Shown piece after piece: positions 1-64,000 of a stretch of DNA of 64,000 nt. Source of the stretch: Brevibacillus laterosporus. GTDB taxonomy: Bacteria; Bacillota; Bacilli; Brevibacillales; Brevibacillaceae. Position numbers and translations under genes: made by a program. Numbering within the stretch: the stretch's first letter is position 1; the number at the start of each line of letters is the position of its first letter. Under the pieces are notes generated by a model. That model did not search any database, was not told the origin of the DNA, and worked only from the letters and a program-made list of their open reading frames with translations. Location: the NCBI GenBank assembly GCA_007833815.1, contig CP033464.1, forward strand, positions 5,377,501 through 5,441,500, read 5' to 3'.

Positions 1-416
1 AATCTGACGATTTCAATTCTTTCATCGTAAGTAGTTGCTCGTCCTTTTGTCATGATTGGTGTTCCTCCTGTGCCGCAAGCTTTCGGCTTCTCATGACCAT
101 TATACTTCAGGATCCAGTTACGCAGTTGGCGGGTTGATTTGATGCCATATCTTTTACATATATCCATGTGAGAACCACGACTAGCCAGATAATCCTCGAC
201 AGCTGTTTTCTTTAATTCTGTGGAATAGGAGGAGTTCTTGGATGTATTGAGCAATCCGTTTGGACCTAATGATTGATAAGTTTGAAGCCATTGTTTAATA
301 GATGGAAAGGAAACATCTAGAAGATTTGCTAAATGATTAAGCGAATCTTCCCCACGAAGATATTTTTCAATAGCTGCAATCTTTTCTGACCCAGATATTT
401 TTGCTTTATGGGACAT
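1..416 (-). CDS. IS3-family transposase OrfA, N-terminal part
   Basis: This is the helix-turn-helix subunit of an IS3-type transposase, which binds the element's ends. Translation starts at 416 behind an AAGGAGGAG ribosome site, exactly as in the intact copy at 48761. The product is the same except that one His in the LLHTSK stretch is Asn here. The 3' part is cut by the window edge, so I cannot tell whether this copy is intact. Confidence 0.85.
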   Translation of the reverse strand, partial: MSHKAKISGSEKIAAIEKYLRGEDSLNHLANLLDVSFPSIKQWLQTYQSLGPNGLLNTSKNSSYSTELKKTAVEDYLASRGSHMDICKRYGIKSTRQLRNWILKYNGHEKPKACGTGGTPIMTKGRATTYDERIEIVR

Positions 417-484
417 AAAAATGCTCCTCCTTGTAAGGAAACAGTTATATTATTTCAACTGTCTACCACAAGGGGAGCATATCA
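1..484 (-). mobile_element. IS3-family element, partial copy cut by window edge
   Basis: This stretch matches 48346-48829 in the complete IS copy almost base for base; I saw one substitution, near 257. It carries the 5' part of orfA and the right terminal repeat, and ends at the same CATATCA. The rest of the element lies outside the window. Both copies have the same orientation. Confidence 0.9.
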
Positions 485-600
485 ATCCGTCAGAGAGCTT
501 TGTCTTGTTGAAGGGCGGTTTGGGTATACAGACAGCACAAACAGCTACCCTCGTACAGAATGCAGGGTTTTCTAATGCTTTCAATCGCTTTAGATTATAA
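484..600 (+). pseudogene. 3' fragment of an unknown gene, weakly rhodanese-like
   Basis: Right after the IS end the plus strand is open to a TAA at 598-600. The residues include GGLGIQTAQTATLVQNAGF followed by SNAFN. The pattern of small residues, AxxL, AGF and N-x-x-N loosely resembles the C-terminal half of rhodanese domains, but the catalytic Cys is not seen. The IS copy sits directly upstream, so the 5' part was probably removed or separated by the insertion. It could also be a chance frame. Confidence 0.3.
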
Positions 601-624
601 TCTTCTTTCTTCATACAGTGACCC

Positions 625-819
625 TTAAGAGGAGCTAATAATAAACATTGTTACTAATCCCATAGCAATAAACATTATCACAAGGGAAATAAGAGAGGTT
701 TTTACAAGTTTTTTTTTCTCAGAAACATCCCCTCTCTTATACTGTAGTATTGCTCTGAAACTAAAAATAACCGTGATAGCTAAAGAAAAAATTAGAATTG
801 TATTTGCCAATTGCTGCAT
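625..819 (-). CDS. small membrane protein, possible immunity partner
   Basis: The product has 64 residues and two predicted membrane spans (about residues 5-25 and 40-62) separated by a charged loop rich in Lys (SEKKKLVK). I place the start at the ATG at 819, because GGAGG lies 8 bases before it; a GTG 15 bases further up is the alternative. The gene lies 96 bases downstream of a secreted Gly/Ala-rich protein on the same strand, with a hairpin between them. Small two-span proteins in that position are often immunity or accessory proteins of bacteriocins. That role is inference from position and topology only; I do not recognise the family. Confidence 0.6.
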   Translation of the reverse strand: MQQLANTILIFSLAITVIFSFRAILQYKRGDVSEKKKLVKTSLISLVIMFIAMGLVTMFIISSS

Positions 820-846
820 ATCTTTATCCTCCACGTATAGAAATTT

Positions 847-885
847 AAAAGTTTCCTCTTTTCAAAATAAAAAGGGGAAACTTTT
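847..885 (-). terminator. hairpin between secreted protein and small membrane protein
   Basis: AAAAGTTTCC pairs with GGAAACTTTT around an AT-rich loop. It lies between the two genes of the bacteriocin-like pair and could act as a partial terminator that lowers expression of the second gene. Confidence 0.5.
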
Positions 886-915
886 AGATAAAAAATAGTA
901 AACTAAGAAAACATT

Positions 916-1578
916 TTATTGCGGCTCTATGTCAAAAATATATGCCCATGTCATATCTAACACTATGCCAGTATTATCACTGTTATTAGCATATAATCGA
1001 GAAGACAATAACGCCCAATAACTTCCAGCTATTCCAGGTGGAACAGCAGGTGCTACACCCCAAATACCTGCTACAACTGCAACACCTCCGGCTACTGATG
1101 CAGCACCGGCAAAATCAGCAGCAACTTTATTAGCCTTGCAGCTATCCAATTTCCTGCTATAACCCCACCAATAATTTTTTACTTCAGTAGTTACGCCATT
1201 ACAATTACCTTTAATACTAATAACTGACGAAGGCTTACCTGAATGAGTTGCTTCTACGGTTAAATTATTGTATGCCTTTAAGTCCCCTTCTGCTATTTGA
1301 ACATTAAGATGTTGAAGATGTTTTTGCTGACCAATCAGTAATTCCTCTTCAAAACCATCAGCTTTTGCTTTTTCAATATCAAGTTCAAAAAAGCCTTCGC
1401 TATTCACTGAAACATACTTTTTTAGAGGGAGAATATCCTCTTTTGTAAAATCCGATTCTGCAACTACAGATATTTCTTGAGATTGAGCTGCGAAAGCGAA
1501 AGCATCTGGTGATGGGGCCATAATTGTGGTAGCAAATAAGGCTAAGAAAGTGAACATCATCAAAAACTTTTTGTACAT
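916..1578 (-). CDS. secreted bacteriocin-like protein
   Basis: The product has 220 residues and starts at an ATG behind TAGGAGGAAT. Residues 1-30 form a clear signal peptide ending near DAFAFA. A mixed-charge middle region (about 35-125) could be a propeptide. The C-terminal third contains KNYWWGYSRKL, a Cys, then a long Gly/Ala/Val-rich hydrophobic stretch (about 150-190) and a polar tail with TWAYIF. A secreted pre-region, a YWWG motif and a hydrophobic Gly-rich segment resemble some uncharacterised Firmicute antimicrobial-type proteins, but I cannot name a family. The small two-span protein downstream supports a toxin/immunity reading, which is inference. Two Cys residues remain after the signal peptide. 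Confidence 0.65.
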   Translation of the reverse strand: MYKKFLMMFTFLALFATTIMAPSPDAFAFAAQSQEISVVAESDFTKEDILPLKKYVSVNSEGFFELDIEKAKADGFEEELLIGQQKHLQHLNVQIAEGDLKAYNNLTVEATHSGKPSSVISIKGNCNGVTTEVKNYWWGYSRKLDSCKANKVAADFAGAASVAGGVAVVAGIWGVAPAVPPGIAGSYWALLSSRLYANNSDNTGIVLDMTWAYIFDIEPQ

Positions 1579-1755
1579 TTTTATTCCTCCTACAATATGT
1601 CAGATAAGGGCTTTTTAATAGATTATCAGAAACATATTGTAAAATAATGTCATAATTTTGAATTTATTATATTTTATTTTTAGATTAAACCACAATGACC
1701 CCTTTTCGACATAAATACTTATTCTATATATGTAACTTTTTTCCTCTTTATTATT

Positions 1756-1785
1756 AAAATTGCCCCCTATAAAGGAGGCAATTTT
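1756..1785 (-). terminator. intrinsic terminator overlapping methyltransferase end
   Basis: AAAATTGCC and GGCAATTTT pair around a short loop and overlap the stop codon of the methyltransferase gene. The A-run and T-run on the two sides make it usable in both directions. Confidence 0.6.
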
Positions 1786-2449
1786 CTTCTACTACTTGCC
1801 AAATTAAAATAAACCTCATCTATTTCAAAACCTGTTATTTTACGGCCAAGCTTTTTGGCTGCTTCTACTGTTGGGCCAGATCCTAAAAAGAAATCCGCTA
1901 CCGTTTCCCCTTCCTCGCTACTGTTCAGAATGATGCCTTCCATAAGCTTAGCCGGCTTCTCGGTGGGATGAATGGTCTTTTGACCTGCGATTCGTGGTAT
2001 CGGCCAGATGTCAGTAGCACGACGATTCGAAACACGACGGGCCTTGATCTTCCCCTTTACAGCAAATATGATAAATTCGTGCTGATAACGATATTGCCAG
2101 CCCATTCCCATGTGTACTTTGTTCCAGACCACACAATTTTTTATGACAAACCCGACGCGCTGCATCCACAAATACAAGAGTGGGTACATGCGCCAATCAA
2201 TAAATACATAGATGTGTCTGCCGGTTTTCAAAACCCTATACGCTTCTCGGAGCCACTGGATAGTGAATCGCTGATAATCTCTTGGACTTAACCGATCGTT
2301 CGCGATGATACTAAATCTAGGCTTTTTTGTCTTGCTAAAATTTGTCCCGCCAAAGCCTAGATTATAGGGTGGATCGGCAATGAGAGGTCGATAGATTCGT
2401 CTTGTAGGTGTTGTTTGGCTCCAGCTATACAATCCATGTTGTAGATCAT
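1767..2449 (-). pseudogene. DNA adenine/cytosine-N4 methyltransferase, frameshifted
   Basis: The family transfers a methyl group from SAM to adenine N6 or cytosine N4. The catalytic motif IV DPPYNLGF comes first, and the SAM-binding motif I follows near the C terminus in the degenerate form VADFFLGSGPT, which gives beta-class order. HPTEKP, typical of these enzymes, lies between. The open frame begins only just before DPPY. Upstream, another frame starts at an ATG at 2449 behind GGGAGCTGG and encodes MIYNMDCIAGAKQ then DESIDL, the normal start of this family. One base is missing near 2385-2395, so the reading frame is broken. The enzyme is probably inactive unless a sequencing error explains the break. 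It lies among phage remnants, so a phage-borne orphan methylase is likely. Confidence 0.75.
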
Positions 2450-2528
2450 CGTACCAGCTCCCATGATGTGATAGTTTATGTGCGTAGTAGGGAAAAGAAA
2501 AATGCCAACCGATTGGATGGCATCTGAT

Positions 2529-2621
2529 CTAATTTGTTTTTGGTTTTAAATTATTTGTGAAAGCCGCGATGACAGCAACTATAGCAGAAGCACCGTTTGC
2601 GATGTCATTAATTTGGTCGTC
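2529..2621 (-). pseudogene. phage holin C-terminal remnant
   Basis: The minus strand encodes about 30 residues, DDQINDIANGASAIVAVIAA then FTNNLKPKTN, before a TAG. Asp-rich start, a single hydrophobic span and a polar tail fit the end of SPP1-type phage holins. The upstream part is replaced by the integrase remnant on the other strand. I call it a prophage scrap; the family match is from memory. Confidence 0.4.
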
Positions 2622-3541
2622 AGAACTACGCAAAAAATAAACTCCGCTCTTCCACTTATGGTAATCATGAAATTGCTGTAAATAGTCGTATTAAACCTGT
2701 TCTTGGGGCAATTGATTTAGACAAGCTAACTCCTATTAATGTGACTAAATATCTATCTGAGCTTCAAAAAGAAAATCTCTCTGCTGACTATATAAAATAT
2801 CTTCACTCTGTACTCAAAAAGGCATTGAATCAAGCAGTCAAATGGCAACTGATTTCCAAAAATATTATGGACAACGTTGATCCACCTCGATTAGAACAAA
2901 AAGAAATTATTACATGGAGTCCCGAACAAGCAAATGAATTCTTAGCCTTTGCTATGAAAGATAAATACTACGTTGCTTTCGTTTTAGCAATATATACAGG
3001 AATGAGACGCGGGGAAATTCTCGGTCTTAGGTGGAAAGATGTTGATTTTGAAAAGGCAAAAATTAGTATACAACAAACCTTATATCGCCCTGCTAATCAA
3101 GGAATTATTTTTCAAGAGCCTAAGACTAAAAGTGCAAAAAGAAGAATCTCTATACCTGACTTTGTAATTCAAGAGTTAAAGGCTCATAAAGCGAGACAAA
3201 ATAAAAACAAATTGCAGTATGGCGAAGGATATCAAGATTTTGATCTGATTGTTTCATACGATGATGGGAGACCACAAGACCCTAGAAATTTACTTAGACA
3301 CTATGAACGTTTGATCAAAGGTTGTTGTTTGCCATCTATACGGTTTCACGATTTGCGCCACACACACGCAACCATGCTATTACAACTGGGGGAGCACCCA
3401 AAAGTTGTATCTGAACGATTAGGCCATAGTCGAGTCGGAATTACAATGGATGTCTATAGCCATGTCATGCCAGACATGCAAAAAGATGCTGCTGACAACT
3501 TCGAAAAAATGATGAAACAAAAGCGACCGAAGACACTTTAG
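2612..3541 (+). pseudogene. tyrosine recombinase (phage integrase), 5'-truncated
   Basis: The frame is open from 2612, and integrase-like sequence begins around 2621 (QNYAKNKLRSSTYGNHE), but there is no start codon or ribosome site there. The first usable start is a GTG at 2741. The catalytic domain is complete: GMRRGEILGLRW holds the first Arg, HDLRHTHATML holds His and the second Arg, GHS the last His, and MDVYSHV the nucleophilic Tyr. The usual N-terminal arm-binding domain is missing and the SAM-like core-binding domain is shortened. The gene points at a tRNA cluster 120 bases away, the usual integration target. It looks like the end of a decayed prophage or island; the protein may still be made from 2741 but would lack arm-site binding. 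Confidence 0.75.
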
Positions 3542-3620
3542 TTAAATAAAGGTTGTCAAAATGTTGTCAAGCGACAGTTGAGAGGGATCATGTTGTCAGG
3601 GTGGGAATAGATAAAATAAG

Positions 3621-3647
3621 AAAAACCCCTGATTTCTCAAGGGTTTT
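3621..3647 (-). terminator. intrinsic terminator after tRNA genes
   Basis: AAAAACCCC and GGGTTTT pair around TGATTTCTCAA. On the minus strand it is followed by a T-rich run and lies just past the tRNA-Val 3' end; it may also stop the converging integrase transcript. Confidence 0.75.
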
Positions 3648-3660
3648 AACGTTTATTTTA

Positions 3661-3737
3661 TGGTGATCCGGACTGGGTTCGAACCAGCGACCCCCACCCT
3701 GTCAAGATGGTGCTCTCCCAGCTGAGCTACCGGATCA
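3661..3737 (-). tRNA. tRNA-Val (anticodon GAC)
   Basis: On the minus strand a full cloverleaf folds: acceptor TGATCCG/CGGATCA, D arm GCTC..GAGC, anticodon stem CCATC/GGTGG with loop TTGACAG (anticodon GAC), T arm GCTGG-TTCGAAC-CCAGT and an encoded CCA. Its 3' end faces the integrase remnant. Confidence 0.93.
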
Positions 3738-3766
3738 CATTTTTTTCTGGGTACAAAATATGTATA

Positions 3767-3843
3767 TGGTGGGCCCTGTAGGACTCGAACCTACGACCAA
3801 TCGGTTATGAGCCGACCGCTCTGACCAACTGAGCTAAGGGCCC
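3767..3843 (-). tRNA. tRNA with CAT anticodon, probably tRNA-Ile2
   Basis: The acceptor is GGGCCCT/AGGGCCC, the anticodon loop CTCATAA, the T arm GTAGG-TTCGAGT-CCTAC, and CCA is encoded. CAT could be Met or lysidine-modified Ile. The GGGCCCTTAGCTC start resembles known bacterial Ile2 tRNAs more than elongator Met, so I prefer Ile2 (read by TilS). Confidence 0.8.
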
Positions 3844-4304
3844 CTTATGCTTAAACGTTATGTATAACATATGTAAGCATTTGTCATTGACAAAAATAAG
3901 TATAACGCATTTTTACTTAAGTTTCAATAGTTAAATAAAAATTTTTCTGCTTTTTTCTGTGAAATATTTACCTACAATACGACATAATTGTTGCATAACC
4001 AAATTGTGAGATTCTAACATAGAATAATAGAGTGCAGAACCTCCCAATTAAATGGATATTTTAAAAATTAAGGAAACTAGTAATTCAATTATTATGAACC
4101 TCTGTGCTATATTGGAAAATCATCACAAAAATGCATAATCCCATTCTAATTCATCTTTTCTCCTTTATCATAATCTGAAATAACCCCTTCAAAATAGACA
4201 TACCAATAATTTACTAGCTAAAAAATCAGTTGAATATAGTAAGAGGTTACTTCAGACACAGTTGATTTAGTCACATACTTCTTCCAAGTGAATAAAGGAC
4301 ATGA
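3844..4304. other. intergenic region, no gene seen
   Basis: About 460 bases of AT-rich DNA upstream of the tRNA genes. I see no open frame with a ribosome site and no clear hairpin terminator. A tRNA promoter must lie near 3850-3920, but no single convincing match stood out. Confidence 0.5.
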
Positions 4305-4535
4305 TTATAATAAAATTACTGATCCATTAACATTAACTGAAAAATTAGTGTGAGTCGCATAATTTATAAAATATGTTCCCGGCTCAAGATAGAATTCTCT
4401 TGCAAATGTACCTATTCCATTCACTGAAAAGCTCTTTACGTTCTTTTCGTCCCCTCCTACTTTAACTAACCAATACGATGCTTGTAAAGACCCTTGGCCT
4501 CCATTACTAGGTGTTTGCGAGACTTGAAGCTTCAC
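4305..4535 (-). CDS. small hypothetical protein or gene fragment
   Basis: The frame encodes 76 residues from a GTG at 4535, without a good ribosome site. It stays open upstream to about 4600 but has no better start. The product is rich in beta-forming residues (SYWLVKVGG, TFAREFYLEPGTYFINYATH) and looks like part of a beta-sandwich domain. No family recognised. It may be the 3' remnant of a longer gene. Confidence 0.35.
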   Translation of the reverse strand: MKLQVSQTPSNGGQGSLQASYWLVKVGGDEKNVKSFSVNGIGTFAREFYLEPGTYFINYATHTNFSVNVNGSVILL

Positions 4536-4735
4536 TTTTTGAGTAAATTTGATTGTAAATTTTGCATAGTTTATTATACATTTGATCTTGGACTTGCTTC
4601 AGTTTAATGTCATCACTAAAAAAAGCACCTCAGTGTCACAAACCTTAATTGATCTATTCCATTTTGATATTGTATTGAATGTCTTGAACGAAGATAACCG
4701 ACTACTTATTGGGCTGCACTGGACTCAAATAAATA

Positions 4736-4770
4736 CCCACCTAACGGAACTCTCCTTCCGCTAAGTGGGC
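4736..4770 (-). terminator. intrinsic terminator after chemoreceptor gene
   Basis: CCCACCTAACGGAA pairs with TTCCGCTAAGTGGG around a short loop, 40 bases past the chemoreceptor stop, followed on the minus strand by a T-rich run. Confidence 0.75.
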
Positions 4771-4807
4771 ATTTTCTAACATTAGTATATCTTTTTCTAC
4801 TCGCCTC

Positions 4808-6808
4808 TTACTCCTTGACCTTAAACTTTTCCACAGCACGCTGCATTCCCTCTGCCATCTGAGTCAAAGCAGTTGCGGACGATGTAATCTCTTCCATAGA
4901 AGCAAGTTGTTCCTCAGATGCCGCAGTGACACCCTGCGAAGATGCTGCCATGCCCTGCGCAATTTGAGCGATTTCGTGCATCGAAGCAGAGACCTCTTCT
5001 GCACTTGCCGACATTTGTTCAGTGATGGCAGATACGTCATGAATTTGCTCGACAATATGTTGTGTAGATGCTTGAATATTAGTAAAAGCTTCTCTGGCTT
5101 CTGACGTGACGATAATACCCTTTTTGACATCTTCATAAACTTTACTTTTCATGACCTCTGAAGCATTCTGGGTCAAGCTCGTTACTCGGATGATAATTTC
5201 TTGGATACGATCCGCCGTTTGTTTTGATTGATCTGCTAGCTTTCTTACCTCATTAGCAACAACAGCAAAGCCTCTTCCCTGCTCTCCTGCTCGCGCTGCT
5301 TCAATCGCCGCATTTAATGATAGGAGATTCGTCTGTTCCGCGATGCCAATGATGGCTGTACTCATTTCTGATATTTGTCCACTATACTTTTGCAATTGTT
5401 CCATGATGCCAGCCGATTCTTCTACAGATTGACGAATCGCTTCCATTTGTTCGGTCACCAGTACCACTTTCTGATTACCATTTTGTACGTCCTCTGTGGT
5501 TTTGGCTGACGAATCTACAATGCCATTAGCTGACTCAGCAATTTTATAAATCCCAGTTGACATTTCTTCCATTGTGCGGGCACTCTCAGATGTAGCAATC
5601 GCTTGTGTTTTTGATCCGTTCGCTGATTCCTCTACCAGCTCTGTGACGTATTCTACCGCTTTAGCATTTTGCATTGTACTAGCTGTCATTTGTTGACTGG
5701 ATGCAGCTAATTGATTGGACGTTTCCATCACCTCTGTGACGATGCCCTTAAGTGAGTCTACCATTTCATTATAGTTGGTGGCTAACTGACCAATTTCATC
5801 CTCCAGGTTGATATTCACTTTTTCATCTAAATAGCCCTCACTTACCCGCTTTGCAGAGGCTGCCAGTAGTGCTAACGGTTTTGTAATTTTACTAGTCCAA
5901 ATAAACACCAAGATAGAAGCTGCTACAAGAAAGACTACTAAAATGAACCCTGTTTGGTTCAGAATTGGGGCAGAAGCTTTCACGTATTCCTCACTGGGAA
6001 GCACACCAACGATCTTCCAACCCGTTAAAGAATTTGTCTCAAATAATGCTTTTCGTTTCTCTCCGTTCTCAGAAGAATCATAGCTGACCCATCCCTTATC
6101 AATCGATTGCATGGTGTCATAGTGCTCACCTTCTACCTGTTTTCCTATGGGATGTATGGGATGCGACATGAGTTTGTTGGTACGATCTAACAAATACGCA
6201 TATCCTTCTGAACCAAATTTTACACCTTTGACTAGCTCGTGAATTGTATTAAGGCTTAAACTAATACTTAACGCACCTTGTCCGTCTGGAAGCGCTTTTC
6301 CGATATTCAATATATAATGATTCGTCGTCATTGAAACGACTGGATCATTTATTGCGATTGTGCTTGGGTCTTGTATGACTTGTTTATACCAATCTCGCGT
6401 GCGTGGATCGTACTCTTGTTTTCCAGGATCGGGCGCCTTCATCCAAGCACCATTTTGATTCCCGACTGTTACAATTTCAATTTCGGGATGTTGCTTCGCA
6501 AAGTCCTCCATTATTTTTCGGAGTTCAGGGCTTTGTTCGTCGATTTGACGAGAGGTAATTTGTTCAACCAGTGTATTGAGATTAGCAATCTCCAATTGGA
6601 TAATCTGGTCAATCGCTTGATTCAATAAGCTAACGCTAGAATCAGCTGCTCCTTCTAATTTTTGTTCTAACTGCCACTTGGAAATGTAAAAAGAGGAATA
6701 ACCAATTAGAACTCCTTGTAAAAGTAACACAGCAATGATGAGAAACATCAGCTTACTCCGTAATGTCTTTCGATTAAATATTCTGCTTCTTATGTCTAGC
6801 CATTTCAT
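4808..6808 (-). CDS. methyl-accepting chemotaxis protein with Cache sensor
   Basis: This 666-residue receptor senses small molecules outside the cell and signals to CheA/CheW. One membrane span near residues 18-38 is followed by a double-Cache-type sensor (about 40-280, with [10 protein letters not shown] and [11 protein letters not shown]), a second span near 283-305, a HAMP domain to about 358 and the signalling domain to the end. The conserved hairpin tip is unmistakable near residue 505 ([19 protein letters not shown]). Gln/Glu-rich heptads around it could be methylation sites. The start follows a GGGAGG site. A lone cheW lies at 34655, but no other chemotaxis genes are near, so this is a scattered receptor. 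The ligand cannot be read from sequence. Confidence 0.95.
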
Positions 6809-7161
6809 AAGCTTGTGCCTCCCTTGATAGTAGATCAGCCTAAAAAGTACAGCTGACTAGGACTTTATATCTATTATTTACATCGGTTTTTTTCTATCGT
6901 TTATGTAACTATTTATGAAAGTTAAAAAAAAAAACATTATTGTGAATGTAAGTATCTGTAATGAAAATGAACCCGAAATATATCAACGATCGCTTATATA
7001 CATACGCAAAAGAACCGCCTCACCCGCAGACAAATCTACAGACAAGACGGCTCCATCTTTTAGATTTTTTACCTGAAGAAATGAAATGACAGCATCTATC
7101 TACGAGTTACAGATGTGATTATGTCCAATTCTGCCTGTAACTTATGTATTTGTCCTTTTAT
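6809..7161. other. intergenic region upstream of chemoreceptor
   Basis: About 350 bases. It holds an imperfect inverted repeat near 7015-7060 (AACCGCC..GACGGCT) with T-rich DNA after it, possibly a plus-strand terminator, and then the left flank TTTTAT of the IS605-like element. No gene seen. Confidence 0.45.
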
Positions 7162-7420
7162 GAATTAGCCGAGAACACTCGTGATTTTAATCATGAGTGT
7201 TCTCGGCTTCGGACAAAGCATGTCTTCTGACACGTTAATTGTCCGACTACTTCTTTGAATAACTAACAAGAACAGGTATACTAATCTTGTACAGATTGCT
7301 CATTGAAAACGGAATGTATGGGGTTGCCATAAGGAATGCTTTGTGGCGTAAAACATTCAAGCACCTTCGTTGGATGTGATAGCGCAGGAATCTCGTGGCT
7401 TTAGCCATGAGAGGTTCAAA
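7162..7420 (+). mobile_element. IS200/IS605-like non-autonomous element, short copy
   Basis: The 259 bases from GAATTAGCCGAG to GAGGTTCAAA recur at 37385-37757. The left end forms a near-perfect palindrome (AGCCGAGAACACTC with GAGTGTTCTCGGCT). The right end carries the hairpin CTCGTGGC-TTTA-GCCATGAG followed by GGTTCAA, the typical form of IS605-type right ends and TnpB guide-RNA 3' scaffolds. A promoter-like TTGAAT-16-TATACT lies inside (7255-7282). Compared with the long copy, 114 bases are missing between two CTTCGT repeats, so most of the RNA scaffold is gone. It ends 14 bases from the stop of the DUF218 gene. No transposase is encoded. Confidence 0.75.
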
Positions 7421-7433
7421 GAAGCCTTTAACC

Positions 7434-8543
7434 TTAGCGTTGCATTCCAGGGTAAGCCCAAATACCGCTTGTTCTCAACAAATCACGGTAGATAACTAAC
7501 TGCTCATCCATTGTTACTTTATGGGCTTCATCTAGGGATTTGTAATCTAGGTATACCATATTCGTGAATATTCGATCGTTCTTTTTACCCATTTGCTTCG
7601 CATAATGATCACTTGCTTCTTTAAACACGCTTAGTCCGCGACGCATATGACTCGCACTAGATACCAGTGTCATATCCTTCAAGCCTTCACGCTCCATGAT
7701 TCCAATGGAGAAAAGAGCGTTTTCAACTGTATCAGTCGCTTTGTTATCCAATAGGATACGGTTTTTATCAATGCCTTGTTCCATTAACCATTTGCTCATT
7801 GCGTCTGCTTCGGTAATGCCTTCTTTCGGTACTCCACCGCTCACGATGATTTTAGAGTTTGGGTATTGCTTTGCCAGAGCAAGTCCTGCTTTTAGGCGTT
7901 CGATTAATGGTTCACGCATGCTCCCGTCGTCTGCTAGAGCATAACCCAGAATGACGATCGCATGGTCTTTTTGTGGCAAGCCTTTTGGTACGTCTTTGTT
8001 AAATGTAGTCTGCATGTATGCTTCTGCTGAGGCAAGCTTGGCTAGATACTCGTTTGCCTTTGTCTCGTCTAGTTTCTTTATTTTAGCCATTTGAGCGTCA
8101 TATGTTTTTGGATCTCCATTTACCTTGGAGTAAACCCCGTATAACAAATTGGCATTAAAGTTATTAGGATCAAGATTCAAGATTTGCTTATAAGTTTGCA
8201 AGGCTTCCGGAAGCTTCTTTTGAATAATCTGAGTAGAAGCAAGCGAGAATTTCAGGTCGTTGTCAAAAGGATCAAGCATAGTCGCTTCTAGATAAGCGTT
8301 TTCAACTACATCGTATTTACCTTTTAGCGTAATGCCTTTGAAAATCTCCGCTTCCGCTTTTTTCAGATCACCGCCGTGCCAGTAGTAGTACATCGCCGTT
8401 TCTTTTAACTGGTTAATGCGGTAAGTAGTAGGCTCATCGTTTTTCACGGAAGTAGTACTTGGGTTAGCAAATACACTAGATGTTGTTACCAAGGATGCTG
8501 CTAGGATTACACTAGCTAGTATTTTTTTGTTGAGTTTCACCAT
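7434..8543 (-). CDS. secreted TPR and DUF218 (YdcF/SanA-like) protein
   Basis: The product has 369 residues and starts at an ATG behind AAGGAGG. Residues 1-26 are a signal peptide ending SSVFA. Residues 50-170 resemble TPR repeats (NAYLEATMLDPFDNDLKFSL, YKQILNLDPNNFNANLLYGV). Residues 190-360 are a DUF218 domain: HAIVILGYAL, a SKIIVSGG strand and the acidic/Asn-containing NKATDTVENALF. DUF218 proteins in envelope contexts (SanA, YdcF) are tied to cell-wall integrity, but their reaction is not settled. A lipase gene lies upstream on the same strand, separated by two hairpins, so it is probably transcribed alone. The IS605-like element directly abuts its 3' end. Confidence 0.85.
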   Translation of the reverse strand: MVKLNKKILASVILAASLVTTSSVFANPSTTSVKNDEPTTYRINQLKETAMYYYWHGGDLKKAEAEIFKGITLKGKYDVVENAYLEATMLDPFDNDLKFSLASTQIIQKKLPEALQTYKQILNLDPNNFNANLLYGVYSKVNGDPKTYDAQMAKIKKLDETKANEYLAKLASAEAYMQTTFNKDVPKGLPQKDHAIVILGYALADDGSMREPLIERLKAGLALAKQYPNSKIIVSGGVPKEGITEADAMSKWLMEQGIDKNRILLDNKATDTVENALFSIGIMEREGLKDMTLVSSASHMRRGLSVFKEASDHYAKQMGKKNDRIFTNMVYLDYKSLDEAHKVTMDEQLVIYRDLLRTSGIWAYPGMQR

Positions 8544-8642
8544 GAAAATTCCTCCTTATGAACAGCTCTCAATGTTGGTAGGATAATCAGAAATAAGTCT
8601 TTGTACCGCTCCTCTGCGCAAAAGGTAACGGCTTTGTAAGTT

Positions 8643-8704
8643 AAAAAAGCATGAACCAAAAAGGTAAAAGAAAAGTTTCTTCCTCGCACCTTTTGGCTCA
8701 TGCC
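8643..8704 (-). terminator. long hairpin with T-run upstream of DUF218 gene
   Basis: GGCATGAGCCAAAAGGT pairs with ACCTTTTTGGTTCATGC and is followed on the minus strand by TTTTTT. It sits between the lipase gene and the DUF218 gene. It may be a second terminator or a leader attenuator for the downstream gene. Confidence 0.65.
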
Positions 8705-8803
8705 TAGTCGAACTAGTTACACGCCGTGTGACTGATTTCGTTCTTGTATAACGAATAATAACACACAATGTAAACGTATACAATAAAAATTAACTTTTTA
8801 TAA

Positions 8804-8825
8804 TAATACATTCACAAATGTATTA
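8804..8825 (-). terminator. AT-rich hairpin after lipase gene
   Basis: AATACATT and AATGTATT pair around CACA, about 50 bases past the lipase stop. It is weak because the stem is nearly all A and T. Confidence 0.4.
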
Positions 8826-8871
8826 TTACTCTATTTTATTATCATATATCAAAATATATTACAAAATATAC

Positions 8872-10539
8872 CTATAGATCGGTCTCCGTATCCTCATCCA
8901 CTACCGCAAAGTTATACCAAACAGACCGTGAAAACTCTTCTCCACGCTCGTTAATTCCGGTGATTTCCAAGCAAATGTTGTAAACACCTGGTTCCTTAGG
9001 GGCTTTAAAAGTTCCCGTAATCTCATCATCTTTTTGCTTTATTTTCAAATAGTCATCCGCCACCAAAAGTTGTCGATTCTTTGTTTCGATTATGCTCACA
9101 TTAGCAATTCCCTGTTTCTTAACAGTGGCTTCAGGTAGTTCAATCCGTAGCTCTCCTTGTTCACCAGGTTCATAGATTTTTTTGTCACTTACCACTTCCA
9201 TTGGTTGTTCACTTTCTACTTGAGCGAACATGAAGTAGGCATCTTTTTTGCCTGAAGCGACAAGTTTCCACTTCCCTTTTTCTGGCTCATCGATCTCGAA
9301 CCCATTATGAATAGCACTTGCAAACAGATGTTCGGATCTAGTGGAATCACTTTCTTCTTCGTTCTCTTCGTTGCTACGCTGTTTACCCGACTTGCTGATC
9401 TCTAGTTTTTCTGGAGTATACTCCTTGCCAGATGGGCTAATTAGCTTTACTTTTGTCTTTTCATTCGCTGTCATAACATCTACTATAATTTGACTAACTC
9501 CGCTTTCTAGCATGAAAGTATCCTGCGTTTTTCCGCTGATTTCCCCACCTCTTAAAATAGTATTGCTCACGGTTGAGGTTGGAGTACTTTCTTCTTCATC
9601 CATTTGATATTCTCTCTCTGTTTCCGCCGCTAGTTCTTGTTTTACTCCCTTCGAGCTTTTACTTATATTGGCCTCCACCTCTGCCCACACGTGTTTAGCA
9701 TCGGTCATACTGGAATGGGAAATATCTTTAGTAAATGTTTTGATTCCATAGGGTAGGCCAAATGCGGATGTGACAGTAACCGCTCCATCGTCTTCTCCTG
9801 GTAAAACAGCATGGGCAAACCAATACGCTGTAAACATACCATCATCACCAGTGCCTGCCGCCATATAGGTTTTGGTTTTGTTTACATCGCTTCGATTATC
9901 CGTTTGGTTGCGGAAATTGGCCATATATGACGTTTGCAAGGAGTACACCGCGTCGTCTTTTTTACCTAGAATATCTGCAAGCCAAGAGAACCAAGAAGAG
10001 TAGGCAATGTCTGCCAGCTCCGACCCCTTATTAGGAGTAGCAAGCTGGTGAACAGTATGGACGTAAGGGGCTGCTCCATAATGTAGAAGGGCTGCTTGTG
10101 TATCAATACCGCCTTTCGAGTGAGCTACGATTGCAATTTGTTTTACTTTGTAATTATCTGCTACTTTTTTAATTACTTCAGCCAGCTTCTGTCCATTTGT
10201 ATGCATGTTGCCACCCTCACCATCAGCATCTCTTAATTGAACAAAAGCAGTCCGATAACCAGAGTTGTATGCTGCTTCGTATAGCCCTCCGTCCCGATAC
10301 CACGTTTTATAATTCGAGTGAAGACCTTGAACGAATAAAATGACAGGCTTGTCCTGCGAAGCGTTAGGTGGAACAGCCCCTGTGTACCAGTCACCAAAAG
10401 CACCATTGGGATTGTCATCGTGTAGGGTAGGCGCAGGTGCAGCGGCTAACGCTTTGGTGGAAAACATTGTTGCAGGTAATAGAAAGCTAGAAGTTAGAGA
10501 AATACAAATTAGAGCATGATACAGCTTAGGGATGCGCAT
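8872..10539 (-). CDS. secreted lipase/esterase, alpha/beta-hydrolase
   Basis: The enzyme should hydrolyse ester bonds outside the cell. A signal peptide covers residues 1-33 (ends TKALAA). The hydrolase domain (about 50-300) has the oxyanion strand PVILFVQGLHSNYKTW, the nucleophile elbow AHSKGG (Ser near 141) and a likely catalytic His in DISHSS near 275. The form HSKGG with the following GIDTQAALLH resembles PGAP1-like and triacylglycerol-lipase families. Residues 320-555 form a beta-rich C-terminal part with two repeats of the pattern seen in pre-peptidase or Ig-like domains (VSQIIVDVMTANEKTKVKLI; EPGVYNICLEITG). The start follows AAGGAGTG. Transcription looks monocistronic. The substrate is not predictable. 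Confidence 0.85.
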   Translation of the reverse strand: MRIPKLYHALICISLTSSFLLPATMFSTKALAAAPAPTLHDDNPNGAFGDWYTGAVPPNASQDKPVILFVQGLHSNYKTWYRDGGLYEAAYNSGYRTAFVQLRDADGEGGNMHTNGQKLAEVIKKVADNYKVKQIAIVAHSKGGIDTQAALLHYGAAPYVHTVHQLATPNKGSELADIAYSSWFSWLADILGKKDDAVYSLQTSYMANFRNQTDNRSDVNKTKTYMAAGTGDDGMFTAYWFAHAVLPGEDDGAVTVTSAFGLPYGIKTFTKDISHSSMTDAKHVWAEVEANISKSSKGVKQELAAETEREYQMDEEESTPTSTVSNTILRGGEISGKTQDTFMLESGVSQIIVDVMTANEKTKVKLISPSGKEYTPEKLEISKSGKQRSNEENEEESDSTRSEHLFASAIHNGFEIDEPEKGKWKLVASGKKDAYFMFAQVESEQPMEVVSDKKIYEPGEQGELRIELPEATVKKQGIANVSIIETKNRQLLVADDYLKIKQKDDEITGTFKAPKEPGVYNICLEITGINERGEEFSRSVWYNFAVVDEDTETDL

Positions 10540-10770
10540 TGATTTTCACTCCTTATTCATAATAATACTTTAATTTACATATTCTCCCTTCTTTATTAAA
10601 ATGTCAATAATTTTTCGAATATTTAATTTTAAATTAATGTTATTCATTTTTCCTATTCACCTGATTCGTAGTATCCTCTTCTAAAAACTAGTTTTCTTCC
10701 CCAATCTTTACGCACTAAAGTCTTCGTTTTCCTAATGTAAGAAAAAATATTATTTACACCGATTTACGAA

Positions 10771-10813
10771 AAAAACATCCCACTCCACCTTTGACGGTAA
10801 AACAGGATGTTTC
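10771..10813 (-). terminator. intrinsic terminator
   Basis: AAACATCC pairs with GGATGTTT just past the stop of the small DUF4367-like gene; A- and T-runs on both sides allow either direction. Confidence 0.6.
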
Positions 10814-10816
10814 TAC

Positions 10817-11080
10817 TTATTTTGCTTTCTGAAGGTCCTCTGCCATTTTTAACAGGTCTTGCTTTGTAATATCTTTCGAGAAAGTCCACACGTTGTAACC
10901 TAAACTAGTTCCATTTTTAATCCAACTAATTCGTTTATGCATATCTCCATCTGGCATTTTCATGGTTGTATAGGCTGCTTCATTATCTCCTACCATTACT
11001 TTTTCAGCATTATCGTGGTTGCCACCTTCTTGTAAAATTCTAAGAAAAAGTGGGAGAATCAAAGCAGTAGCTGCATTCAA
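10817..11080 (-). pseudogene. C-terminal fragment of a DUF4367-like protein
   Basis: The 87-residue frame opens with TTG and has no ribosome site. Its second half (KRISWIKNGTSLGYNVWTFS, then KQDLLKMAEDLQ) resembles the end of DUF4367 domains, found in lipoprotein-like or anti-sigma-associated extracytoplasmic proteins. The typical domain is longer, so the 5' part seems lost. It has its own terminator, which suggests it was once a working gene. Confidence 0.5.
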
Positions 11081-11180
11081 AATGATACCGAGATAAGATT
11101 TGCAACTGGAGCAAAGAATCCAATTCCTTTTTACTAAGTTATATGTAAATAGATATCAAGCTTGCTTTACCATCACATAT

Positions 11181-11222
11181 AAAAAGCACCCCTGCCAACA
11201 AAACTGGCTTGGGTGCTTTCAA
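11181..11222 (-). terminator. intrinsic terminator after pgpA-like gene
   Basis: AAAGCACCC..GCCA pairs with TGGC..GGGTGCTTT around a short loop, about 80 bases past the stop of the yutG-type gene. Confidence 0.75.
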
Positions 11223-11300
11223 CTTTCAGCATTCCGTGATTCCACGATTTCAAGATTTCGTACGCTCACATTTGTTCAACATAAAATGGTGCGTAATGCC

Positions 11301-11903
11301 TTATCCTGCCTGATCAGAGGCCTTATTAGCTTGCTGACCTGCCATTTCAATGTTAATTCGTAATTGATCTGATTCTGCTTCCTCTCCCGCTGCTTTTGTC
11401 TCTTCTTCATCGCGTAGTCGATGCGCCATTCGACTGGAAGCATTAGCGGCTATGCTACACACCATGTCGTCCAAAAACGTATTTACTTTACCTTCTGTTT
11501 TATTATCAAGCTGTTTAATGATGCCAATTTTTTGTTTATCTAGATGTCCAAATGTTGTTACAGCAATGCTACCATAGCCAAAAACGGAACCTAGTGCTAA
11601 TGTTTCATCACAGCCAAAAAGACCCTCGTCACTTGCGATTATGGATTGCAAAGGTTCAGAAAGCAAACCTTTTTCAGCCAATTTATCCAGTTCGATGCCC
11701 ACTAAAATGGCGTGTTGAATTTCACGTTTTTCTAAAACGGCCTGAACACTTTCAATACACGGTCCCATGGCCAGAGTAGGATAATAGGGCGATTGCATCG
11801 CGTGCACGATTTCCGCAATAGCCTCAATCGATACTCCTCGTTCTGTCAAGCTGGCTAAAGCTGCATCTCTAACTTGTTTACTGTGTACCCTCTTGATTTT
11901 CAT
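11301..11903 (-). CDS. yutG: phosphatidylglycerophosphatase A-like protein (YutG family)
   Basis: The family removes phosphate from phosphatidylglycerophosphate in phospholipid synthesis; Bacillus YutG is the soluble PgpA-type relative. Recognisable stretches are REIQHAILVGIELDKLAEKG, a DEGLFGCDE acidic loop, YGSIAVTTFGHLDKQ and NTFLDDMVCSIAANASSRMAH. I start at 11903, where TAAGGAGG lies 9 bases before the ATG; an upstream in-frame ATG lacks a site. The product has 200 residues. Its C-terminal tail (about 170-200) is Glu/Gln-rich and unusual. It is monocistronic, with a terminator behind it. Confidence 0.85.
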   Translation of the reverse strand: MKIKRVHSKQVRDAALASLTERGVSIEAIAEIVHAMQSPYYPTLAMGPCIESVQAVLEKREIQHAILVGIELDKLAEKGLLSEPLQSIIASDEGLFGCDETLALGSVFGYGSIAVTTFGHLDKQKIGIIKQLDNKTEGKVNTFLDDMVCSIAANASSRMAHRLRDEEETKAAGEEAESDQLRINIEMAGQQANKASDQAG

Positions 11904-12156
11904 AAAGCCAACCTCCTTACACAAATGAGTGGCAAAATAATGAATACATATTATATAGTATCATATTCTGCTTAGGTTGCGACTCTCTATGCTGGTAGAT
12001 CAAGCCATCTTACTTGCTTTCTTTACCAGATTTACAATGCGTGGTTATCTTTTTTCGGATGTAACACGTGATCAGAAAAGTTTGAGCCCATTTCCTTTTT
12101 GCCGTCCCCCTCCTACATACAGTAAAATACGATTATCTAGCAAAGGAGGTTATCCC

Positions 12157-12885
12157 ATGTCTTCCCCTCAGACACCAAAAGGTAGCTTGTCAGAAGTGAC
12201 TCTCTCTAGTCAACATCTGGGCACTACGGAAACACTGCTTATTTATACACCCCCTTTTTATTCACCGCTGTATTCTTATCCAGTATTATACGCTCAGGAC
12301 GGACGAGATTACTTGAGCTTGGGACGCCTGCCAGGTATGCTCGACAGTATGCTGGACAAAAGGGAAATCCAGAATCTCATCGTAGTATTTATTCCCGTTG
12401 AACTGGAGAAACGACGTTCGCGTTATCACCCAGATGGCGAGGAATTTGATGCCTATATTCGATTTATGGCTGAAGAAATAGTACCCTATATGGATAAACA
12501 TTACGCAACCGAGCCATTAAGCGGTGGACGAACCCTGATTGGTGACTCCCTCGGTGGTACGGTTTCCTTGGCAACTGCTATCCGTTATCCCCATACATTT
12601 GGTAATGTGGCCTCTCAATCTGGAGCTCTGTATGATTCCTTTTATACATTGGCAGAAAATAGCCATTCCCTTGAGCAATTATCTCTTTATCTGGAGATTG
12701 GAACAAAAGAAACGGCTGTCTCTACAAGCCGTGGTATTATCGATCTGTTTACCCCGCACCAACGCTTTGTAGAATTGTTACAACGAAAAAAGGCCACCTT
12801 TCACTTAGAACTAAGCGAAGGCGACCATACATGGGAACATTGGCAAGCCCATTTGCCACAGATTATTCGTTATTTTTACTCATAA
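12157..12885 (+). CDS. yjcH: esterase family protein, YjcH/Fes-like
   Basis: This 242-residue alpha/beta-hydrolase belongs to the esterase-D/enterochelin-esterase group. It has VLYAQDGRDYL near the start, the nucleophile elbow GDSLGGT (Ser near 130), an acidic site in the region around LEIGTKE and a C-terminal SEGDHTWEHW holding the His. The start at 12157 follows AAAGGAGG; upstream in-frame sequence has no site. In Bacillus, yjcH lies with yjcG and yjcF, and both are found just downstream here, which supports the name although spacing and order differ. No signal peptide, so it acts in the cytoplasm. Substrate unknown. Confidence 0.8.
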   Translation: MSSPQTPKGSLSEVTLSSQHLGTTETLLIYTPPFYSPLYSYPVLYAQDGRDYLSLGRLPGMLDSMLDKREIQNLIVVFIPVELEKRRSRYHPDGEEFDAYIRFMAEEIVPYMDKHYATEPLSGGRTLIGDSLGGTVSLATAIRYPHTFGNVASQSGALYDSFYTLAENSHSLEQLSLYLEIGTKETAVSTSRGIIDLFTPHQRFVELLQRKKATFHLELSEGDHTWEHWQAHLPQIIRYFYS

Positions 12886-12919
12886 CAGATAGAATATAGA
12901 TAACCTCAAAATGATAGCT

Positions 12920-13087
12920 TTATTCTCCCGCGGAAGGGTCTGTCGGATCGCGTAGTTGCGAACGAGCAGCTCCATTGGTTACAACCGTTTTATCGCTTTT
13001 AAGAATAGCCCAAATCATAGTAAAAAGAAGCACTAGTAGCATCATAATTCCTAAAAAAGCGTAGGTCATCATCACAGCACTTTTCAT
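12920..13087 (-). CDS. small membrane protein, 55 residues
   Basis: An ATG at 13087 follows AAAGGAGGTGTACTAT, a strong ribosome site. The product starts MKSAVMMTYAFLGIMMLLVL and has one membrane span (about residues 7-28), a short KSDKTVV basic stretch and a polar tail ending DPSAGE. It is on the strand opposite to its neighbours, between the yjcH-like and yjcG-like genes. I do not recognise it. Good ribosome site, a span and a coherent tail make it a likely real gene that length cut-offs would miss. Confidence 0.7.
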   Translation of the reverse strand: MKSAVMMTYAFLGIMMLLVLLFTMIWAILKSDKTVVTNGAARSQLRDPTDPSAGE

Positions 13088-13230
13088 ATAGTACACCTCC
13101 TTTTCCAGTAGTTTTTCCTGAAAAAGGTAGGTATATACAAGACAACTGCAACATTATACACCGAAAGAATTTTCTGTTAAAATAGAAAAAAGCTTTTAAA
13201 GGGTATTTTATGTGAGGAGGATGGTTTTCC

Positions 13231-13737
13231 ATGAAGTATAGTATCGTACTTTTCCCATCAAAAGAAGTGCAAGAAGTCGCCAACTCATACCGTAAACGGT
13301 ACGACCCTGCCTATGCCTTGGTCCAGCCATATATCCGGTTAAAAGAGGCATTTGAAGCGGAAGATACACAGATTGCCACCTTGTCGACTCAATTGGAAGA
13401 CATCGTGCGATCAACTCCATCTTTTTCTATTAATTTCCATCGAGCTTCTACGTTCCATCCTACAACAAACGTTATTTTTCTTTCTTTCCAGAACAAAGAA
13501 GCTGTTGAAGACTTACATGCTAAAATTTTGAAATACTTTGGGGATCATCAAGAGGAGTATGTCTTTGTGCCTCATCTGACCATAGGACGTAATCTAAGTG
13601 AGTCAGAATTAAAGGATATTGTTGATCAGTTAGCCATGATGAAATTTGATCTTCCTTCCGAAATAACAGAGTTGCATCTAATTAAAGAAGAAGCTAATGG
13701 TAAGTGGTCAATTGTAAAAAGCTTTCCTTTGGCCTAA
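13231..13737 (+). CDS. yjcG: 2H-type phosphoesterase, YjcG family
   Basis: YjcG proteins belong to the 2'-5' RNA ligase-like (2H) superfamily with two H-x-T/S motifs. Here SINFHRASTF and FVPHLTIGR mark the two halves; the first copy is degenerate (H-R-A), the second is HLT. Length is 168 residues, as in Bacillus. The start MKYSIVLFPSKEVQE follows GGAGG. A terminator lies behind, then a yjcF-like acetyltransferase on the same strand. The natural substrate is unknown. Confidence 0.85.
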   Translation: MKYSIVLFPSKEVQEVANSYRKRYDPAYALVQPYIRLKEAFEAEDTQIATLSTQLEDIVRSTPSFSINFHRASTFHPTTNVIFLSFQNKEAVEDLHAKILKYFGDHQEEYVFVPHLTIGRNLSESELKDIVDQLAMMKFDLPSEITELHLIKEEANGKWSIVKSFPLA

Positions 13738-13758
13738 CCGTTTTCGACATGCTATGAT

Positions 13759-13794
13759 AAAAACAGGCCATGCTCGTCATGGCCTGTTTGTTTT
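13759..13794 (+). terminator. intrinsic terminator after yjcG
   Basis: AAAACAGGCCATG pairs with CATGGCCTGTTT, followed by a T-rich run. Confidence 0.85.
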
Positions 13795-13866
13795 ATGAAC
13801 ACAACGTAACAGACCTTACATCCTATGAGAAAACAGTTGCCTTTGTAACTATTGGAGGGAAGTCAG

Positions 13867-14310
13867 ATGTATAGCATTCGCCAAGTAAGCACGGAAAAAG
13901 AATTACAAGATGCCTTGTATGTTCGACGGGTTGTTTTTATAGAAGAACAACAGGTACCAGAAGATCTTGAAATCGATGAGCACGATCAGCTCTCTACTCC
14001 AACAACTCACTTTGTTGCCTATCACGATAACGAACCCGTAGCAGCTGGACGTCTTCGGCCTTTTGAAGAAGGGGTTGGGAAAATTGAACGAGTTGCTGTG
14101 AAACAAGAGACGCGCGGGACAGGCCTTGGCCGTGATTTGATGATGCATATGGAAGACATCGCTGTCCAGCAAGGATACTCTACACTAAAACTCTCGGCTC
14201 AGGTACATGCTCAACCGTTTTATGAGAAATTGGGGTATGTGGGCTTTGGTGAGATTTTCGATGATGCCGGTATTGATCATATCATGATGAAAAAACAGTT
14301 ACATGAATAG
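13867..14310 (+). CDS. yjcF: GNAT acetyltransferase, YjcF-like
   Basis: The family moves an acetyl group from acetyl-CoA to an amine. The 147-residue product has RRVVFIEEQQVPEDLEID, typical of the ElaA/YjcF branch, and the CoA-binding motif QETRGTGLGRDLM (motif A), then FYEKLGYVGFGE near the end. I choose the ATG at 13867, 6-7 bases after GGAGGG; a TTG further up overlaps that site. Together with yjcG and yjcH it forms the set known from Bacillus. Substrate unknown. Confidence 0.85.
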   Translation: MYSIRQVSTEKELQDALYVRRVVFIEEQQVPEDLEIDEHDQLSTPTTHFVAYHDNEPVAAGRLRPFEEGVGKIERVAVKQETRGTGLGRDLMMHMEDIAVQQGYSTLKLSAQVHAQPFYEKLGYVGFGEIFDDAGIDHIMMKKQLHE

Positions 14311-14325
14311 TAACTTGATCATAGT

Positions 14326-14360
14326 AAAAACACGCAAGAGAAGCTCTCTTGCGTGTTTTT
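14326..14360 (+). terminator. intrinsic terminator after yjcF
   Basis: AAAAACACGCAAGAG pairs with CTCTTGCGTGTTTTT; bidirectional, also usable for the converging PHP gene. Confidence 0.85.
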
Positions 14361-14394
14361 CATTTATGACATTTTATTTGCATGCAAATCCAGC

Positions 14395-15243
14395 TTACTT
14401 TTTTTGTCGTAATGCCGCTAGCTTCCGCATCTTTTCAACAGCCTCACCAGACGTGCCATGAGTACCTAGTGGTGCATGGAATGTCTTATTTTCGCGATAT
14501 CCATGGAAATCGGAACCACCTGTAATAATCAAGCCGTACTCTTCTGCTAATTGACGGTAAATCGCCTTATCTTCCTCTTGGTTATCTGGATGATTAATTT
14601 CGATGCCATCCAGTCCGTAGACAATCAATTCTTCCACCAATTCATTGTTATGATATAAGCCTGGGTGAGCAATGACTGCCACGCCACCTACTTTTTTGAT
14701 CATGTTGATAGCTACTAACGGCTCGATCCGCTCTACATTTACATAAGCGGCGCCACCTTCTCCTAAATACCTCTGAAAAGCATCATCAATAGATGTAGCA
14801 AGCCCCTTTATCACCAATTCTTCTGCGATGTGTGGACGACCGATGTTTTTATCATCCGAGGTTTTGCGACGGTACACATCTTCTACCGTGATATCTAGTC
14901 CTATCTCTTGCAGACGTGCTATTAATTTCAAATTACGTAGATGACGAACATCACGTAACCCTGCTAATGCTTCATGGAAAGTCGAATCATCAAACGGAAT
15001 ATAATAACCCAGGATATGAATGTCTTTTCCCTCGTGAGCTGTACTAATCTCAACACCAGGTATCACTTCTACGCCTAACTCGATCCCTTTTTGAATCGCT
15101 TCTGCTACCCCGGCAATTGTATCGTGGTCGGTAATAGCAACAGCGCTGAGACCTGCATCCTTAGCGAGCTGCACGTTCTCTGCTGGTGTCGTTGTTCCGT
15201 CTGATGCCAACGTATGGGTATGTAAATCACATGAAATCTCCAT
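14395..15243 (-). CDS. PHP-domain phosphoesterase (YciV/TrpH-like)
   Basis: The product has 282 residues and is a polymerase-and-histidinol-phosphatase domain. Metal ligands appear as DLHTHTLASDG (residues 6-16), TDHDT (about 38-42), the Glu in VIPGVEIS, VIAHPGLY and GGSDFHG near the end. Relatives of this branch act as 3',5'-nucleoside bisphosphate phosphatases or short-RNA 5'-3' exonucleases (RNase AM). It starts behind a GAGGTGATT site. It converges on yjcF and shares its terminator. No operon partner seen. Confidence 0.85.
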   Translation of the reverse strand: MEISCDLHTHTLASDGTTTPAENVQLAKDAGLSAVAITDHDTIAGVAEAIQKGIELGVEVIPGVEISTAHEGKDIHILGYYIPFDDSTFHEALAGLRDVRHLRNLKLIARLQEIGLDITVEDVYRRKTSDDKNIGRPHIAEELVIKGLATSIDDAFQRYLGEGGAAYVNVERIEPLVAINMIKKVGGVAVIAHPGLYHNNELVEELIVYGLDGIEINHPDNQEEDKAIYRQLAEEYGLIITGGSDFHGYRENKTFHAPLGTHGTSGEAVEKMRKLAALRQKK

Positions 15244-15455
15244 AAGTAATCACCTCGATTTTAAAAAACTTAAATTGACTCTGCGATGGCAGTCTTATGC
15301 GAAAAAAAGCCCGTGTTGTAAGCGAGCCTACGTTACCACTTTTAAAGATAAAAATTCCGAAACGATCCTTATCCAAGAAAAAGCAGTCTGAAAAAATGAG
15401 CGCTTACATATAACTGAATTTATAAACAGAAAAGGAAAGCAAGGAGGGAGTCTTT

Positions 15456-15821
15456 GTGCAACTTGAATGCGATGCTTTAGTAGGTATGGTTCAGCCTCTG
15501 TGGTATGTAGATAAAACGCTTTTGGATCAAGGTTTCCGTAGGAGCAATAGCCAAGATTCACCCACCTATAACGCCATGATCTACGATTCATCAACAGGCA
15601 TGACCTATCATTTACGAATTCCCACCCGCCTTACAGTCATCAACGAATTTGTCGAAGAGGAAACGATAAAAATCGGCTCCCCTTATTTAAAACTAAAGAT
15701 GGCCTCACGAACGTCCCGAGAAGGTCTATTGATTCCCCGGGCAATAAAGGTGGCAGCGGAACATAAGCTGGCGGAAATAGCCGATTATTTAGGAAAGCCC
15801 CATCAAGAAGCCGCTCAATAA
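15456..15821 (+). CDS. conserved hypothetical protein, possibly YugN-like
   Basis: A GTG at 15456 follows AAGGAGGGAG. The 121-residue product has YNAMIYDSSTGMTYHLRIPT, IKIGSPYLKLK and a helical end (AIKVAAEHKLAEIADYL). The order YxLRIP, then an acidic strand, then IG-P-L is reminiscent of the YugN-like family of unknown function, but I am not sure. No signal or membrane span. It is transcribed divergently from the PHP gene. Confidence 0.6.
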   Translation: MQLECDALVGMVQPLWYVDKTLLDQGFRRSNSQDSPTYNAMIYDSSTGMTYHLRIPTRLTVINEFVEEETIKIGSPYLKLKMASRTSREGLLIPRAIKVAAEHKLAEIADYLGKPHQEAAQ

Positions 15822-16004
15822 AGCATTAACCAGCTCTCTCATCATAACATAAACGCTTTTCACTCTACATAGGCGAGGTGATTTTGTGCACATTACACAT
15901 CTATCTTTTCAAAAATAAATATGTTCTTATCCATTTTTTACAAACAGCAATCGATTTCTCTCTAGGCAATAACTAATTCTTCCTTGCTTATGAAGTCCCA
16001 TCAC

Positions 16005-16717
16005 CTATCCCATAAAGGCAGTACGAAATAAGACATAACTTGTCATATTCTGGATAGTAATGCCTCGTTTTTCACAGATCCATGTTAAGCCTTCTTCTAA
16101 TGTAGCTGGTTGCACGCTAAACCCTTCCTCAATTTCCCCTAAAATCTGTTGATGATATTCTTCATTATAAGTTAGCGTTGAAAAAACATCCGTCTCAAGC
16201 ACTTCATTTCCAGGTAGATATCCTTGATAGCTGGTTTGTTACAAGCGTTGAACACTCCTTATGGTTTCATCTGCAGCAAAACAGATACCATCCACAACAA
16301 GACCAAGTTGATTCCAGCTATGTCCCGGCAATCAGATAAGATCGGCTCACCATCCTCTGGCAATATTTCATCTACACGTGAGGATTCTGCTAACAAAAAT
16401 TTATTACACAACTCAGGTAGTGGAGTTGATCCCATACCAAGATAAATAGGTTCTAACATTGGGTTTCGAATAATGGCTTCTTCCAGAGCTGGAGCATACA
16501 CTATTGCATGTGGATATTGCTGAAGTAAATAATGATTACCACCAAAGTGATCCGCATGTGAATGTGTCTTTATAATGGCATACAAGGGCTGAGACAATTC
16601 GTCCAACCCTTTCTTTGTTTTTTTTGCTGTTTGTGTATCCAACCCGGAGTCAATCAACACCGCTCCTTTTTCTGTTAACACGATGCCAATATTGACACTC
16701 CCGGGAAAATAACCCAC
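16005..16717 (-). pseudogene. metallo-beta-lactamase-fold hydrolase, broken
   Basis: The front part (16259-16717) has GYFPGSVNIGIVL and the zinc motif KTHSHADHFGGNHYLL (HxHxDH). Near 16310 the frame runs off into junk; the correct continuation LVVDGICFAADET lies one frame over, then meets a stop (SVQRL). A third piece (16005-16202, with TLTYNEEYHQQ and TLEEGLTWICEKRG) carries the usual C-terminal helices. At least two frame changes are needed to restore it, so it is inactive. The family includes glyoxalase II-like hydrolases. A further gene scrap lies just upstream. Confidence 0.8.
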
Positions 16718-17073
16718 TCTTTCTTATGACATTCCTTTATTTCATGGAAAGTGTGTTAGAGCCGCCTAAATAAACAACCACTCCTGTCAGAGAGTCAGGC
16801 TACGTTAATGAATACATGCATGATTTCCAGAAAAAAGGAGCCACAGCGATGCATGTAGCTTTTTCTTGCCAAGATTAGAGATATCTGGTTTTGACTATCC
16901 AATTCCCCTGCTGGTATACTTATGTGTAAACATTTTATAAAAACTGCCTATGCCTTGGCATGGAAACATGTCATCTTTTGTCCAAACGTTCATAATCTAC
17001 AACATCATATATAAATTCAACGAAAGATGGAGGTGAGTTCTCCCCTTCTACAAGCTAGAGGTGGAGAAACTAT
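16718..17073. other. intergenic region with a gene scrap and a leader
   Basis: Plus-strand codons around 16780-16878 read TPVRESGYVNEYMHDFQKK, then GATAMHVAFSCQD and a stop, without a start codon: a small gene remnant of unknown family. After it comes a promoter (16891-16920) and a 150-base leader for the transporter gene. The leader contains a short frame (MEVSSPLLQARGGETIW) that overlaps the transporter start in another frame. Confidence 0.5.
16891..16920 (+). promoter_or_regulatory. sigma-A type promoter for CNNM/CBS transporter
   Basis: TTGACT, an 18-base spacer and TATACT lie about 150 bases before the transporter start, leaving a long untranslated leader. Confidence 0.65.
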
Positions 17074-18450
17074 TTGGACAGTATACCGATAGATCCGTCG
17101 AACCTACTGTTTATCGCAGGTCAAGTACTTGTAGCTATTCTGTTGGTTCTTCTAAACGGATTTTTCGTTGCAGCCGAGTTTTCCTTGGTAAAAGTGCGTC
17201 AAACGCGCTTAACCCAATTGGTTAACGAAGGTAGCAAAAGCGCCGTTTATGCGCAAAAGGTAACACAGCAACTAGACGCTTATTTATCCGCCTGCCAGTT
17301 GGGTATTACACTCGCATCTTTGGCACTAGGTTGGGTCGGGGAACCAGTGATTGGGAATTTAATTGTCAAACCAATTCTTGGTAACTGGATTGCGTCTGAG
17401 GCACTTTTACACACCATTTCCATCGCGATTGCATTCGGTATCATTACCTTTTTGCATATCGTACTTGGAGAATTGGCGCCAAAATCGGTCGCTATTCAAA
17501 AAGCGGAATCAACTTCCCTATGGGTGGCAGCTCCGCTTATGTTCTTCTACAAAATCAGTTTCCCAATCATTTGGGTACTGAATGGTGCAGCTACCTTCTT
17601 ATTGCGCCGTTTGGGCGTTCAACCTGTCTCTGAAAGTGAGACGGCCCATACAGAAGAAGAAATTCGTTTGTTAGTAAATGAAAGTCACAAAAGCGGTCAT
17701 ATTGATGTTGAAGAGATGGAGCTTGTCGATAATGTCTTTGATTTCTCCGAACGTCTTGCTCGCGAAATCATGATTCCGCGAATTGACATGATCTGCTTAT
17801 ATGACGACAACACCTTTGAAGAAAACCTGCAAATGATTCGTGATCAGCGCCATACGCGTTTTCCTGTCGCTCATAACGACAAGGACAGAATCATTGGTTT
17901 TGTGCATACTTCAGACTTCTACCTAGCGGCTCTCACAGAAGGCAAAGCCAATCTGCATGACTTTTTGCGCCCTATCTTGACGGTACCGGAATCCATGGAA
18001 GTAAGCCATGTTCTGCGCCTGATGCAAAAACGCCGTTCACAGATTGCCATTGTTATTGATGAATATGGTGGTACTGCCGGATTCATTACCATGGAAGATA
18101 TCCTGGAAGAGATCGTTGGCGAAATTCAGGATGAGTTCGATGCGTTTGAGCGTCCTGAGATTGAGACCAAAGCTGAAAATGTCTTATCCGTCTCTGGTAA
18201 AACTCTGCTTAACGATTTGAATGATATTTTACCGATTGAGTTGGTTTCCGATGATGTGGATACGATTGCTGGTTGGGTATATAGCCAACTAAGTGAAGAA
18301 GTGACAGCTGGGAAGTCTGTTCTCTATAAAAACTTTAAGTTTACGATTACAGAATTTGATAATCATCGCATTAACCGAATTGCCATTGAACAGCTTGAAG
18401 TAGAGTCAGCGCAAAAAGATGCGTCTGGCAACATCCTATTGCAAGCCTAA
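17074..18450 (+). CDS. CNNM/CorC-family transporter with CBS domains
   Basis: These proteins (HlyC/CorC group, e.g. YhdP/YugS/MpfA) are membrane proteins tied to magnesium or divalent cation efflux. The 458-residue product has an N-terminal CNNM domain with about four spans (LVAILLVLLNGFFVAAEFSL, LGITLASLALGWVGEP, ITFLHIVLGELAPKS), a CBS pair (about 210-340, with MIPRIDMICL and VVIDEYGGTAGFITMEDILE) and a C-terminal CorC_HlyC domain with DDVDTIAGWVYSQL. Translation starts at a TTG behind GAGGTGGAG. A close paralogue lies at 41606-42946. It is followed by a hairpin terminator. Confidence 0.92.
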   Translation: MDSIPIDPSNLLFIAGQVLVAILLVLLNGFFVAAEFSLVKVRQTRLTQLVNEGSKSAVYAQKVTQQLDAYLSACQLGITLASLALGWVGEPVIGNLIVKPILGNWIASEALLHTISIAIAFGIITFLHIVLGELAPKSVAIQKAESTSLWVAAPLMFFYKISFPIIWVLNGAATFLLRRLGVQPVSESETAHTEEEIRLLVNESHKSGHIDVEEMELVDNVFDFSERLAREIMIPRIDMICLYDDNTFEENLQMIRDQRHTRFPVAHNDKDRIIGFVHTSDFYLAALTEGKANLHDFLRPILTVPESMEVSHVLRLMQKRRSQIAIVIDEYGGTAGFITMEDILEEIVGEIQDEFDAFERPEIETKAENVLSVSGKTLLNDLNDILPIELVSDDVDTIAGWVYSQLSEEVTAGKSVLYKNFKFTITEFDNHRINRIAIEQLEVESAQKDASGNILLQA

Positions 18451-18458
18451 TGACTGGA

Positions 18459-18485
18459 ATGTCCCTCTATCATTGAGGGACATTT
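18459..18485 (+). terminator. intrinsic terminator after transporter
   Basis: ATGTCCCTC pairs with GAGGGACAT around a 7-base loop, followed by a T-containing run; it lies just before the helicase ribosome site. Confidence 0.65.
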
Positions 18486-18510
18486 CCGTTTGTATAGGAG
18501 TGAATATATC

Positions 18511-20907
18511 TTGAATATAGCCAAGCACAATGATGAATTGCTCATGTTACGTAAAGACAACTATGCAAAGATTCCCACTTGGCGCATGTATGCGAATCAA
18601 AGGGAACTCTCTTGCCCCGTATGTGGGCAGCCTGTTCATATAGTTGCTGGCGTAAGCCGCGAACCATTTTTTACTCATTTACATACTGCTCCCTGTTCCC
18701 TTGACGAACTGGACAGCTTTTTACAGCAAACATTGGTAACAACCGAGCTAGCAGCTACCTCTAGCAATAGTACGGTCATGGCGAAACAGTCTGGATCAAC
18801 ACCAAGCATGGAATCTGTAACAACAACTACCACCCATGACCAGTCCAATGATGTCATGGTCGGTGGGTTCCGGTTGCCGAAAGGACGTAGTATTTCACCC
18901 CTATCAACGACCGTTACACAAGCACCTGCACCCACTAAAAGTTTTCGAACTTTGATCGCACCAAAACAACGCACTCAGGTGTTGGAGGAGCGCTATCATA
19001 CAACGTTACATCCTGCACAAGAAGAAGCTGTCATTTGTACAAAGGGACCCTTATTGATTCTCGCAGGTGCTGGAAGTGGTAAAACCCGTGTTATGACAGC
19101 CCGTACTGCCCATTTGATTACAGAGATGAACATTGACCCACGCTCCATCATGGTTGTTACCTTTACTACCAAAGCAGCTGGTGAAATTAAGCATCGTTTA
19201 AAGCAGTCTTTGCCTTCTCATCAAGCATCTGCCCTGATTGCAGGTACCTTCCATAGCTTGTTTTATCGTATGTTACTATTTCATCAGCCTGAACGCTGGG
19301 ATCAACAGCGCTTATTAAAACAAGAATGGCAAAAACGTAAATTTTTACGTGAAACCGGTGCGATTGCACAGATGGAGAATCCAATTGTCAAAGAATCAGA
19401 TTTTGAAGCAGTCATGAGCCTTATTAGCCGTTGGAAGAATGAATATATCACCCCTTCCGATGCACAGCTGCTATCTGTGGAAAGCTCTGAAGAAAAGCAG
19501 GCCCAGGAGCTATATCCACTGTATGAAAAGTTGAAAAAGCAACATAATTGGTTTGACTTTGACGATATGCTAATTGGCTGTTATGAAATGCTAAAGGATG
19601 ATCCGCACATCTTGTCACTGTATCAGGGTCGCATTCGATACATTATGATTGATGAGTTCCAGGATATTAATCGTGTGCAGTACGAGACAGTAAAATTGCT
19701 GGCAGCTCCTGAGAACAATCTCTGTGTAATCGGCGACGATGATCAGTCCATTTATGGCTTTAGAGGAAGTAATCCACGCTACATTCTTGGATTTACGGCA
19801 GATTATCCTGGTGCAAAAACGATTTCTTTAGAAGTAAACTACCGTTCACGCTCTTCTATAGTGGGTCTAGGCTACTCCCTGATCGGCAACAATCGTACTC
19901 GTTGGAAAAAGGAGCTAAAATCATTTCATCAGGAAGAAGGCTCCTGCTATCTATTCCAACCAGCGGATGAAGAGGAACAAGCATCCCGCATCGTGGATGA
20001 AATTAAACTACGAATACAGGATGGCGCAGAGCCACACCAATTTGCGCTGTTGTTTCGCACGTACGAGTCGACTCGCCCCCTGTTAGAACGTATGAGCGAG
20101 GCAGATATTCCCTTCTCCTTTACACGAGAGGACGAGCCATTTTATAGCAAGCAAGTTGTTCGCTGGGCACTGGGCTACCTGCGATTAGTAGTGGATCAAG
20201 AAAATGAGTCAGCTCTACGGGAAATATTGCCTACACTCTATCTATCGCCAACAGTTTGGAACGATATTCGAAGCCAGTCTATTTTAAATAATTGTTCGCA
20301 ATTAACCGTGCTTCCAGAATTAGCCCATCTGAAAACCTTTCAACGTGCACAAATACGTAAAGTAACGGATACGCTAACTAGCTTTTATAACGCGTCCCCC
20401 GCTCACGCTCTTGAAACAATTTATGAGGATCTCAAGTTGCGTGATTACGTAAAAAAACGTGATAAAGATCGACCGGAAAGAGATCAAGAACGCTCCACGG
20501 ACGAGTTGCGCCAATTATTGGTTTCGGCTAAACGCCATGCCAGTGTTCAGGATTTTATAACCTATATAGATGAGATGGTAAAAAAAGAAGCGGAGTGGCG
20601 TAAGCAACCGCAAAACGGCAATAATGCGGTGCAAATGTTAAGTATTCATCGAGCAAAGGGTTTAGAATTTGATACTGTTTTTTTGGTTGATGTAGTGGAA
20701 GGTGCGATCCCCCATGATTTTGCCATGGATCAGGCACGCCAAGGGAATAAGGACGCTATCGAGGAAGAGCGCCGCCTCATGTACGTAGCGGTTACGCGAG
20801 CGAGACATGATTTATTTATTGGTGTACCTACAGAGAGATTCGGCCGTAAAACACGTATGTCCCGCTTTGTGTCGGAGATGGGTCGAGGGAAAAAAGAACC
20901 GGAATAG
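18511..20907 (+). CDS. UvrD/Rep-type DNA helicase with N-terminal zinc motif
   Basis: This superfamily 1A helicase unwinds DNA in an ATP-driven way. I start at the TTG at 18511, 8 bases after TAGGAGTG; the product has 798 residues. Residues 25-65 hold CPVCGQPVHIVAG and FFTHLHTAPC, resembling the zinc-ribbon start of CoiA-like competence proteins, which is unusual for UvrD. A polar linker follows. Helicase motifs: Walker A LAGAGSGKTRV (about 188), motif II MIDEFQDINRVQ, GDDDQSIYGFRGSNP (III), LEVNYRSRSSIV (IV), AKGLEFDTVFLVD (V) and EEERRLMYVAVTRAR (VI). It matches the short PcrA-like group rather than full UvrD. Role in repair or DNA uptake is inference. Confidence 0.9.
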   Translation: MNIAKHNDELLMLRKDNYAKIPTWRMYANQRELSCPVCGQPVHIVAGVSREPFFTHLHTAPCSLDELDSFLQQTLVTTELAATSSNSTVMAKQSGSTPSMESVTTTTTHDQSNDVMVGGFRLPKGRSISPLSTTVTQAPAPTKSFRTLIAPKQRTQVLEERYHTTLHPAQEEAVICTKGPLLILAGAGSGKTRVMTARTAHLITEMNIDPRSIMVVTFTTKAAGEIKHRLKQSLPSHQASALIAGTFHSLFYRMLLFHQPERWDQQRLLKQEWQKRKFLRETGAIAQMENPIVKESDFEAVMSLISRWKNEYITPSDAQLLSVESSEEKQAQELYPLYEKLKKQHNWFDFDDMLIGCYEMLKDDPHILSLYQGRIRYIMIDEFQDINRVQYETVKLLAAPENNLCVIGDDDQSIYGFRGSNPRYILGFTADYPGAKTISLEVNYRSRSSIVGLGYSLIGNNRTRWKKELKSFHQEEGSCYLFQPADEEEQASRIVDEIKLRIQDGAEPHQFALLFRTYESTRPLLERMSEADIPFSFTREDEPFYSKQVVRWALGYLRLVVDQENESALREILPTLYLSPTVWNDIRSQSILNNCSQLTVLPELAHLKTFQRAQIRKVTDTLTSFYNASPAHALETIYEDLKLRDYVKKRDKDRPERDQERSTDELRQLLVSAKRHASVQDFITYIDEMVKKEAEWRKQPQNGNNAVQMLSIHRAKGLEFDTVFLVDVVEGAIPHDFAMDQARQGNKDAIEEERRLMYVAVTRARHDLFIGVPTERFGRKTRMSRFVSEMGRGKKEPE

Positions 20908-20955
20908 TTCTCTATAAAACGAGAGTGAATATAAATGTAAGAAAGTAAACGTAAT

Positions 20956-21019
20956 AAAGCAGGTCTTGGCTATAGCGAAGTGTACCAGTTTAATCGCCAT
21001 AGTTCAAAACCTGCTTTTT
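20956..21019 (+). terminator. intrinsic terminator after helicase
   Basis: AAAGCAGGT pairs with ACCTGCTTTTT across a 40-base structured loop, between the converging helicase and fabI genes. Confidence 0.6.
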
Positions 21020-21071
21020 GTCTAATAAACTATCCTTCTATACATTAGGGGATGATTTTCTAGTATTCTAC

Positions 21072-21845
21072 TTAACGACCCATGATATTGTAGCCAGCGT
21101 CAACGTGTAACACTTCACCAGTAATACCGCGAGACATATAACTCATCAAGAATAGAGCTGTGTCGCCTACTTCTGTTTGATCAATCGTGCGACGTAAAGG
21201 AGCTTTTTCCTCAATCTCTTTAATGATAGCATTAAAGCCGCTAATCCCTTTTGCAGCTAATGTACGGATTGGACCAGCAGAGATCGCATTGACGCGGATG
21301 TTATCTTTGCCAAGATCACTTGCCAAATAACGTACACTCATGTCTAGGGCTGCTTTCGCTACTCCCATCACGTTGTAATTGGAGACAACACGCTCGCCGC
21401 CAAGATAAGTCAACGTGACAATGCTACCACCCTCTGTCATTAGTGGACGAGCTTCACGAGCTACCGCTATCAGAGAATACGCACTAATGTCATGTGCTAA
21501 TGCAAAACCGTCACGCGAGGTATCAGCGAATTCGCCATTTAGATCTTCCCCTTTAGCGAATGCAATGCAGTGTGCGATACCATGTAGAACGCCCACTTTT
21601 TCTTTTATGGAACCAAATAAAGCTGCTACCTCTTCATCCTTCGTAACATCGCAGTTGTACAAAATTTGCTCTGGCTGATCCAGTGTTGCTGCCAATTCTT
21701 CTACATTCTTTTTCAATCGCTCCCCTTGATACGTGAAAATCAGGTTCGCTCCCGCTTTCGACAAGGATTGCGCAATTCCCCACGCGATGCTGCGATGATT
21801 CGCCACACCCATAACCAAAATATTTTTACCTTGCAATAATTGCAT
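21072..21845 (-). CDS. fabI: enoyl-[acyl-carrier-protein] reductase (NADH)
   Basis: FabI carries out the last reductive step of the fatty-acid elongation cycle. The 258-residue length is typical. Residues 1-20 contain the variant dinucleotide fold MQLLQGKNILVMGVANHRS. The catalytic site appears as SNYNVMGVAKAALD (Tyr and Lys), and ISAGPIRTLAAKGI is the usual substrate-loop region. I start at 21845, behind AAAGGGG; an upstream in-frame ATG would add an unlikely extension. Being a FabI, it is the expected target of triclosan-type inhibitors. It is monocistronic here; the fabH-like gene is far away at 53262. Confidence 0.95.
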   Translation of the reverse strand: MQLLQGKNILVMGVANHRSIAWGIAQSLSKAGANLIFTYQGERLKKNVEELAATLDQPEQILYNCDVTKDEEVAALFGSIKEKVGVLHGIAHCIAFAKGEDLNGEFADTSRDGFALAHDISAYSLIAVAREARPLMTEGGSIVTLTYLGGERVVSNYNVMGVAKAALDMSVRYLASDLGKDNIRVNAISAGPIRTLAAKGISGFNAIIKEIEEKAPLRRTIDQTEVGDTALFLMSYMSRGITGEVLHVDAGYNIMGR

Positions 21846-21938
21846 ATGTATAAACCCCTTTCTTTCCCAGCATACTCCAAACATTATAACTTATATTAGC
21901 TTGTTCTACGAGTTATCGCTAGTAGTCTGGTTAGTCAT

Positions 21939-22661
21939 TTAGTGAGTATGCGTATGAAAAAAGAGTGAAAAAACCATGTACAACAGCATGGATACACAAA
22001 AATAGAGACTTAATCTAGGAAAATTTCGATTTTGAATCAAGGGGACCAAATGACTAGCTGCTACATATAAAAACACCCCTGCTGACAATGCGAGTCCTGC
22101 ACTCGTCCATTCTTCAGAAATCCATTGTCCGGCCATACGTAACGTCACAGCCCCAAGAATTGTAGCTCCACAAAGACCAAGACCTCCCAGTAGTGCCATT
22201 CCTCGGTTACCCGTTGCTGCTAGCAAAAGGGAAGATACCGTAATTCCATCCGGCAATCGGTGTAAGATGAGCGCAATCAACAAAGGAAGAGCGAGTCCTG
22301 CATCCGTGTCCAATCCTGCAGCAATCGAAAATCCTTCAAAAAAGGCATGCATGAAAAAACCAAGACTTACTCCAATCATGTTATTCGTATAGGGTTTTCC
22401 CTGATCATGTCGAATGCTTTCTACTAAAAATAGCAGCATAAAGCCTACCAATACCAGTGGCAGAAATTGATGACCCCCGCCTATCATTGCGTGGGGTAGA
22501 AGATCAAGGACGGTTAAAGCCAGTAAAATACCGCCACCTAAGCTGATCATCACGAATAAAGCATGTTCGGACCACGTTTTGCGGAAACAAATCGTCATAC
22601 TGCCGAGCAAACTAGCAGCACAAACCAGTAACAACAGAATTGATATTGAAGGATGCCACAT
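21939..22661 (-). CDS. ZIP-family metal transporter
   Basis: ZIP proteins carry zinc or other divalent metals, usually into the cytoplasm. The 240-residue product has about eight spans. Metal-site motifs sit in the middle spans: MHAFFEGFSIAAGL and ILHRLPDGITV, a variant of HxxPEG with Asp for Glu. The C terminus ends in HTHTH, a possible metal-binding tail. I prefer the start at 22661; an ATG ten codons upstream is possible. It lies behind fabI on the same strand with an intergenic gap and is probably separate. The metal is not certain. Confidence 0.8.
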   Translation of the reverse strand: MWHPSISILLLLVCAASLLGSMTICFRKTWSEHALFVMISLGGGILLALTVLDLLPHAMIGGGHQFLPLVLVGFMLLFLVESIRHDQGKPYTNNMIGVSLGFFMHAFFEGFSIAAGLDTDAGLALPLLIALILHRLPDGITVSSLLLAATGNRGMALLGGLGLCGATILGAVTLRMAGQWISEEWTSAGLALSAGVFLYVAASHLVPLIQNRNFPRLSLYFCVSMLLYMVFSLFFHTHTH

Positions 22662-22982
22662 TATTTTATGCCCTGCCTTCCCCGCCCCCATCGGACAAAC
22701 TGTTGATCTGATTCATTTTACGCGTGCACCTGGAGAGTTATGTCCTTAAGTTTGTGCCAAAGCTAGACATCCATCCCTATACTTGTCCAAATTCGCCGAA
22801 AGATCACTAGTTTTTAGAACCTTTGTCGATTGGCTTTTTCCGGGAAAAATAGGTGCTATAATACCTGTAGAAAATGAAATCGAAATCTGTCCGGTGCATA
22901 TTCATCCTTTGTCCTGTTGTATAAACTGGTCACAATTGACTAAAATCTGCTTTTGAGGAATTTCGATTGGGGAGTGATCACA

Positions 22983-23618
22983 ATGAAACAAATTATGCAT
23001 GCTTGGATGGCTTCTAAAGAAGTAGCAGAAAAATTAGATTTACATGTTCGTACCCTGCGTAACTGGCTAGAGTTATTTGTTCCTACAAGCCAACGCCAAA
23101 AAAATCCACAAGGACATTATCTAATTAGCACAGATGGATTCACTTTGTTGCAAGAGGCAAAAAAACGCAAAGATTCCGGGAACAGTTCCCTAAAAGAGAT
23201 TCAACGGGAGATGCTCGAAGAAGGTATCCTACCTGTAGATATCTTAGATAATGAAGTCGCTGCCAACGAGGAAACACAGGTTACTGAATGGACAGCATCA
23301 CCTAGTCAGCCCCTCACTAACGCGATTCGAGAAGTGGAAATGACCGTGCAAGATACACTTCTTCAATTCCAAAAAGAAATAAGTCAGCTAGCCACTTTGC
23401 CACAGTTGCAGGCTTCTATATTAGAAAAAATCGTTGAAATTGAAGACAAGCAAGAAGCGCTTCGTCTGGAAATGCGCCGTGTGACGTTTGAAATGGATCT
23501 GATGCATCAACGTTTGACGCGTCGCAAGCAACGCTCCAATCGTTATGAGAGCAGATGGTCACTCAATCCTTTTCGCTGGTTCACTCGCAGTAACAACCAT
23601 GGTGTAATCTCAGAGTAA
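22983..23618 (+). CDS. MerR-type HTH protein with coiled coil and basic tail
   Basis: The 211-residue product starts at 22983 after GGGGAGTG. Residues 8-65 form a MerR-type DNA-binding domain (MASKEVAEKLDLHVRTLRNW, then HYLISTDGF). The middle (about 115-180) is a probable coiled coil (EVEMTVQDTLLQFQKEISQL). The last 35 residues are rich in Arg and Trp (RRKQRSNRYESRWSLNPFRW), like an amphipathic membrane or DNA anchor. HTH, coiled coil and basic tail recall RacA, which anchors chromosome origins at the pole in sporulating Bacillus, but I see no direct sequence proof. A -10 box TATAAT lies near 22857. A terminator follows. Confidence 0.7.
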   Translation: MKQIMHAWMASKEVAEKLDLHVRTLRNWLELFVPTSQRQKNPQGHYLISTDGFTLLQEAKKRKDSGNSSLKEIQREMLEEGILPVDILDNEVAANEETQVTEWTASPSQPLTNAIREVEMTVQDTLLQFQKEISQLATLPQLQASILEKIVEIEDKQEALRLEMRRVTFEMDLMHQRLTRRKQRSNRYESRWSLNPFRWFTRSNNHGVISE

Positions 23619-23638
23619 GGATAATCTTCTTCGTCCCT

Positions 23639-23661
23639 CCGGCATGTGCCGGTATTTTTTT
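23639..23661 (+). terminator. intrinsic terminator
   Basis: CCGGC-ATGT-GCCGG followed by eight T, directly after the MerR-like gene. Confidence 0.85.
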
Positions 23662-23757
23662 TGTCTATGCTCCGCTCTTTCTCTATTTTATAATGATAAA
23701 AGATTGTTACTTTTGCAAAAAATTTTCAAAGTTATAGATTGTAGGAGGTACACTACC

Positions 23758-24333
23758 ATGCATGTGCAAATAAAGAATCCTTCCCTCCAAAATCTTGTCC
23801 TACGCGATCTTCAATCAGAGGATATTCCACTCATATGGCACTATAACTTCGAGGCTGATGACCAGGAGTTCCATAATTGGAATGGGCCTTATCAACCAGT
23901 TATCTATGTCCCATTGGAGGAATATACAAGACGATATCAGGAAGACTTACTTCTAGTAAACACTACAATTCCCCGTAGTCATCTGGTGATTGAAATCAAT
24001 GGCGAGCTAAAAGGAACCCTAGGCCGTTACTGGGTAGACAGAGCTACTAATTGGTGCGAAATAGGCATTGTGATTTATGATTCGTCCTATTGGTCAGGCG
24101 GTTACGGAACCATCGCTTTTCAGTCATGGATTGATTATTTGTTTACCGAAATGGATGTGGTTCGTTTAGGAATCTCTACATGGTCAGGCAATGAACGAAT
24201 GATGGGTCTCGCACAAAAATGTGGTATGCAAGAGGAAGGGCGAATACGACAAGCAAGAATTGTCCGTGGTGCTTACTACGATTCCATCAAAATGGGAATC
24301 TTACGGAGTGAATGGCAGGCAAAAAAATTCTAG
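23758..24333 (+). CDS. GNAT N-acetyltransferase, RimJ/RimL type
   Basis: The 191-residue product starts at 23758 after TAGGAGGT. It has LVLRDLQSEDIPLIWHYNFE at the start, WCEIGIVIYDSSYWSGGYGT (CoA-binding region) and RLGISTWSGNERMMGLAQKC then GMQEEGRIRQARIVRGAYYD. This pattern belongs to the RimJ/RimL group, which acetylates protein N termini or small molecules. No operon partner; a terminator follows. Substrate unknown. Confidence 0.85.
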   Translation: MHVQIKNPSLQNLVLRDLQSEDIPLIWHYNFEADDQEFHNWNGPYQPVIYVPLEEYTRRYQEDLLLVNTTIPRSHLVIEINGELKGTLGRYWVDRATNWCEIGIVIYDSSYWSGGYGTIAFQSWIDYLFTEMDVVRLGISTWSGNERMMGLAQKCGMQEEGRIRQARIVRGAYYDSIKMGILRSEWQAKKF

Positions 24334-24360
24334 ACTCTCCTTCTCATCTCAAGGTAATGT

Positions 24361-24397
24361 AAAAGCCACGGAGCATTATTGCTCACGTGGCTACTTT
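24361..24397 (+). terminator. intrinsic terminator between converging genes
   Basis: AAAAGCCACG..GAGC pairs with GCTC..CGTGGCT and is followed by a T-run. Confidence 0.8.
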
Positions 24398-24398
24398 T

Positions 24399-25124
24399 TT
24401 ACGATCCTATATTCATTTCATGATGGGGTTTCGTCTCTTGCATAATCCGGCGAGCTTCCGCCTTTTTAGCCATCCGATTACGTTGCCAGTAACCAGCGCC
24501 AATTACTCCCACAATTACAACGCCTTTCAATAGATAGCTTATCCACGGATTGGCGTCAAAGAAAGGTTGTAGATGAGCCTCATGCGTAATCATTTTAGCC
24601 GCTGCTAAAGCCAATATTCCTGCGCCTACATAAGGAATCCATGCATAGCGATCCATCGCCTTTAGAATTAGCGTGCTCCCCCACACCATAATCGGGATAC
24701 TAATCAACAAACCAAGAATAATTAGCACCATGTTACCATGAGCAGTACCAGCAACCGCTACAACGTTATCAATTCCCATCGTTACGTCAGCGATCACAAT
24801 GGTTCGAATCGCTGCCATTAACGAGTCACCTGCTTTAATCTCTTTTTCATTCCCATCTTCCACTAACAGATTATAAGAAATCCAAACGAGCAACAGACCC
24901 CCTACAACAAACAAGAATGGAATTTTTAACAAGTATGCTGCTGCAATAGTTGCAATTACACGTACAATTACGGCCAAGCCTGTTCCCCACATAATCGCTT
25001 TTTTCTTTTGCTCCAACGGCAGGTTTCGGCTCGCCATGGCAATGACCACTGCATTGTCTCCCCCAAGCAAAATGTCAATGGCAATGATCATTAGTAACTG
25101 AATAATAAATTCTGTCTCAAACAT
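24399..25124 (-). CDS. TerC-family membrane protein, probable Mn2+ exporter
   Basis: TerC-type proteins in Bacillus (YkoY/YceF, also called MeeY/MeeF) export manganese and help metallate secreted enzymes. The 241-residue product has about seven spans and the two hallmark acidic sites DILLGGDNAVVIAMASRNLP and DVTMGIDNVVAVAGTAHGN. The C-terminal tail is charged and His-containing. The start follows GGGGGGAAG. The leader contains a yybP-ykoY riboswitch and a strong promoter, so expression should rise with cytoplasmic manganese; this directly supports the transport role. Confidence 0.9.
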   Translation of the reverse strand: MFETEFIIQLLMIIAIDILLGGDNAVVIAMASRNLPLEQKKKAIMWGTGLAVIVRVIATIAAAYLLKIPFLFVVGGLLLVWISYNLLVEDGNEKEIKAGDSLMAAIRTIVIADVTMGIDNVVAVAGTAHGNMVLIILGLLISIPIMVWGSTLILKAMDRYAWIPYVGAGILALAAAKMITHEAHLQPFFDANPWISYLLKGVVIVGVIGAGYWQRNRMAKKAEARRIMQETKPHHEMNIGS

Positions 25125-25221
25125 AATATCTTCCCCCCTGCCCTCCCGTGGGTCATCTCACCTTTGAACGACTTTCCTTGATCCCCCTGCTGATTCTTCA
25201 TACAAATCTTCATGATTGACA

Positions 25222-25351
25222 ACAAAAAAGACCTTTACCTACGTACATATGTACATAGGCAAAGGTCTTGCTAACAACGATTGGTTGCCAACAAAGCCGA
25301 GGATTATTCATCCTGTAATGACGACTTTGCTGTAAAAGCTACTCCCCTTTG
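25222..25351 (-). promoter_or_regulatory. yybP-ykoY manganese riboswitch with terminator
   Basis: On the minus strand the leader begins AAAGGGGAGTAGC, continues with AGCAAAGTCGTCATTA and CGGCTTTGTTGGCAACC and ends GCAAGACCTTTGCC. These blocks match the yybP-ykoY family in order. The last part, AAGACCTTTGCCTATGTAC, pairs with GTACGTAGGTAAAGGTCTT followed by a T-run, giving an intrinsic terminator that overlaps the aptamer end. Manganese binding should free readthrough into terC. Confidence 0.9.
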
Positions 25352-25386
25352 ACTGAGAGTTACGTTCTTTTAAGTTTTATATTGTC

Positions 25387-25415
25387 ATCATACGAGGAAC
25401 TCCACTTGTTGTCAA
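25387..25415 (-). promoter_or_regulatory. sigma-A promoter of the riboswitch leader
   Basis: On the minus strand: TTGACA, a 17-base spacer and TATGAT, about 35 bases upstream of the aptamer. Confidence 0.8.
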
Positions 25416-25460
25416 GCATCCTTTTCAGTATGATGGATGAGTAAGGAGGAGGAGACAAAA

Positions 25461-25964
25461 GTGAAGAAACCATTTGTGATTGAAGCCATCATGCTTGCTA
25501 TATACGGTAATTTACTAGTGCCAAGCGAGCCTGTCGAATACCTCATCCCTTCTTCTACTCTTCGTGAACTGGACGAATTTGTAGGAAATTCTAGTCCCAT
25601 CATGCATGACCCGGAAGAAGAGAAACGGGTAAGAGAAATTGTTGGAGACATGATCCAATATTTCCAGAATCCTTTTCGACGTAAAATGATGGAAAAATCA
25701 TTGGTAGCACCATGGTCTACCGTTACTTTTGAACATAGTGATACTGTTCACTTTACCATTGTAAAAGCGGAAGATACCGCCATGTGGGGGGATATATTTG
25801 ATCCCATTGAAACAGAATTAATTTTAACGTCCATGAAATGGGACATTCCACTAATTACGGACCAAACCGAATGGCAGGATCGTTTGCTGGAATATGTGAT
25901 TCCGATTCAATTTTATGATATTGAGGACTTTGATTTTGCCGTGGAGCCCAATCTCTACTTATAG
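25461..25964 (+). CDS. conserved hypothetical protein
   Basis: The start is a GTG at 25461, 8 bases after GGAGGAGG; an in-frame ATG upstream overlaps that site and is unlikely. The 167-residue product is acidic, soluble and has no signal. It contains LIPSSTLRELDEFVG and SMKWDIPLITDQTEW, an arrangement vaguely like PIN-type nuclease folds, but the first catalytic Asp is not evident. I do not recognise the family. It is divergent from terC and followed by strong hairpins. Confidence 0.65.
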   Translation: MKKPFVIEAIMLAIYGNLLVPSEPVEYLIPSSTLRELDEFVGNSSPIMHDPEEEKRVREIVGDMIQYFQNPFRRKMMEKSLVAPWSTVTFEHSDTVHFTIVKAEDTAMWGDIFDPIETELILTSMKWDIPLITDQTEWQDRLLEYVIPIQFYDIEDFDFAVEPNLYL

Positions 25965-25976
25965 AGAAAAAAGAAA

Positions 25977-26057
25977 GGCTTATCCTTTATACTCAAAGAG
26001 ATAAGCCTTCAGCGTGTAGACAAGTACCAAGGTACAAACAGGTCTACACGCTTTTTA
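25977..26057 (+). terminator. tandem hairpin terminator
   Basis: Two hairpins in a row: AGGCTTATC/GATAAGCCT, then AGCGTGTAGAC/GTCTACACGCT followed by TTTTTATT. They separate the hypothetical gene from the end of the converging NRPS gene. Confidence 0.8.
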
Positions 26058-26247
26058 TTGGATATATAAAAGCTAAATGAAAGATAATGAAATCTGTGGT
26101 TAACCGCCAACATCATGCAGTGCCGGGAGAAGCACGCGTTCAAAAAATTAGTTTTGGTGGATGCTAGCAAGCACGCTTGGCAACCACATTACCCCTTCTT
26201 TTCTGTAAAAAGCCTTACCCTTGGATATCTTTCATGGTGAGAGCTTC

Positions 26248-29200
26248 CTACTTTATTACAGTCTCTTGTATCGTAGGAAAAAAATCTACTTCAATAGCAT
26301 ACTCTATCATACCTCTTACAAGTTTTTCCGTCGGTCTTGGGCAAACAACGGATGTTTTCTGTAAAAATTCCTGTGTGAGTGCACAATCAGGTATTGAAAT
26401 AGACATTCCTTCACTAGCTTCTAAGGAAGGTAAGATCAACTCTAATGCTTGTTGTTTCTCCTCAGAAAGATCACCCTGATAAAGAGTTTGGATATACTCT
26501 TGCGCATGAATAAGAGAAATCGGATATCCCGCCTTTTGTACATTGCGGATAAAGTCCTCCCAAGTAATTTGGTACGGATTGCAAATATGCAGAGTCTCAC
26601 CAATCGTTTCTTGTTGACATGCCAGCTGCACAATAGCTTTGCTTCCATAATCAATTGGCGTTACATCCATATAACCAGGCATAGAAGGGGCCACTCGTAA
26701 AAGGAAGATTGCTTTAAGTAAGCGATAAAATGCATTTTCATGAATGTTATATTGAAACTTACCCGTCACAGAATGACCAACCAAATTACCTACTCGGTAA
26801 ATAGTAGCATCCAATCCCTCTTCGATAGCTTTCCTAACACTTTTCTCTGATAGAAACTTACTTTCAACATAGACATTCTCTATCGTTTGACCACGATCAA
26901 AATCCGTTTCATAAAACATAAATTCTTCTGGATCGTGAATAGAGTGACCAACCACACTTAACGTGGAGATATAATGAAAACGTGCTTTCATTTTTTTCGA
27001 TAACTGTAACAACTCATTTGTTGAGTCAAGATTTACCTTATGAAAATATTCACGATCTCCATAATGTCTTACCTCTCCCCCGCAATGTATAACCGAATTA
27101 AATTTACCTACAAGACTATCCCATATCAAAGAATCTACTCCTAGATTCTTGCTACCTAAGTCACCTTCTATTGTGAAAACTCTCCCCTTCATCTGAGACA
27201 GAATTCCTTTTCCAAAATAGAAAACCATTTTTTCAGCCAGTTTTTTATCAATGGAGGTTTGTTCTGTTTTACGTACGAGACAATAGATAGAGACAGAAGG
27301 TATCTGAAGCAATTCCTTCAAAATATACGCTCCTAAGAAACCAGTAGCACCTGTAAGAAATACTCCCTTAGGAATATTCATTGTAATGTTCGTCAAAGGC
27401 TTTTCTCTTTTCCTTTGCTGCACACGGTTTACAATAGGTTGGGTAGCTTTCTGGGGGAGCTGCTCTGTAATTTGAGTTTCTTCTTTCTTTTCTTCTAAAT
27501 ATTGTGCAAGCTTTGCTACTGTACGGTATTTGAAAAAATCCTGAATACGAATCATTGGATATTTTGGCTTCAGTTGTACGAGAACAGGCATGATTTTCAA
27601 GGAGTGACCACCCAACTCAAAAAAATCATCTTCTAATCCGACTGCCTCCACATCTAAAACCTGTTCCCATATGTTAGCCATCTCTATTTGCAATTCCGTC
27701 TCAGGCTTAGTAAAGGTTCTTTCTTTTGTTATCAAATGTGGTGAGTTTTGTATCAAACTTTTCCGATCGACTTTGCCATTTGGTGTTAAAGGAAGCTCGC
27801 TAAGGTGTTTGTAATGTCTTGGCAGCATATATTCTGGAAGCATTCCAGATAAGTAGGTATTCAATTCGCTTACTTGGATTTCTTCTTTACTAGTAGTTGT
27901 GTAATAAGAGACGAGAACTTTCTCATCTATAGAGTCTACTGCCAAAACAACGGATTGATGTATCAATGGATGTTGTAAAAGAGTTTCCTCTATTTCACCC
28001 AATTCTACACGGTAACCCCTTATTTTAATCTGATCATCTCTTCTTCCCACAAATTCAATATTCCCGTCTGGCAACCATCTCGCTAAATCACCTGTTCGAT
28101 ATAATTTGTCTGCATATTCACGAGAGAATGGGTTAGAAATAAATACTTCTTCATTTTTCTGCTCTTGATTCCAATACCCTGGGGAAAGTCCGACGCTCTC
28201 AATGTAAATCTCACCAATCGCACCAATTGGGCACAGATTCTTTTGAGAATGTAGGATATAAATCTTCGTATTAGCCAGAGGTTTTCCAATCGGGACATTC
28301 TTTTGTTCAGGATGAATCAGGTTAATTGGATAAAAAGTTGCAGAGACAGTAGCTTCCGTAGGACCGTACTCATTTACAATCAACGTATGCTGACCAAATC
28401 TATTTTGCCATGCTCGAACAGATTCGGCAGGTAATGCTTCCCCCCCGACCATCATCATGCGCAACGTTTTGATCATTTCCGCTTCTATATTATTCATGGA
28501 AGCAATCAGATTATGAAAAAATACGACCGGCAAATCGGTGATTGTGGCCTTCACTTTTTGAACTGCTTGAGCATATGCACTTACTGAGTACCTCTCTTCT
28601 TCGGATAAAATGTGTAATCTAGCTCCATGTAACAAAGCCGAAAAAATTTCAGATACAGAGGTGTCAAAGCTAAAAGAAGCAAACTGTACAAAATTATCCT
28701 CATGACTCACCTGAAACTGATCTTTCCTCCACTGAATCAGGTTAAGAACCCCCCGATGACGCAGTAATGTGCCCTTTGGTTTTCCTGTCGAGCCAGATGT
28801 ATAAATGACATAAGCTATATCCTCTGGGGTGCTTACAATATCCACATTATTTGTTTGCGAATGCTTATATACATCATCCATCAGAATGAGGACACCTGTA
28901 TAAAGAGATAAACCCGTCTTTTGAGAATCTCTCGTAATCATGTATGACGTTTTACTATCTTCTAAGATATATTGAATTCGATCCTTTGGATAACTCGTAT
29001 CAATCGGAACATAGGCTCCTCCTGCTTTTAAGATACCTAGCATAGCAATGATGCTCTCTATGCTTCTATCTAATAATATGGCCACTTTATCATTAGATCT
29101 CATTCCTTTGAGACGCAGATAATGAGCAACCTGATTGGAAGCCTGATTTACTTCTTCATAAGTAAGAGAATGCTCACCCATCGATATAGCTTCTTTACTA

Positions 29201-32200
29201 GGGTACTTGCTTGCTTGTTCATAAAACCGTTCTTGAATAGTTTGGTTGGTAGGAAACATTGCTTTTGTATGATTTACTTCTTGATACAAGTGTTTCTCTT
29301 CGTCTGTCAATAAATCTAGTGCATGTGGTGCCAACGATCGCTGGTCTATGAAAGCTTCTAAAATTTTTTCTAAGCTACTAGCAAATCGAGAGACAGTATC
29401 TTGTGTAAATAAATCTCTGTTGTATTCAAACGTAACATGTAATTGTTGCTTTTTCTCATTCACAGACAAGGAAAGATCAAATTTACTTGTATTTATATCG
29501 CAAGGAAGCACTTCTAATTGATAGTCACCCTGCTGTAGGTTCAGATTATTTTCATAGCTAAACATTGTTGAAAAAATAGGTGTTTGATTTTCAGTTCTGT
29601 CTGGGTTTATAAGCTCTATTAACTTATCAAAAGGATATGCTTGATGATTATAGGCTGTTAAGCAAGTCTCTTTTACCTTTTGTATAAGCTGTTGCAAGGT
29701 TTCCATACATTGAAGATCCATCCGAATAGCCAATGTATTTACAAAGAAACCTTGAATATGCTCCAAAGATTCATGTATTCGCCCAGCGATAGGTGTTCCT
29801 ACAATAATATCTTCTTGTCCAGAAAAATGGTTTAGAAGTTTGAAATAAGCAGCTAATAATAGCATATTCATCGAAACATTTTCATCTCTACTTACTTCTT
29901 TTAACTGCTGCGTCAGCTTTTTGGTAAGGGGATAACATATGGTGTCCCCTTCAAAAGTCTGTTCTTTAGGTCGAGTGAAATCCATAGGTAGCTGTAGAAC
30001 AGGCAAAGGCCCTTTTAGCTGTTCTAGCCAATATGCTTTTTCTACTTCCCAGTAACCCTTTTGGAGCTGTTTTTCTTGCCATTCTGCATAATCAATATAA
30101 CGGTGATGAATAGGCTGTAGCATGGGAGTAATATCTTGTTCACGTGCATTATAAACCTCCATACATTCTTGAAGGAGTTGTTGTATACTCCATTCATCCG
30201 TGATGAGATGATGAAAGTTTAAATAGAGATAGCTTACCTCATCAGTAAGGGAATATAACGCAGTCCGAAACAAAGGTCCATTGACCAAATCAAAAGGCTC
30301 TTTTACATCATTTCTTACCTCTTCTTCAATCAAGGCTATCTGCTTTTCTTCGCGTAAATGGGATAAATCCTTATAAAAAAATGATAGCTCGCTTGTGTTG
30401 CGAATGATCTGTCTAGGTTCTCCTTGTAATTCTACAAATATGGTACGCAAAATTTCATGTCGTTCCATCAATATTTCAAAAGCTTGTCTAAATAAATCGG
30501 GATCAAGACTTGGTCTGACTTTCACCTGTAGCGGAACATGGTAAACACTATGGCCAGAATTCCATTTATCTAAAAACCATAACCGTTTCTGAGCATTCGA
30601 TAATGTATAATGCTCTTGTTCGGTAACGTGCGGCAGTAAATCTTTATCACTGTTTGATTGATGGGTAGACTCTGTATCTGCTTGCTTGTCGATGAATGCT
30701 GCCAAACGTTCAACCGTGCGATACTGGAACATATCCTTTAGCTCAATTTTAGCATTCAGTTGCTTATGTACTTGATTGATTACTTTAATGCCTATTAATG
30801 AATGGCCTCCTAGTGCAAAAAAATCATCATCAATACTTATTTTTGTTTCTTCCATTTGGAGCACCTTTGCCCAGATTGTTACTACATCTCTCTCAGTAGA
30901 CGTACTAGGTGAAATACATGTCTTGTTCTCCATTGTTAAAAGAGATTTGGCTTGTTGAGCTAACGCTTTACGATCTACTTTTCCACTAGGTGAGAGAGGC
31001 ATTGATAACAGAGAATAAAAATGATCTGGTACCATATAAACCGGTAGCTTTTGATTCAGGTAGTTTACTAATTCCTTCGTTGGTATGTCCTCAGTAGAAT
31101 CAGCAGATATATAAAAGGCTACTATTCTCGTACGATCACTATCGTCTTTATGGACAACAACGACAGAATCCTTTACTTTGGGGTGTTGCAGTAGAATGGT
31201 TTCAATTTCATCTAGCTCCATTCGATAGCCTCTAATTTTTACCTGATGATCCACACGTCCAATAAATTCCAAATTACCATCTTGTAAAATTCGCCCAACA
31301 TCCCCTGTACGATAAAATCTTTTCTCTGATTGATTAGGAAGAGCAAGTGAAATAAAAGATTTCTCTGTCTGTTGCACTTGATTTAAATAACCCTTTGCTA
31401 ATCCTACTCCCCCAATTATCAATTCTCCCGGAACGTTTATAGGGCACAGCATACCATGTTTATTCAAGACAAATATTTCACTGTTTGCTAGAGGCTTTCC
31501 TATTGGAATGTGCTGTTTCGTTTCTGGTACCATTTCAGTGATATCATAGATGGTTTTACATACAGTAGCTTCTGTAGGCCCGTACGCATTAGCAATCGGA
31601 ATTTTCGTCCCCATTTTGCGTTGCCACATACGTACTGGTTCTGGAGACAATGTTTCACCACCTACAAAAATTACTTTTAGTGATTGTAACTGACGTAAAG
31701 TCTCCTGAGGCAATTGTGTTAGTTGTTTAAAATAAATAACAGGAAGAAGGCAGTAATTCGCTTTGTTGTTTTTTACGGTAAGGACAAAATTTTCTGGTGA
31801 TGTTCGATCTAGGTCTGAAAGCAGATAAAGCCTTCCCCCACACAATAAGCTAGAGAAAATTTCCCACACGGAGGCATCAAAAATGAAGGAAGCAAATTGT
31901 AAAAATACATCTTTTTCCGTAAATCTGTACTTGTCTTTTAAAGAATAAACTAAGTTTACAACCCCAGTGTGGGACAATAATACTCCTTTTGGATTACCTG
32001 TTGATCCTGAGGTATAGATCACGTAAGCAAGATCTTCAGCAGTATGAGACGATTCGACTGAATAAAGAGGGAGATGCTGAGGAAACTCTTCCCAAAATAA
32101 ACAGCCTCCAAAATCAGCAGGAAGTTTATCCTCCCATTTTTTCCTTGTGATCAGATGATTTGCTCCACTATCCTTGACCATATATTGAATGCGTTCAGCA

Positions 32201-33882
32201 GGAAAATCTGGGTCAATAGGGACGTAAGCTCCACCTGCTTTTAAGATTCCTATCATGGCGACAATGGTATCAATATGACGATCCATCATTAATGCAACCA
32301 GTTCATTTTTGCTGAGGTTATGTTGAAGCAGATAATGTGCTACTTGATTTGTACGACTCTCCAATTGCTTATATGTAATAGCTTCCTCTCCCATTGTGAT
32401 CGCGAGGCGTTCTGGATATTGAGCAGCTTGTTCATCTAGAAGCTGATCCAACGTCTTGGCCGCCGGATAATCCAGATTATTATGATTTATCTTTTTATAG
32501 ATCTCGTAATCCTGTTCAATAAGTAATGGCAATGTATGTAGAGATGCTTCAGCGTTTTGAATCAATGTTTCTAGCGTATGAATGTAGCGATGTAGAAGGT
32601 CCTTGATCGTTTCAAAGGCATATAAATCCGTATTAAAGTCTATTTCTATCGTATATTCCCTCTCTTGGCTACGTACTACTCTCCATACGACATCAAAAAG
32701 AGTCGTACGTTTAAATTGGTAGGTTACTTCTGCCTCAAGTCCCTCAAGTTCAATTGTAGGAAGACCTACCATGTTGAATACAGTAGAGATTAGAGGTCTA
32801 TCTCCCTTACTGGTGGAATTAGTATTTTCCATCAGATATTCACTTCGATAATTTTGGTGTTGCAATGCCTCTCTAACACTTATATCTACCTGTTGAAGTA
32901 ATTGATTGCATGTTTTGATGTTAGTAAAAGAGAGACGTATAGGAAGAGTATTAATAAAGTAACCAAAAATCTCTTCAAATCCTTTTCGAGGTCTTGTATT
33001 TGCAGGCATACCTACCACGATATCTTCTTCCGTTGTCATTTGATGAAATAGGATAAAATAGGCCGTTAACATAACACGATATACACTTACCTGATTATCT
33101 TCAGAGAATTTCTCAACCCTTTTCATCAAGGTAGCGTCTATTATGCTACTTAGGTAATCTCCTTGATAGGACAGGTTGTTAGCGGGAACACTATCGTAAG
33201 GGAAATTCACGTAAGGAAGAGAGCCTTCCATCTTATTTTTCCAGTATATGTTAGATTCCTGATAGGATAATGCTCCTATGTTACTCGCTTGTTGAATCTT
33301 AGTAACTACGTTATCTTCATTTTCCTTGTCAGAATCAATTTCTTCATTCCTTTTTAAAGATGTATAAAAAGTAGATAATTCTCGCAAAAAGATACCAGAG
33401 CTCCAGCCATCATAAATAATATGATGAAAAACAATATAAAACAGATATTCTTGGTTACTTTTTTTGATTAAATAAGGGCGAAATAATGGTCCTTCTTTTA
33501 ACTCAAACGGTTCAATTCGTAAAAGCTCTAATGAGTCCTGTATAATACTTTCCTTTTCTAACAAAGGGATAGATGTAAAATCATACGGAGTTATTGGGAC
33601 TTCTACTTGAGGTAAAATAATTTTTTGCGGATTCTCTTCATCTCGACAAACAAAAATCATTCGCAGAGCTGGATGACGTTGAACAATTCTATCTAATGCT
33701 TTTTGCAATACGAAAAGAGATACTTCCCCTTTCATTTTAATACCAAGAGGTTCATTGCATAGCGCTGGATTCATTTGATGTGCTACCCAAAGAGATTTTT
33801 CTACGCTTGTCAGCTCAATAGCTTGTTCATAGGTTGACTTTTTTTCCCGTTTTTCTTGCACCAGACTCGTTTTTGTAGACAT
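26248..33882 (-). CDS. dimodular NRPS with terminal reductase (C-A-T-C-A-T-R)
   Basis: A 2544-residue assembly-line enzyme. Domains: C1 (about 25-460, HHIIYDGWS near 151); A1 (480-1000, YTSGSTGNPKG near 625, FDASVWEIF); T1 (LGGHSL near 1025); C2 (1085-1530, motif altered to HHLITDEW near 1226); A2 (1545-2045, YTSGSTGKPKG, FDTSVSEIF); T2 (LGGHSL near 2091); reductase (2170-2540, GATGFLG near 2179, YVESK near 2338). No epimerase or thioesterase. By family knowledge the reductase uses NADPH to release the peptide as an aldehyde. My hand-aligned specificity codes are D-A-W-L-F-G-A-V-C-K (hydrophobic or aromatic) and D-T-S-D-M-G-E-V-S-K (acidic pocket, perhaps a basic residue). The leading C domain suggests N-acylation or feeding by another module. 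Start: ATG at 33882 behind AGGAGGGAC. No PPTase or exporter adjoins. Confidence 0.93.
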   Translation of the reverse strand: MSTKTSLVQEKREKKSTYEQAIELTSVEKSLWVAHQMNPALCNEPLGIKMKGEVSLFVLQKALDRIVQRHPALRMIFVCRDEENPQKIILPQVEVPITPYDFTSIPLLEKESIIQDSLELLRIEPFELKEGPLFRPYLIKKSNQEYLFYIVFHHIIYDGWSSGIFLRELSTFYTSLKRNEEIDSDKENEDNVVTKIQQASNIGALSYQESNIYWKNKMEGSLPYVNFPYDSVPANNLSYQGDYLSSIIDATLMKRVEKFSEDNQVSVYRVMLTAYFILFHQMTTEEDIVVGMPANTRPRKGFEEIFGYFINTLPIRLSFTNIKTCNQLLQQVDISVREALQHQNYRSEYLMENTNSTSKGDRPLISTVFNMVGLPTIELEGLEAEVTYQFKRTTLFDVVWRVVRSQEREYTIEIDFNTDLYAFETIKDLLHRYIHTLETLIQNAEASLHTLPLLIEQDYEIYKKINHNNLDYPAAKTLDQLLDEQAAQYPERLAITMGEEAITYKQLESRTNQVAHYLLQHNLSKNELVALMMDRHIDTIVAMIGILKAGGAYVPIDPDFPAERIQYMVKDSGANHLITRKKWEDKLPADFGGCLFWEEFPQHLPLYSVESSHTAEDLAYVIYTSGSTGNPKGVLLSHTGVVNLVYSLKDKYRFTEKDVFLQFASFIFDASVWEIFSSLLCGGRLYLLSDLDRTSPENFVLTVKNNKANYCLLPVIYFKQLTQLPQETLRQLQSLKVIFVGGETLSPEPVRMWQRKMGTKIPIANAYGPTEATVCKTIYDITEMVPETKQHIPIGKPLANSEIFVLNKHGMLCPINVPGELIIGGVGLAKGYLNQVQQTEKSFISLALPNQSEKRFYRTGDVGRILQDGNLEFIGRVDHQVKIRGYRMELDEIETILLQHPKVKDSVVVVHKDDSDRTRIVAFYISADSTEDIPTKELVNYLNQKLPVYMVPDHFYSLLSMPLSPSGKVDRKALAQQAKSLLTMENKTCISPSTSTERDVVTIWAKVLQMEETKISIDDDFFALGGHSLIGIKVINQVHKQLNAKIELKDMFQYRTVERLAAFIDKQADTESTHQSNSDKDLLPHVTEQEHYTLSNAQKRLWFLDKWNSGHSVYHVPLQVKVRPSLDPDLFRQAFEILMERHEILRTIFVELQGEPRQIIRNTSELSFFYKDLSHLREEKQIALIEEEVRNDVKEPFDLVNGPLFRTALYSLTDEVSYLYLNFHHLITDEWSIQQLLQECMEVYNAREQDITPMLQPIHHRYIDYAEWQEKQLQKGYWEVEKAYWLEQLKGPLPVLQLPMDFTRPKEQTFEGDTICYPLTKKLTQQLKEVSRDENVSMNMLLLAAYFKLLNHFSGQEDIIVGTPIAGRIHESLEHIQGFFVNTLAIRMDLQCMETLQQLIQKVKETCLTAYNHQAYPFDKLIELINPDRTENQTPIFSTMFSYENNLNLQQGDYQLEVLPCDINTSKFDLSLSVNEKKQQLHVTFEYNRDLFTQDTVSRFASSLEKILEAFIDQRSLAPHALDLLTDEEKHLYQEVNHTKAMFPTNQTIQERFYEQASKYPSKEAISMGEHSLTYEEVNQASNQVAHYLRLKGMRSNDKVAILLDRSIESIIAMLGILKAGGAYVPIDTSYPKDRIQYILEDSKTSYMITRDSQKTGLSLYTGVLILMDDVYKHSQTNNVDIVSTPEDIAYVIYTSGSTGKPKGTLLRHRGVLNLIQWRKDQFQVSHEDNFVQFASFSFDTSVSEIFSALLHGARLHILSEEERYSVSAYAQAVQKVKATITDLPVVFFHNLIASMNNIEAEMIKTLRMMMVGGEALPAESVRAWQNRFGQHTLIVNEYGPTEATVSATFYPINLIHPEQKNVPIGKPLANTKIYILHSQKNLCPIGAIGEIYIESVGLSPGYWNQEQKNEEVFISNPFSREYADKLYRTGDLARWLPDGNIEFVGRRDDQIKIRGYRVELGEIEETLLQHPLIHQSVVLAVDSIDEKVLVSYYTTTSKEEIQVSELNTYLSGMLPEYMLPRHYKHLSELPLTPNGKVDRKSLIQNSPHLITKERTFTKPETELQIEMANIWEQVLDVEAVGLEDDFFELGGHSLKIMPVLVQLKPKYPMIRIQDFFKYRTVAKLAQYLEEKKEETQITEQLPQKATQPIVNRVQQRKREKPLTNITMNIPKGVFLTGATGFLGAYILKELLQIPSVSIYCLVRKTEQTSIDKKLAEKMVFYFGKGILSQMKGRVFTIEGDLGSKNLGVDSLIWDSLVGKFNSVIHCGGEVRHYGDREYFHKVNLDSTNELLQLSKKMKARFHYISTLSVVGHSIHDPEEFMFYETDFDRGQTIENVYVESKFLSEKSVRKAIEEGLDATIYRVGNLVGHSVTGKFQYNIHENAFYRLLKAIFLLRVAPSMPGYMDVTPIDYGSKAIVQLACQQETIGETLHICNPYQITWEDFIRNVQKAGYPISLIHAQEYIQTLYQGDLSEEKQQALELILPSLEASEGMSISIPDCALTQEFLQKTSVVCPRPTEKLVRGMIEYAIEVDFFPTIQETVIK

Positions 33883-34654
33883 TCTAATAGTCCCTCCTAA
33901 ATCAATTAAACGATTCACTCATGATTGTTTGTTCGGGGTTTTCATAATCTGTGTTTTCAAACAAACTACATGCTAGATTTTCTCTAGTAACATACCTCCC
34001 CTCTTTTAAGTCAGAATAAAAATAACACTTTTAACTTTTTAATAACCTTACAAATTAATTATACATATTTTGTAAAAGAAAAAAATGGTATTCAATTATT
34101 TTTTATTAACTTTTATTTACATAATAAAAAGTCCGTTACAGATAAGTAAGAATAAAGGCTATACGATAGGAAAACGTAATTGTTATGTACGATGATTTCG
34201 TTAGATTCCGATTTAAGTATGGTCACGCTATGACATGAAATAATCTAACAATAACGAAGAAATAATGGGATGAATCAGGTACAAAAAGATCACTTATCAT
34301 TGGGTGGTCCTTTTTGTTTTTAGTTCAGTAGTACTTTATTGAAAGCAAGGAAAAGCTTTCGACTCCCGCATGTATAATATTCATTCATTTCCTTTCACTA
34401 TTGTTTACAATAATATCAATTACAATATGATATTGGAAATTATGGTTTTCCTTATATTTCCACAATCCAAAAAGGAAATATTAATGTTTGAAATTGATCA
34501 GGCAATAGCAAAAATGTGGACGGAACCTAGTCAACTTTCGGATGATTTAATTAACTAAACCTAACGATTCCTCTTTCCAGTTGAGATGATATAATAAAGA
34601 GAGACGTACATAGCAAACGTACTTGGAAAAGAAAAATAGAGAGGGGGAAGCCTC
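33883..34654. other. AT-rich intergenic region upstream of NRPS and cheW
   Basis: About 770 bases. It must hold the NRPS promoter; a TATAAT on the minus strand near 34058 is a candidate -10 without a clear -35. A hairpin at about 34283-34316 (AAAAAGATCAC..GTGGTCCTTTTT) looks like a plus-strand terminator. A short frame at 34484-34558 (MFEIDQAIAKMWTEPS...) has a weak AAGGAA site; I do not trust it. A -10 TATAAT near 34591 probably serves cheW. Confidence 0.45.
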
Positions 34655-35143
34655 ATGGAATCAAGTCAAAACCAATTGGGCCTCAACCAGTCGCAGAACG
34701 AAGCCGAGGCCCTTTCTTATATTTTGTTTACCATGGGTAGTGAGACGTTCGGTTTTCCATTGGAGAATGTCTTGGAGATTGTTAAGCCTATGCCTATCAC
34801 GAAGGTTCCTAAATCACCTGAATATGTAGAGGGTGTCATTAATCTACGTGGGAGTATTCTGGCCATCTTGCAAATACGTAAAATGTTTGGGCTACCGTCC
34901 ATTCAACTTACCGAAGAAAGCCGGTTTATCGTGCTCAAGATAGACGGGTTTGAAGCAGGGATCGTTGTGGATGGTGTATCGGAAGTAGCCAAAATTTCGC
35001 CTTCTTCCATTAAAACAGCTCCACCTGTTGTTGCAGGATTAGATGGGTCCAATTTAGCAGGCATTGCTCAAGAAGGAGATCGTCTGCTTCTTCTACTTGA
35101 TCTTCATACTATTTTTGCCCCATGGCTTCAACCTGTTAAATAA
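34655..35143 (+). CDS. cheW: chemotaxis coupling protein CheW
   Basis: CheW links chemoreceptors to the kinase CheA. The 162-residue product carries the whole CheW domain: ILFTMGSETFGFPLENVLEI, PEYVEGVINLRGSILAILQI and GIVVDGVSEVAKISPSSI. It starts behind GAGAGGGGG. It stands alone, outside a che operon, so it is likely a second CheW or an array accessory. It has a short Gln/Asn-rich N-terminal extension (about 20 residues). Confidence 0.93.
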   Translation: MESSQNQLGLNQSQNEAEALSYILFTMGSETFGFPLENVLEIVKPMPITKVPKSPEYVEGVINLRGSILAILQIRKMFGLPSIQLTEESRFIVLKIDGFEAGIVVDGVSEVAKISPSSIKTAPPVVAGLDGSNLAGIAQEGDRLLLLLDLHTIFAPWLQPVK

Positions 35144-35283
35144 GTAAGCTTAATCGGTTATTGGTGGCTCTGTTTCTCATTTTTACACATCACAATGAGC
35201 CACCGTAATTGTTGAGTGATTGCAATTGTTGCAAAGATAATTCTTTATATAAAGCATGGCTTTCCAATTAGTACAAAATGAAC

Positions 35284-35331
35284 ACAACAAAGACCTTGCC
35301 CTCATCATTTCTTGGCAAAGCCTTTGTTTAC
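35284..35331. terminator. bidirectional terminator
   Basis: AACAAAG..TTGCC pairs with GGCAA..CTTTGTT between the converging cheW and hypothetical gene. Confidence 0.7.
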
Positions 35332-35394
35332 TGCCTTTTTTTGATTGGTGAAGCATGCTTATTGGCCCATATCCTTCTTAGGAAAACAGGAAAA

Positions 35395-36075
35395 CTATGC
35401 AAGGCCACTATCTCTGCCACCACTTGCTAAATACGAATAATTAACCCACATCATTTCTTCAATACCTAAGATCTCCTTAAACAAATCCACTGAATCATAC
35501 AGTAGACTATTACCTGTTTCATAATCGACTTCCACTAGAATGTTCGTGTCAAACAAGGAATGGAGTTGCTGAATCTGCTTGGGAGACAAGAAGGAACGAA
35601 ACAACTGTGGTTTACAGCGAGATAATCCCTTCTGCACTTCCTGGCGATACATTTGTGTAGTAAAAATTGTATCAATTAGTTCATCGTATTCTCTGCGTAA
35701 CTCTTCTTCCTTCATATAATCATCTGGGTCTATTACACGTGGATATCTCCGCTTCATTTCAGTCTCAGCTAATTCCATATCTAGAATGTAGCTAATCGTA
35801 GCAGACGATACCTCGTAGCCGCCTTCAAATAGACGGAAGCCCCAACCGCTGTCCTCCGCATCATGGAACCATAACAAGGCCACTCCACGTTTGGATAAAT
35901 CCAATAAATATTGAAGAGTTTCCGCTGTCTGCACCCACTCATCTTCTAGAAAAAACGCATTCCATTCATCGTTTAACCGCTTATGAAAATAAGGTTGTTT
36001 CGAGTCAGGTAGTTCTTTAATCAGTTTGTTCTCGTAACGTCTTGGATACAATACCCCGGTAGTAAACTCACTCAT
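35395..36075 (-). CDS. hypothetical protein
   Basis: A soluble product of 226 residues from the ATG at 36075 (MSEFTTGVLYPRRYENK), with GGTGG upstream; an ATG nine codons earlier is possible. It is acidic in the middle (VIDPDDYMKEEELRREYDEL) and has aromatic stretches such as LWFHDAEDSGWGFRLFEGGY. No family recognised. The neighbour upstream is thpR on the same strand, with about 130 bases between. Confidence 0.7.
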   Translation of the reverse strand: MSEFTTGVLYPRRYENKLIKELPDSKQPYFHKRLNDEWNAFFLEDEWVQTAETLQYLLDLSKRGVALLWFHDAEDSGWGFRLFEGGYEVSSATISYILDMELAETEMKRRYPRVIDPDDYMKEEELRREYDELIDTIFTTQMYRQEVQKGLSRCKPQLFRSFLSPKQIQQLHSLFDTNILVEVDYETGNSLLYDSVDLFKEILGIEEMMWVNYSYLASGGRDSGLA

Positions 36076-36204
36076 TTTGAATTTCCACCGCTTTCTCAGC
36101 ATCTGACATCTCGTAATGTTTGATCGCTTTCATTCGCGATCTCCTGTTTTTACTAAGTTTATTCAGATGGTGAGTAATTTTGAACGGCAAAACGGTGTTT
36201 TTTT

Positions 36205-36792
36205 CTATAAGTTCGTTGTTTCGCCTAATAAACTGGTAAATAGCGGAGTATGAATAGCTCCTTCTGGCAGTAATTCAGACTGAAATAGGGTAATTTCCTC
36301 TACCATCCAGCTAGGTTTGGGATGGGGTAAAAAACGTTGCGACCAATCTGCTAATGGGAGGGAACGTTCGTCATGCAAAAACGGTTTGCGGGCTATGGTT
36401 ACATGAGGTTCATACGGTCGTTTGTCAAACTGTATGTTTTGATGACGATCCAATCGTTTACCTAAAAGGAGATGCATCTGTTGCAACGACTCTACATTCC
36501 CTTGCATGCCCAGCCACAATACTCGTGGCTTTCCACCTTGAGGAAACGAGCCAAAATGATCAATAGCTAGAGAAAAAGGACGAATAATGGAACTGACAAT
36601 CTGAATATCTTTCTGTAGCTCTGGAATTCTCTGTTCATCGACATCACCTAGAAAATGAAGGGTCAAATGTAAGTTATGTAAAGGTTGCCAGCGTTGGGCA
36701 TTAAGCTCCTGTTTCACTTGTCGTTGGGCATCTTCAATATAAGAAACCACCTTGGTTGGGACATGCAAGGCTATAAATAGGCGTCTTAGCAT
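36205..36792 (-). CDS. thpR: RNA 2',3'-cyclic phosphodiesterase
   Basis: ThpR (LigT) opens 2',3'-cyclic phosphates at RNA ends. The 195-residue product has RLFIALHVP at the start and the two H-x-T motifs HLTLHFLG (about 43) and HVTIARKP (about 132), with FGSFPQGGKPRVLWLGM between. The start follows AAAGGAAAG. A second 2H protein (yjcG) is at 13231. Upstream lies a terminator. Confidence 0.9.
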   Translation of the reverse strand: MLRRLFIALHVPTKVVSYIEDAQRQVKQELNAQRWQPLHNLHLTLHFLGDVDEQRIPELQKDIQIVSSIIRPFSLAIDHFGSFPQGGKPRVLWLGMQGNVESLQQMHLLLGKRLDRHQNIQFDKRPYEPHVTIARKPFLHDERSLPLADWSQRFLPHPKPSWMVEEITLFQSELLPEGAIHTPLFTSLLGETTNL

Positions 36793-36823
36793 AAGATAAT
36801 CTTTCCTTTCTCATTCGTATCCG

Positions 36824-36861
36824 TAAAAAAGAGGACTCTCTCATAGAGCGCCCTTTTTTCC
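36824..36861 (-). terminator. intrinsic terminator
   Basis: AAAAAAGAGG..CTCT pairs with AGAG..CCCTTTTTT just past the stop of the 36870 gene. Confidence 0.75.
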
Positions 36862-36869
36862 AGCCACAT

Positions 36870-37358
36870 TTAGGCAGCTGTATTTCGTCCCGTTATCATA
36901 CCCAATACATAGCGAATATATGCAGCTACAGTATCATGTTGCGGTTGATACTGAAAATGAACCGACAGATCCATTTGCTTCGTTTGTTCAGTTGAAGCCA
37001 CATTCCAGTGAACTTCCGCTTCGTAAGAAAAATATTCATCGATTCGCTGTTTGGTGGTTTCCGCATCCCTCAGCGAGTTGTAAGAAAATGAAAATCGCAT
37101 CATCATAGGAATATCTTGTTCTTTGTCAGGACCGAAACCGTATCTCCCCGGCTTACTTTTCAGCGTAATGACTCCTGCCAAATCCCAAAGAGTGAAATCC
37201 GCACAAAAGGTGTTTGCAAACGACTCTCCTTGTATTGAAAGCCGTACCCCTCCTTCCGTACGAAGAGATAATGATTGGGCAATCTGCTCTACTTCTTTTT
37301 GCAGACCTTGAAAGGATTGAGAAATAAGTGCGATACTGCCATGCTGGGAAGAATTCAC
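36870..37358 (-). CDS. hypothetical protein
   Basis: A 162-residue soluble product starting with GTG behind GGAGGTG. It contains GGVRLSIQGESFANTFCADF, SKPGRYGFGPDKEQD and a C-terminal VAAYIRYVLGMITGR. No family known to me. The IS605-like element sits 26 bases upstream of the start codon and may have displaced its native promoter or brought a new one. Confidence 0.65.
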   Translation of the reverse strand: MNSSQHGSIALISQSFQGLQKEVEQIAQSLSLRTEGGVRLSIQGESFANTFCADFTLWDLAGVITLKSKPGRYGFGPDKEQDIPMMMRFSFSYNSLRDAETTKQRIDEYFSYEAEVHWNVASTEQTKQMDLSVHFQYQPQHDTVAAYIRYVLGMITGRNTAA

Positions 37359-37384
37359 TACCTACACCTCCATCACTTTTTTAT

Positions 37385-37757
37385 GAATTAGCCGAGAACA
37401 CTCGTGATTTTAATCATGAGATGAATCGGCTTCGGACAAAGCGTGTCTTCTGACACGTTAATTGTCCGACTACTTCTTTGAATAACTAACAAGAACAGGT
37501 ATACTAATCTTGTACAGATTGCTCATTGAAAACTGAATGTATGGGGTTGCCATAAGGAATGCTTTGTGGCGTAAAACATTCAAGCACCTTCGTCCTCTCT
37601 GACCGAAAAGCGAAAACCAAGCAGTAGGTCAGAGAGAAGAGTCCAACGTACACTTTTTTTCAATAACCGTAGGGACTACGGGGATAGCCTGCTAATTCTC
37701 ACTTCGTTGGATGTGATAGCGCAGGAATCTCGTGGCTTTAGCCATGAGAGGTTCAAA
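37385..37757 (+). mobile_element. IS200/IS605-like non-autonomous element, long copy
   Basis: A 373-base element with the same ends as 7162-7420. Both copies follow TTTTAT, a plausible target/TAM motif. The left end holds two hairpins: an imperfect AGCCGAG palindrome and CGGACAA..TTGTCCG with GTGTC-TTCT-GACAC inside. It keeps the 114-base segment (37594-37707) lost from the short copy. The right end is the CTCGTGGC/GCCATGAG hairpin followed by GGTTCAA. No tnpA or tnpB is present, so movement would need a related element elsewhere. Confidence 0.78.
37478..37505 (+). promoter_or_regulatory. promoter inside the IS605-like element
   Basis: TTGAAT, a 16-base spacer and TATACT, reading toward the RNA scaffold; conserved in the short copy at 7255-7282. 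Confidence 0.5.
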
Positions 37758-37777
37758 TCTCTCTTTACTTTTTCGCA
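37594..37777 (+). ncRNA. omega/reRNA-like guide RNA, putative
   Basis: TnpB nucleases use an RNA whose scaffold is the transposon's right end and whose guide is the flanking DNA. Here CTCTCTGACC/GGTCAGAGAG forms a first hairpin (37595-37636), CCGTAG..CTACGG a second, and CTCGTGGC/GCCATGAG the last, then GGTTCAA. The guide would be the 16-20 bases that follow, starting about 37758 (TCTCTCTTTACTTTTTCG). There is no tnpB beside it. Exact ends are inferred. Confidence 0.5.
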
Positions 37778-37826
37778 ATTAGGCTTGTCTAATCCTTTGT
37801 TGAAACATGTCTAGTTTTCTGTATGT

Positions 37827-38831
37827 TTAGACAAATGGATTTGCGCTTATTTGATCAATACGAGAAAAAAGTCGAGCCAGCTTTGTTTGCACCTCATCAT
37901 TTAATTCCAAGTGATAACAACAACCCGCTTCTCGTTGAAAAATCGGAAATGCACCTTCTACTAGCGGTGATATTTCCCGAATGTTTCGAAAAGCAGGAAA
38001 CCGATGAAACACTGTCCTAAATGGATCATCTTGCTGAGTCGGGTACAGATTACGTAAGGAAGGGCTAGTATAAATGGAGAACGTTTGCTCATCGCCATAG
38101 ACCCAGATTAGAAAATCCGCTTCCCGAATATGACTTATTGGATGTTTATTCAGCATGTGTAATGCTTGATGCAAGCTCTCCATCAAGACATGCTCTGCCT
38201 TATCCTGATTCTGTTCCATATGGATTCTGTACAGAAAATCATACGCTTCTCCTTCTTGTAACAATAGTTCATCTAGCAGTTCCATTGCTGGCCTGGAGGC
38301 AATCTCTTCTGATAACGTAATGGACATTCGGGTACGCTCATCTAGTTCCTGAAGCATCTGGTAAACACCTGATCTTTCATTAGATGAAAGCGTAAGAATT
38401 TCTGTGAAGATGTGAACCAGCATGCCCTGTTCCCTTGCTAAAAAAAACAGCTCCAGATTGGGCTGCTCTAACAATGCATGAAGCCAGGTGCGTTCAACAG
38501 TTACATGAGGGGTAAATGAAAGCGGAAATCCGAGTGGGGCAATCGCATCAGATTTTGTCCAGACGATAAGTAGTAATTTCTCCTCATACGTACGAAACTC
38601 AACCGTACTAACTCCCTCTACCGCTTGACTAAAAGCATCAATATCCTCAAATACCAAGTAAATTTCAGAAACACCTTGTTCATTTATTCGTCCAAAACAG
38701 GGGTATCCTTCCTCGTTCACGATTTGGTACAAGGAGACATAAGTCTCTATAGACAGAACCTCCCCTGACGTATGAACATCAGGAGATGGTCCAGAGAAAG
38801 AAAGTAAGGGCTGCATCTGCATTTCTGCCAT
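37827..38831 (-). CDS. hypothetical protein in operon with surE
   Basis: A 334-residue soluble product whose ATG lies 4 bases after the surE stop, with the ribosome site (AGGGGAG) inside the end of surE, so the two are translationally coupled. Residues are mostly helical and acidic, e.g. EIYLVFEDIDAFSQAVEGVS and HMEQNQDKAEHVLMESLHQA; FTPHVTVERTWLHALL stands out. I do not recognise a family. Pairing with a nucleotidase is the only functional hint. Confidence 0.75.
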   Translation of the reverse strand: MAEMQMQPLLSFSGPSPDVHTSGEVLSIETYVSLYQIVNEEGYPCFGRINEQGVSEIYLVFEDIDAFSQAVEGVSTVEFRTYEEKLLLIVWTKSDAIAPLGFPLSFTPHVTVERTWLHALLEQPNLELFFLAREQGMLVHIFTEILTLSSNERSGVYQMLQELDERTRMSITLSEEIASRPAMELLDELLLQEGEAYDFLYRIHMEQNQDKAEHVLMESLHQALHMLNKHPISHIREADFLIWVYGDEQTFSIYTSPSLRNLYPTQQDDPFRTVFHRFPAFRNIREISPLVEGAFPIFQREAGCCYHLELNDEVQTKLARLFSRIDQISANPFV

Positions 38832-38834
38832 TTG

Positions 38835-39632
38835 TTACTCTCCCCTTGGTTTATTTTTTAGAAGTGGCCACTCTTTCATTTGCTCCAGTAATTTTCGGTC
38901 AGTGGAATCGATATGAACAGGCGTAACAGTCATATATCCACTTTTTAACAAACGAAAATCTTCTTGCTCGCCTTGCGTATCCCACTGGTCAGGATATTCT
39001 CTTCCCAAAAAATAACCTGTTTCCGCTGGGCTGTACACATCGTTATAAAAGTCAAACGCTAGAACAGCTGGAGTAATCCCTTTTACTTGGTTCTCAGGCA
39101 AATCGGGGACATTCACATTCCAAAACACTTTCTCTGGCATTTGTTTCTGTTTGGTTTGTTCCATAAATTGTTGGAGCAATGGCCCAATAATGCTGCCTAC
39201 TTCTCCAAAACTTGCCTGATTATGATAATTATCATAGGATAAGGCAACAGCTGGGATACCTAAAATAACAGCTTCACGAGCCGCACTACATGTCCCTGAG
39301 TAGTAAACATCTTTTCCTAGATTAGCACCTACGTTTATTCCTGATAACACGAGATCAGGACGCTCTTGATCTTTAAATAGCAGATAATATGCTGCCTTTA
39401 CACAGTCAGCAGGATTTCCATTTACGCTCCAGGCCTTTACTGGTAAGCCATAAAAATCATGCGGTGTAGGCGCCAGTGCTTCACGAAACGTAACACCGTG
39501 ACCCACTCCGCTTCTCTCTTCACTTGGAGCAACCACATAAATTTCAAGGTCCTGTAAAGGAAGAAGGGCTTCCGCAAGGGTTCGTATACCTAATGCTTCA
39601 ATGCCATCGTCATTTGTAAGCAGAATACGCAT
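38835..39632 (-). CDS. surE: 5'/3'-nucleotidase SurE
   Basis: SurE removes phosphate from nucleoside monophosphates in stationary phase. The 265-residue product begins MRILLTNDDGIEALGIRTLA with the metal-binding NDDG, followed by APSEERSGVGHGVTF and SGINVGANLGKDVYYSGT, all hallmarks. I start at 39632, behind AAAGGAGATT; an upstream ATG lacks a site. It is followed by a coupled gene of unknown function. Confidence 0.95.
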   Translation of the reverse strand: MRILLTNDDGIEALGIRTLAEALLPLQDLEIYVVAPSEERSGVGHGVTFREALAPTPHDFYGLPVKAWSVNGNPADCVKAAYYLLFKDQERPDLVLSGINVGANLGKDVYYSGTCSAAREAVILGIPAVALSYDNYHNQASFGEVGSIIGPLLQQFMEQTKQKQMPEKVFWNVNVPDLPENQVKGITPAVLAFDFYNDVYSPAETGYFLGREYPDQWDTQGEQEDFRLLKSGYMTVTPVHIDSTDRKLLEQMKEWPLLKNKPRGE

Positions 39633-39835
39633 AATACCAATCTCCTTTAACAATCTGATCTTGTTATTGTAACAAATCGGATGGAAAGTTTCACCTCTCG
39701 CCCTACTCATCATTCATAACATTCCTATCAAATAAAAATACCGAGGAATCAAGCACACTCCTATGATACCTTGCTTTTTTAGGAGTTATGCCGTTTTCCT
39801 CGGTTATCTACTTGAATACCACGCTCAATTATTTA

Positions 39836-40403
39836 CTATCGAACACTTGCAACTATGGCAAGAGCTGGGCCATTAGGGTAGGCCGGATCGTCAAAGCTTG
39901 CTTCTATATGGAAGCCGACATGATGCAAGCCTGCAAGCAAATCCTGCCTACTCAACCAATTGCTAAAGGGTAGGGTGCCCCCGATAAACAGACTGCTATC
40001 GAGTGCTTGCAAATAGTTATGTTATACAGCGTATGTGCAAAGCCATACTCTGAAGCTGATTGCCTTCCGCTAAATCGCAAACCGTAATCAACGGTGTGCT
40101 GTAAGATGTTCTCATCAAAATAATGCGTCCATAAATACATTTTCTTGCATCGCTCTTTTAATAATCCCAGCACCATGATTAGATTGACCATATGGTATAA
40201 AACACCAGACGCGAAACAAACATCAAATGTTTGATCTGTCTGTTTTAAAAATTCTACAAAATCCCCGCAAAGATAGCGTACACGTTTCAGATCGTTACTT
40301 CTTTTGTTACCAAACAACGCAAAAAGCATTTGGTATTCGCTTCAATCCCGAGAATGCTGGCGGCATCCCCCTTTTTTTCTAACAAATAACTATGTCCCTT
40401 CAT
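39836..40403 (-). pseudogene. SAM-dependent methyltransferase remnant
   Basis: Three pieces in different frames read as one protein: MKGHSYLLEKKGDAASILGI..NTKCFLRC (from 40403), then RVRYLCGDFVEF and FDVCFASGVLYHMVN (39952-40329 frame), then NWLSRQDLLAGLHHVGFHIE and NGPALAIVAS ending at 39836. The order fits a class I methyltransferase of the Methyltransf_23 type. The start lacks the normal N terminus and at least two frameshifts break it. It is dead. Confidence 0.8.
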
Positions 40404-40410
40404 TTACATA

Positions 40411-41544
40411 TCATCGTTTTTTAAAAAGAGAAAGAAGGCTGAATTTTCTTTGACGGTTATGAGTATTTTTATTTGCTGAGGTATTTTCATGATTTTTCTT
40501 CACATGATTTTTTACATTGTTTCTTTCATGTTTTTTTCCATGAGCTTCTTCTTCACGTTTATTTGTAGGATTATTTGTACGATTGTTTGTACGATTATTC
40601 ACACGTTTATTTACGCGATCCTCTGCACGACTACGTTGTTCTGCTAGACGTAAGGCATATAATCCTGAAATATGAGCAGCCGCCATAGAGGTACCGTCCA
40701 ACGTGCGATATTCTTTATTTAACCAAGTCGATTTAATGGCAACACCAGGAGCAACCGTGTTCAATCCTCTGCCTCTCGCACTAAATTCAGCCAATTTTGC
40801 CTGTTGATTGATGGCTCCTACCGCAACTACTTCACGATAGGCAGCTGGAAATTCCAATGCTCCACCGTTATTACCTGCGGAGGCTACGAGCATGATTCCA
40901 TTCTTGGAGGCTACTCGCAGAGCTTGGTGGAAAGCAGGATGATCCTCCCCCGTACCGAAGCTCATGTTAATAATATCTACCTTCTGCTCAATAGCCCAGT
41001 TAATTCCAGCAATGATGTCGCTGATATTGGCTGTTCCATCCACTCCAAATGCTTGCACATCATAGAGATCGACCTGTGGTGCAATACCTACAATCCCACG
41101 ATTATTGGCCACAGCAGCAATGGTCCCTGCTACATGAGTCCCATGACCTCCAATCGTTTTAGACTGGCCTGCTCCTTTTATCACTGAAACTCTCCCTTTT
41201 ACCTGTCCCTTTAAATCTGGGTGAGAATGGGAAATGCCAGTATCAATCACGGCAACTTTTATTCCCTTACCTTGTGTTACATTCCATATGGCAGGTGCAC
41301 CTATATGCTCCACCCCCCATGGAATTTCATCCTGGCTGTGTAAACGCACCTGTACTTCATTTGATACCGTATATCCTTCCTGACCAATTAATTTGGTCAG
41401 CTTTTCAAATTCATCCTGCGCTACTAATAAACAACCTACCGATGCACAATGCCTAACTGAGGCCATGATGGCTTGATTCTCTGCCAGCTTTTTTGTACAT
41501 ATGTTATAGCCAAGAGTTTTGGGAAATGAAATAATTTTATACAC
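40411..41544 (-). CDS. subtilisin-like serine protease (S8)
   Basis: The 377-residue product starts with GTG behind GGAGGGG. The catalytic triad is visible: Asp in VAVIDTGISHSHPDL, His in GGHGTHVAGT and Ser in LDGTSMAAAH, with the oxyanion Asn in ASAGNNGG. No signal peptide is seen: residues 1-40 look like MYKIISFPKTLGYNICTKKL. A short N-terminal prodomain may be present. The C-terminal 70 residues are a low-complexity Asn/Lys/Arg/Thr tail with NNRTNNRTNNPTNKR repeats and a final KKR, unusual for subtilases. It may work inside the cell or leave by a non-classical route. Confidence 0.88.
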   Translation of the reverse strand: MYKIISFPKTLGYNICTKKLAENQAIMASVRHCASVGCLLVAQDEFEKLTKLIGQEGYTVSNEVQVRLHSQDEIPWGVEHIGAPAIWNVTQGKGIKVAVIDTGISHSHPDLKGQVKGRVSVIKGAGQSKTIGGHGTHVAGTIAAVANNRGIVGIAPQVDLYDVQAFGVDGTANISDIIAGINWAIEQKVDIINMSFGTGEDHPAFHQALRVASKNGIMLVASAGNNGGALEFPAAYREVVAVGAINQQAKLAEFSARGRGLNTVAPGVAIKSTWLNKEYRTLDGTSMAAAHISGLYALRLAEQRSRAEDRVNKRVNNRTNNRTNNPTNKREEEAHGKKHERNNVKNHVKKNHENTSANKNTHNRQRKFSLLSLFKKR

Positions 41545-41605
41545 AAAAGCCCCTCCACGAAAATCATGTCTATTTGATATCCTATGCAGGGACTCATTAA
41601 GTGGC

Positions 41606-42946
41606 TTACGTTTCCACTTTTTCTTTTATGAGTTTCTTCACAAAGACACGTGTAATTCGTAAATGATTCACTTCCCCAACTTCAAATTCATACTCTCCTT
41701 GTTCGACTTTCATGCCTATAGTTGGAGGATGAGTAATCTTCGTATAAATCCAGCCAGCTATTGTATCTACTTCTGTGGTGTCTAACTGTATATGAAGATA
41801 GTCATTTACTTCCTCAAGCAACATACGACCATCAAAGGAAACGATGCTCTCCTCTTTTTGCTTAAATTGCTCGATCTCAGGGCGCTCATCATCAAATTCG
41901 TCCTGAATGTCTCCTACAATCTCTTCCACGATGTCCTCAAGCGTGAGTAACCCAGCTGTACCACCATATTCGTCAATTAGAATGGCTACTTGACTCCGTT
42001 GTTTTTGCAGCATGGTCAACAATTGACTGATAGAGATGGACTCTGGTACAGATAAAGCAGGACGTAATAAATCCGTCAAATGACGTTCCTTCTCTGTTTC
42101 TTTTAACGCATAGGTTAAAATGTCTTTGATATGCAAAATTCCCACCACATGATCCTTATCGCCATTTACCACCGGATAACGAGTAAATCTGCCCGTACTA
42201 ACAATATCCAAATTATCCTCAAAGCTATCTCTAATATCTAGCACAACCATATCTGTTCTAGGTACCATGATTTCTCGAGCTGTCGTTTCCGAGAATTCAA
42301 AGATATTATCTACTAGCATCAATTCGGTGTTATCAATTAATCCGCTTTTGTGGCTTTCATTGACCAAAATACGAATCTCTTCTTCTGTGTGAGCCGCTTC
42401 GTGCTCAGATACCGGTTCAATACCAAACAGGCGCAAAATTTTAGAGGCAGCCCCATTTAACAGCTTAATAAAGGGAAACATCGCTTTATAAAAAACTTGC
42501 ATCGGACGTGCCACAAATAGAGAAACCTGCTCAGGACGCTGTATAGCTAACGACTTGGGCGCCAACTCCCCCAGCACGATATGTAAAAACGTAATAATCA
42601 AAAATCCAATAATAACGGAGATTGAACTCATCCATGGTTCTGTTATTCCTACATATGTAAAAACGGGATGCAATAGATGCGCTATCGCTGGCTCTCCAAT
42701 CCATCCTAACCCTAGAGAAGCGAGCGTAATCCCTAATTGGGTTGCAGATAAATAAGCATCCAGTTGATGTAACAATTTATCAACTAATCTAGCCTTCACA
42801 TTACCTTCTGCTACAAGCTGGGTAATTCGAGATTCACGTATCTTTACCAGAGCGAATTCCGTTGCTACAAAAAACCCGTTTAGAAAAACAAGAAACAGAA
42901 CAAACAATAAATTGATGCTTGTCCCAAAAATATTACTCGAATCCAA
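41606..42946 (-). CDS. CNNM/CorC-family transporter with CBS domains, paralogue
   Basis: A 446-residue paralogue of the 17074 gene with the same order: CNNM spans (LLFVLFLVFLNGFFVATEFA, TFLHIVLGELAPKSLAIQ), CBS pair (MVPRTDMVVLD; ILIDEYGGTAGLLTLEDIVE) and CorC_HlyC end (TTEVDTIAGWIYTKI). Likely a divalent cation (Mg2+) efflux or homeostasis protein. The start is a TTG behind AGGAGGAAAG, as in the paralogue. It is divergent from the XPB-type helicase. Confidence 0.92.
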   Translation of the reverse strand: MDSSNIFGTSINLLFVLFLVFLNGFFVATEFALVKIRESRITQLVAEGNVKARLVDKLLHQLDAYLSATQLGITLASLGLGWIGEPAIAHLLHPVFTYVGITEPWMSSISVIIGFLIITFLHIVLGELAPKSLAIQRPEQVSLFVARPMQVFYKAMFPFIKLLNGAASKILRLFGIEPVSEHEAAHTEEEIRILVNESHKSGLIDNTELMLVDNIFEFSETTAREIMVPRTDMVVLDIRDSFEDNLDIVSTGRFTRYPVVNGDKDHVVGILHIKDILTYALKETEKERHLTDLLRPALSVPESISISQLLTMLQKQRSQVAILIDEYGGTAGLLTLEDIVEEIVGDIQDEFDDERPEIEQFKQKEESIVSFDGRMLLEEVNDYLHIQLDTTEVDTIAGWIYTKITHPPTIGMKVEQGEYEFEVGEVNHLRITRVFVKKLIKEKVET

Positions 42947-43094
42947 CGCCCTTTCCTCCTATCTCTATAAAGGTACTTGTATTGTAACCTGAGCCCCTGA
43001 TTTTGAACCAAAATGAAGCTCCTCCCCTGCTTTTCCCTTTCGTCCCGAAATATGGTACCATTGGCTTTATTGATACCGCTATGAGGTGAAGAAC

Positions 43095-44786
43095 GTGTCT
43101 TTTCAACCCCATTTACCGCTAATTGTGCAAAGTGATCGGAGTATTTTAGTAGAAGTCGAGAATCCCCTATTTGATGAAGCAAGACAAGCGATTAGTGGCT
43201 TTGCTGAGCTGATTAAAAGCCCAGAATATATACACACCTATCGTCTTACACCGCTCTCATTATGGAATGCCGCAGCAAGTCAGCTACAAGCAGAACAGAT
43301 TTTGGATGCCCTAAGCCGGTACAGTAAATACGGTCTGCCTCCTTCTGTGGCGGATGAGATCAAAAGAGCGTTTGCTAGATATGGATTAATTCAAATGCAT
43401 ACATACGAGGATGGCATCGCCCTGACAAGTGTTGACCCCCTGATCTTAGCTGAAGTCATGGGTTATCAGTCCTTACAACCTTATATAGAAGAAAAACGGT
43501 CGGACAGCTTGTATATATTGAAGCCTTATTCTCGTGGACTGGTAAAACAGGCTCTCATCAAGCTTGGCTATCCTGTGCAGGATATAGCCGGCTATCAGGA
43601 AGGCGAACCATGTCCGATGAAGCTTATGTCTCACGGTAGTACTGGTGCGCCTTTTGCTTTGCGAGATTATCAGCTTGATGCTGTAGAAGCCTTTTATGCT
43701 AATGGTACTGCATATGGTGGCAGTGGCGTCTTGTGCTTGCCTTGTGGAGCTGGAAAAACCATTATTGGAATGGGAACCATGGCACGTTTTGAGACAGCCA
43801 CACTTATCTTAACCACAAGCACGACCTCTGTCCGGCAATGGATCAACGAAGTAATAACAAAAACCACCCTGACCACTGACATGGTGGGCGAATATACTGG
43901 TGAACAAAAAGAGGTACGCCCTGTTACAGTTACCACCTATCAGATGGTGACATCTAGACGGCGAGGTGGGGAAGAGTTTCCTCATATGAACTTGTTTACG
44001 GATCATAATTGGGGGTTAATCATTTACGACGAAGTACACATGCTCCCTGCACCCATCTTCAAAATGACTTCGAGCATTCAAGCCAAACGCCGATTAGGTC
44101 TGACCGCTACCTTAGTACGTGAAGATGGAAAAGAAGATGAGGTCTTCTCACTAATTGGACCTAAAAAATACGAAATGCCGTGGAAAGCTTTAGAAGCACA
44201 AGGCTGGATCGCAACAGCCCTCTGTAAAGAAATCAGACTACCACTCCCCTCTATCTATCGAGAAGCCTACGCTTTTTCTAGCACACGTGAAAAATATCGA
44301 TTAGCAGCGGAGAACCCATATAAGGTGGACTGGGTACAAAAACTACTGGAGCAACATAAAGATGATCAAATCCTAATTATTGGTCAGTACATCAAACAAT
44401 TGGAGCAGGTAGCAAGTACACTAGGATTACCGCTGATCACGGGTAAAACACCTGAAGAAGACCGTGGTCGCTATTATGACATGTTTAAACGTGGGGAGAT
44501 CAAACAGCTAGTGATATCTAAGGTAGCCAATTTTGCAGTAGATTTGCCAGATGCTAATGTTGCTATTCAAATCTCCGGCACATTTGGCTCTAGACAAGAA
44601 GAAGCTCAACGATTGGGCCGTGTTTTGCGTCCTAAGGCAACCAACCAAGCCTATTTTTATACACTGGTGTCACGGGATACCCGCGAGCAGGAGTTTTCCA
44701 GTAAGCGCCAAATGTTTCTATTAGAACAAGGTTATCACTATCAGGTTATAGATGCCGAGGTAGATACATCAAGCTTTGAAGCTTAG
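43095..44786 (+). CDS. XPB-type DNA helicase
   Basis: Bacterial relatives of the eukaryotic repair helicase XPB/Rad25 unwind DNA. I start at a GTG at 43095, 7 bases after GAGGTGA; the product has 563 residues. Residues 1-180 are a damage-recognition-like N-terminal region (LVEVENPLFDEARQAISGFA). The helicase core has RDYQLDAVEAF (Q-like), LPCGAGKTIIGMG (Walker A), IIYDEVHMLPAP (DEVH box), LGLTATLVREDG (motif III) and QRLGRVLRPKA (VI). Similar proteins occur scattered in Bacilli. Its repair role here is by homology only. Confidence 0.9.
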   Translation: MSFQPHLPLIVQSDRSILVEVENPLFDEARQAISGFAELIKSPEYIHTYRLTPLSLWNAAASQLQAEQILDALSRYSKYGLPPSVADEIKRAFARYGLIQMHTYEDGIALTSVDPLILAEVMGYQSLQPYIEEKRSDSLYILKPYSRGLVKQALIKLGYPVQDIAGYQEGEPCPMKLMSHGSTGAPFALRDYQLDAVEAFYANGTAYGGSGVLCLPCGAGKTIIGMGTMARFETATLILTTSTTSVRQWINEVITKTTLTTDMVGEYTGEQKEVRPVTVTTYQMVTSRRRGGEEFPHMNLFTDHNWGLIIYDEVHMLPAPIFKMTSSIQAKRRLGLTATLVREDGKEDEVFSLIGPKKYEMPWKALEAQGWIATALCKEIRLPLPSIYREAYAFSSTREKYRLAAENPYKVDWVQKLLEQHKDDQILIIGQYIKQLEQVASTLGLPLITGKTPEEDRGRYYDMFKRGEIKQLVISKVANFAVDLPDANVAIQISGTFGSRQEEAQRLGRVLRPKATNQAYFYTLVSRDTREQEFSSKRQMFLLEQGYHYQVIDAEVDTSSFEA

Positions 44787-44969
44787 CAAACGTAAAGAAT
44801 GAGCTACGTACCAAGCTTTCCTAGTTTTTGTATCGTTTTTTTTTCTAAAAAAATGATAGAATGGGGAAGAAACTTTACAAGCACCAGCTTTTTTACAACG
44901 TCTTATCCATGCTTATACGTTATGTAAGAGGACTGGAAATATTTGTGGAATAAAAACAAAAAAACCAAC

Positions 44970-44996
44970 TGAAACGTTTGAAAACAACGTATCGTC
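44970..44996 (+). promoter_or_regulatory. ECF-type promoter before the sigma factor gene
   Basis: TGAAAC, 17 bases, CGTC: this fits the ECF consensus of SigW/SigM-type factors. It lies 28 bases before the start codon, so the sigma factor probably drives its own operon. Confidence 0.7.
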
Positions 44997-45024
44997 AGAT
45001 GAAGTGAAGGGAGGCAATACTTCG

Positions 45025-45594
45025 ATGCAAACCGACAGTGAAGTTGTACAACAGGTTTTGCAAGGGGACGTCGAAGCTTTTCGTGACATTATTCAAAAAT
45101 ACCAACATATGATCTATATCTTCATATATAAGATGGTAAACAACAAGTCAGACGCTGAAGATCTGACCCAAGAGGTATTTATCAAAGCCTACGAAAAGCT
45201 GAACACCTATCGAGGTGAAAGTCAACTAACTACATGGCTCCATACTTTAGCGAGGAATCGTACCATCGACTTTCTCCGGCGCCGGAAGTTCCATGATACG
45301 GATGAACAATTGGCTTTCGTCCCTTCAGGAGTACAGAATGAACAACCACAGGAATCGCTTCTGCGAAAAGAACAACAGAAGACCATCGCCGAAGCTTTCG
45401 AGCTGCTATCTGACTCCTATAAAGAAGTTATTGTGCTTCGTTGTACGCACGAATATCCCTTTGATAAAATAGCTTCCCTTCTCGGGGTAGCAGAGTCTAC
45501 AGCACGGGTTCGATATTTACGAGCAAGGCAAGAATTTGCCAAAGTGTTAACGAAGATGGAAGGAGGACTCGTACATGAATTGCCAAGAATTTAA
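45025..45594 (+). CDS. ECF RNA polymerase sigma factor
   Basis: The 189-residue product holds region 2 (FRDIIQKYQHMIYIFIYKMV, then DAEDLTQEVFIKAYEKL) and region 4 (LSDSYKEVIVLRCTHEYPFD, then IASLLGVAESTARVRYLRAR). It starts at an ATG behind GGGAGG; an upstream in-frame GTG overlaps the site. The next gene overlaps by 20 bases and encodes its likely anti-sigma partner. An ECF-type promoter lies upstream. Such pairs usually sense envelope stress; the signal here is not readable. Confidence 0.93.
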   Translation: MQTDSEVVQQVLQGDVEAFRDIIQKYQHMIYIFIYKMVNNKSDAEDLTQEVFIKAYEKLNTYRGESQLTTWLHTLARNRTIDFLRRRKFHDTDEQLAFVPSGVQNEQPQESLLRKEQQKTIAEAFELLSDSYKEVIVLRCTHEYPFDKIASLLGVAESTARVRYLRARQEFAKVLTKMEGGLVHELPRI

Positions 45595-47056
45595 GGCAAA
45601 ATGGACTAACACTGTTGACGACGACACCGCTCTTTCCCATTTAGAATTCTGTGATGAATGCTTGGCTTGGCTAGAAAATGAGTGGTCATCTAACGAAGAA
45701 AATTTATTCCTAAAAGAGATTCCACACCCTTCCGTTGACTTGGAAAATAGCATTATGAATAAGATATATGCCGCTCCACAGCATCAAGGAGGATTTAGTC
45801 AATCTGAAAAAACGGAGCGAGGAATCATTCCACTTGCAGTAACTGATCAAACAAAAGGAAGTAGCAACACCAAAGCCAAACGCTTTAAATTCTTATCCTA
45901 TCCGGTCTTGGGCGCAGCTAGCGTTCTATTGGTCATGGGACTTGTCGGCGTCCAAGCTTTAAATGGAGGATTTACAGGTGGAGTTGATCATCCTCCACAG
46001 GTAGCTTATGCACCGGTTCCAGAGGAGCCAACCTCCTATATGGCTCAGTCACCACAAATCGATACCAAACAAGCTCCTACGAGTTCGAATTTGCCTGAGA
46101 CAAATTCGTTGGTAACTGACCAAAAAACAGGATCACAGGAGACTTCTGTTCCTACCATGCAAAAAGCAGAAGGAACAACGGAAAAAAAGGAACCAAAGCC
46201 TGTTAGAAATGAAAAAGATACTGCGGTAGCTCAGGCGAAGAAAACACAGACACCTTCCACTGACTCTGCGATCGCTATGCAGAATAACAGTAAGCAAGCT
46301 GTCCAACAAGGACAAAATAATAATCCAGCCATTTCATCCATGCTCGCTTCACGTTCATTGTCTCCACAACAAGCAGCGTCAAAAGAGCATGCAGTGACAG
46401 CTGCTGAGGCAACAGAGAAAAATCTGGATGATCAAAAATCTGGATCAGAGTCTACAACACCCTCTGATGAATTAAAAAAATCAAATGACATAGCAATAGC
46501 AAGCCCTGAAAATCAGACAGTAGGGGAAGCTTCTTCTATAGCCGAAACCGAGGTTGAATCAGCGGGCTCTATAAGTGAAATGTTCACGCAAGAGAAAGAA
46601 AAGGAGAAAGAGAAACCTCAAACCTTCTCTACCTTCGTTTCTCTGGACAAAGCGAAGCAAGCTTCTGATATGCCACTTGCTGCTCTTGTCAAAGCAGATT
46701 ATAAACTAGCTTCTGTCAATATTCATTACGAATCAGAAACGAGTAAGCACGTTACCTCCCAAATATCTGTCTATCGCCATGGTGAAGCTGAGATTAAGCT
46801 AGAGGTACTACGTAATGATACGCAAAAACGAGCTTTATCCATTCCAGGAACCTTCGCGGGCTCTCCTCAAATCTTCTCTGTAGGGACTGATAAAGCAATC
46901 GGAGTAACGTTTGACTCCCAAGAAAAAAATACCATGCAACATACTGTCCATCTTATTACCAACAAGTCTTCCCAACAGCTATATGTGATTGCAACAGCAA
47001 AGGGAATGAGCTTGCAGGATTTAATGGACATTGTAAAAACCATGAATTGGTCATAG
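45575..47056 (+). CDS. anti-sigma factor, membrane-spanning
   Basis: The 493-residue product starts inside the end of the sigma gene behind GGAAGGAGG. Residues 20-35 hold a zinc-finger anti-sigma motif H-x3-C-x2-C (HLEFCDECLAW). One membrane span lies near 105-130 (LSYPVLGAASVLLVMGLVGV). The outer part is long: a low-complexity region rich in Gln, Thr, Ser, Lys (about 150-340) and a folded C-terminal domain (about 350-493, KADYKLASVNIHYESETSKH). The outer part is the probable sensor, released by regulated proteolysis. The length is well above that of typical ZAS proteins. Confidence 0.88.
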   Translation: MNCQEFKAKWTNTVDDDTALSHLEFCDECLAWLENEWSSNEENLFLKEIPHPSVDLENSIMNKIYAAPQHQGGFSQSEKTERGIIPLAVTDQTKGSSNTKAKRFKFLSYPVLGAASVLLVMGLVGVQALNGGFTGGVDHPPQVAYAPVPEEPTSYMAQSPQIDTKQAPTSSNLPETNSLVTDQKTGSQETSVPTMQKAEGTTEKKEPKPVRNEKDTAVAQAKKTQTPSTDSAIAMQNNSKQAVQQGQNNNPAISSMLASRSLSPQQAASKEHAVTAAEATEKNLDDQKSGSESTTPSDELKKSNDIAIASPENQTVGEASSIAETEVESAGSISEMFTQEKEKEKEKPQTFSTFVSLDKAKQASDMPLAALVKADYKLASVNIHYESETSKHVTSQISVYRHGEAEIKLEVLRNDTQKRALSIPGTFAGSPQIFSVGTDKAIGVTFDSQEKNTMQHTVHLITNKSSQQLYVIATAKGMSLQDLMDIVKTMNWS

Positions 47057-47187
47057 CTTGATGTTTTTTGCTTACACCAACATGAATACCCTCTAGCCGG
47101 AGTAAAATGAACTGCCCCCAGTCAAGTAGACAACGGAAAAACAAAAAAATCTGACACCAACTATTTTCACATGGGTTGGTGTCTTTC

Positions 47188-47991
47188 TTATGCTGCTGAA
47201 TTTTGAAGGTAGTGCCTGTATTCCAAAGGCGTCATACAGTTTAGTCTTTTCTGGTATCGATGGTTATTGTAGTAAGTTATGTATTCCATAATTGCTACTT
47301 CCAATTCTTTGTATGTATTAAATTTATTGAGATAATACATCTCGGATTTTATCATTCCCCAAAACGATTCCATCGGTCCATTGTCTATGCATCTAGATAC
47401 CCTCGACATGCTTTGTATCATTCCTGCGTCGTCCAGTTTCTTTTTGAACATTTTGTTCGTATATTGGAATCCTCGGTCACTATGAAAGATGGGTTTAGCA
47501 TTAGGATATGATTGATGTGCGATATCAAAAGTTCTAAACACAAGTTCATTGTTGTTGGAATGCCCTACCACAAAAGAAACAATACTTTTATCTGACAAAT
47601 CCATGATTGCACTCAAATAAGCCTTGCTTTGAAGGCCATACTTCATTTCCGTCACGTCAGTGAGCCATTTTGTACCGAATCCGTCGGATTCGAAATCTCT
47701 GTTCAAAATATTTTCCGTCGTAATTTGAGGAGTTGACGGAATGTAACTTTTCTTCTTCCTGCGGCATACTGATTTTATTTGTAAGATTCTCATGAGTCTG
47801 TATATCCGTTTATGGTTAACAGTAAGATTGTGTTGTCGGTTTAGTTTGATTGTCATCTGACGATATCCAAGGATCCCATTTCTTTCTTCATAGGCATCCT
47901 TAATCATGGGAAGCAACTCTTTGTTGAATTTCTCGTTATGGCTTTCTTTCCTATTTAGCCATTTATAATACGAAGAACGTTGAATTCCCAT
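47188..47991 (-). CDS. IS3-family transposase OrfB (DDE integrase domain)
   Basis: The 267 residues shown from the first ATG cover the DDE catalytic domain: KWLTDVTEMK (first Asp), FHSDRGFQYTNK (second Asp) and DNGPMESFWGMIKSEM (Glu), with the HTH_21 region GYRQMTIKLNRQHNLTVNHK. The frame is open upstream to the orfA overlap, so the natural product is the OrfAB fusion made by a -1 frameshift at 48108-48114; the internal ATG has no clear ribosome site. Confidence 0.9.
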   Translation of the reverse strand: MGIQRSSYYKWLNRKESHNEKFNKELLPMIKDAYEERNGILGYRQMTIKLNRQHNLTVNHKRIYRLMRILQIKSVCRRKKKSYIPSTPQITTENILNRDFESDGFGTKWLTDVTEMKYGLQSKAYLSAIMDLSDKSIVSFVVGHSNNNELVFRTFDIAHQSYPNAKPIFHSDRGFQYTNKMFKKKLDDAGMIQSMSRVSRCIDNGPMESFWGMIKSEMYYLNKFNTYKELEVAIMEYITYYNNHRYQKRLNCMTPLEYRHYLQNSAA

Positions 47992-48077
47992 GTTTTCACA
48001 GAGTAGACTTATGGGATATGATTTACTTTCATGAAGATCACGTATTGCAAGATATACAGGTTCATATCGGACTTGGC

Positions 48078-48761
48078 TTAGAATCGCCTCCTTTGGATTT
48101 CGTCCAGCTTTTTTAATAAATCAATCTCCATTTGCTTTCTTCTGTTCTCAGCTTGAAGCAGCTTATTTTGTGCCCTCAGCTTCTCCACTTCGGACATCTC
48201 ATCTTCAGATTTTCGCTTTCCACGTTTATCCTGAAGTGCATCTACACCAGATTTAATGTATTTATTTGTCCAAGAATAAACTTGCTGATAGGATACCTGA
48301 AATTTCTGTGCGGTTTGGGCGTAATTGTGTTGATGTTCTATACAGAATCTGACGATTTCAATTCTTTCATCGTAAGTAGTTGCTCGTCCTTTTGTCATGA
48401 TTGGTGTTCCTCCTGTGCCGCAAGCTTTCGGCTTCTCATGACCATTATACTTCAGGATCCAGTTACGCAGTTGGCGGGTTGATTTGATGCCATATCTTTT
48501 ACATATATCCATGTGAGAACCACGACTAGCCAGATAATCCTCGACAGCTGTTTTCTTTAATTCTGTGGAATAGGAGGAGTTCTTGGATGTATGGAGCAAT
48601 CCGTTTGGACCTAATGATTGATAAGTTTGAAGCCATTGTTTAATAGATGGAAAGGAAACATCTAGAAGATTTGCTAAATGATTAAGCGAATCTTCCCCAC
48701 GAAGATATTTTTCAATAGCTGCAATCTTTTCTGACCCAGATATTTTTGCTTTATGGGACAT
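48078..48761 (-). CDS. IS3-family transposase OrfA
   Basis: The 227-residue product has two helix-turn-helix units (KIAAIEKYLRGEDSLNHLAN; RIEVVRFCIEHQ-like stretch with YAQTAQKFQVSYQQVYSW) and a leucine-zipper-like end (EVEKLRAQNKLLQAENRRKQ). It binds the element's ends and starts behind AAGGAGGAG. OrfA of this length (two HTH units) fits the IS150-like branch. Confidence 0.92.
   Translation of the reverse strand: MSHKAKISGSEKIAAIEKYLRGEDSLNHLANLLDVSFPSIKQWLQTYQSLGPNGLLHTSKNSSYSTELKKTAVEDYLASRGSHMDICKRYGIKSTRQLRNWILKYNGHEKPKACGTGGTPIMTKGRATTYDERIEIVRFCIEHQHNYAQTAQKFQVSYQQVYSWTNKYIKSGVDALQDKRGKRKSEDEMSEVEKLRAQNKLLQAENRRKQMEIDLLKKLDEIQRRRF
48108..48114 (-). promoter_or_regulatory. programmed -1 frameshift site A AAA AAG
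   Basis: Near the end of orfA the minus strand reads TTA AAA AAG CTG, containing the slippery heptamer A AAA AAG in the proper phase. Slipping back one base continues as KKAGRNPKEAILSQVRYEPV straight into the orfB frame. Confidence 0.85.
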
Positions 48762-48863
48762 AAAAATGCTCCTCCTTGTAAGGAAACAGTTATATTATTT
48801 CAACTGTCTACCACAAGGGGAGCATATCAAAACCATAGCTAGAGGGTTTTTGTTATATATGGA

Positions 48864-49844
48864 TTACGTAACATCTTGTCGTGTAAACACTCCGTATGCA
48901 ACAACTAAGGAAACAATTCCCCAAACAGACAGTACCCCAAGAGAGAAGGGTAGACTCATACCTTTAATAGGTGGCAAGCTTCCTGCCAAATAGGTCGTAA
49001 GCTGTAAATTTACATTAAATAAATACTTGGCTTGTTCCCACGTAGATGCCATTTGGGTCAAAATTGCCCCACTAATGAGTGCCGCCATCATAATACCCAT
49101 ACCAGCTGCTGTACTTCTCACCAGTACAGAAATCATCAGCGATATTGTTCCCACCACCACGCAAACGAACCAGCCCAATCCATACTGCATCAAGATATAT
49201 TTCCACTGATCTAATACGAATACCTGTGAGGTTTGTAATCCTTCTCCTGACGCCTGAAAACCTGTTAAAACCGGCATCCTCCAACCTCCATAACCAAAGA
49301 CTATCCCTGAAATAGCATACGCTAGTACAAGACATAGCAACACGGTCAGCGAGGTAAACAATAAGAGCGTCATATACTTGCTCGTAAGGATTTTCCAACG
49401 TTTGACTGGCCTTGTCAACAACAGTTTAATTGTTCCTTCACTAAATTCTGAAGAAACTAGATCAACTGCCAAAATCACAATAATCATGGGTAGAAAAAGA
49501 CCAACAGCCTGGTCCATAAATCCACGCGCAAACGTAACCGCTCCTGGCGCTGATGGATCTATATCATGATCTAAATAATACTGCTGTAGCTGTAATTGGG
49601 TTTTTAAAAAATCTCTCCACTCAGGGGGAATCCGACTGGAAGCCAATCTATTTTGGGTATCTACAATCTTTTGTTGCAGAATGGTACGCCAATCATCTGT
49701 TCCAATTTGCTCTCTAGCCACCTCTACCGATTTATATTGCGCATATGTAAAAAGCGGGATCAGAATAAGCAAAATTAAGACAACTACATAGAAGCGCTTG
49801 CGTTTGACTAGCTTTAAGCTTTCATTGTATACCAAATCAAGCAT
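48864..49844 (-). CDS. ABC-2 type transporter permease
   Basis: The 326-residue product has about six spans: one near the start (FYVVVLILLILIPLFTYA) and five in the C-terminal two thirds (GLFLPMIIVILAVDLVSSEF, YMTLLLFTSLTVLLCLVLAY and others). EFSEGTIKLLLTRPVKRWKI is typical of the ABC-2 group. I start at 49844 behind GAGGAGGGG; it overlaps the end of the ATPase gene by 8 bases, so they form one operon. Family members export drugs, peptides or sodium; the cargo is unknown. Confidence 0.88.
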   Translation of the reverse strand: MLDLVYNESLKLVKRKRFYVVVLILLILIPLFTYAQYKSVEVAREQIGTDDWRTILQQKIVDTQNRLASSRIPPEWRDFLKTQLQLQQYYLDHDIDPSAPGAVTFARGFMDQAVGLFLPMIIVILAVDLVSSEFSEGTIKLLLTRPVKRWKILTSKYMTLLLFTSLTVLLCLVLAYAISGIVFGYGGWRMPVLTGFQASGEGLQTSQVFVLDQWKYILMQYGLGWFVCVVVGTISLMISVLVRSTAAGMGIMMAALISGAILTQMASTWEQAKYLFNVNLQLTTYLAGSLPPIKGMSLPFSLGVLSVWGIVSLVVAYGVFTRQDVT

Positions 49845-50784
49845 GCTTCCCCTCCTCATCTGCTGATTTATCTTGGGTTAAAGTGAGGAATAAATCTTCC
49901 AATGTAACCGCCTTTTCTTCAATGCCAATTACATGTACTCCCGCAGTGATGAGGGTACGGTTAACCTCGGCTATTTTGTCCGTATCCATCCGGCATTTCA
50001 CTCTACCATCCGACAAAGCAATAAGCTCATATACATGGGGACTTGCCTGCATGAACTCCACGGCCTTTGGCAAACTACTATCCGCAAATTTCCAGTTAAC
50101 CTGATCTGCAAATTGTTCCATTAATTCCTTGACATGACCAACTGAAATGACACGTCCCTTATTAATAATGGCTACACGATCACACATGAGTTCAATCTCA
50201 CTTAGCATATGACTAGAAATAAAGACACCAATTCTTTCTTCCACTGCCAAGCGCCGTATAAACTGCCGTAATTCACGAATACCAGCCGGATCTAATCCGT
50301 TGGTTGGTTCATCTAAAATAAGTAAGCGAGGACGATGTAGCAACGCTTGTGCAATCCCCAAGCGCTGACGCATACCAAGAGAATACGTTTTTACTCGATC
50401 ATGAATCGCTTCAGTCAATTCCACTTGCTTTACTACTTCACAAATTCTCTCAGAGCTAACCTTTTTACTCATCCGAGCAAGCATCTCTAAGTTCTCTTGC
50501 CCTGTCAAAAAGGGATACAATTCCGGGTTCTCTACAATACACCCCACCTGATCAATGGCCTGTAAAAAGTTCTTTTGTAAAGAATATCCACCAATTTTTA
50601 TCTCTCCTCTATCAGGTCTGGTTAGTCCGACCAGCATACGAATCGTGGTTGTTTTGCCAGCTCCGTTGGGTCCAAGAAACCCAAATACCTCCCCCTCCCT
50701 CACATCAAAAGTAATATCATGAATCAGTTGCTTTTTTTTAATTGATTTTTGCAGGTGAACAACAGAAAGAACCTTGTCTGCCAC
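49837..50784 (-). CDS. ABC transporter ATP-binding protein (BcrA-like)
   Basis: The 315-residue ATPase has GPNGAGKTTTIRML (Walker A), YSLGMRQRLGIAQ (signature), LLILDEPTNGLDP (Walker B) and the switch His in VFISSHML. A C-terminal extension (about 220-315) is typical of BcrA/DrrA-type ATPases. The start is a GTG behind AGGTGGGAG. It overlaps the permease gene downstream. Confidence 0.93.
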   Translation of the reverse strand: MADKVLSVVHLQKSIKKKQLIHDITFDVREGEVFGFLGPNGAGKTTTIRMLVGLTRPDRGEIKIGGYSLQKNFLQAIDQVGCIVENPELYPFLTGQENLEMLARMSKKVSSERICEVVKQVELTEAIHDRVKTYSLGMRQRLGIAQALLHRPRLLILDEPTNGLDPAGIRELRQFIRRLAVEERIGVFISSHMLSEIELMCDRVAIINKGRVISVGHVKELMEQFADQVNWKFADSSLPKAVEFMQASPHVYELIALSDGRVKCRMDTDKIAEVNRTLITAGVHVIGIEEKAVTLEDLFLTLTQDKSADEEGKHA

Positions 50785-50968
50785 ATGACTCCCACCTTTC
50801 TGTATGTAAATTGGTTGGTATAGGATTTCTTATTCTTTCACGACGATGGACTTCCCATGCTTTTCCTTCCACATGAACCTCTCTGGTTTGATCTCCAACC
50901 AGAATGGTACAATAGAAGTACAATGTAACATGACAAGACATAACAGCCTTACATGAGGAGGTTCCCTG

Positions 50969-51781
50969 ATGCTCAGATCAAAGCGACATCCGTTGACCAG
51001 ATGGCTTTTGCTACTGGCTTGCTTATCTTTTTTTACCCTGTTAGTCGGCTTCTGCTTTGCTTTTACACCAGTGCGTTTAGCAGAAAAAAGTACAGCTGAG
51101 CTTCAAAACCCGAAACAAGTCCAAAAACCAGAAACTCCTCCCCCTGCTATCTTGCCCACTACAGGCACATTAAAAATGGTAGCGTTGGGCGATTCCTTAA
51201 CACGCGGACTGGGAGATTCAAGTGGTTTAGGCTATATTGGGCTTTTTAAACAAAAGGTAGAAAAGGAACGTAACCAAAACATTCAGGTAAGCAATTTAGC
51301 CATCAGTGGCATTGAGTCAGGTGATTTAGTAGACCAACTGAAACAAACAAATGTCAAACGACTTGTCTCCGAAGCCAACCTCATATTGTTTACGATTGGT
51401 GGCAATGATTTGTTTCGCCAAAGCGGAGGTATATTTGAATTTAATCTAGAAAAACTATTGGACGCTTCTACTCAGCTTTCTACCAACTATGAAGCCATTG
51501 TAAAACAAATTCGCTCCATAAATCCAGAAGCACCTGTCTTTTATACCGCTCTCTATAACCCATTTGGTGATACAGAGTTTAAACAAGAATCAGATACCCA
51601 TGTTCAGGATTGGAATAATGAAGCGACTACCATCTCCGCCCGCTATAATAACGTGTTGGTCATACCCTCCTACGATCTATTTTGGAACAAGGAAAAAGCC
51701 TATTTATACACTGACCATTTCCATCCTAATCATGCTGGATATGAGCGTATAGCAAACCGAATTTTGCAGGCAGTAAAGTAG
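50969..51781 (+). CDS. membrane-anchored GDSL (SGNH) esterase/lipase
   Basis: The 270-residue product has an N-terminal hydrophobic anchor (WLLLLACLSFFTLLVGFCFA) and an outer SGNH domain: GDSLTRGLGD (Ser), AISGIESG (Gly), IGGNDLF (Asn) and TDHFHPNHAGYERIA (Asp/His). It probably acts on an ester or acyl group at the cell surface, similar to Bacillus YpmR. The start follows GAGGAGG. A strong terminator lies behind it. Confidence 0.9.
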   Translation: MLRSKRHPLTRWLLLLACLSFFTLLVGFCFAFTPVRLAEKSTAELQNPKQVQKPETPPPAILPTTGTLKMVALGDSLTRGLGDSSGLGYIGLFKQKVEKERNQNIQVSNLAISGIESGDLVDQLKQTNVKRLVSEANLILFTIGGNDLFRQSGGIFEFNLEKLLDASTQLSTNYEAIVKQIRSINPEAPVFYTALYNPFGDTEFKQESDTHVQDWNNEATTISARYNNVLVIPSYDLFWNKEKAYLYTDHFHPNHAGYERIANRILQAVK

Positions 51782-51823
51782 TCGTTAGTGAAGGATGCGT
51801 ATCTACTGTTACCTCCCTTACAC

Positions 51824-51860
51824 AAAAACTGTCGAGGTTTTAATGACCCCGACAGTTTTT
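51824..51860 (+). terminator. intrinsic terminator after GDSL gene
   Basis: AAAAACTGTCG..GGT pairs with ACC..CGACAGTTTTT; bidirectional for the converging MFS gene. Confidence 0.88.
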
Positions 51861-51888
51861 CTATCTTCTACTATGATAACCATCGTTG

Positions 51889-53118
51889 CTACCCTGTCCG
51901 TGTCATCATCATAGCTTGACCGGTGCGAGCGGTGTAACTGTTGCGTCCTTGAATATAAAATAAAATGCTACTAAGTGTTATACAGGAAATAATTGTAAAC
52001 ATAATTGTTCCACTATAACCTCCAAGTAGATATCCCCCTAGCACCGGGCCTAAAAATTGACCTAAATTATGCAAGCTTTGCGCTCCAAAATAGGTTCCAC
52101 GCATACCATCTGGTGCTAAGTAGTCGATGAATACGTTAGAGGCAGGGAACGTTAAAATCTCCCCAATGGTAAAGACACACATGGAGACCATGAAAGCCCA
52201 CCAATTCGATGAAAGCCCGAAACCTAGCAAACCCATAGCGTACATTACAGTTCCAGCTACAAGACTAAACAATGGGGTCTTTTTTTCAGCCCATCTGGAT
52301 AACGGAATCTGACAAGCCACTACCACTATTGCATTTAAACTCATGAGATAGGAAAACAAGATAGCTCCGTCAACAAACATGCCCTGAACGAATTGAGATA
52401 AGGTCACTGTCATTTGCGAATAGCCAACCGACACTAGGATGCCACCCACAATAAAATATCTCAAGGCGACGTCTTGACGCACTACCTGCCAAGCTAAGGC
52501 AAATGTCACCTTCTCTTTCTTTTGACCTTCAATTTGTTTTATACCAAATTTATTCAATAAATATTGCAGGCTTATGACATAGAACAAATAGATAATAGCC
52601 GTGACAATAAACGGAAGGGCTCCTCCTAATAATGCCAAATAGGCTCCTAATAAAGGGCCGACAGAGACCCCGATGTTAATAGCCAGATATCTCAGGGAAA
52701 ACACACGAAAGCGACGTTCAGGCTCTGTTAAATCAGCCATAAGTGCTTGCGAGACAGGTTCATAGAATGAACGACAAAGACCGGCCAAAATATTAAGTAA
52801 AATAAAAAAGAGTGCGCTTTTTCCGATCGCAAATCCTAAAAAAACTAATATCCAGGTATACAAAGCCCACAGCATAATTTTCCTTCGTCCAAACAAATCT
52901 GACAGCGTTCCTGCAATAAATCCCCCCACCGTGGATGCCAGAGGACCGGCTCCAATTGTAATCCCAATCATGATCGGGCTTAAATCGGTTGTCTTGGATA
53001 GGTGAATGGCCAAAAATGGCATGCTCATGGAACTAGCTGCTCGCACAAAAATCGTGCCGATAATCAAGGAGTGTATTATTGGGTGGAATTCTTGCCAGTA
53101 TTCTCGTAGTCTGTTCAT
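51889..53118 (-). CDS. MFS transporter, multidrug-efflux type
   Basis: A 409-residue protein with about twelve spans. The loop 2-3 motif is GTLSDLFGRRKIMLWALYTW (motif A), and motif-C-like GPLLGAYLALLGG lies in span 5. It resembles YfmO/YttB-type drug exporters. Start behind GGGAGTAAGAG. It diverges from the fabH-like gene. Substrate not predictable. Confidence 0.88.
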   Translation of the reverse strand: MNRLREYWQEFHPIIHSLIIGTIFVRAASSMSMPFLAIHLSKTTDLSPIMIGITIGAGPLASTVGGFIAGTLSDLFGRRKIMLWALYTWILVFLGFAIGKSALFFILLNILAGLCRSFYEPVSQALMADLTEPERRFRVFSLRYLAINIGVSVGPLLGAYLALLGGALPFIVTAIIYLFYVISLQYLLNKFGIKQIEGQKKEKVTFALAWQVVRQDVALRYFIVGGILVSVGYSQMTVTLSQFVQGMFVDGAILFSYLMSLNAIVVVACQIPLSRWAEKKTPLFSLVAGTVMYAMGLLGFGLSSNWWAFMVSMCVFTIGEILTFPASNVFIDYLAPDGMRGTYFGAQSLHNLGQFLGPVLGGYLLGGYSGTIMFTIISCITLSSILFYIQGRNSYTARTGQAMMMTRTG

Positions 53119-53261
53119 CTCTCTTACTCCCTTTATCTATATTTATCTTTCTGGATAACGAGAATTGTAAGAATATTCAAATGAAAAGTCAATGGAACTT
53201 GCCTCTTCTCCCCTATGAAAAATTTGATTGGGATTATCTAAAAATATAATGGGGATAAACT

Positions 53262-54248
53262 ATTGACAAGTTTCTTACCGCTATAGGGTCTTACGTTCCC
53301 GATAAGCGGCTCACTAATTTTGACCTAGAAAAATTAGTAGAGACCAGCGATGAATGGATTGTTAGAAGAACTGGCATACGTGAGCGCCGCATTGCTGAAC
53401 GCAACCAATTTACAAGCGATCTTTGTCTACAAGCCGTTCATCATTTGCAGCAAGCCTATGATAAAGAATTAGAAGATGTTGATTTCATAATTGTGTGTAC
53501 CACCACTCCAGACTATCCTTTTCCTAGTGTAGCTAGTCAGTTACAAGCTAAGCTCTCCATTCGTTCTGCTGGAGCTCTTGACTTAAATGCAACATGCGCT
53601 GGTTTTGTCTATGGGTTACACTTGGCAAATTCACTTGTTAGTAGTGGGCTACATCAAAAAGTTCTGGTGGTAGCCGGTGAGACATTGTCTAAAGTAACCG
53701 ATTATTCCGATCGTAATACCTGTGTTCTGTTCGGAGATGGTGCTGGTGCAGCTCGTATAGAACGTGATGAACAGAATCCTAGCTTCCTCCACTCCTTCAT
53801 GAGTAGCAATGGTAACGGTGGAATTCACTTATATCGCACAGGCCTTTCTAAACAAATGGGAGATGTAGAACTTCTTGGAGATGGTAATATATATCAAAAC
53901 GGACGAGAATTGTATAAGTGGGTGGTCTCTCAATTACCTCAGGGGATGAACCAAATAGTAACGGACAGCAATCTGTCCCTATTAGATGTGGACTGGTTCG
54001 TTCCACACAGTGCTAACTTACGCATGATCGAATCTATTTGTGAAAAAAGTGGATTTCCATTAGAACGCACACTTTACAGCCTAGAGTATTTCGGAAATAC
54101 CTCCTGCGCGACTATCCCGTTAACTTTGGATATGGCCTTATCTACCCAACAAATTAAACAAGATGACACAGCGATCCTATACGGTTTTGGCGGTGGTTTC
54201 GTTCAAGCGGCATCACTGGTCCGTTTGTCTTTAGATAAGCGCAAATAA
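53262..54248 (+). CDS. fabH: beta-ketoacyl-ACP synthase III, apparently AUU start
   Basis: FabH condenses acetyl- or branched acyl-CoA with malonyl-ACP to start fatty-acid synthesis. Catalytic Cys, His and Asn appear in LNATCAGFVYGL, WFVPHSANLRM and EYFGNTSCATIPL. The homologous frame begins DKFLTAIGSYVPDKRLTNFD, the normal N terminus, but the codon before it is ATT (53262), with GGGG 7 bases upstream and a TAA two codons earlier. The first TTG in frame, at 53445, would delete about 60 conserved residues, so AUU initiation or a sequence error is likely. With ATT the length is 328, typical of FabH. It is outside any fab operon, probably a second FabH. Confidence 0.85.
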   Translation: MDKFLTAIGSYVPDKRLTNFDLEKLVETSDEWIVRRTGIRERRIAERNQFTSDLCLQAVHHLQQAYDKELEDVDFIIVCTTTPDYPFPSVASQLQAKLSIRSAGALDLNATCAGFVYGLHLANSLVSSGLHQKVLVVAGETLSKVTDYSDRNTCVLFGDGAGAARIERDEQNPSFLHSFMSSNGNGGIHLYRTGLSKQMGDVELLGDGNIYQNGRELYKWVVSQLPQGMNQIVTDSNLSLLDVDWFVPHSANLRMIESICEKSGFPLERTLYSLEYFGNTSCATIPLTLDMALSTQQIKQDDTAILYGFGGGFVQAASLVRLSLDKRK

Positions 54249-54266
54249 TGACTTCCGATCCAAAAA

Positions 54267-54310
54267 ACAAGCCACCCTTCAGAAGCCTAAGCTTCTAGGG
54301 ATGGCTTGTT
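54267..54310. terminator. bidirectional terminator
   Basis: AACAAGCCA..CC pairs with GG..TGGCTTGTT between the converging fabH and SdpI-like genes; it overlaps the latter's stop. Confidence 0.85.
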
Positions 54311-54982
54311 CTGTTTTCCTTTACCCCGGCGAAAATACAAGTATGAATAAATATAGGTTGATAAAATCGTTAAGCACACGGAAATGGTAATTAACAATAA
54401 TCCCAACCATCCTGGCAAATACGGACATAGCAGATAGACTGTACCTGTTATCATCCAGAAAACGGACAGCTTGCAATGGGTACTAACCCAGACCTCCTGT
54501 TCCTTTTTGGTCCAAGACGTCCGCATTCCCAACGGATGCAGATACGAAATCCACGGCAACAGGTATCCATACACTAACAAGATGATACCTACTATAATCA
54601 TGACGTACATTTCCACACCAATGGGAATAAGCAAATTTTGCAATATCAAAAAACAATACATCGTACTAAACAGTACTGCTTGAGCTATCCGCAACAAATC
54701 AAAACAAATGTTCATCCGTTTAGTTTGCAGCTCTCGTTGGCGAGAGATCGTGATAAATAAGCGTATTAATATTGGTGCTATGATTTGGACAAGGCTAAAA
54801 ATAAGGAGAAACAGCAGTTTATCCTGGTAGTATCCGGTCTTTTCCCCAATCCTTGTTGCTACTAACAGCTTGTCAGGCATTTGGGTGTAAAAACCGATCG
54901 CCGCAATAATGGGAGACATAGTGATTAACACCAGCATAAAATCAAGCCAATGCCACACCCTTTGCTCACGACGCAATTGCAT
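54287..54982 (-). CDS. SdpI-family membrane protein
   Basis: The 231-residue product has about six spans. The N-terminal part resembles DUF1648 (SPIIAAIGFYTQMPDKL), and the later motif LGMRTSWTKKEQEVWVSTHC matches the GxRTPWTL..EVWxxTH signature of SdpI-like proteins. SdpI gives immunity to the SdpC toxin in Bacillus, and other members have unknown roles. The start follows GGCGGTGA. No sdpABC genes are near, so the role here is open. Confidence 0.8.
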   Translation of the reverse strand: MQLRREQRVWHWLDFMLVLITMSPIIAAIGFYTQMPDKLLVATRIGEKTGYYQDKLLFLLIFSLVQIIAPILIRLFITISRQRELQTKRMNICFDLLRIAQAVLFSTMYCFLILQNLLIPIGVEMYVMIIVGIILLVYGYLLPWISYLHPLGMRTSWTKKEQEVWVSTHCKLSVFWMITGTVYLLCPYLPGWLGLLLITISVCLTILSTYIYSYLYFRRGKGKQNKPSLEA

Positions 54983-55057
54983 GTTGTTTCACCGCCATTC
55001 TTCCTATTCGCAAACTTGACTTTCCTACCCCCTAGAGCGGAAAAGCATTAGTGATAC

Positions 55058-55897
55058 TTAAATTGGAATGGACTCAAGCATTTCACCTTGTTCATTCCAT
55101 TTCACTGCCCGATACTTGGCATCATGGTAAAAAGTGAACCACGCTTGTTCTGCTATCATTTCCTTCATCCATTTTTCCTTAGCATAGATAGATGTCATCG
55201 GATAATCATCGTAGGCCATGACCCACAGTGGGTTCTGATGTGCATGTGTAGGCATAATATCCGCCATATGGCAAGCCTTCTCACCCTTGCTTTCAAACAA
55301 GATGATAGCGTGTCCATCACTGTGCCCACCTGTATGAACCATTGTTATACCAGGAACAATCTCTTTTTGTTCCCCATACGTACAAACCTGCTTTTCGATG
55401 GGCCGCCAATTGTCTTCCCAATACGTGTTACGCGATCGGATATTAGGAGATCTTAATTCATTCCATTCAATTTCGTTGATATAAATAATGGCATTAGGAA
55501 AAGTAGAATGCAAACTACCATCTTCTGCCACACTAACTAATCCATTTGCGTGATCATAATGCATGTGAGTCATCAGCACCACATCAATATCTTCAAAATG
55601 TAGCCCAACTGCTTGAAGAGATTCATGTAATTGTGATTCTTCAACAAGACCAAAGTTACGTTTTTGTTTATCATTTAAACGGTTTGTGCCCATACCCGAT
55701 TCAATCAGCATATTTTTTCCATGAACTTGTACAAGAATAGGGTCTGAGCGAAGGGGAATTTGATTGAGCTCATTGGAAGGGTAGCGTTTGCTCCACAAGG
55801 CTTTTGGAACAACTCCAAACATCGCTCCTCCGTCTAACTGGGTCATTCCACCCCTCATCCACGTTAGCTTACAATCACCAATCTGCAATGTATTCAT
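55058..55897 (-). CDS. ytnP: MBL-fold hydrolase, YtnP-like lactonase
   Basis: The 279-residue product starts at 55897 behind AGGAGGAG. Its opening (GGMTQLDGGAMFGVVPKALW) is typical of YtnP, a quorum-quenching lactonase in Bacillus. Zinc ligands are in LMTHMHYDHANGL (HxHxDH), a later HTGGHSDGH and MADIMPTHAH. No signal peptide. By family it may open homoserine-lactone rings of other bacteria's signals; that activity is not shown here. Confidence 0.87.
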   Translation of the reverse strand: MNTLQIGDCKLTWMRGGMTQLDGGAMFGVVPKALWSKRYPSNELNQIPLRSDPILVQVHGKNMLIESGMGTNRLNDKQKRNFGLVEESQLHESLQAVGLHFEDIDVVLMTHMHYDHANGLVSVAEDGSLHSTFPNAIIYINEIEWNELRSPNIRSRNTYWEDNWRPIEKQVCTYGEQKEIVPGITMVHTGGHSDGHAIILFESKGEKACHMADIMPTHAHQNPLWVMAYDDYPMTSIYAKEKWMKEMIAEQAWFTFYHDAKYRAVKWNEQGEMLESIPI

Positions 55898-56082
55898 GCT
55901 ACTCCTCCTTAAGCCAATATCACACAAGAAACTCTTATCTCCTACGTTACACCAAGACAGCTTCTTGGTAAAGAAAACTTCCTTGGTTTGGATTGTTTTG
56001 TGATAAACATAAAAAATTTGTAGGTAAGAAAAATCTGATAAAACCAAGCTTGGAGCGCCGTCAAAATCTGATTCCTATCTGT

Positions 56083-56112
56083 TAAAAGAAAGACACCCGA
56101 TGAGGGGTGCCT
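56083..56112 (-). terminator. intrinsic terminator
   Basis: GGCACCCC-TCAT-GGGTGTC followed on the minus strand by TTTCTTTT, just past the stop of the 56138 gene. Confidence 0.8.
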
Positions 56113-56137
56113 ATTCGAAAATTCTCCTATTTTTGAA

Positions 56138-56434
56138 CTATTTTTCTTGAAAAATAACTGTTTTGGATAACCCAATTACTTCTACTGCATACTCACTGGA
56201 TACTGCTTCCATAATAAATTGAAATTCCCCGTTTGATTTACGCAAGATCATTTGTGCTATTTTTTCCGACTTCTTAAACAAACTAATAGCATGGTCATTT
56301 CCTGGATAGCCATCGCTCGTTGCTATAAATCGACAACCTGCAGGCAGACAGAATTTCCAATCCTTTACTCGAATATTCTGCTGTTGTGCATTAAGAAAAT
56401 GACGCTTCCCTAATAATATCATGTGCTCGCCCAT
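56138..56434 (-). CDS. small hypothetical protein
   Basis: A 98-residue soluble product from the ATG at 56434, with AAGGTGG 7 bases before it. It has PAGCRFIATSDGYPGNDHAI and ends in EVIGLSKTVIFQEK. No family recognised. It has its own terminator, which supports a real gene. Confidence 0.6.
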   Translation of the reverse strand: MGEHMILLGKRHFLNAQQQNIRVKDWKFCLPAGCRFIATSDGYPGNDHAISLFKKSEKIAQMILRKSNGEFQFIMEAVSSEYAVEVIGLSKTVIFQEK

Positions 56435-57060
56435 ACCCACGCCACCTTCACCCTAAAGGGCTATAAAGTTATTTTTATTGTGCAATGAAATCGTAAGAAA
56501 AGAAAGTGCTTCGACAAAAACTCCAATAAACCGACAGTAGTCGTATTTTAATGTAAAAATTTTCTTTTTATAGATATGTATGTATAATAGTTTTTCTACT
56601 CTCCCTAGTTGTTTTTTTTGTCGCTGTTATCAGCACTGGTTGAAGCCTTATCTTATCTACGTATATACTTTTTTTATATAGGATCCGTTTCGGGAGATCC
56701 TTGACTTACAATCATATATAAAAAGAAATAATATTACATTTTATTCACATTTTTACAAAATCCTATTTTATATTTCTTTGTACCAACAAACTTTTTTCTC
56801 TTTCGTTCGACATTTTCTTCTTACGTTATTCTTTTTTCTCACGATCAATTTTTTGCCATTATCTTTTTTGATCTTATATAATCAACGCTATCCGTTATAA
56901 ATCGCATCATATCCCTGCCTTGTATCCCGTTTAATCTCCTCATGGTACTATCAAATACATAATTATGATAACTTTCTCAAAATAACCAATTATTACGTTT
57001 GAGAAAAGAGGAATAACCAAGTAAACTAAATCATGGATAGTCTGTTATCCGCAAATATTT
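56435..57060. other. AT-rich intergenic region
   Basis: About 625 very AT-rich bases without a credible open frame. A GGATCC..GGAGATCC partial palindrome near 56680-56700 is followed by TTGACT. A strong plus-strand terminator follows at 57061, although no plus-strand gene precedes it for 2.8 kb. Confidence 0.5.
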
Positions 57061-57098
57061 GCCCGCCCAAAACATGCAGATTGGCGGGCATTTTTTTA
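57061..57098 (+). terminator. strong terminator without an upstream plus-strand gene
   Basis: GCCCGCC pairs with GGCGGGC and is followed by seven T on the plus strand; the minus-strand tail (AAATATTT) is weaker. It may serve the MgtC gene on the minus strand or end an unseen plus-strand RNA. Confidence 0.8.
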
Positions 57099-57108
57099 TT
57101 CCCTTGCG

Positions 57109-57771
57109 TTATTTATCCATTCGTATAAAGGTGACACCAATCATATCTTGGATTTCAATGAGCAAGTGATTTACTTCCGTAGAGACTTGAGCCTGAATCT
57201 GCAAATCCAGAATCGTCTTTGTATTCTCCTGTTCATTGGGCATTTCCACTTGATAGGTGGAAATCTTGACTCCATTGTTTGTTAATTTATCAATAACAGT
57301 CCGCACGAGATTCTGTTCTTGCAAATGAACTACAAGGTGCATCGTTTTTGGAAAAACCAATTGTAAGCTGCGATCCAGAATCTCTAGCCCAATCAACACA
57401 AGAATCGTTGCACAAAAACCAATGCCATACATACCTGAACCGATAGCAAGCCCAATACCTGCCGTAGCCCACAAACCAGCAGCTGTTGTTAAGCCGCGAA
57501 TGGACTGTTTTTGCACCAAGATAGTACCTGCTCCGAGGAAGCCGATGCCGCTCACCACATTGGCTGCAATACGACTTGGGTCTAGTTTGACCGAGTCACC
57601 TAGAACGTCATAAAAGGCATATTTGGAAACAATCATAATCAACGAGCTACCCACCGCCACAAGAAAATGCGTGCGCAATCCCGCTGCTTTCTGTCTACTT
57701 TTCCGCTCGAATCCAATAAGTGCCCCGCATAAACCACCAACAAATAATCGTAGGAGTAATTCCCATTCCAT
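57109..57771 (-). CDS. MgtC/SapB-family membrane protein
   Basis: The 220-residue product has four to five N-terminal spans with the family's LLLRLFVGGLCGALIGFERK, then GLRTHFLVAVGSSLIMIVSK and GLTTAAGLWATAGIGLAIGS, and a soluble ACT-like C-terminal domain (about 145-220). MgtC proteins modulate ATP synthase or magnesium response in some pathogens, while in Bacillus (YhiD/SapB) the role is unclear. I start at 57771, 8 bases after AGGGGGA. Confidence 0.87.
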   Translation of the reverse strand: MEWELLLRLFVGGLCGALIGFERKSRQKAAGLRTHFLVAVGSSLIMIVSKYAFYDVLGDSVKLDPSRIAANVVSGIGFLGAGTILVQKQSIRGLTTAAGLWATAGIGLAIGSGMYGIGFCATILVLIGLEILDRSLQLVFPKTMHLVVHLQEQNLVRTVIDKLTNNGVKISTYQVEMPNEQENTKTILDLQIQAQVSTEVNHLLIEIQDMIGVTFIRMDK

Positions 57772-57848
57772 CTTCATTCCCCCTAGCATTCTCTATACCC
57801 TTATATGTAGTTCATTGAAACCAAATGAATGTCTTCGTACAAAACAGC

Positions 57849-57884
57849 AAAAAATCTGACTCTCATGTAAGAGAATCAGACTTT
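57849..57884 (-). terminator. intrinsic terminator after HExxH gene
   Basis: AGTCTGATTCTC pairs with GAGAGTCAGATTTT on the minus strand and is followed by a T-run, just past the stop of the 57903 gene. Confidence 0.8.
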
Positions 57885-57902
57885 ATCTGCTTACCTTCCC
57901 AT

Positions 57903-59414
57903 CTAATGCGGCTCTAAAACATACGAATATGGTACATGTAAAAAAGAAAGTAAACGATTTTGCCCCTCTTCCTCCTGAACTCCTTGAAGAATTTCGCTTA
58001 TTTCTTTTTGAACAGACTCGTAACGAATCTGGTGTTGCTGTTCTGATTCCGCAGTCTCTTCAAGCTCTCTTATCCAATCTGCTACTTGCTTTGCGACAGG
58101 TAAAAGAGCCTGCTGAATTTTTGTATAAATAGTTGATAATTGGTGATTATTTTGCTCTAGGAGTTGATTAGAGCACTGTTCCAAATAGCCACGAATCTCC
58201 GCTAGACGTGACATTAATTCTCTCCATTTCCATAGTTGCTTATGCTGTTTACGCTGTTTTGAATCCAGTGGTGGGAACGGATCACTGGAAAATAGAGATT
58301 GCACGTCTGTCCACGGGTTTTTCTGAAGTGATTCCTCCAGCTTTTTCATGCAATATGCATGAGCAGGGAGCAACTCTACCGTTTCTCTAAAGGCAGGTAA
58401 TGTATTTCGTGCATAGCTTTTAACTCCCCAAGCACTATGAGCTTGTAGAGCTTTCACAAAGGAAAAACAATGCTTATGTAATAATTCCAGTTCCCTTTCC
58501 TCTAATTCATGATTAGACAAAATCGTTTGTTTGACAGCGTTATCGGGAATGTGAAAGTTCCCCTCTCCCAATTGCATGCCTCTCTTCACATAGGTCCGTA
58601 ATGTTTCTCCCGTTAAAGAAGGCTCGCCATTTCCTTGATAAAGCTCAATACGGAAGGCAGCAAATTCTTCGAACCCTTGCGTATTTCCGTATCCATCGTC
58701 AATGACATGCAAGTCCGTCTGTACTTCCATTAGCTCACTTAATACCTGTTCTTCTAATGCATAGATACATCCCTCGATATGAGTCCAATAGCTTCTACAT
58801 TCAGCCTCTGATCCCAGTACCCTTTGATACACATCATGAAACAAGAGAATATGAGCAATCTCATGAAAGTAATTCTGAAATGGAAATTTAAGGTTTTCCC
58901 CACGGAGGTAGGAGCCTGCATTCTGATAAATTTTCCCGTGTTCAGGACGAAACAGAGTAGGTAATGTTGAATCTACGTCTAAAAATAGCTCAATGCCCGC
59001 GTTATAACTATTTGCCCAAACGGCTAGGTAGGTAGGACTCAGCAAGAGTGCAATAGAATGGTTGGTAATTTGTACAGGTAGATTAAAATGTAGACCATTC
59101 GTCTCTTCCTGCAAAGACAACCATGTCATGCCGACTGCTAAAGCCTGGTACAGCGCAAACTCACCTTGTGCAACCGAATGTCGTGCATACAGCTGTAGTT
59201 GTCTAAGGCAACTCGTCACATTATCTTGTTCATATGTATATTTTTGTTGAAATTGTTCAAGCCCTTCTACAAAATCTCCATGTTCGATTGTTAAAAACAC
59301 ATTAATTCCATCTACCCATAGATCTGAACCTATTTTAGACTCCAACCATTGATCGGTATCCTGTGCTAGCTTACGCAGTTCTTCGTAGCGTTGTATCATG
59401 TGAAAGGAATTCAT
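57903..59414 (-). CDS. HExxH-motif protein, candidate peptide-modifying enzyme
   Basis: A 503-residue soluble protein with HEIAH at residues 184-188 (FPFQNYFHEIAHILLFHDVY) and several later acidic residues (EEQVLSELMEVQTDL) that could complete a metal site. The C-terminal third (about 390-490) is coiled-coil-like (LRQ/EELEETAESEQQHQIR-type). No signal peptide or span. HExxH proteins next to short peptides include both zinc proteases and the HEXXH-motif enzymes that hydroxylate RiPP precursors. The two 31-residue peptide genes directly upstream on the same strand suggest they are its substrates. Which chemistry applies cannot be told. The ribosome site (GGATAAG) is weak. Confidence 0.75.
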   Translation of the reverse strand: MNSFHMIQRYEELRKLAQDTDQWLESKIGSDLWVDGINVFLTIEHGDFVEGLEQFQQKYTYEQDNVTSCLRQLQLYARHSVAQGEFALYQALAVGMTWLSLQEETNGLHFNLPVQITNHSIALLLSPTYLAVWANSYNAGIELFLDVDSTLPTLFRPEHGKIYQNAGSYLRGENLKFPFQNYFHEIAHILLFHDVYQRVLGSEAECRSYWTHIEGCIYALEEQVLSELMEVQTDLHVIDDGYGNTQGFEEFAAFRIELYQGNGEPSLTGETLRTYVKRGMQLGEGNFHIPDNAVKQTILSNHELEERELELLHKHCFSFVKALQAHSAWGVKSYARNTLPAFRETVELLPAHAYCMKKLEESLQKNPWTDVQSLFSSDPFPPLDSKQRKQHKQLWKWRELMSRLAEIRGYLEQCSNQLLEQNNHQLSTIYTKIQQALLPVAKQVADWIRELEETAESEQQHQIRYESVQKEISEILQGVQEEEGQNRLLSFLHVPYSYVLEPH

Positions 59415-59515
59415 CTTATCTTATCCTATCCCTTCTTCATTTTGATCATAAATAAAGAAAACTTGGCAATTGCCAAGCATAAGAGCTACTAGGGCCTTAG
59501 TAGCTTATACGATAG

Positions 59516-59549
59516 TAAAACAAGAGCACGCGTCATACGTGCCCTTGTC
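59516..59549 (-). terminator. terminator between peptide genes and HExxH gene
   Basis: ACAAGGGCACG pairs with CGTGCTCTTGT and is followed by TTTTAC on the minus strand. Two more small hairpins follow (59480-59508 and CTTGGCAATTGCCAAG at 59463-59478). Partial readthrough would give much peptide mRNA and little enzyme mRNA, common in precursor/enzyme operons. Confidence 0.75.
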
Positions 59550-59556
59550 TAAAACA

Positions 59557-59652
59557 TTAAAGTAAACAAACAGTGGTGATAATTGGATGGACAATACCTT
59601 TCATGTCTGTTACCTTTTCATTATTGACAGTAACCTTTACAACTTTTTTCAT
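59557..59652 (-). CDS. 31-residue peptide B, putative precursor
   Basis: An ATG at 59652 follows AGAGGGGG. The product begins MKKVVKVTVNNEKVTDMK and ends ITTVCLL. It shares with peptide A the MKKVVKV start, the N-x-x-VT-D/E-MK centre and the VCL end, at equal length, so the two are duplicates. Pattern: conserved N-terminal leader-like part, variable middle (GIVHPII) and one Cys near the C terminus. No signal peptide. The function as a RiPP precursor or signal is inferred from length, duplication and the HExxH neighbour. Confidence 0.75.
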   Translation of the reverse strand: MKKVVKVTVNNEKVTDMKGIVHPIITTVCLL

Positions 59653-59712
59653 AGTAAAACCCCCTCTTTACGTTGAAAAGATGTTTTTTTCGCTGAAAAG
59701 ATGTACTTCAAA

Positions 59713-59808
59713 TTACAAACAAACGTCAACAACAACACGCCACATTAAAGCTTTCATTTCAGTTACATTTTTGTTATCTGAGAGCTCTACTTTCACTACT
59801 TTTTTCAT
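59713..59808 (-). CDS. 31-residue peptide A, putative precursor
   Basis: An ATG at 59808 lies 5 bases after AAAAGGAGGGAG, a very strong ribosome site. The product begins MKKVVKVELSDNKNVTEMK and ends VVVDVCL. A promoter (TTGAAA-17-CATAAT) and an inverted repeat lie directly upstream. It is the first gene of the group, 60 bases ahead of peptide B. The variable part is ALMWR then VVVDV, with one Trp, Arg and Asp that could be modification targets. Family unknown to me. Confidence 0.78.
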   Translation of the reverse strand: MKKVVKVELSDNKNVTEMKALMWRVVVDVCL

Positions 59809-59835
59809 ACGGCTCCCTCCTTTTAACTAGATTTT

Positions 59836-59858
59836 ATGATAGGAGTAAAATCTATCAT
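59836..59858 (-). promoter_or_regulatory. inverted repeat, possible operator
   Basis: ATGATAG and CTATCAT flank a 9-base spacer, between the -10 box and the ribosome site of peptide A. Its place suits repressor binding. Confidence 0.45.
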
Positions 59859-59865
59859 TGAAACT

Positions 59866-59894
59866 ATTATGATAGATAGTTCTGAAAATTTCAA
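59866..59894 (-). promoter_or_regulatory. promoter of the peptide genes
   Basis: On the minus strand: TTGAAA, 17 bases, CATAAT, about 60 bases before the peptide A start. The DNA around it is very AT-rich. Confidence 0.6.
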
Positions 59895-60032
59895 TAATAT
59901 TACAAAATTTTTATATTATACTAGTTTTGGTGCTCAGATTACATAAGTAGAAAAACAAACCTCGGCTAGCTCCACACAAATTAGGAACAAGCAGAAAAAA
60001 TATATCGGAATACACATGGGGGGAATAAAAAT

Positions 60033-60077
60033 AAAAACCGGAGCGTAGAAGGACAACTGCCTTTCTACTACTCCGGC
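60033..60077 (-). terminator. intrinsic terminator after sugar kinase
   Basis: CCGGAGTAGTAGAAA pairs with TTCTACGCTCCGG and is followed by TTTTTATTTTT on the minus strand; it ends the amino-sugar operon. Confidence 0.85.
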
Positions 60078-60146
60078 TAAACGTGTTTTTCGATTGTCTA
60101 TTTTTTCCTTCCATATATCTGACACGGCTTTTTCGATCGTAATGCT

Positions 60147-61067
60147 CTACCTGCTTTGCTCCCTCATCTCTTGCAATGCCAAGTAATAAGCTCCTTTGGA
60201 AGAACAAACCTCTTCTAAAACAAATACTGCGTCTGGAATAAACTTTTTCAATTCTTCATAAAAAGCCTTTTGTACAATCGTAATTCGGGTCAATATACTT
60301 CCCTTTAGAGCGATGGAAACAGGTGCTTCAAACTTGGTTTTTTTGTATAAACGGATAGTCATTTGTGCCAAATATTGTCCTGCTGTCCGTAGAATTCGTT
60401 GGGCGTTCGGCTCACCAGCTTCCGCTTCCCCTACAACTAATGGGGTTAGGGCTGCGATCTTATCCTTTGAAGAAGAATAGACGAATCCTTTAATCTGTGC
60501 CGCCTTTTGTAGTCCCAGATAATCTAGTAGCACCTGACTTAAAGAGCTGTACGCAAACCCGCACTCTTCCTCTATCATCAACTGCCGCAGAGCTTCAATC
60601 CCAATCCAATATCCGCTGCCTTCATCACCGAGTAGATGCCCCCATCCCCCAGTCATGAAGCTCTGACCTCTGTGTACTCCGAGCGCTACTGCTCCTGTAC
60701 CTGCTATGGTCAACATACCGTCTTGGCCTTGCAAGCAAGCCGCATGAGCAATTCGGGCATCATTTGTGATAGTGATGGGTACCGCAAAGCGCTCTTGCAA
60801 ACTAGCTTCTACTACTTCCCGATGTGTACCGCTCTCAATACCTGCCAGCCCCAAAAATAAATAGACACAATCATGATCATCTATAACTGCATTCTGACAT
60901 TGATCAATAGCTTGGATCATATGGGAGATGGCCGTCTCTCTATGGACCATGACGTTGCCGTATCCGCTCTCTCCCCTAGCAAGCTCTATACCTTGTAAAT
61001 TATAGGCCACTGCTATTGTTTTCGTTCCGCCGCCGTCAACCCCGATGATATAGGCCACTTTTTTCAC
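60147..61067 (-). CDS. N-acetylglucosamine/N-acetylmuramate kinase-like protein
   Basis: A 306-residue member of the BadF/BadG ATPase family (ASKHA fold). It has GVDGGGTKTIAVAYN (phosphate 1), LFLGLAGIESG, TNDARIAHAACL (catalytic Asp) and TIAGTGAVALG (phosphate 2), then GGWGHLLGDEGSGYWIG. MurK of Clostridium and human NAGK are of this type and phosphorylate GlcNAc or MurNAc. It lies 10 bases behind mupG, last in the operon, so a role in amino-sugar salvage is likely. Start: GTG behind AAGGGTGA. Confidence 0.88.
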   Translation of the reverse strand: MKKVAYIIGVDGGGTKTIAVAYNLQGIELARGESGYGNVMVHRETAISHMIQAIDQCQNAVIDDHDCVYLFLGLAGIESGTHREVVEASLQERFAVPITITNDARIAHAACLQGQDGMLTIAGTGAVALGVHRGQSFMTGGWGHLLGDEGSGYWIGIEALRQLMIEEECGFAYSSLSQVLLDYLGLQKAAQIKGFVYSSSKDKIAALTPLVVGEAEAGEPNAQRILRTAGQYLAQMTIRLYKKTKFEAPVSIALKGSILTRITIVQKAFYEELKKFIPDAVFVLEEVCSSKGAYYLALQEMREQSR

Positions 61068-61077
61068 TCACCCTTAT

Positions 61078-62166
61078 TTACGCCTTTTCCACAAACGCAA
61101 ACTTACCCCATGGCTGTAATTGATCCAACAAGAAAATTTCTTCTTCAGCAATACGACCAACCACATTTGTTTTACCTGAATTGTCCATATCCTGCAAAGC
61201 TAATTGTAGTTCTCCTTTGTACTGTCCATATAGATTATTTTCCACCAGTACATCTCCACGGCGAATGTGTGGTATGTTTGATGGCGGGAAATCCTCTTGC
61301 TTGTATTTCACGCGAGACTGTGTGGAACGAATCAGGTAATCGGAAACGTCCCCACGATAGAAATGGGGCTCTTCTAATACAATCTTTTTCTCAAGAGACG
61401 TAATACTCTCATGTAGTTCGACCCTAAATGTTAATTTATTAGGATTCACTTCACTTACTTCACGCAGCTCAGACTCTGACGCATAAGCATTTGCGATAAT
61501 GATATCGTCAATCAGCCCCATTGAATACAGGTGTTTAACCTGTGTACCGATAGGGAGCGTACGGTGCATTTCCAGTGAGCAAAGTCCTTCAGTCACTGGC
61601 CATGGTCCGAACGTAGCTGTCTGAGAAGTAACAAACGCCGCTGTTCGAATCCCTTTTTCTTTAAACTGGCGGCTACATGCTTCAAAATGTTTCAACGACA
61701 AACCGGCATAACGATGAGGATAAAAGTTATGTGAGCCCAAAATATTATCTACTTGTGGCTGATAGGTCATGATGTTATCAATGTATTTCGTGCCACTGCT
61801 CATATTTAGTTCGATTTTTAGTCCATATGGATTATAAGTCATCATTGCTTCTTCATGACCAGTAAATCCCATATCAAGACGAATTCCATAAGCACCTAAA
61901 CGATGGAAAAAGGAGAGGTCGTCGTAGGAAATGCCCAATTTATCAAATACACGCGGTGCTATATCTACAATTACTTGCATACCTAGGCTATTAGCATAAT
62001 CAATGGTTTCCTTACATTCTTGCACGATTGCCTCTGCATCCCCCTCAACGGACAATAGGCAAGTAAAAATACGTGTGAAACCATACCGATTGGCTAGCGC
62101 AATATACGCTTTGTCTTTCTCGACTGTACTGTGTTCAGGATAAATAGAGATACCTAGCTGATGCAT
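61078..62166 (-). CDS. mupG: 6-phospho-N-acetylmuramidase MupG (DUF871)
   Basis: MupG cleaves MurNAc-6-phosphate-GlcNAc during cell-wall recycling. The 362-residue product has the DUF871 pattern: LGISIYPEHSTVEKDKAYI at the start, GFTRIFTCLLSVEG, the barrel strands (IRLDMGFTGHEEAMMTYNPY; IELNMSSGTKY; ILGSHNFYPHRYAGLS) and a small C-terminal beta domain. Start behind GGGAGGG. It sits between a PTS IIA gene and the kinase, consistent with uptake and phosphorylation of its disaccharide. Confidence 0.9.
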   Translation of the reverse strand: MHQLGISIYPEHSTVEKDKAYIALANRYGFTRIFTCLLSVEGDAEAIVQECKETIDYANSLGMQVIVDIAPRVFDKLGISYDDLSFFHRLGAYGIRLDMGFTGHEEAMMTYNPYGLKIELNMSSGTKYIDNIMTYQPQVDNILGSHNFYPHRYAGLSLKHFEACSRQFKEKGIRTAAFVTSQTATFGPWPVTEGLCSLEMHRTLPIGTQVKHLYSMGLIDDIIIANAYASESELREVSEVNPNKLTFRVELHESITSLEKKIVLEEPHFYRGDVSDYLIRSTQSRVKYKQEDFPPSNIPHIRRGDVLVENNLYGQYKGELQLALQDMDNSGKTNVVGRIAEEEIFLLDQLQPWGKFAFVEKA

Positions 62167-62182
62167 ACGAAACCCTCCCTAT

Positions 62183-62530
62183 CTATTTTGAAGTCTCTGC
62201 TTTTAGTTTTTGTAAAATACGAATCATATGTTCAATCAGCTTTTGTTCACTCATTGATGTCATAAGATGATCTTGCGCATGAATCATTAACAATGTCTTA
62301 TCCGCAGGTGTACCGTTTAACTCGGCTTGAATTAACTCGGTTTGCGTGTGATGAGCAAGTCTTAATTCTTCCTGTGCTTGCTTCATCAGCTCGGCAGCTT
62401 GGTCAAAGTTGTACTCTTCGGCTGCTGTCAATGCTTCATAGGCAAGACCACGAGCATTTCCACTGTGAACAATAATTTCAAAAATAGCCGTTTCATTGTT
62501 ATTGATGTCGTTATTCATTTCGTTTTGCAT
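62183..62530 (-). CDS. PTS lactose/cellobiose-type IIA component
   Basis: A 115-residue phospho-carrier that takes phosphate from HPr to a sugar permease. The family pattern is IVHSGNARGLAYEALTAAEE, HHTQTELIQAELNG, and the phosphorylated His is in LLMIHAQDHLM. I prefer the ATG at 62530, 7 bases after TAGGAGTG, over a GTG three codons earlier. The Lac/Chb type usually serves disaccharides such as chitobiose. IIB and IIC are not in the window. Confidence 0.9.
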   Translation of the reverse strand: MQNEMNNDINNNETAIFEIIVHSGNARGLAYEALTAAEEYNFDQAAELMKQAQEELRLAHHTQTELIQAELNGTPADKTLLMIHAQDHLMTSMSEQKLIEHMIRILQKLKAETSK

Positions 62531-62564
62531 GTCATCCACTCCTACTCATATTCTTCTCGTTTTT

Positions 62565-63719
62565 TTACACTCTTCTAGGCGGATACGTCACATTTCCCAA
62601 AATAACAGGCTCTCTGGCCCCTGTCGCAGTCGGTACGTTGCTTGGCAGTCGATGAAGGGTTTCATGGGCTAATAGCGCAAAGGCAACCGCTTCCTTAGCT
62701 TCCGATGACAGTCCCACATCTTCCTGTGTGATAACCCGGCACGTATCTCCCAACTGTTGTTGTAACATGGAGAGAAGCGTTTTATTATAACTACCACCAC
62801 CGCCTATAATCACCTCATCCACCTGTAATGTAGGAAAGATAAAGTTCTTGTAATGATAAGCAATGGAGCTAGCTGTAAACATCGTCATGGTAGCCAGCAA
62901 GTCGTATGGGGAAACATGAGCATTCTCTCGCATCATCCTCTCTACAAACTGCTTACCGAATAGCTCTCTTCCTGTGGATTTAGGCGGTGCTTCCTGCATA
63001 TATTCGATGCTCATACACTGTTCGAGTAAAGTCTGATTTACTACTCCTTTAGCAGCCCATGCTCCGTCCTTGTCATAAGCTGTGCCGAAAAGTATCTTAC
63101 ATATCTCATCAATAATCATGTTACCAGGGCCCGTGTCAAAAGCGTACACATCATCTAACTGAGCCCCTTTAGGAATGACGGTCACATTACCAATCCCACC
63201 AATGTTTTGTAGAAGCCGTGATTTCTCATGATCTCTGTACAAAATAAGCTCGGTGTAAGGTACAAGTGGAGCTCCTTGCCCCCCTGCCGCCATGTCCATG
63301 GTGCGAAAGTTAGAAATCACTGTTGTATTGGTACGATAAGCAATCACTGCCGGTTCACCAATCTGCAAAGTAGATGCTACATACTGCCCTTTTGACTGGG
63401 GCTGATGATAGATGGTTTGCCCATGAGAACCAATGGCTGTAATGCTGGTAAAGTCAAGCTGATTTTGCTCACAAATAGCATCTACGGCATCAGCGAAAAG
63501 CTCTCCCAGTTTAAAATTGAGACTACAAATTAACTGCACGTGAGAACGATCTAGGGACAAGCTATCCACAATTTCATCCCGTACATCCTGGGCAAATGGA
63601 AGTGTCATGAAATCAAGCAGCTTGACCTGTGAATCATAGCCACTCCCCTGAATATCGACCAGTGCTACATCAATGCCATCCAAAGACGTACCTGACATTA
63701 GTCCGATCACGTAAGCCAT
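62565..63719 (-). CDS. anmK: anhydro-N-acetylmuramic acid kinase
   Basis: AnmK opens and phosphorylates 1,6-anhydro-MurNAc to MurNAc-6-phosphate. The 384-residue product begins [20 protein letters not shown], with [35 protein letters not shown] and [12 protein letters not shown], all diagnostic. The start at 63719 lies one base past the stop of the GH4 gene and uses AGAGGAG inside it, so translation is coupled. An upstream in-frame ATG is unlikely. Confidence 0.95.
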
Positions 63720-63720
63720 A

Positions 63721-64000
63721 TCAAGCTTGCTCCTCTGTAAAGAATTGAGGCAAATACTCACGATGTGCCTCTAATAAATCATCAAGAACAGCCTTAGCTT
63801 TCTCATCACTTGGCACAAGCGGATTAATCGTTAAAGCCAACAAAGCTTTTTCATATGAACCAGTAACTGCCGCCTCTGCTCCTACTCTTTCGAATGATTT
63901 AATCTGTTGGACAAGCCCATTAATAGCTGTGGGCAGCTCACCTACAGTGATCGGTTTTGGTCCTTCCTTCGTAACGATACAATTCACTTCCACAGCAGAA
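63721..64000 (-). CDS. GH4 6-phospho-beta-glucosidase-type enzyme, C-terminal part
   Basis: Only the last 92 residues or so are in the window; the 5' end lies beyond 64000. [20 protein letters not shown] and [20 protein letters not shown] are typical of the C terminus of GH4 enzymes (LicH/CelF/ChbF), which hydrolyse 6-phospho-disaccharides by an NAD and metal mechanism. In this operon it may cleave an imported phosphorylated chitobiose- or muropeptide-type sugar. The natural substrate is open. Confidence 0.88.

Follow-up and report, generated by a model that had tools for sequence, protein, structure and literature searches.

A small cassette of Brevibacillus laterosporus, in which two peptide genes (pepA, pepB), a hairpin and the gene for a 503-residue protein with an HExxH motif follow each other on one strand, is best read as a family of RiPP-like precursors together with an HExxH enzyme dedicated to their maturation. 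We assign a probability of roughly 0.55 to the wider proposal that these single- and multi-core peptides constitute a new ribosomal peptide class, which would be matured by an unrecognised HExxH family with its own fold, either through leader-guided, lysine-specific cleavage or through a new metal-dependent modification. A precursor accompanied by a dedicated enzyme is a known kind of system, while neither the precursor nor the enzyme family matched anything credible in the libraries used. The window, i.e., the whole stretch of 64,000 nucleotides that was analysed, contains the following features of the cassette:

59866-59894, minus strand: sigma-A-like promoter candidate 5' of pepA, 10 of 12 consensus bases
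59713-59808, minus strand: pepA, 31-residue precursor-like peptide MKKVVKVELSDNKNVTEMKALMWRVVVDVCL, good ribosome site
59557-59652, minus strand: pepB, 31-residue precursor-like peptide MKKVVKVTVNNEKVTDMKGIVHPIITTVCLL, good ribosome site
59520-59548, minus strand: terminator-like hairpin in the pepB/HExxH spacer, 12-bp stem, short T-rich tail, -17.6 kcal/mol, not reported by the consensus scan
59484-59505, minus strand: second terminator-like hairpin, in the longer pepB/HExxH spacer of B. laterosporus, from the consensus scan
59461-59478, minus strand: third terminator-like hairpin in the pepB/HExxH spacer, from the consensus scan
57903-59414, minus strand: gene of the HExxH protein, 503 residues, HEIAH at residues 184-188, from the open reading frame
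57851-57884, minus strand: terminator-like hairpin 3' of the HExxH gene, from the consensus scan

Organization, distribution and decay of the cassette

The initial annotation had described two adjacent small genes with strong ribosome sites next to a 503-residue HEIAH protein, and genes, coordinates and strand are borne out. It had also stated that no radical SAM, LanM or YcaO enzyme was in sight, which agrees with our inspection by eye of the large open reading frames in the scanned part of the 64-kb window, where no standard RiPP enzyme was seen; a second protease was not seen in the cassette either. In B. laterosporus the cassette is flanked upstream by a BadF/BcrA-type ATPase/kinase gene and downstream by an MgtC-family gene. 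These flanks differ between the two Brevibacillus-family genera (L023 compared with L024, L025 and L029), so it is the unit that is conserved and not the surrounding region.

A full-length HExxH homologue is present in 13 of 40 Brevibacillaceae genomes, namely in 4/6 genomes of the own genus (87-100% identity, B. laterosporus window genome included) and in 9/26 genomes of a second genus (58-59% identity). At all 13 Brevibacillus-family loci pepA and pepB lie upstream in the same order, and a leader profile detected the peptide pair in 13/13 Brevibacillaceae genomes with the HExxH gene and in 0/27 genomes free of it, recovering 26/26 peptides and one orphan. The order of Tumebacillus flagellatus, represented by 14 genomes, contains eight HExxH loci in five genomes. 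Among 398 genomes drawn from the phylum the homologue was found in the B. laterosporus window genome alone; 399 genomes drawn from the class yielded 19 HExxH-profile matches, 17 of them intact and falling in two families, one degenerate (G535) and one, G481, rejected as a chance match (E 0.008, 15 bits, internal stops). The leader-peptide profile retrieved from a class draw of 399 the same 17 genomes and additionally G478 (= G438), which was rejected as a carrier: its match is confined to the profile's repeat part and has the coordinates and score of a match inside a frame resembling a nitroreductase by eye. The two class draws are likely identical, judged by the genome handles; in these first looks up to three candidates per genome were scored for the HExxH protein (phylum and class) and up to 14 for the peptide (class). 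On the basis of shared coordinates G437/G565, G448/G575, G449/G605, G450/G585 and G445/G535 are treated as the same genomes, the last being counted as degenerate and not as intact. G442 was left out of the peptide counts (repeat part of the profile only, E 0.097). As the profile missed 2/15 known Tumebacillus-order peptides, divergent peptides elsewhere may escape it.

Among the cassette-family records are B. laterosporus, B. porteri, B. formosus, B. fortis and T. flagellatus. The cassette is patchy inside genera and its carriers cluster in few clades within two families, i.e., the 17 genomes do not stand for 17 independent events. The co-occurrence of peptides and HExxH gene, which had been proposed as a check, amounts to 17 genomes matching 17 in the class draws, and the peptides do have homologues beside HExxH genes elsewhere: 20 of 24 intact-HExxH loci have intact peptide genes adjacent, as expected for a dedicated enzyme encoded beside its precursor, and the other four have remnants. 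A mobile-element origin was considered and rejected, with no match of the HExxH protein in plasmids or phages, no confirmed relative on a viral contig and no match of the locus DNA in plasmids.

Decay and rearrangement are seen at several places. The homologue of G445 has lost E185 and H188 together with a stretch ahead of the HExxH motif, the peptide profile found no leader peptide in this genome, and in the tree this homologue is sister to the intact row of T. flagellatus C12; this is a single case of co-loss of motif and peptides. Four genomes of the B. laterosporus genus contain a second HExxH paralogue (39-42% identical, HExxH kept) and upstream of it an apparent decayed peptide gene, which is open from a GTG without the usual start in the window genome and interrupted in the other three. 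As these loci keep HExxH beside peptide remnants, the enzyme may serve another purpose or act on peptides encoded elsewhere (in trans), which is a point against the favoured reading. The window genome furthermore contains an extra intact peptide of pepB type, the orphan MMKKVVKITVNNEKVAELKVMHHPIITSACKKL at C4:3472015, for which an alignment shows the start of pepA, from its promoter region through the ribosome site to the initial codons, joined to a pepB-type body; downstream come the hairpin and the opening codons of the HExxH gene. This orphan is read as a recombination inside the shared leader codons.

The terminator that had been placed between the peptides and the HEIAH gene is well supported, with the -17.6 kcal/mol hairpin lying there and the position being kept in all 19 peptide-first loci (13/13 Brevibacillus-family and 6/6 Tumebacillus-order), where a hairpin of -13.9 to -23.3 kcal/mol with a T-rich tail, judged by a lenient criterion of 5 of 9, separates the last peptide from the enzyme. 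The pepA-pepB gap yields a best hairpin of only -2.1 kcal/mol in B. laterosporus, and of -3.3 kcal/mol or none at 13/13 Brevibacillus-family loci. An alignment locates extra spacer length between pepB and the HExxH gene in the window genome. The promoter region of pepA is conserved within the genus and also at the orphan copy; promoter-like sites as such are not in excess in the region (9 found, 5.9 +/- 2.9 expected from shuffles). Much peptide and little enzyme is a likely outcome of this layout: the promoter before pepA would drive abundant peptide mRNA and the hairpin past the last peptide gene would pass few transcripts into the enzyme gene, leaving substrate in excess of enzyme. Against a simple hairpin-dosage rule speak T. 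flagellatus C7, with a -12.8 kcal/mol hairpin between its two peptide genes, and T. flagellatus C12, where the peptide lies 3' of the enzyme and is followed by a strong hairpin (-21.5 kcal/mol).

Leaders, cores and multi-core precursors

In an alignment of 24 precursors M1, K2 and K6 are invariant and K3, V4, V5 and K19 nearly so. pepA is divided into a leader, MKKVVKVELSDNKNVTEMK, and a core, ALMWRVVVDVCL, and pepB into a leader, MKKVVKVTVNNEKVTDMK, and a core, GIVHPIITTVCLL. The N-terminal ~19 residues (MKKVVK...V..[M/V]K) would form the leader recognised by the HExxH protein and the C-terminal ~12 residues the core. Within genera pN/pS, which rests on small counts and non-independent pairs, is 0.03-0.14 for pepA, alike in the leader and core halves, and 0.22-0.38 for the leader and 0.71-0.80 for the core of pepB. 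The conserved leader and variable core of the initial annotation thus appear to hold for pepB and between genera, and not for pepA within a genus, where the core seems about as conserved as the leader, a point that counts against the leader-core reading. A lack of purifying selection, named at the outset as an observation that would refute the initial proposal, is contradicted by the strong constraint on pepA and the constraint on the pepB leader. Overall, the 24-precursor alignment, the pN/pS of pepB and the repeated cores described below display a ribosomal precursor with a conserved leader and a more variable core. Two further descriptions need to be narrowed: equal peptide length applies to the B. 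laterosporus pair (31 residues), the peptides elsewhere having 29-36 or 70/103 residues, and of the C-terminal VCL ascribed to both peptides a Cys at the C-terminus is common across genera and not universal.

All seven intact Tumebacillus-order loci encode one to four adjacent peptides with an MKKVVK-type leader, including one MKKEIKK and one MKKMVK variant, and with cores unlike those of the Brevibacillus family. The cores of T. flagellatus end in ...NPYVWMFDNDCPW, ...DPYIRYLGDCY, ...TPDVFYGGTSRCW and ...IPDICRASCL; cores of the types ...KWIG... and ...HITI... occur in G448, G449 and G450, together with one long precursor each, and a second locus of G450 has the core ...VIFNGSACF. The long precursors of these three Tumebacillus-order genomes (70 or 103 residues) contain three to six repeats of a ~15-residue unit of the type KxxxPIGI. 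In the 103-residue precursor of G448, the length of which depends on an ATG start chosen by us, six xGI units are spaced by 15, 14, 15, 15 and 15 residues with [VAT]K before each, and the two 70-residue precursors (G449, G450) have three units each at a spacing of 14-16. In 20,000 residue shuffles the six PxGI of the 103-residue form were reached by none, the observed three of G450 by one and the observed two of G449 by 95. The Lys before each repeat unit corresponds to the near-invariant leader-closing Lys (K19) of the single-core peptides, and a Pro stands at a similar place in many cores. In multi-core RiPP precursors, such as those of cyanobactins and microviridins, a single leader precedes a regularly spaced series of similar cores. 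The long Tumebacillus-order precursors resemble them in this design and differ in their repeat KxxxPIGI and in their surroundings, as YcaO, ATP-grasp and subtilisin-type enzymes were not seen by eye at these loci.

Sequence and predicted fold of the HExxH protein

The family alignment comprises 25 loci, and in all of its 24 intact rows H119, H184, E185, H188, E214, E227 and H326 are invariant. No credible match to Pfam, NCBIfam, PADLOC or PHROGs was obtained for the HExxH protein, weak matches staying below the curated cut-offs where such exist (best IFT46_B_C, E 0.0049, and PADLOC LmuB, E 0.014), and the peptides matched nothing in these libraries. PDB sequences searched with the HExxH protein gave no credible match either (best E 0.21 and 0.27). 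None of the 25 HExxH proteins matched a peptidase family of Pfam or NCBIfam, so that the protein is not recognised as one of the known, unrelated peptidases that could have explained the locus otherwise. A structure predicted from 25 diverse rows (pLDDT 87.7, pTM 0.90; an earlier one from 17 less diverse rows scored poorly, pLDDT 56.7) consists mostly of helices. In this model three short strands precede the HExxH helix (179-192), which is followed by a long helix (203-231) bearing the invariant E214 and E227. Foldseek searches of the PDB and of BFVD with the model gave no relatives up to E 0.001. The succession of the HExxH helix and a long helix with E214/E227 would correspond to a zincin-like order. 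E214 is located 26 residues past H188, and in all-helical gluzincins such as M2, M3 and M32 a Glu ligand follows about 24-26 residues on, which serves as a lead only.

The link to the TIGR04267 peptide-hydroxylases suggested by the initial annotation finds no support. TIGR04267 is absent from the nine NCBIfam families matched by any of the 25 HExxH members at E up to 1. Relatives of TIGR04267 exceed the cut-off in 7/250 genomes of the class, none of them in G000, and two of their carriers, G002 and G575, also carry the cassette. In 6/6 aligned relatives (six of seven loci; in the one left out the chosen frame was without the motif) R268, P269 and H275 of an RP...[LFY]H motif are invariant, H275 being what we take to be the third metal ligand. 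The 24 intact HExxH rows contain no counterpart of RP...H, the first invariant His past HExxH being H326, 138 residues on, and hhalign aligned both families over 33 columns around HExxH only, at a probability of 10.3% and E 0.003. Judged by family-model and motif tests, the HExxH protein is not a TIGR04267 member.

Readings of the cassette and relation to known systems

The RiPP-like layout proposed initially, apart from its TIGR04267 component, is strengthened by the co-occurrence of peptides and enzyme, by the order kept between different flanks, by the diversity of cores and by their repetition. As to how the enzyme acts, we rate it somewhat below an even chance that the HExxH protein reads the leader and cuts after the conserved Lys, thereby freeing the cores. 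As a zinc-type peptidase it would cut after the Lys that closes the leader and, in multi-core forms, likewise after the corresponding Lys ahead of every repeat, giving peptides of ~12-15 residues which may be exported and serve as antimicrobial or signal; the cleavage site is suggested by the position of the Lys only. A peptidase is favoured since a multi-core precursor has to be cut at each linker and the cassette showed no further protease. What counts against it is that the HExxH protein matches neither a peptidase family nor a solved fold, that the loci viewed have no exporter in common and that simple cleavage does not explain the conserved Cys of many cores. Metalloproteases of the families M1, M16, M50, M61 and M103 remove RiPP leaders (PMC10885120). 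They share with the present case a metalloprotease, here a predicted one, tied to a precursor peptide; none of these families was detected in the 25 HExxH proteins, and the HExxH protein is the sole enzyme of its cassette.

The recurrent Pro and Cys of the cores would be better explained by a tailoring enzyme, i.e., an HExxH oxygenase of the Fe/alpha-KG type or another enzyme acting on core Pro, Asp, His or Cys, of separate origin from TIGR04267, with a housekeeping protease removing the leader. Alpha-KG hydroxylases occur among the HExxH proteins of RiPP clusters, and their fold is described as reminiscent of zincins (PMC12636437); because of this resemblance a similar reaction may have been reached by convergence. 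PesO hydroxylates Pro (PMC13060819), and Pro is the residue that is similarly placed in many cores. The known alpha-KG HExxH RiPP enzymes (TIGR04267/IPR026337; PflC, PosC, PesO, BpmH) resemble our case in that an HExxH protein is encoded beside a short leader-core precursor, whereas the cassette lacks the family match and the RP...H motif, and MNIO, radical SAM and other partners were not seen by eye. The unmatched TIGR04267 model, the 33-column hhalign result and the distance to H326 speak against such an oxygenase, and we regard tailoring as unlikely, although less so than the two readings that follow.

A peptide signal with its protease, the other option of the initial annotation, would leave the cell, return through Opp-type permeases and be sensed intracellularly, with the HExxH protein making or destroying it; this reading draws on the neighbourhood of the Tumebacillus-order loci. 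In G448 the HExxH gene is directly followed, in the same orientation, by two BPD_transp_1 permease genes, and genes that resemble these in their first residues, the only part compared, lie downstream in G449 (both) and G450 (the second permease). RNPP_C regulators are rare, with three over the cut-off in six genomes (two in G437, one in G448, none in G000, G030, G449 and G450), yet two of the three adjoin cassette loci, those of G448 and T. flagellatus C7. However, all three RNPP genes come with a divergent pro-peptide gene of their own, whose product bears LPPQH or LPPCH and, by eye, begins like a signal sequence; the regulators and these pro-peptides look like separate pairs, and the MKKVVK peptides, considered as ligands of the adjacent regulators, are for this reason unlikely to play that part. 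Moreover, the cassette carriers G000 and G030 gave no match to the RNPP_C model, the only one used, although a survey reports some RRNPP types on B. laterosporus plasmids (PMC10075063). The MKKVVK precursors have no secretion signal by eye. For these reasons a signalling role of this kind appears improbable. The RNPP/LPP[QC]H pair has the appearance of a quorum-sensing pair and may regulate the peptide locus, by analogy with streptococcal RaS-RiPPs such as tryglysin (PMC8092268): in both cases a small precursor locus lies by an RRNPP-type regulator with its own pro-peptide, here at two Tumebacillus-order loci. The cassette differs in that no radical SAM enzyme was seen and that the two Brevibacillus-family genomes searched gave no RNPP_C gene.

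We consider it very improbable that the peptides are toxic or regulatory intracellular small proteins held in check by a protective HExxH protease, as in toxin-antitoxin-like or immunity systems, in which case the conserved N-terminus would belong to a fold and not to a leader. The tight co-occurrence, the co-loss in G445 and the constraint on pepA along its whole length would suit such proteins. The repeats at 14-16-residue spacing and the wide variation of core and length fit a folded toxin poorly, PADLOC gave only the weak LmuB match (E 0.014), and the window genome maintains an orphan pepB-type copy.

The RiPP-like precursor family with its dedicated HExxH enzyme, on which one open-access library yielded no paper for either component, is a very small system of two peptides and one enzyme whose families have no credible match among the models and PDB entries searched. 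The pairing of peptides and enzyme together with a six-fold repeated core could make the reaction accessible to a single co-expression and mass-spectrometry experiment. Should the enzyme perform new chemistry, the peptides would form a new RiPP class, and the family could show how peptide maturation outside TIGR04267 has come to use HExxH folds.

Paralogues and remnants of the cassette

Outside the cassette of the two precursor-like peptide genes (pepA and pepB) and the HExxH gene, related copies were found at further loci read from genomes (L-handles):
L068 1495-1596 (G000:C4:3472015-3472107, the window's genome): orphan pepB-type gene
L042 7998-9697, also L017, L018 and L019 (window's genus): second HExxH paralogue

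The pepA promoter region is fused to the orphan pepB-type gene within the shared leader codons, and a piece of the HExxH gene start lies behind it. The second HExxH paralogue, present in four genomes of the window's genus, retains the motif, and its upstream peptide gene is decayed in appearance. In the Tumebacillus-order genome G445, two motif residues, E185 and H188, have disappeared from the paralogue (L050 8995-10380), yet its 461-aa frame is still open.

Neighbouring genes

Near the HExxH locus of the Tumebacillus-order genome G450, consecutive ABC transporter, MauE/DoxX and thioredoxin-like genes were assigned by Pfam (L045 3236-6163), which may form a separate peptide export cluster. 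In G449, of the same order, two genes (L044 10513-12368), one resembling by eye an RloB-type protein and the other an AAA ATPase, sit between the HExxH gene and permease-like genes. The window itself carries one 2556-aa frame (26248-33918), by eye two-module peptide synthetase-like with a terminal reductase-like domain, and a match above cut-off to the YtnP-family quorum-quenching lactonase model NF047919 (55058-56047).

RNPP_C regulators and their pro-peptides

Three RNPP_C regulators in Tumebacillus-order genomes are each paired with a divergent pro-peptide gene:
L043 4934-5077 and 5216-6145: one regulator/pro-peptide pair
L047 1498-1656 and 1806-2717: one regulator/pro-peptide pair
L090 9595-10539 and 10671-10802: one regulator/pro-peptide pair

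All three pro-peptides have what by eye is a signal-like N-terminal start and carry LPPQH or LPPCH close to the C-terminal end, in one of them in two copies. It is possible that they represent an undescribed family of quorum-sensing pheromones.
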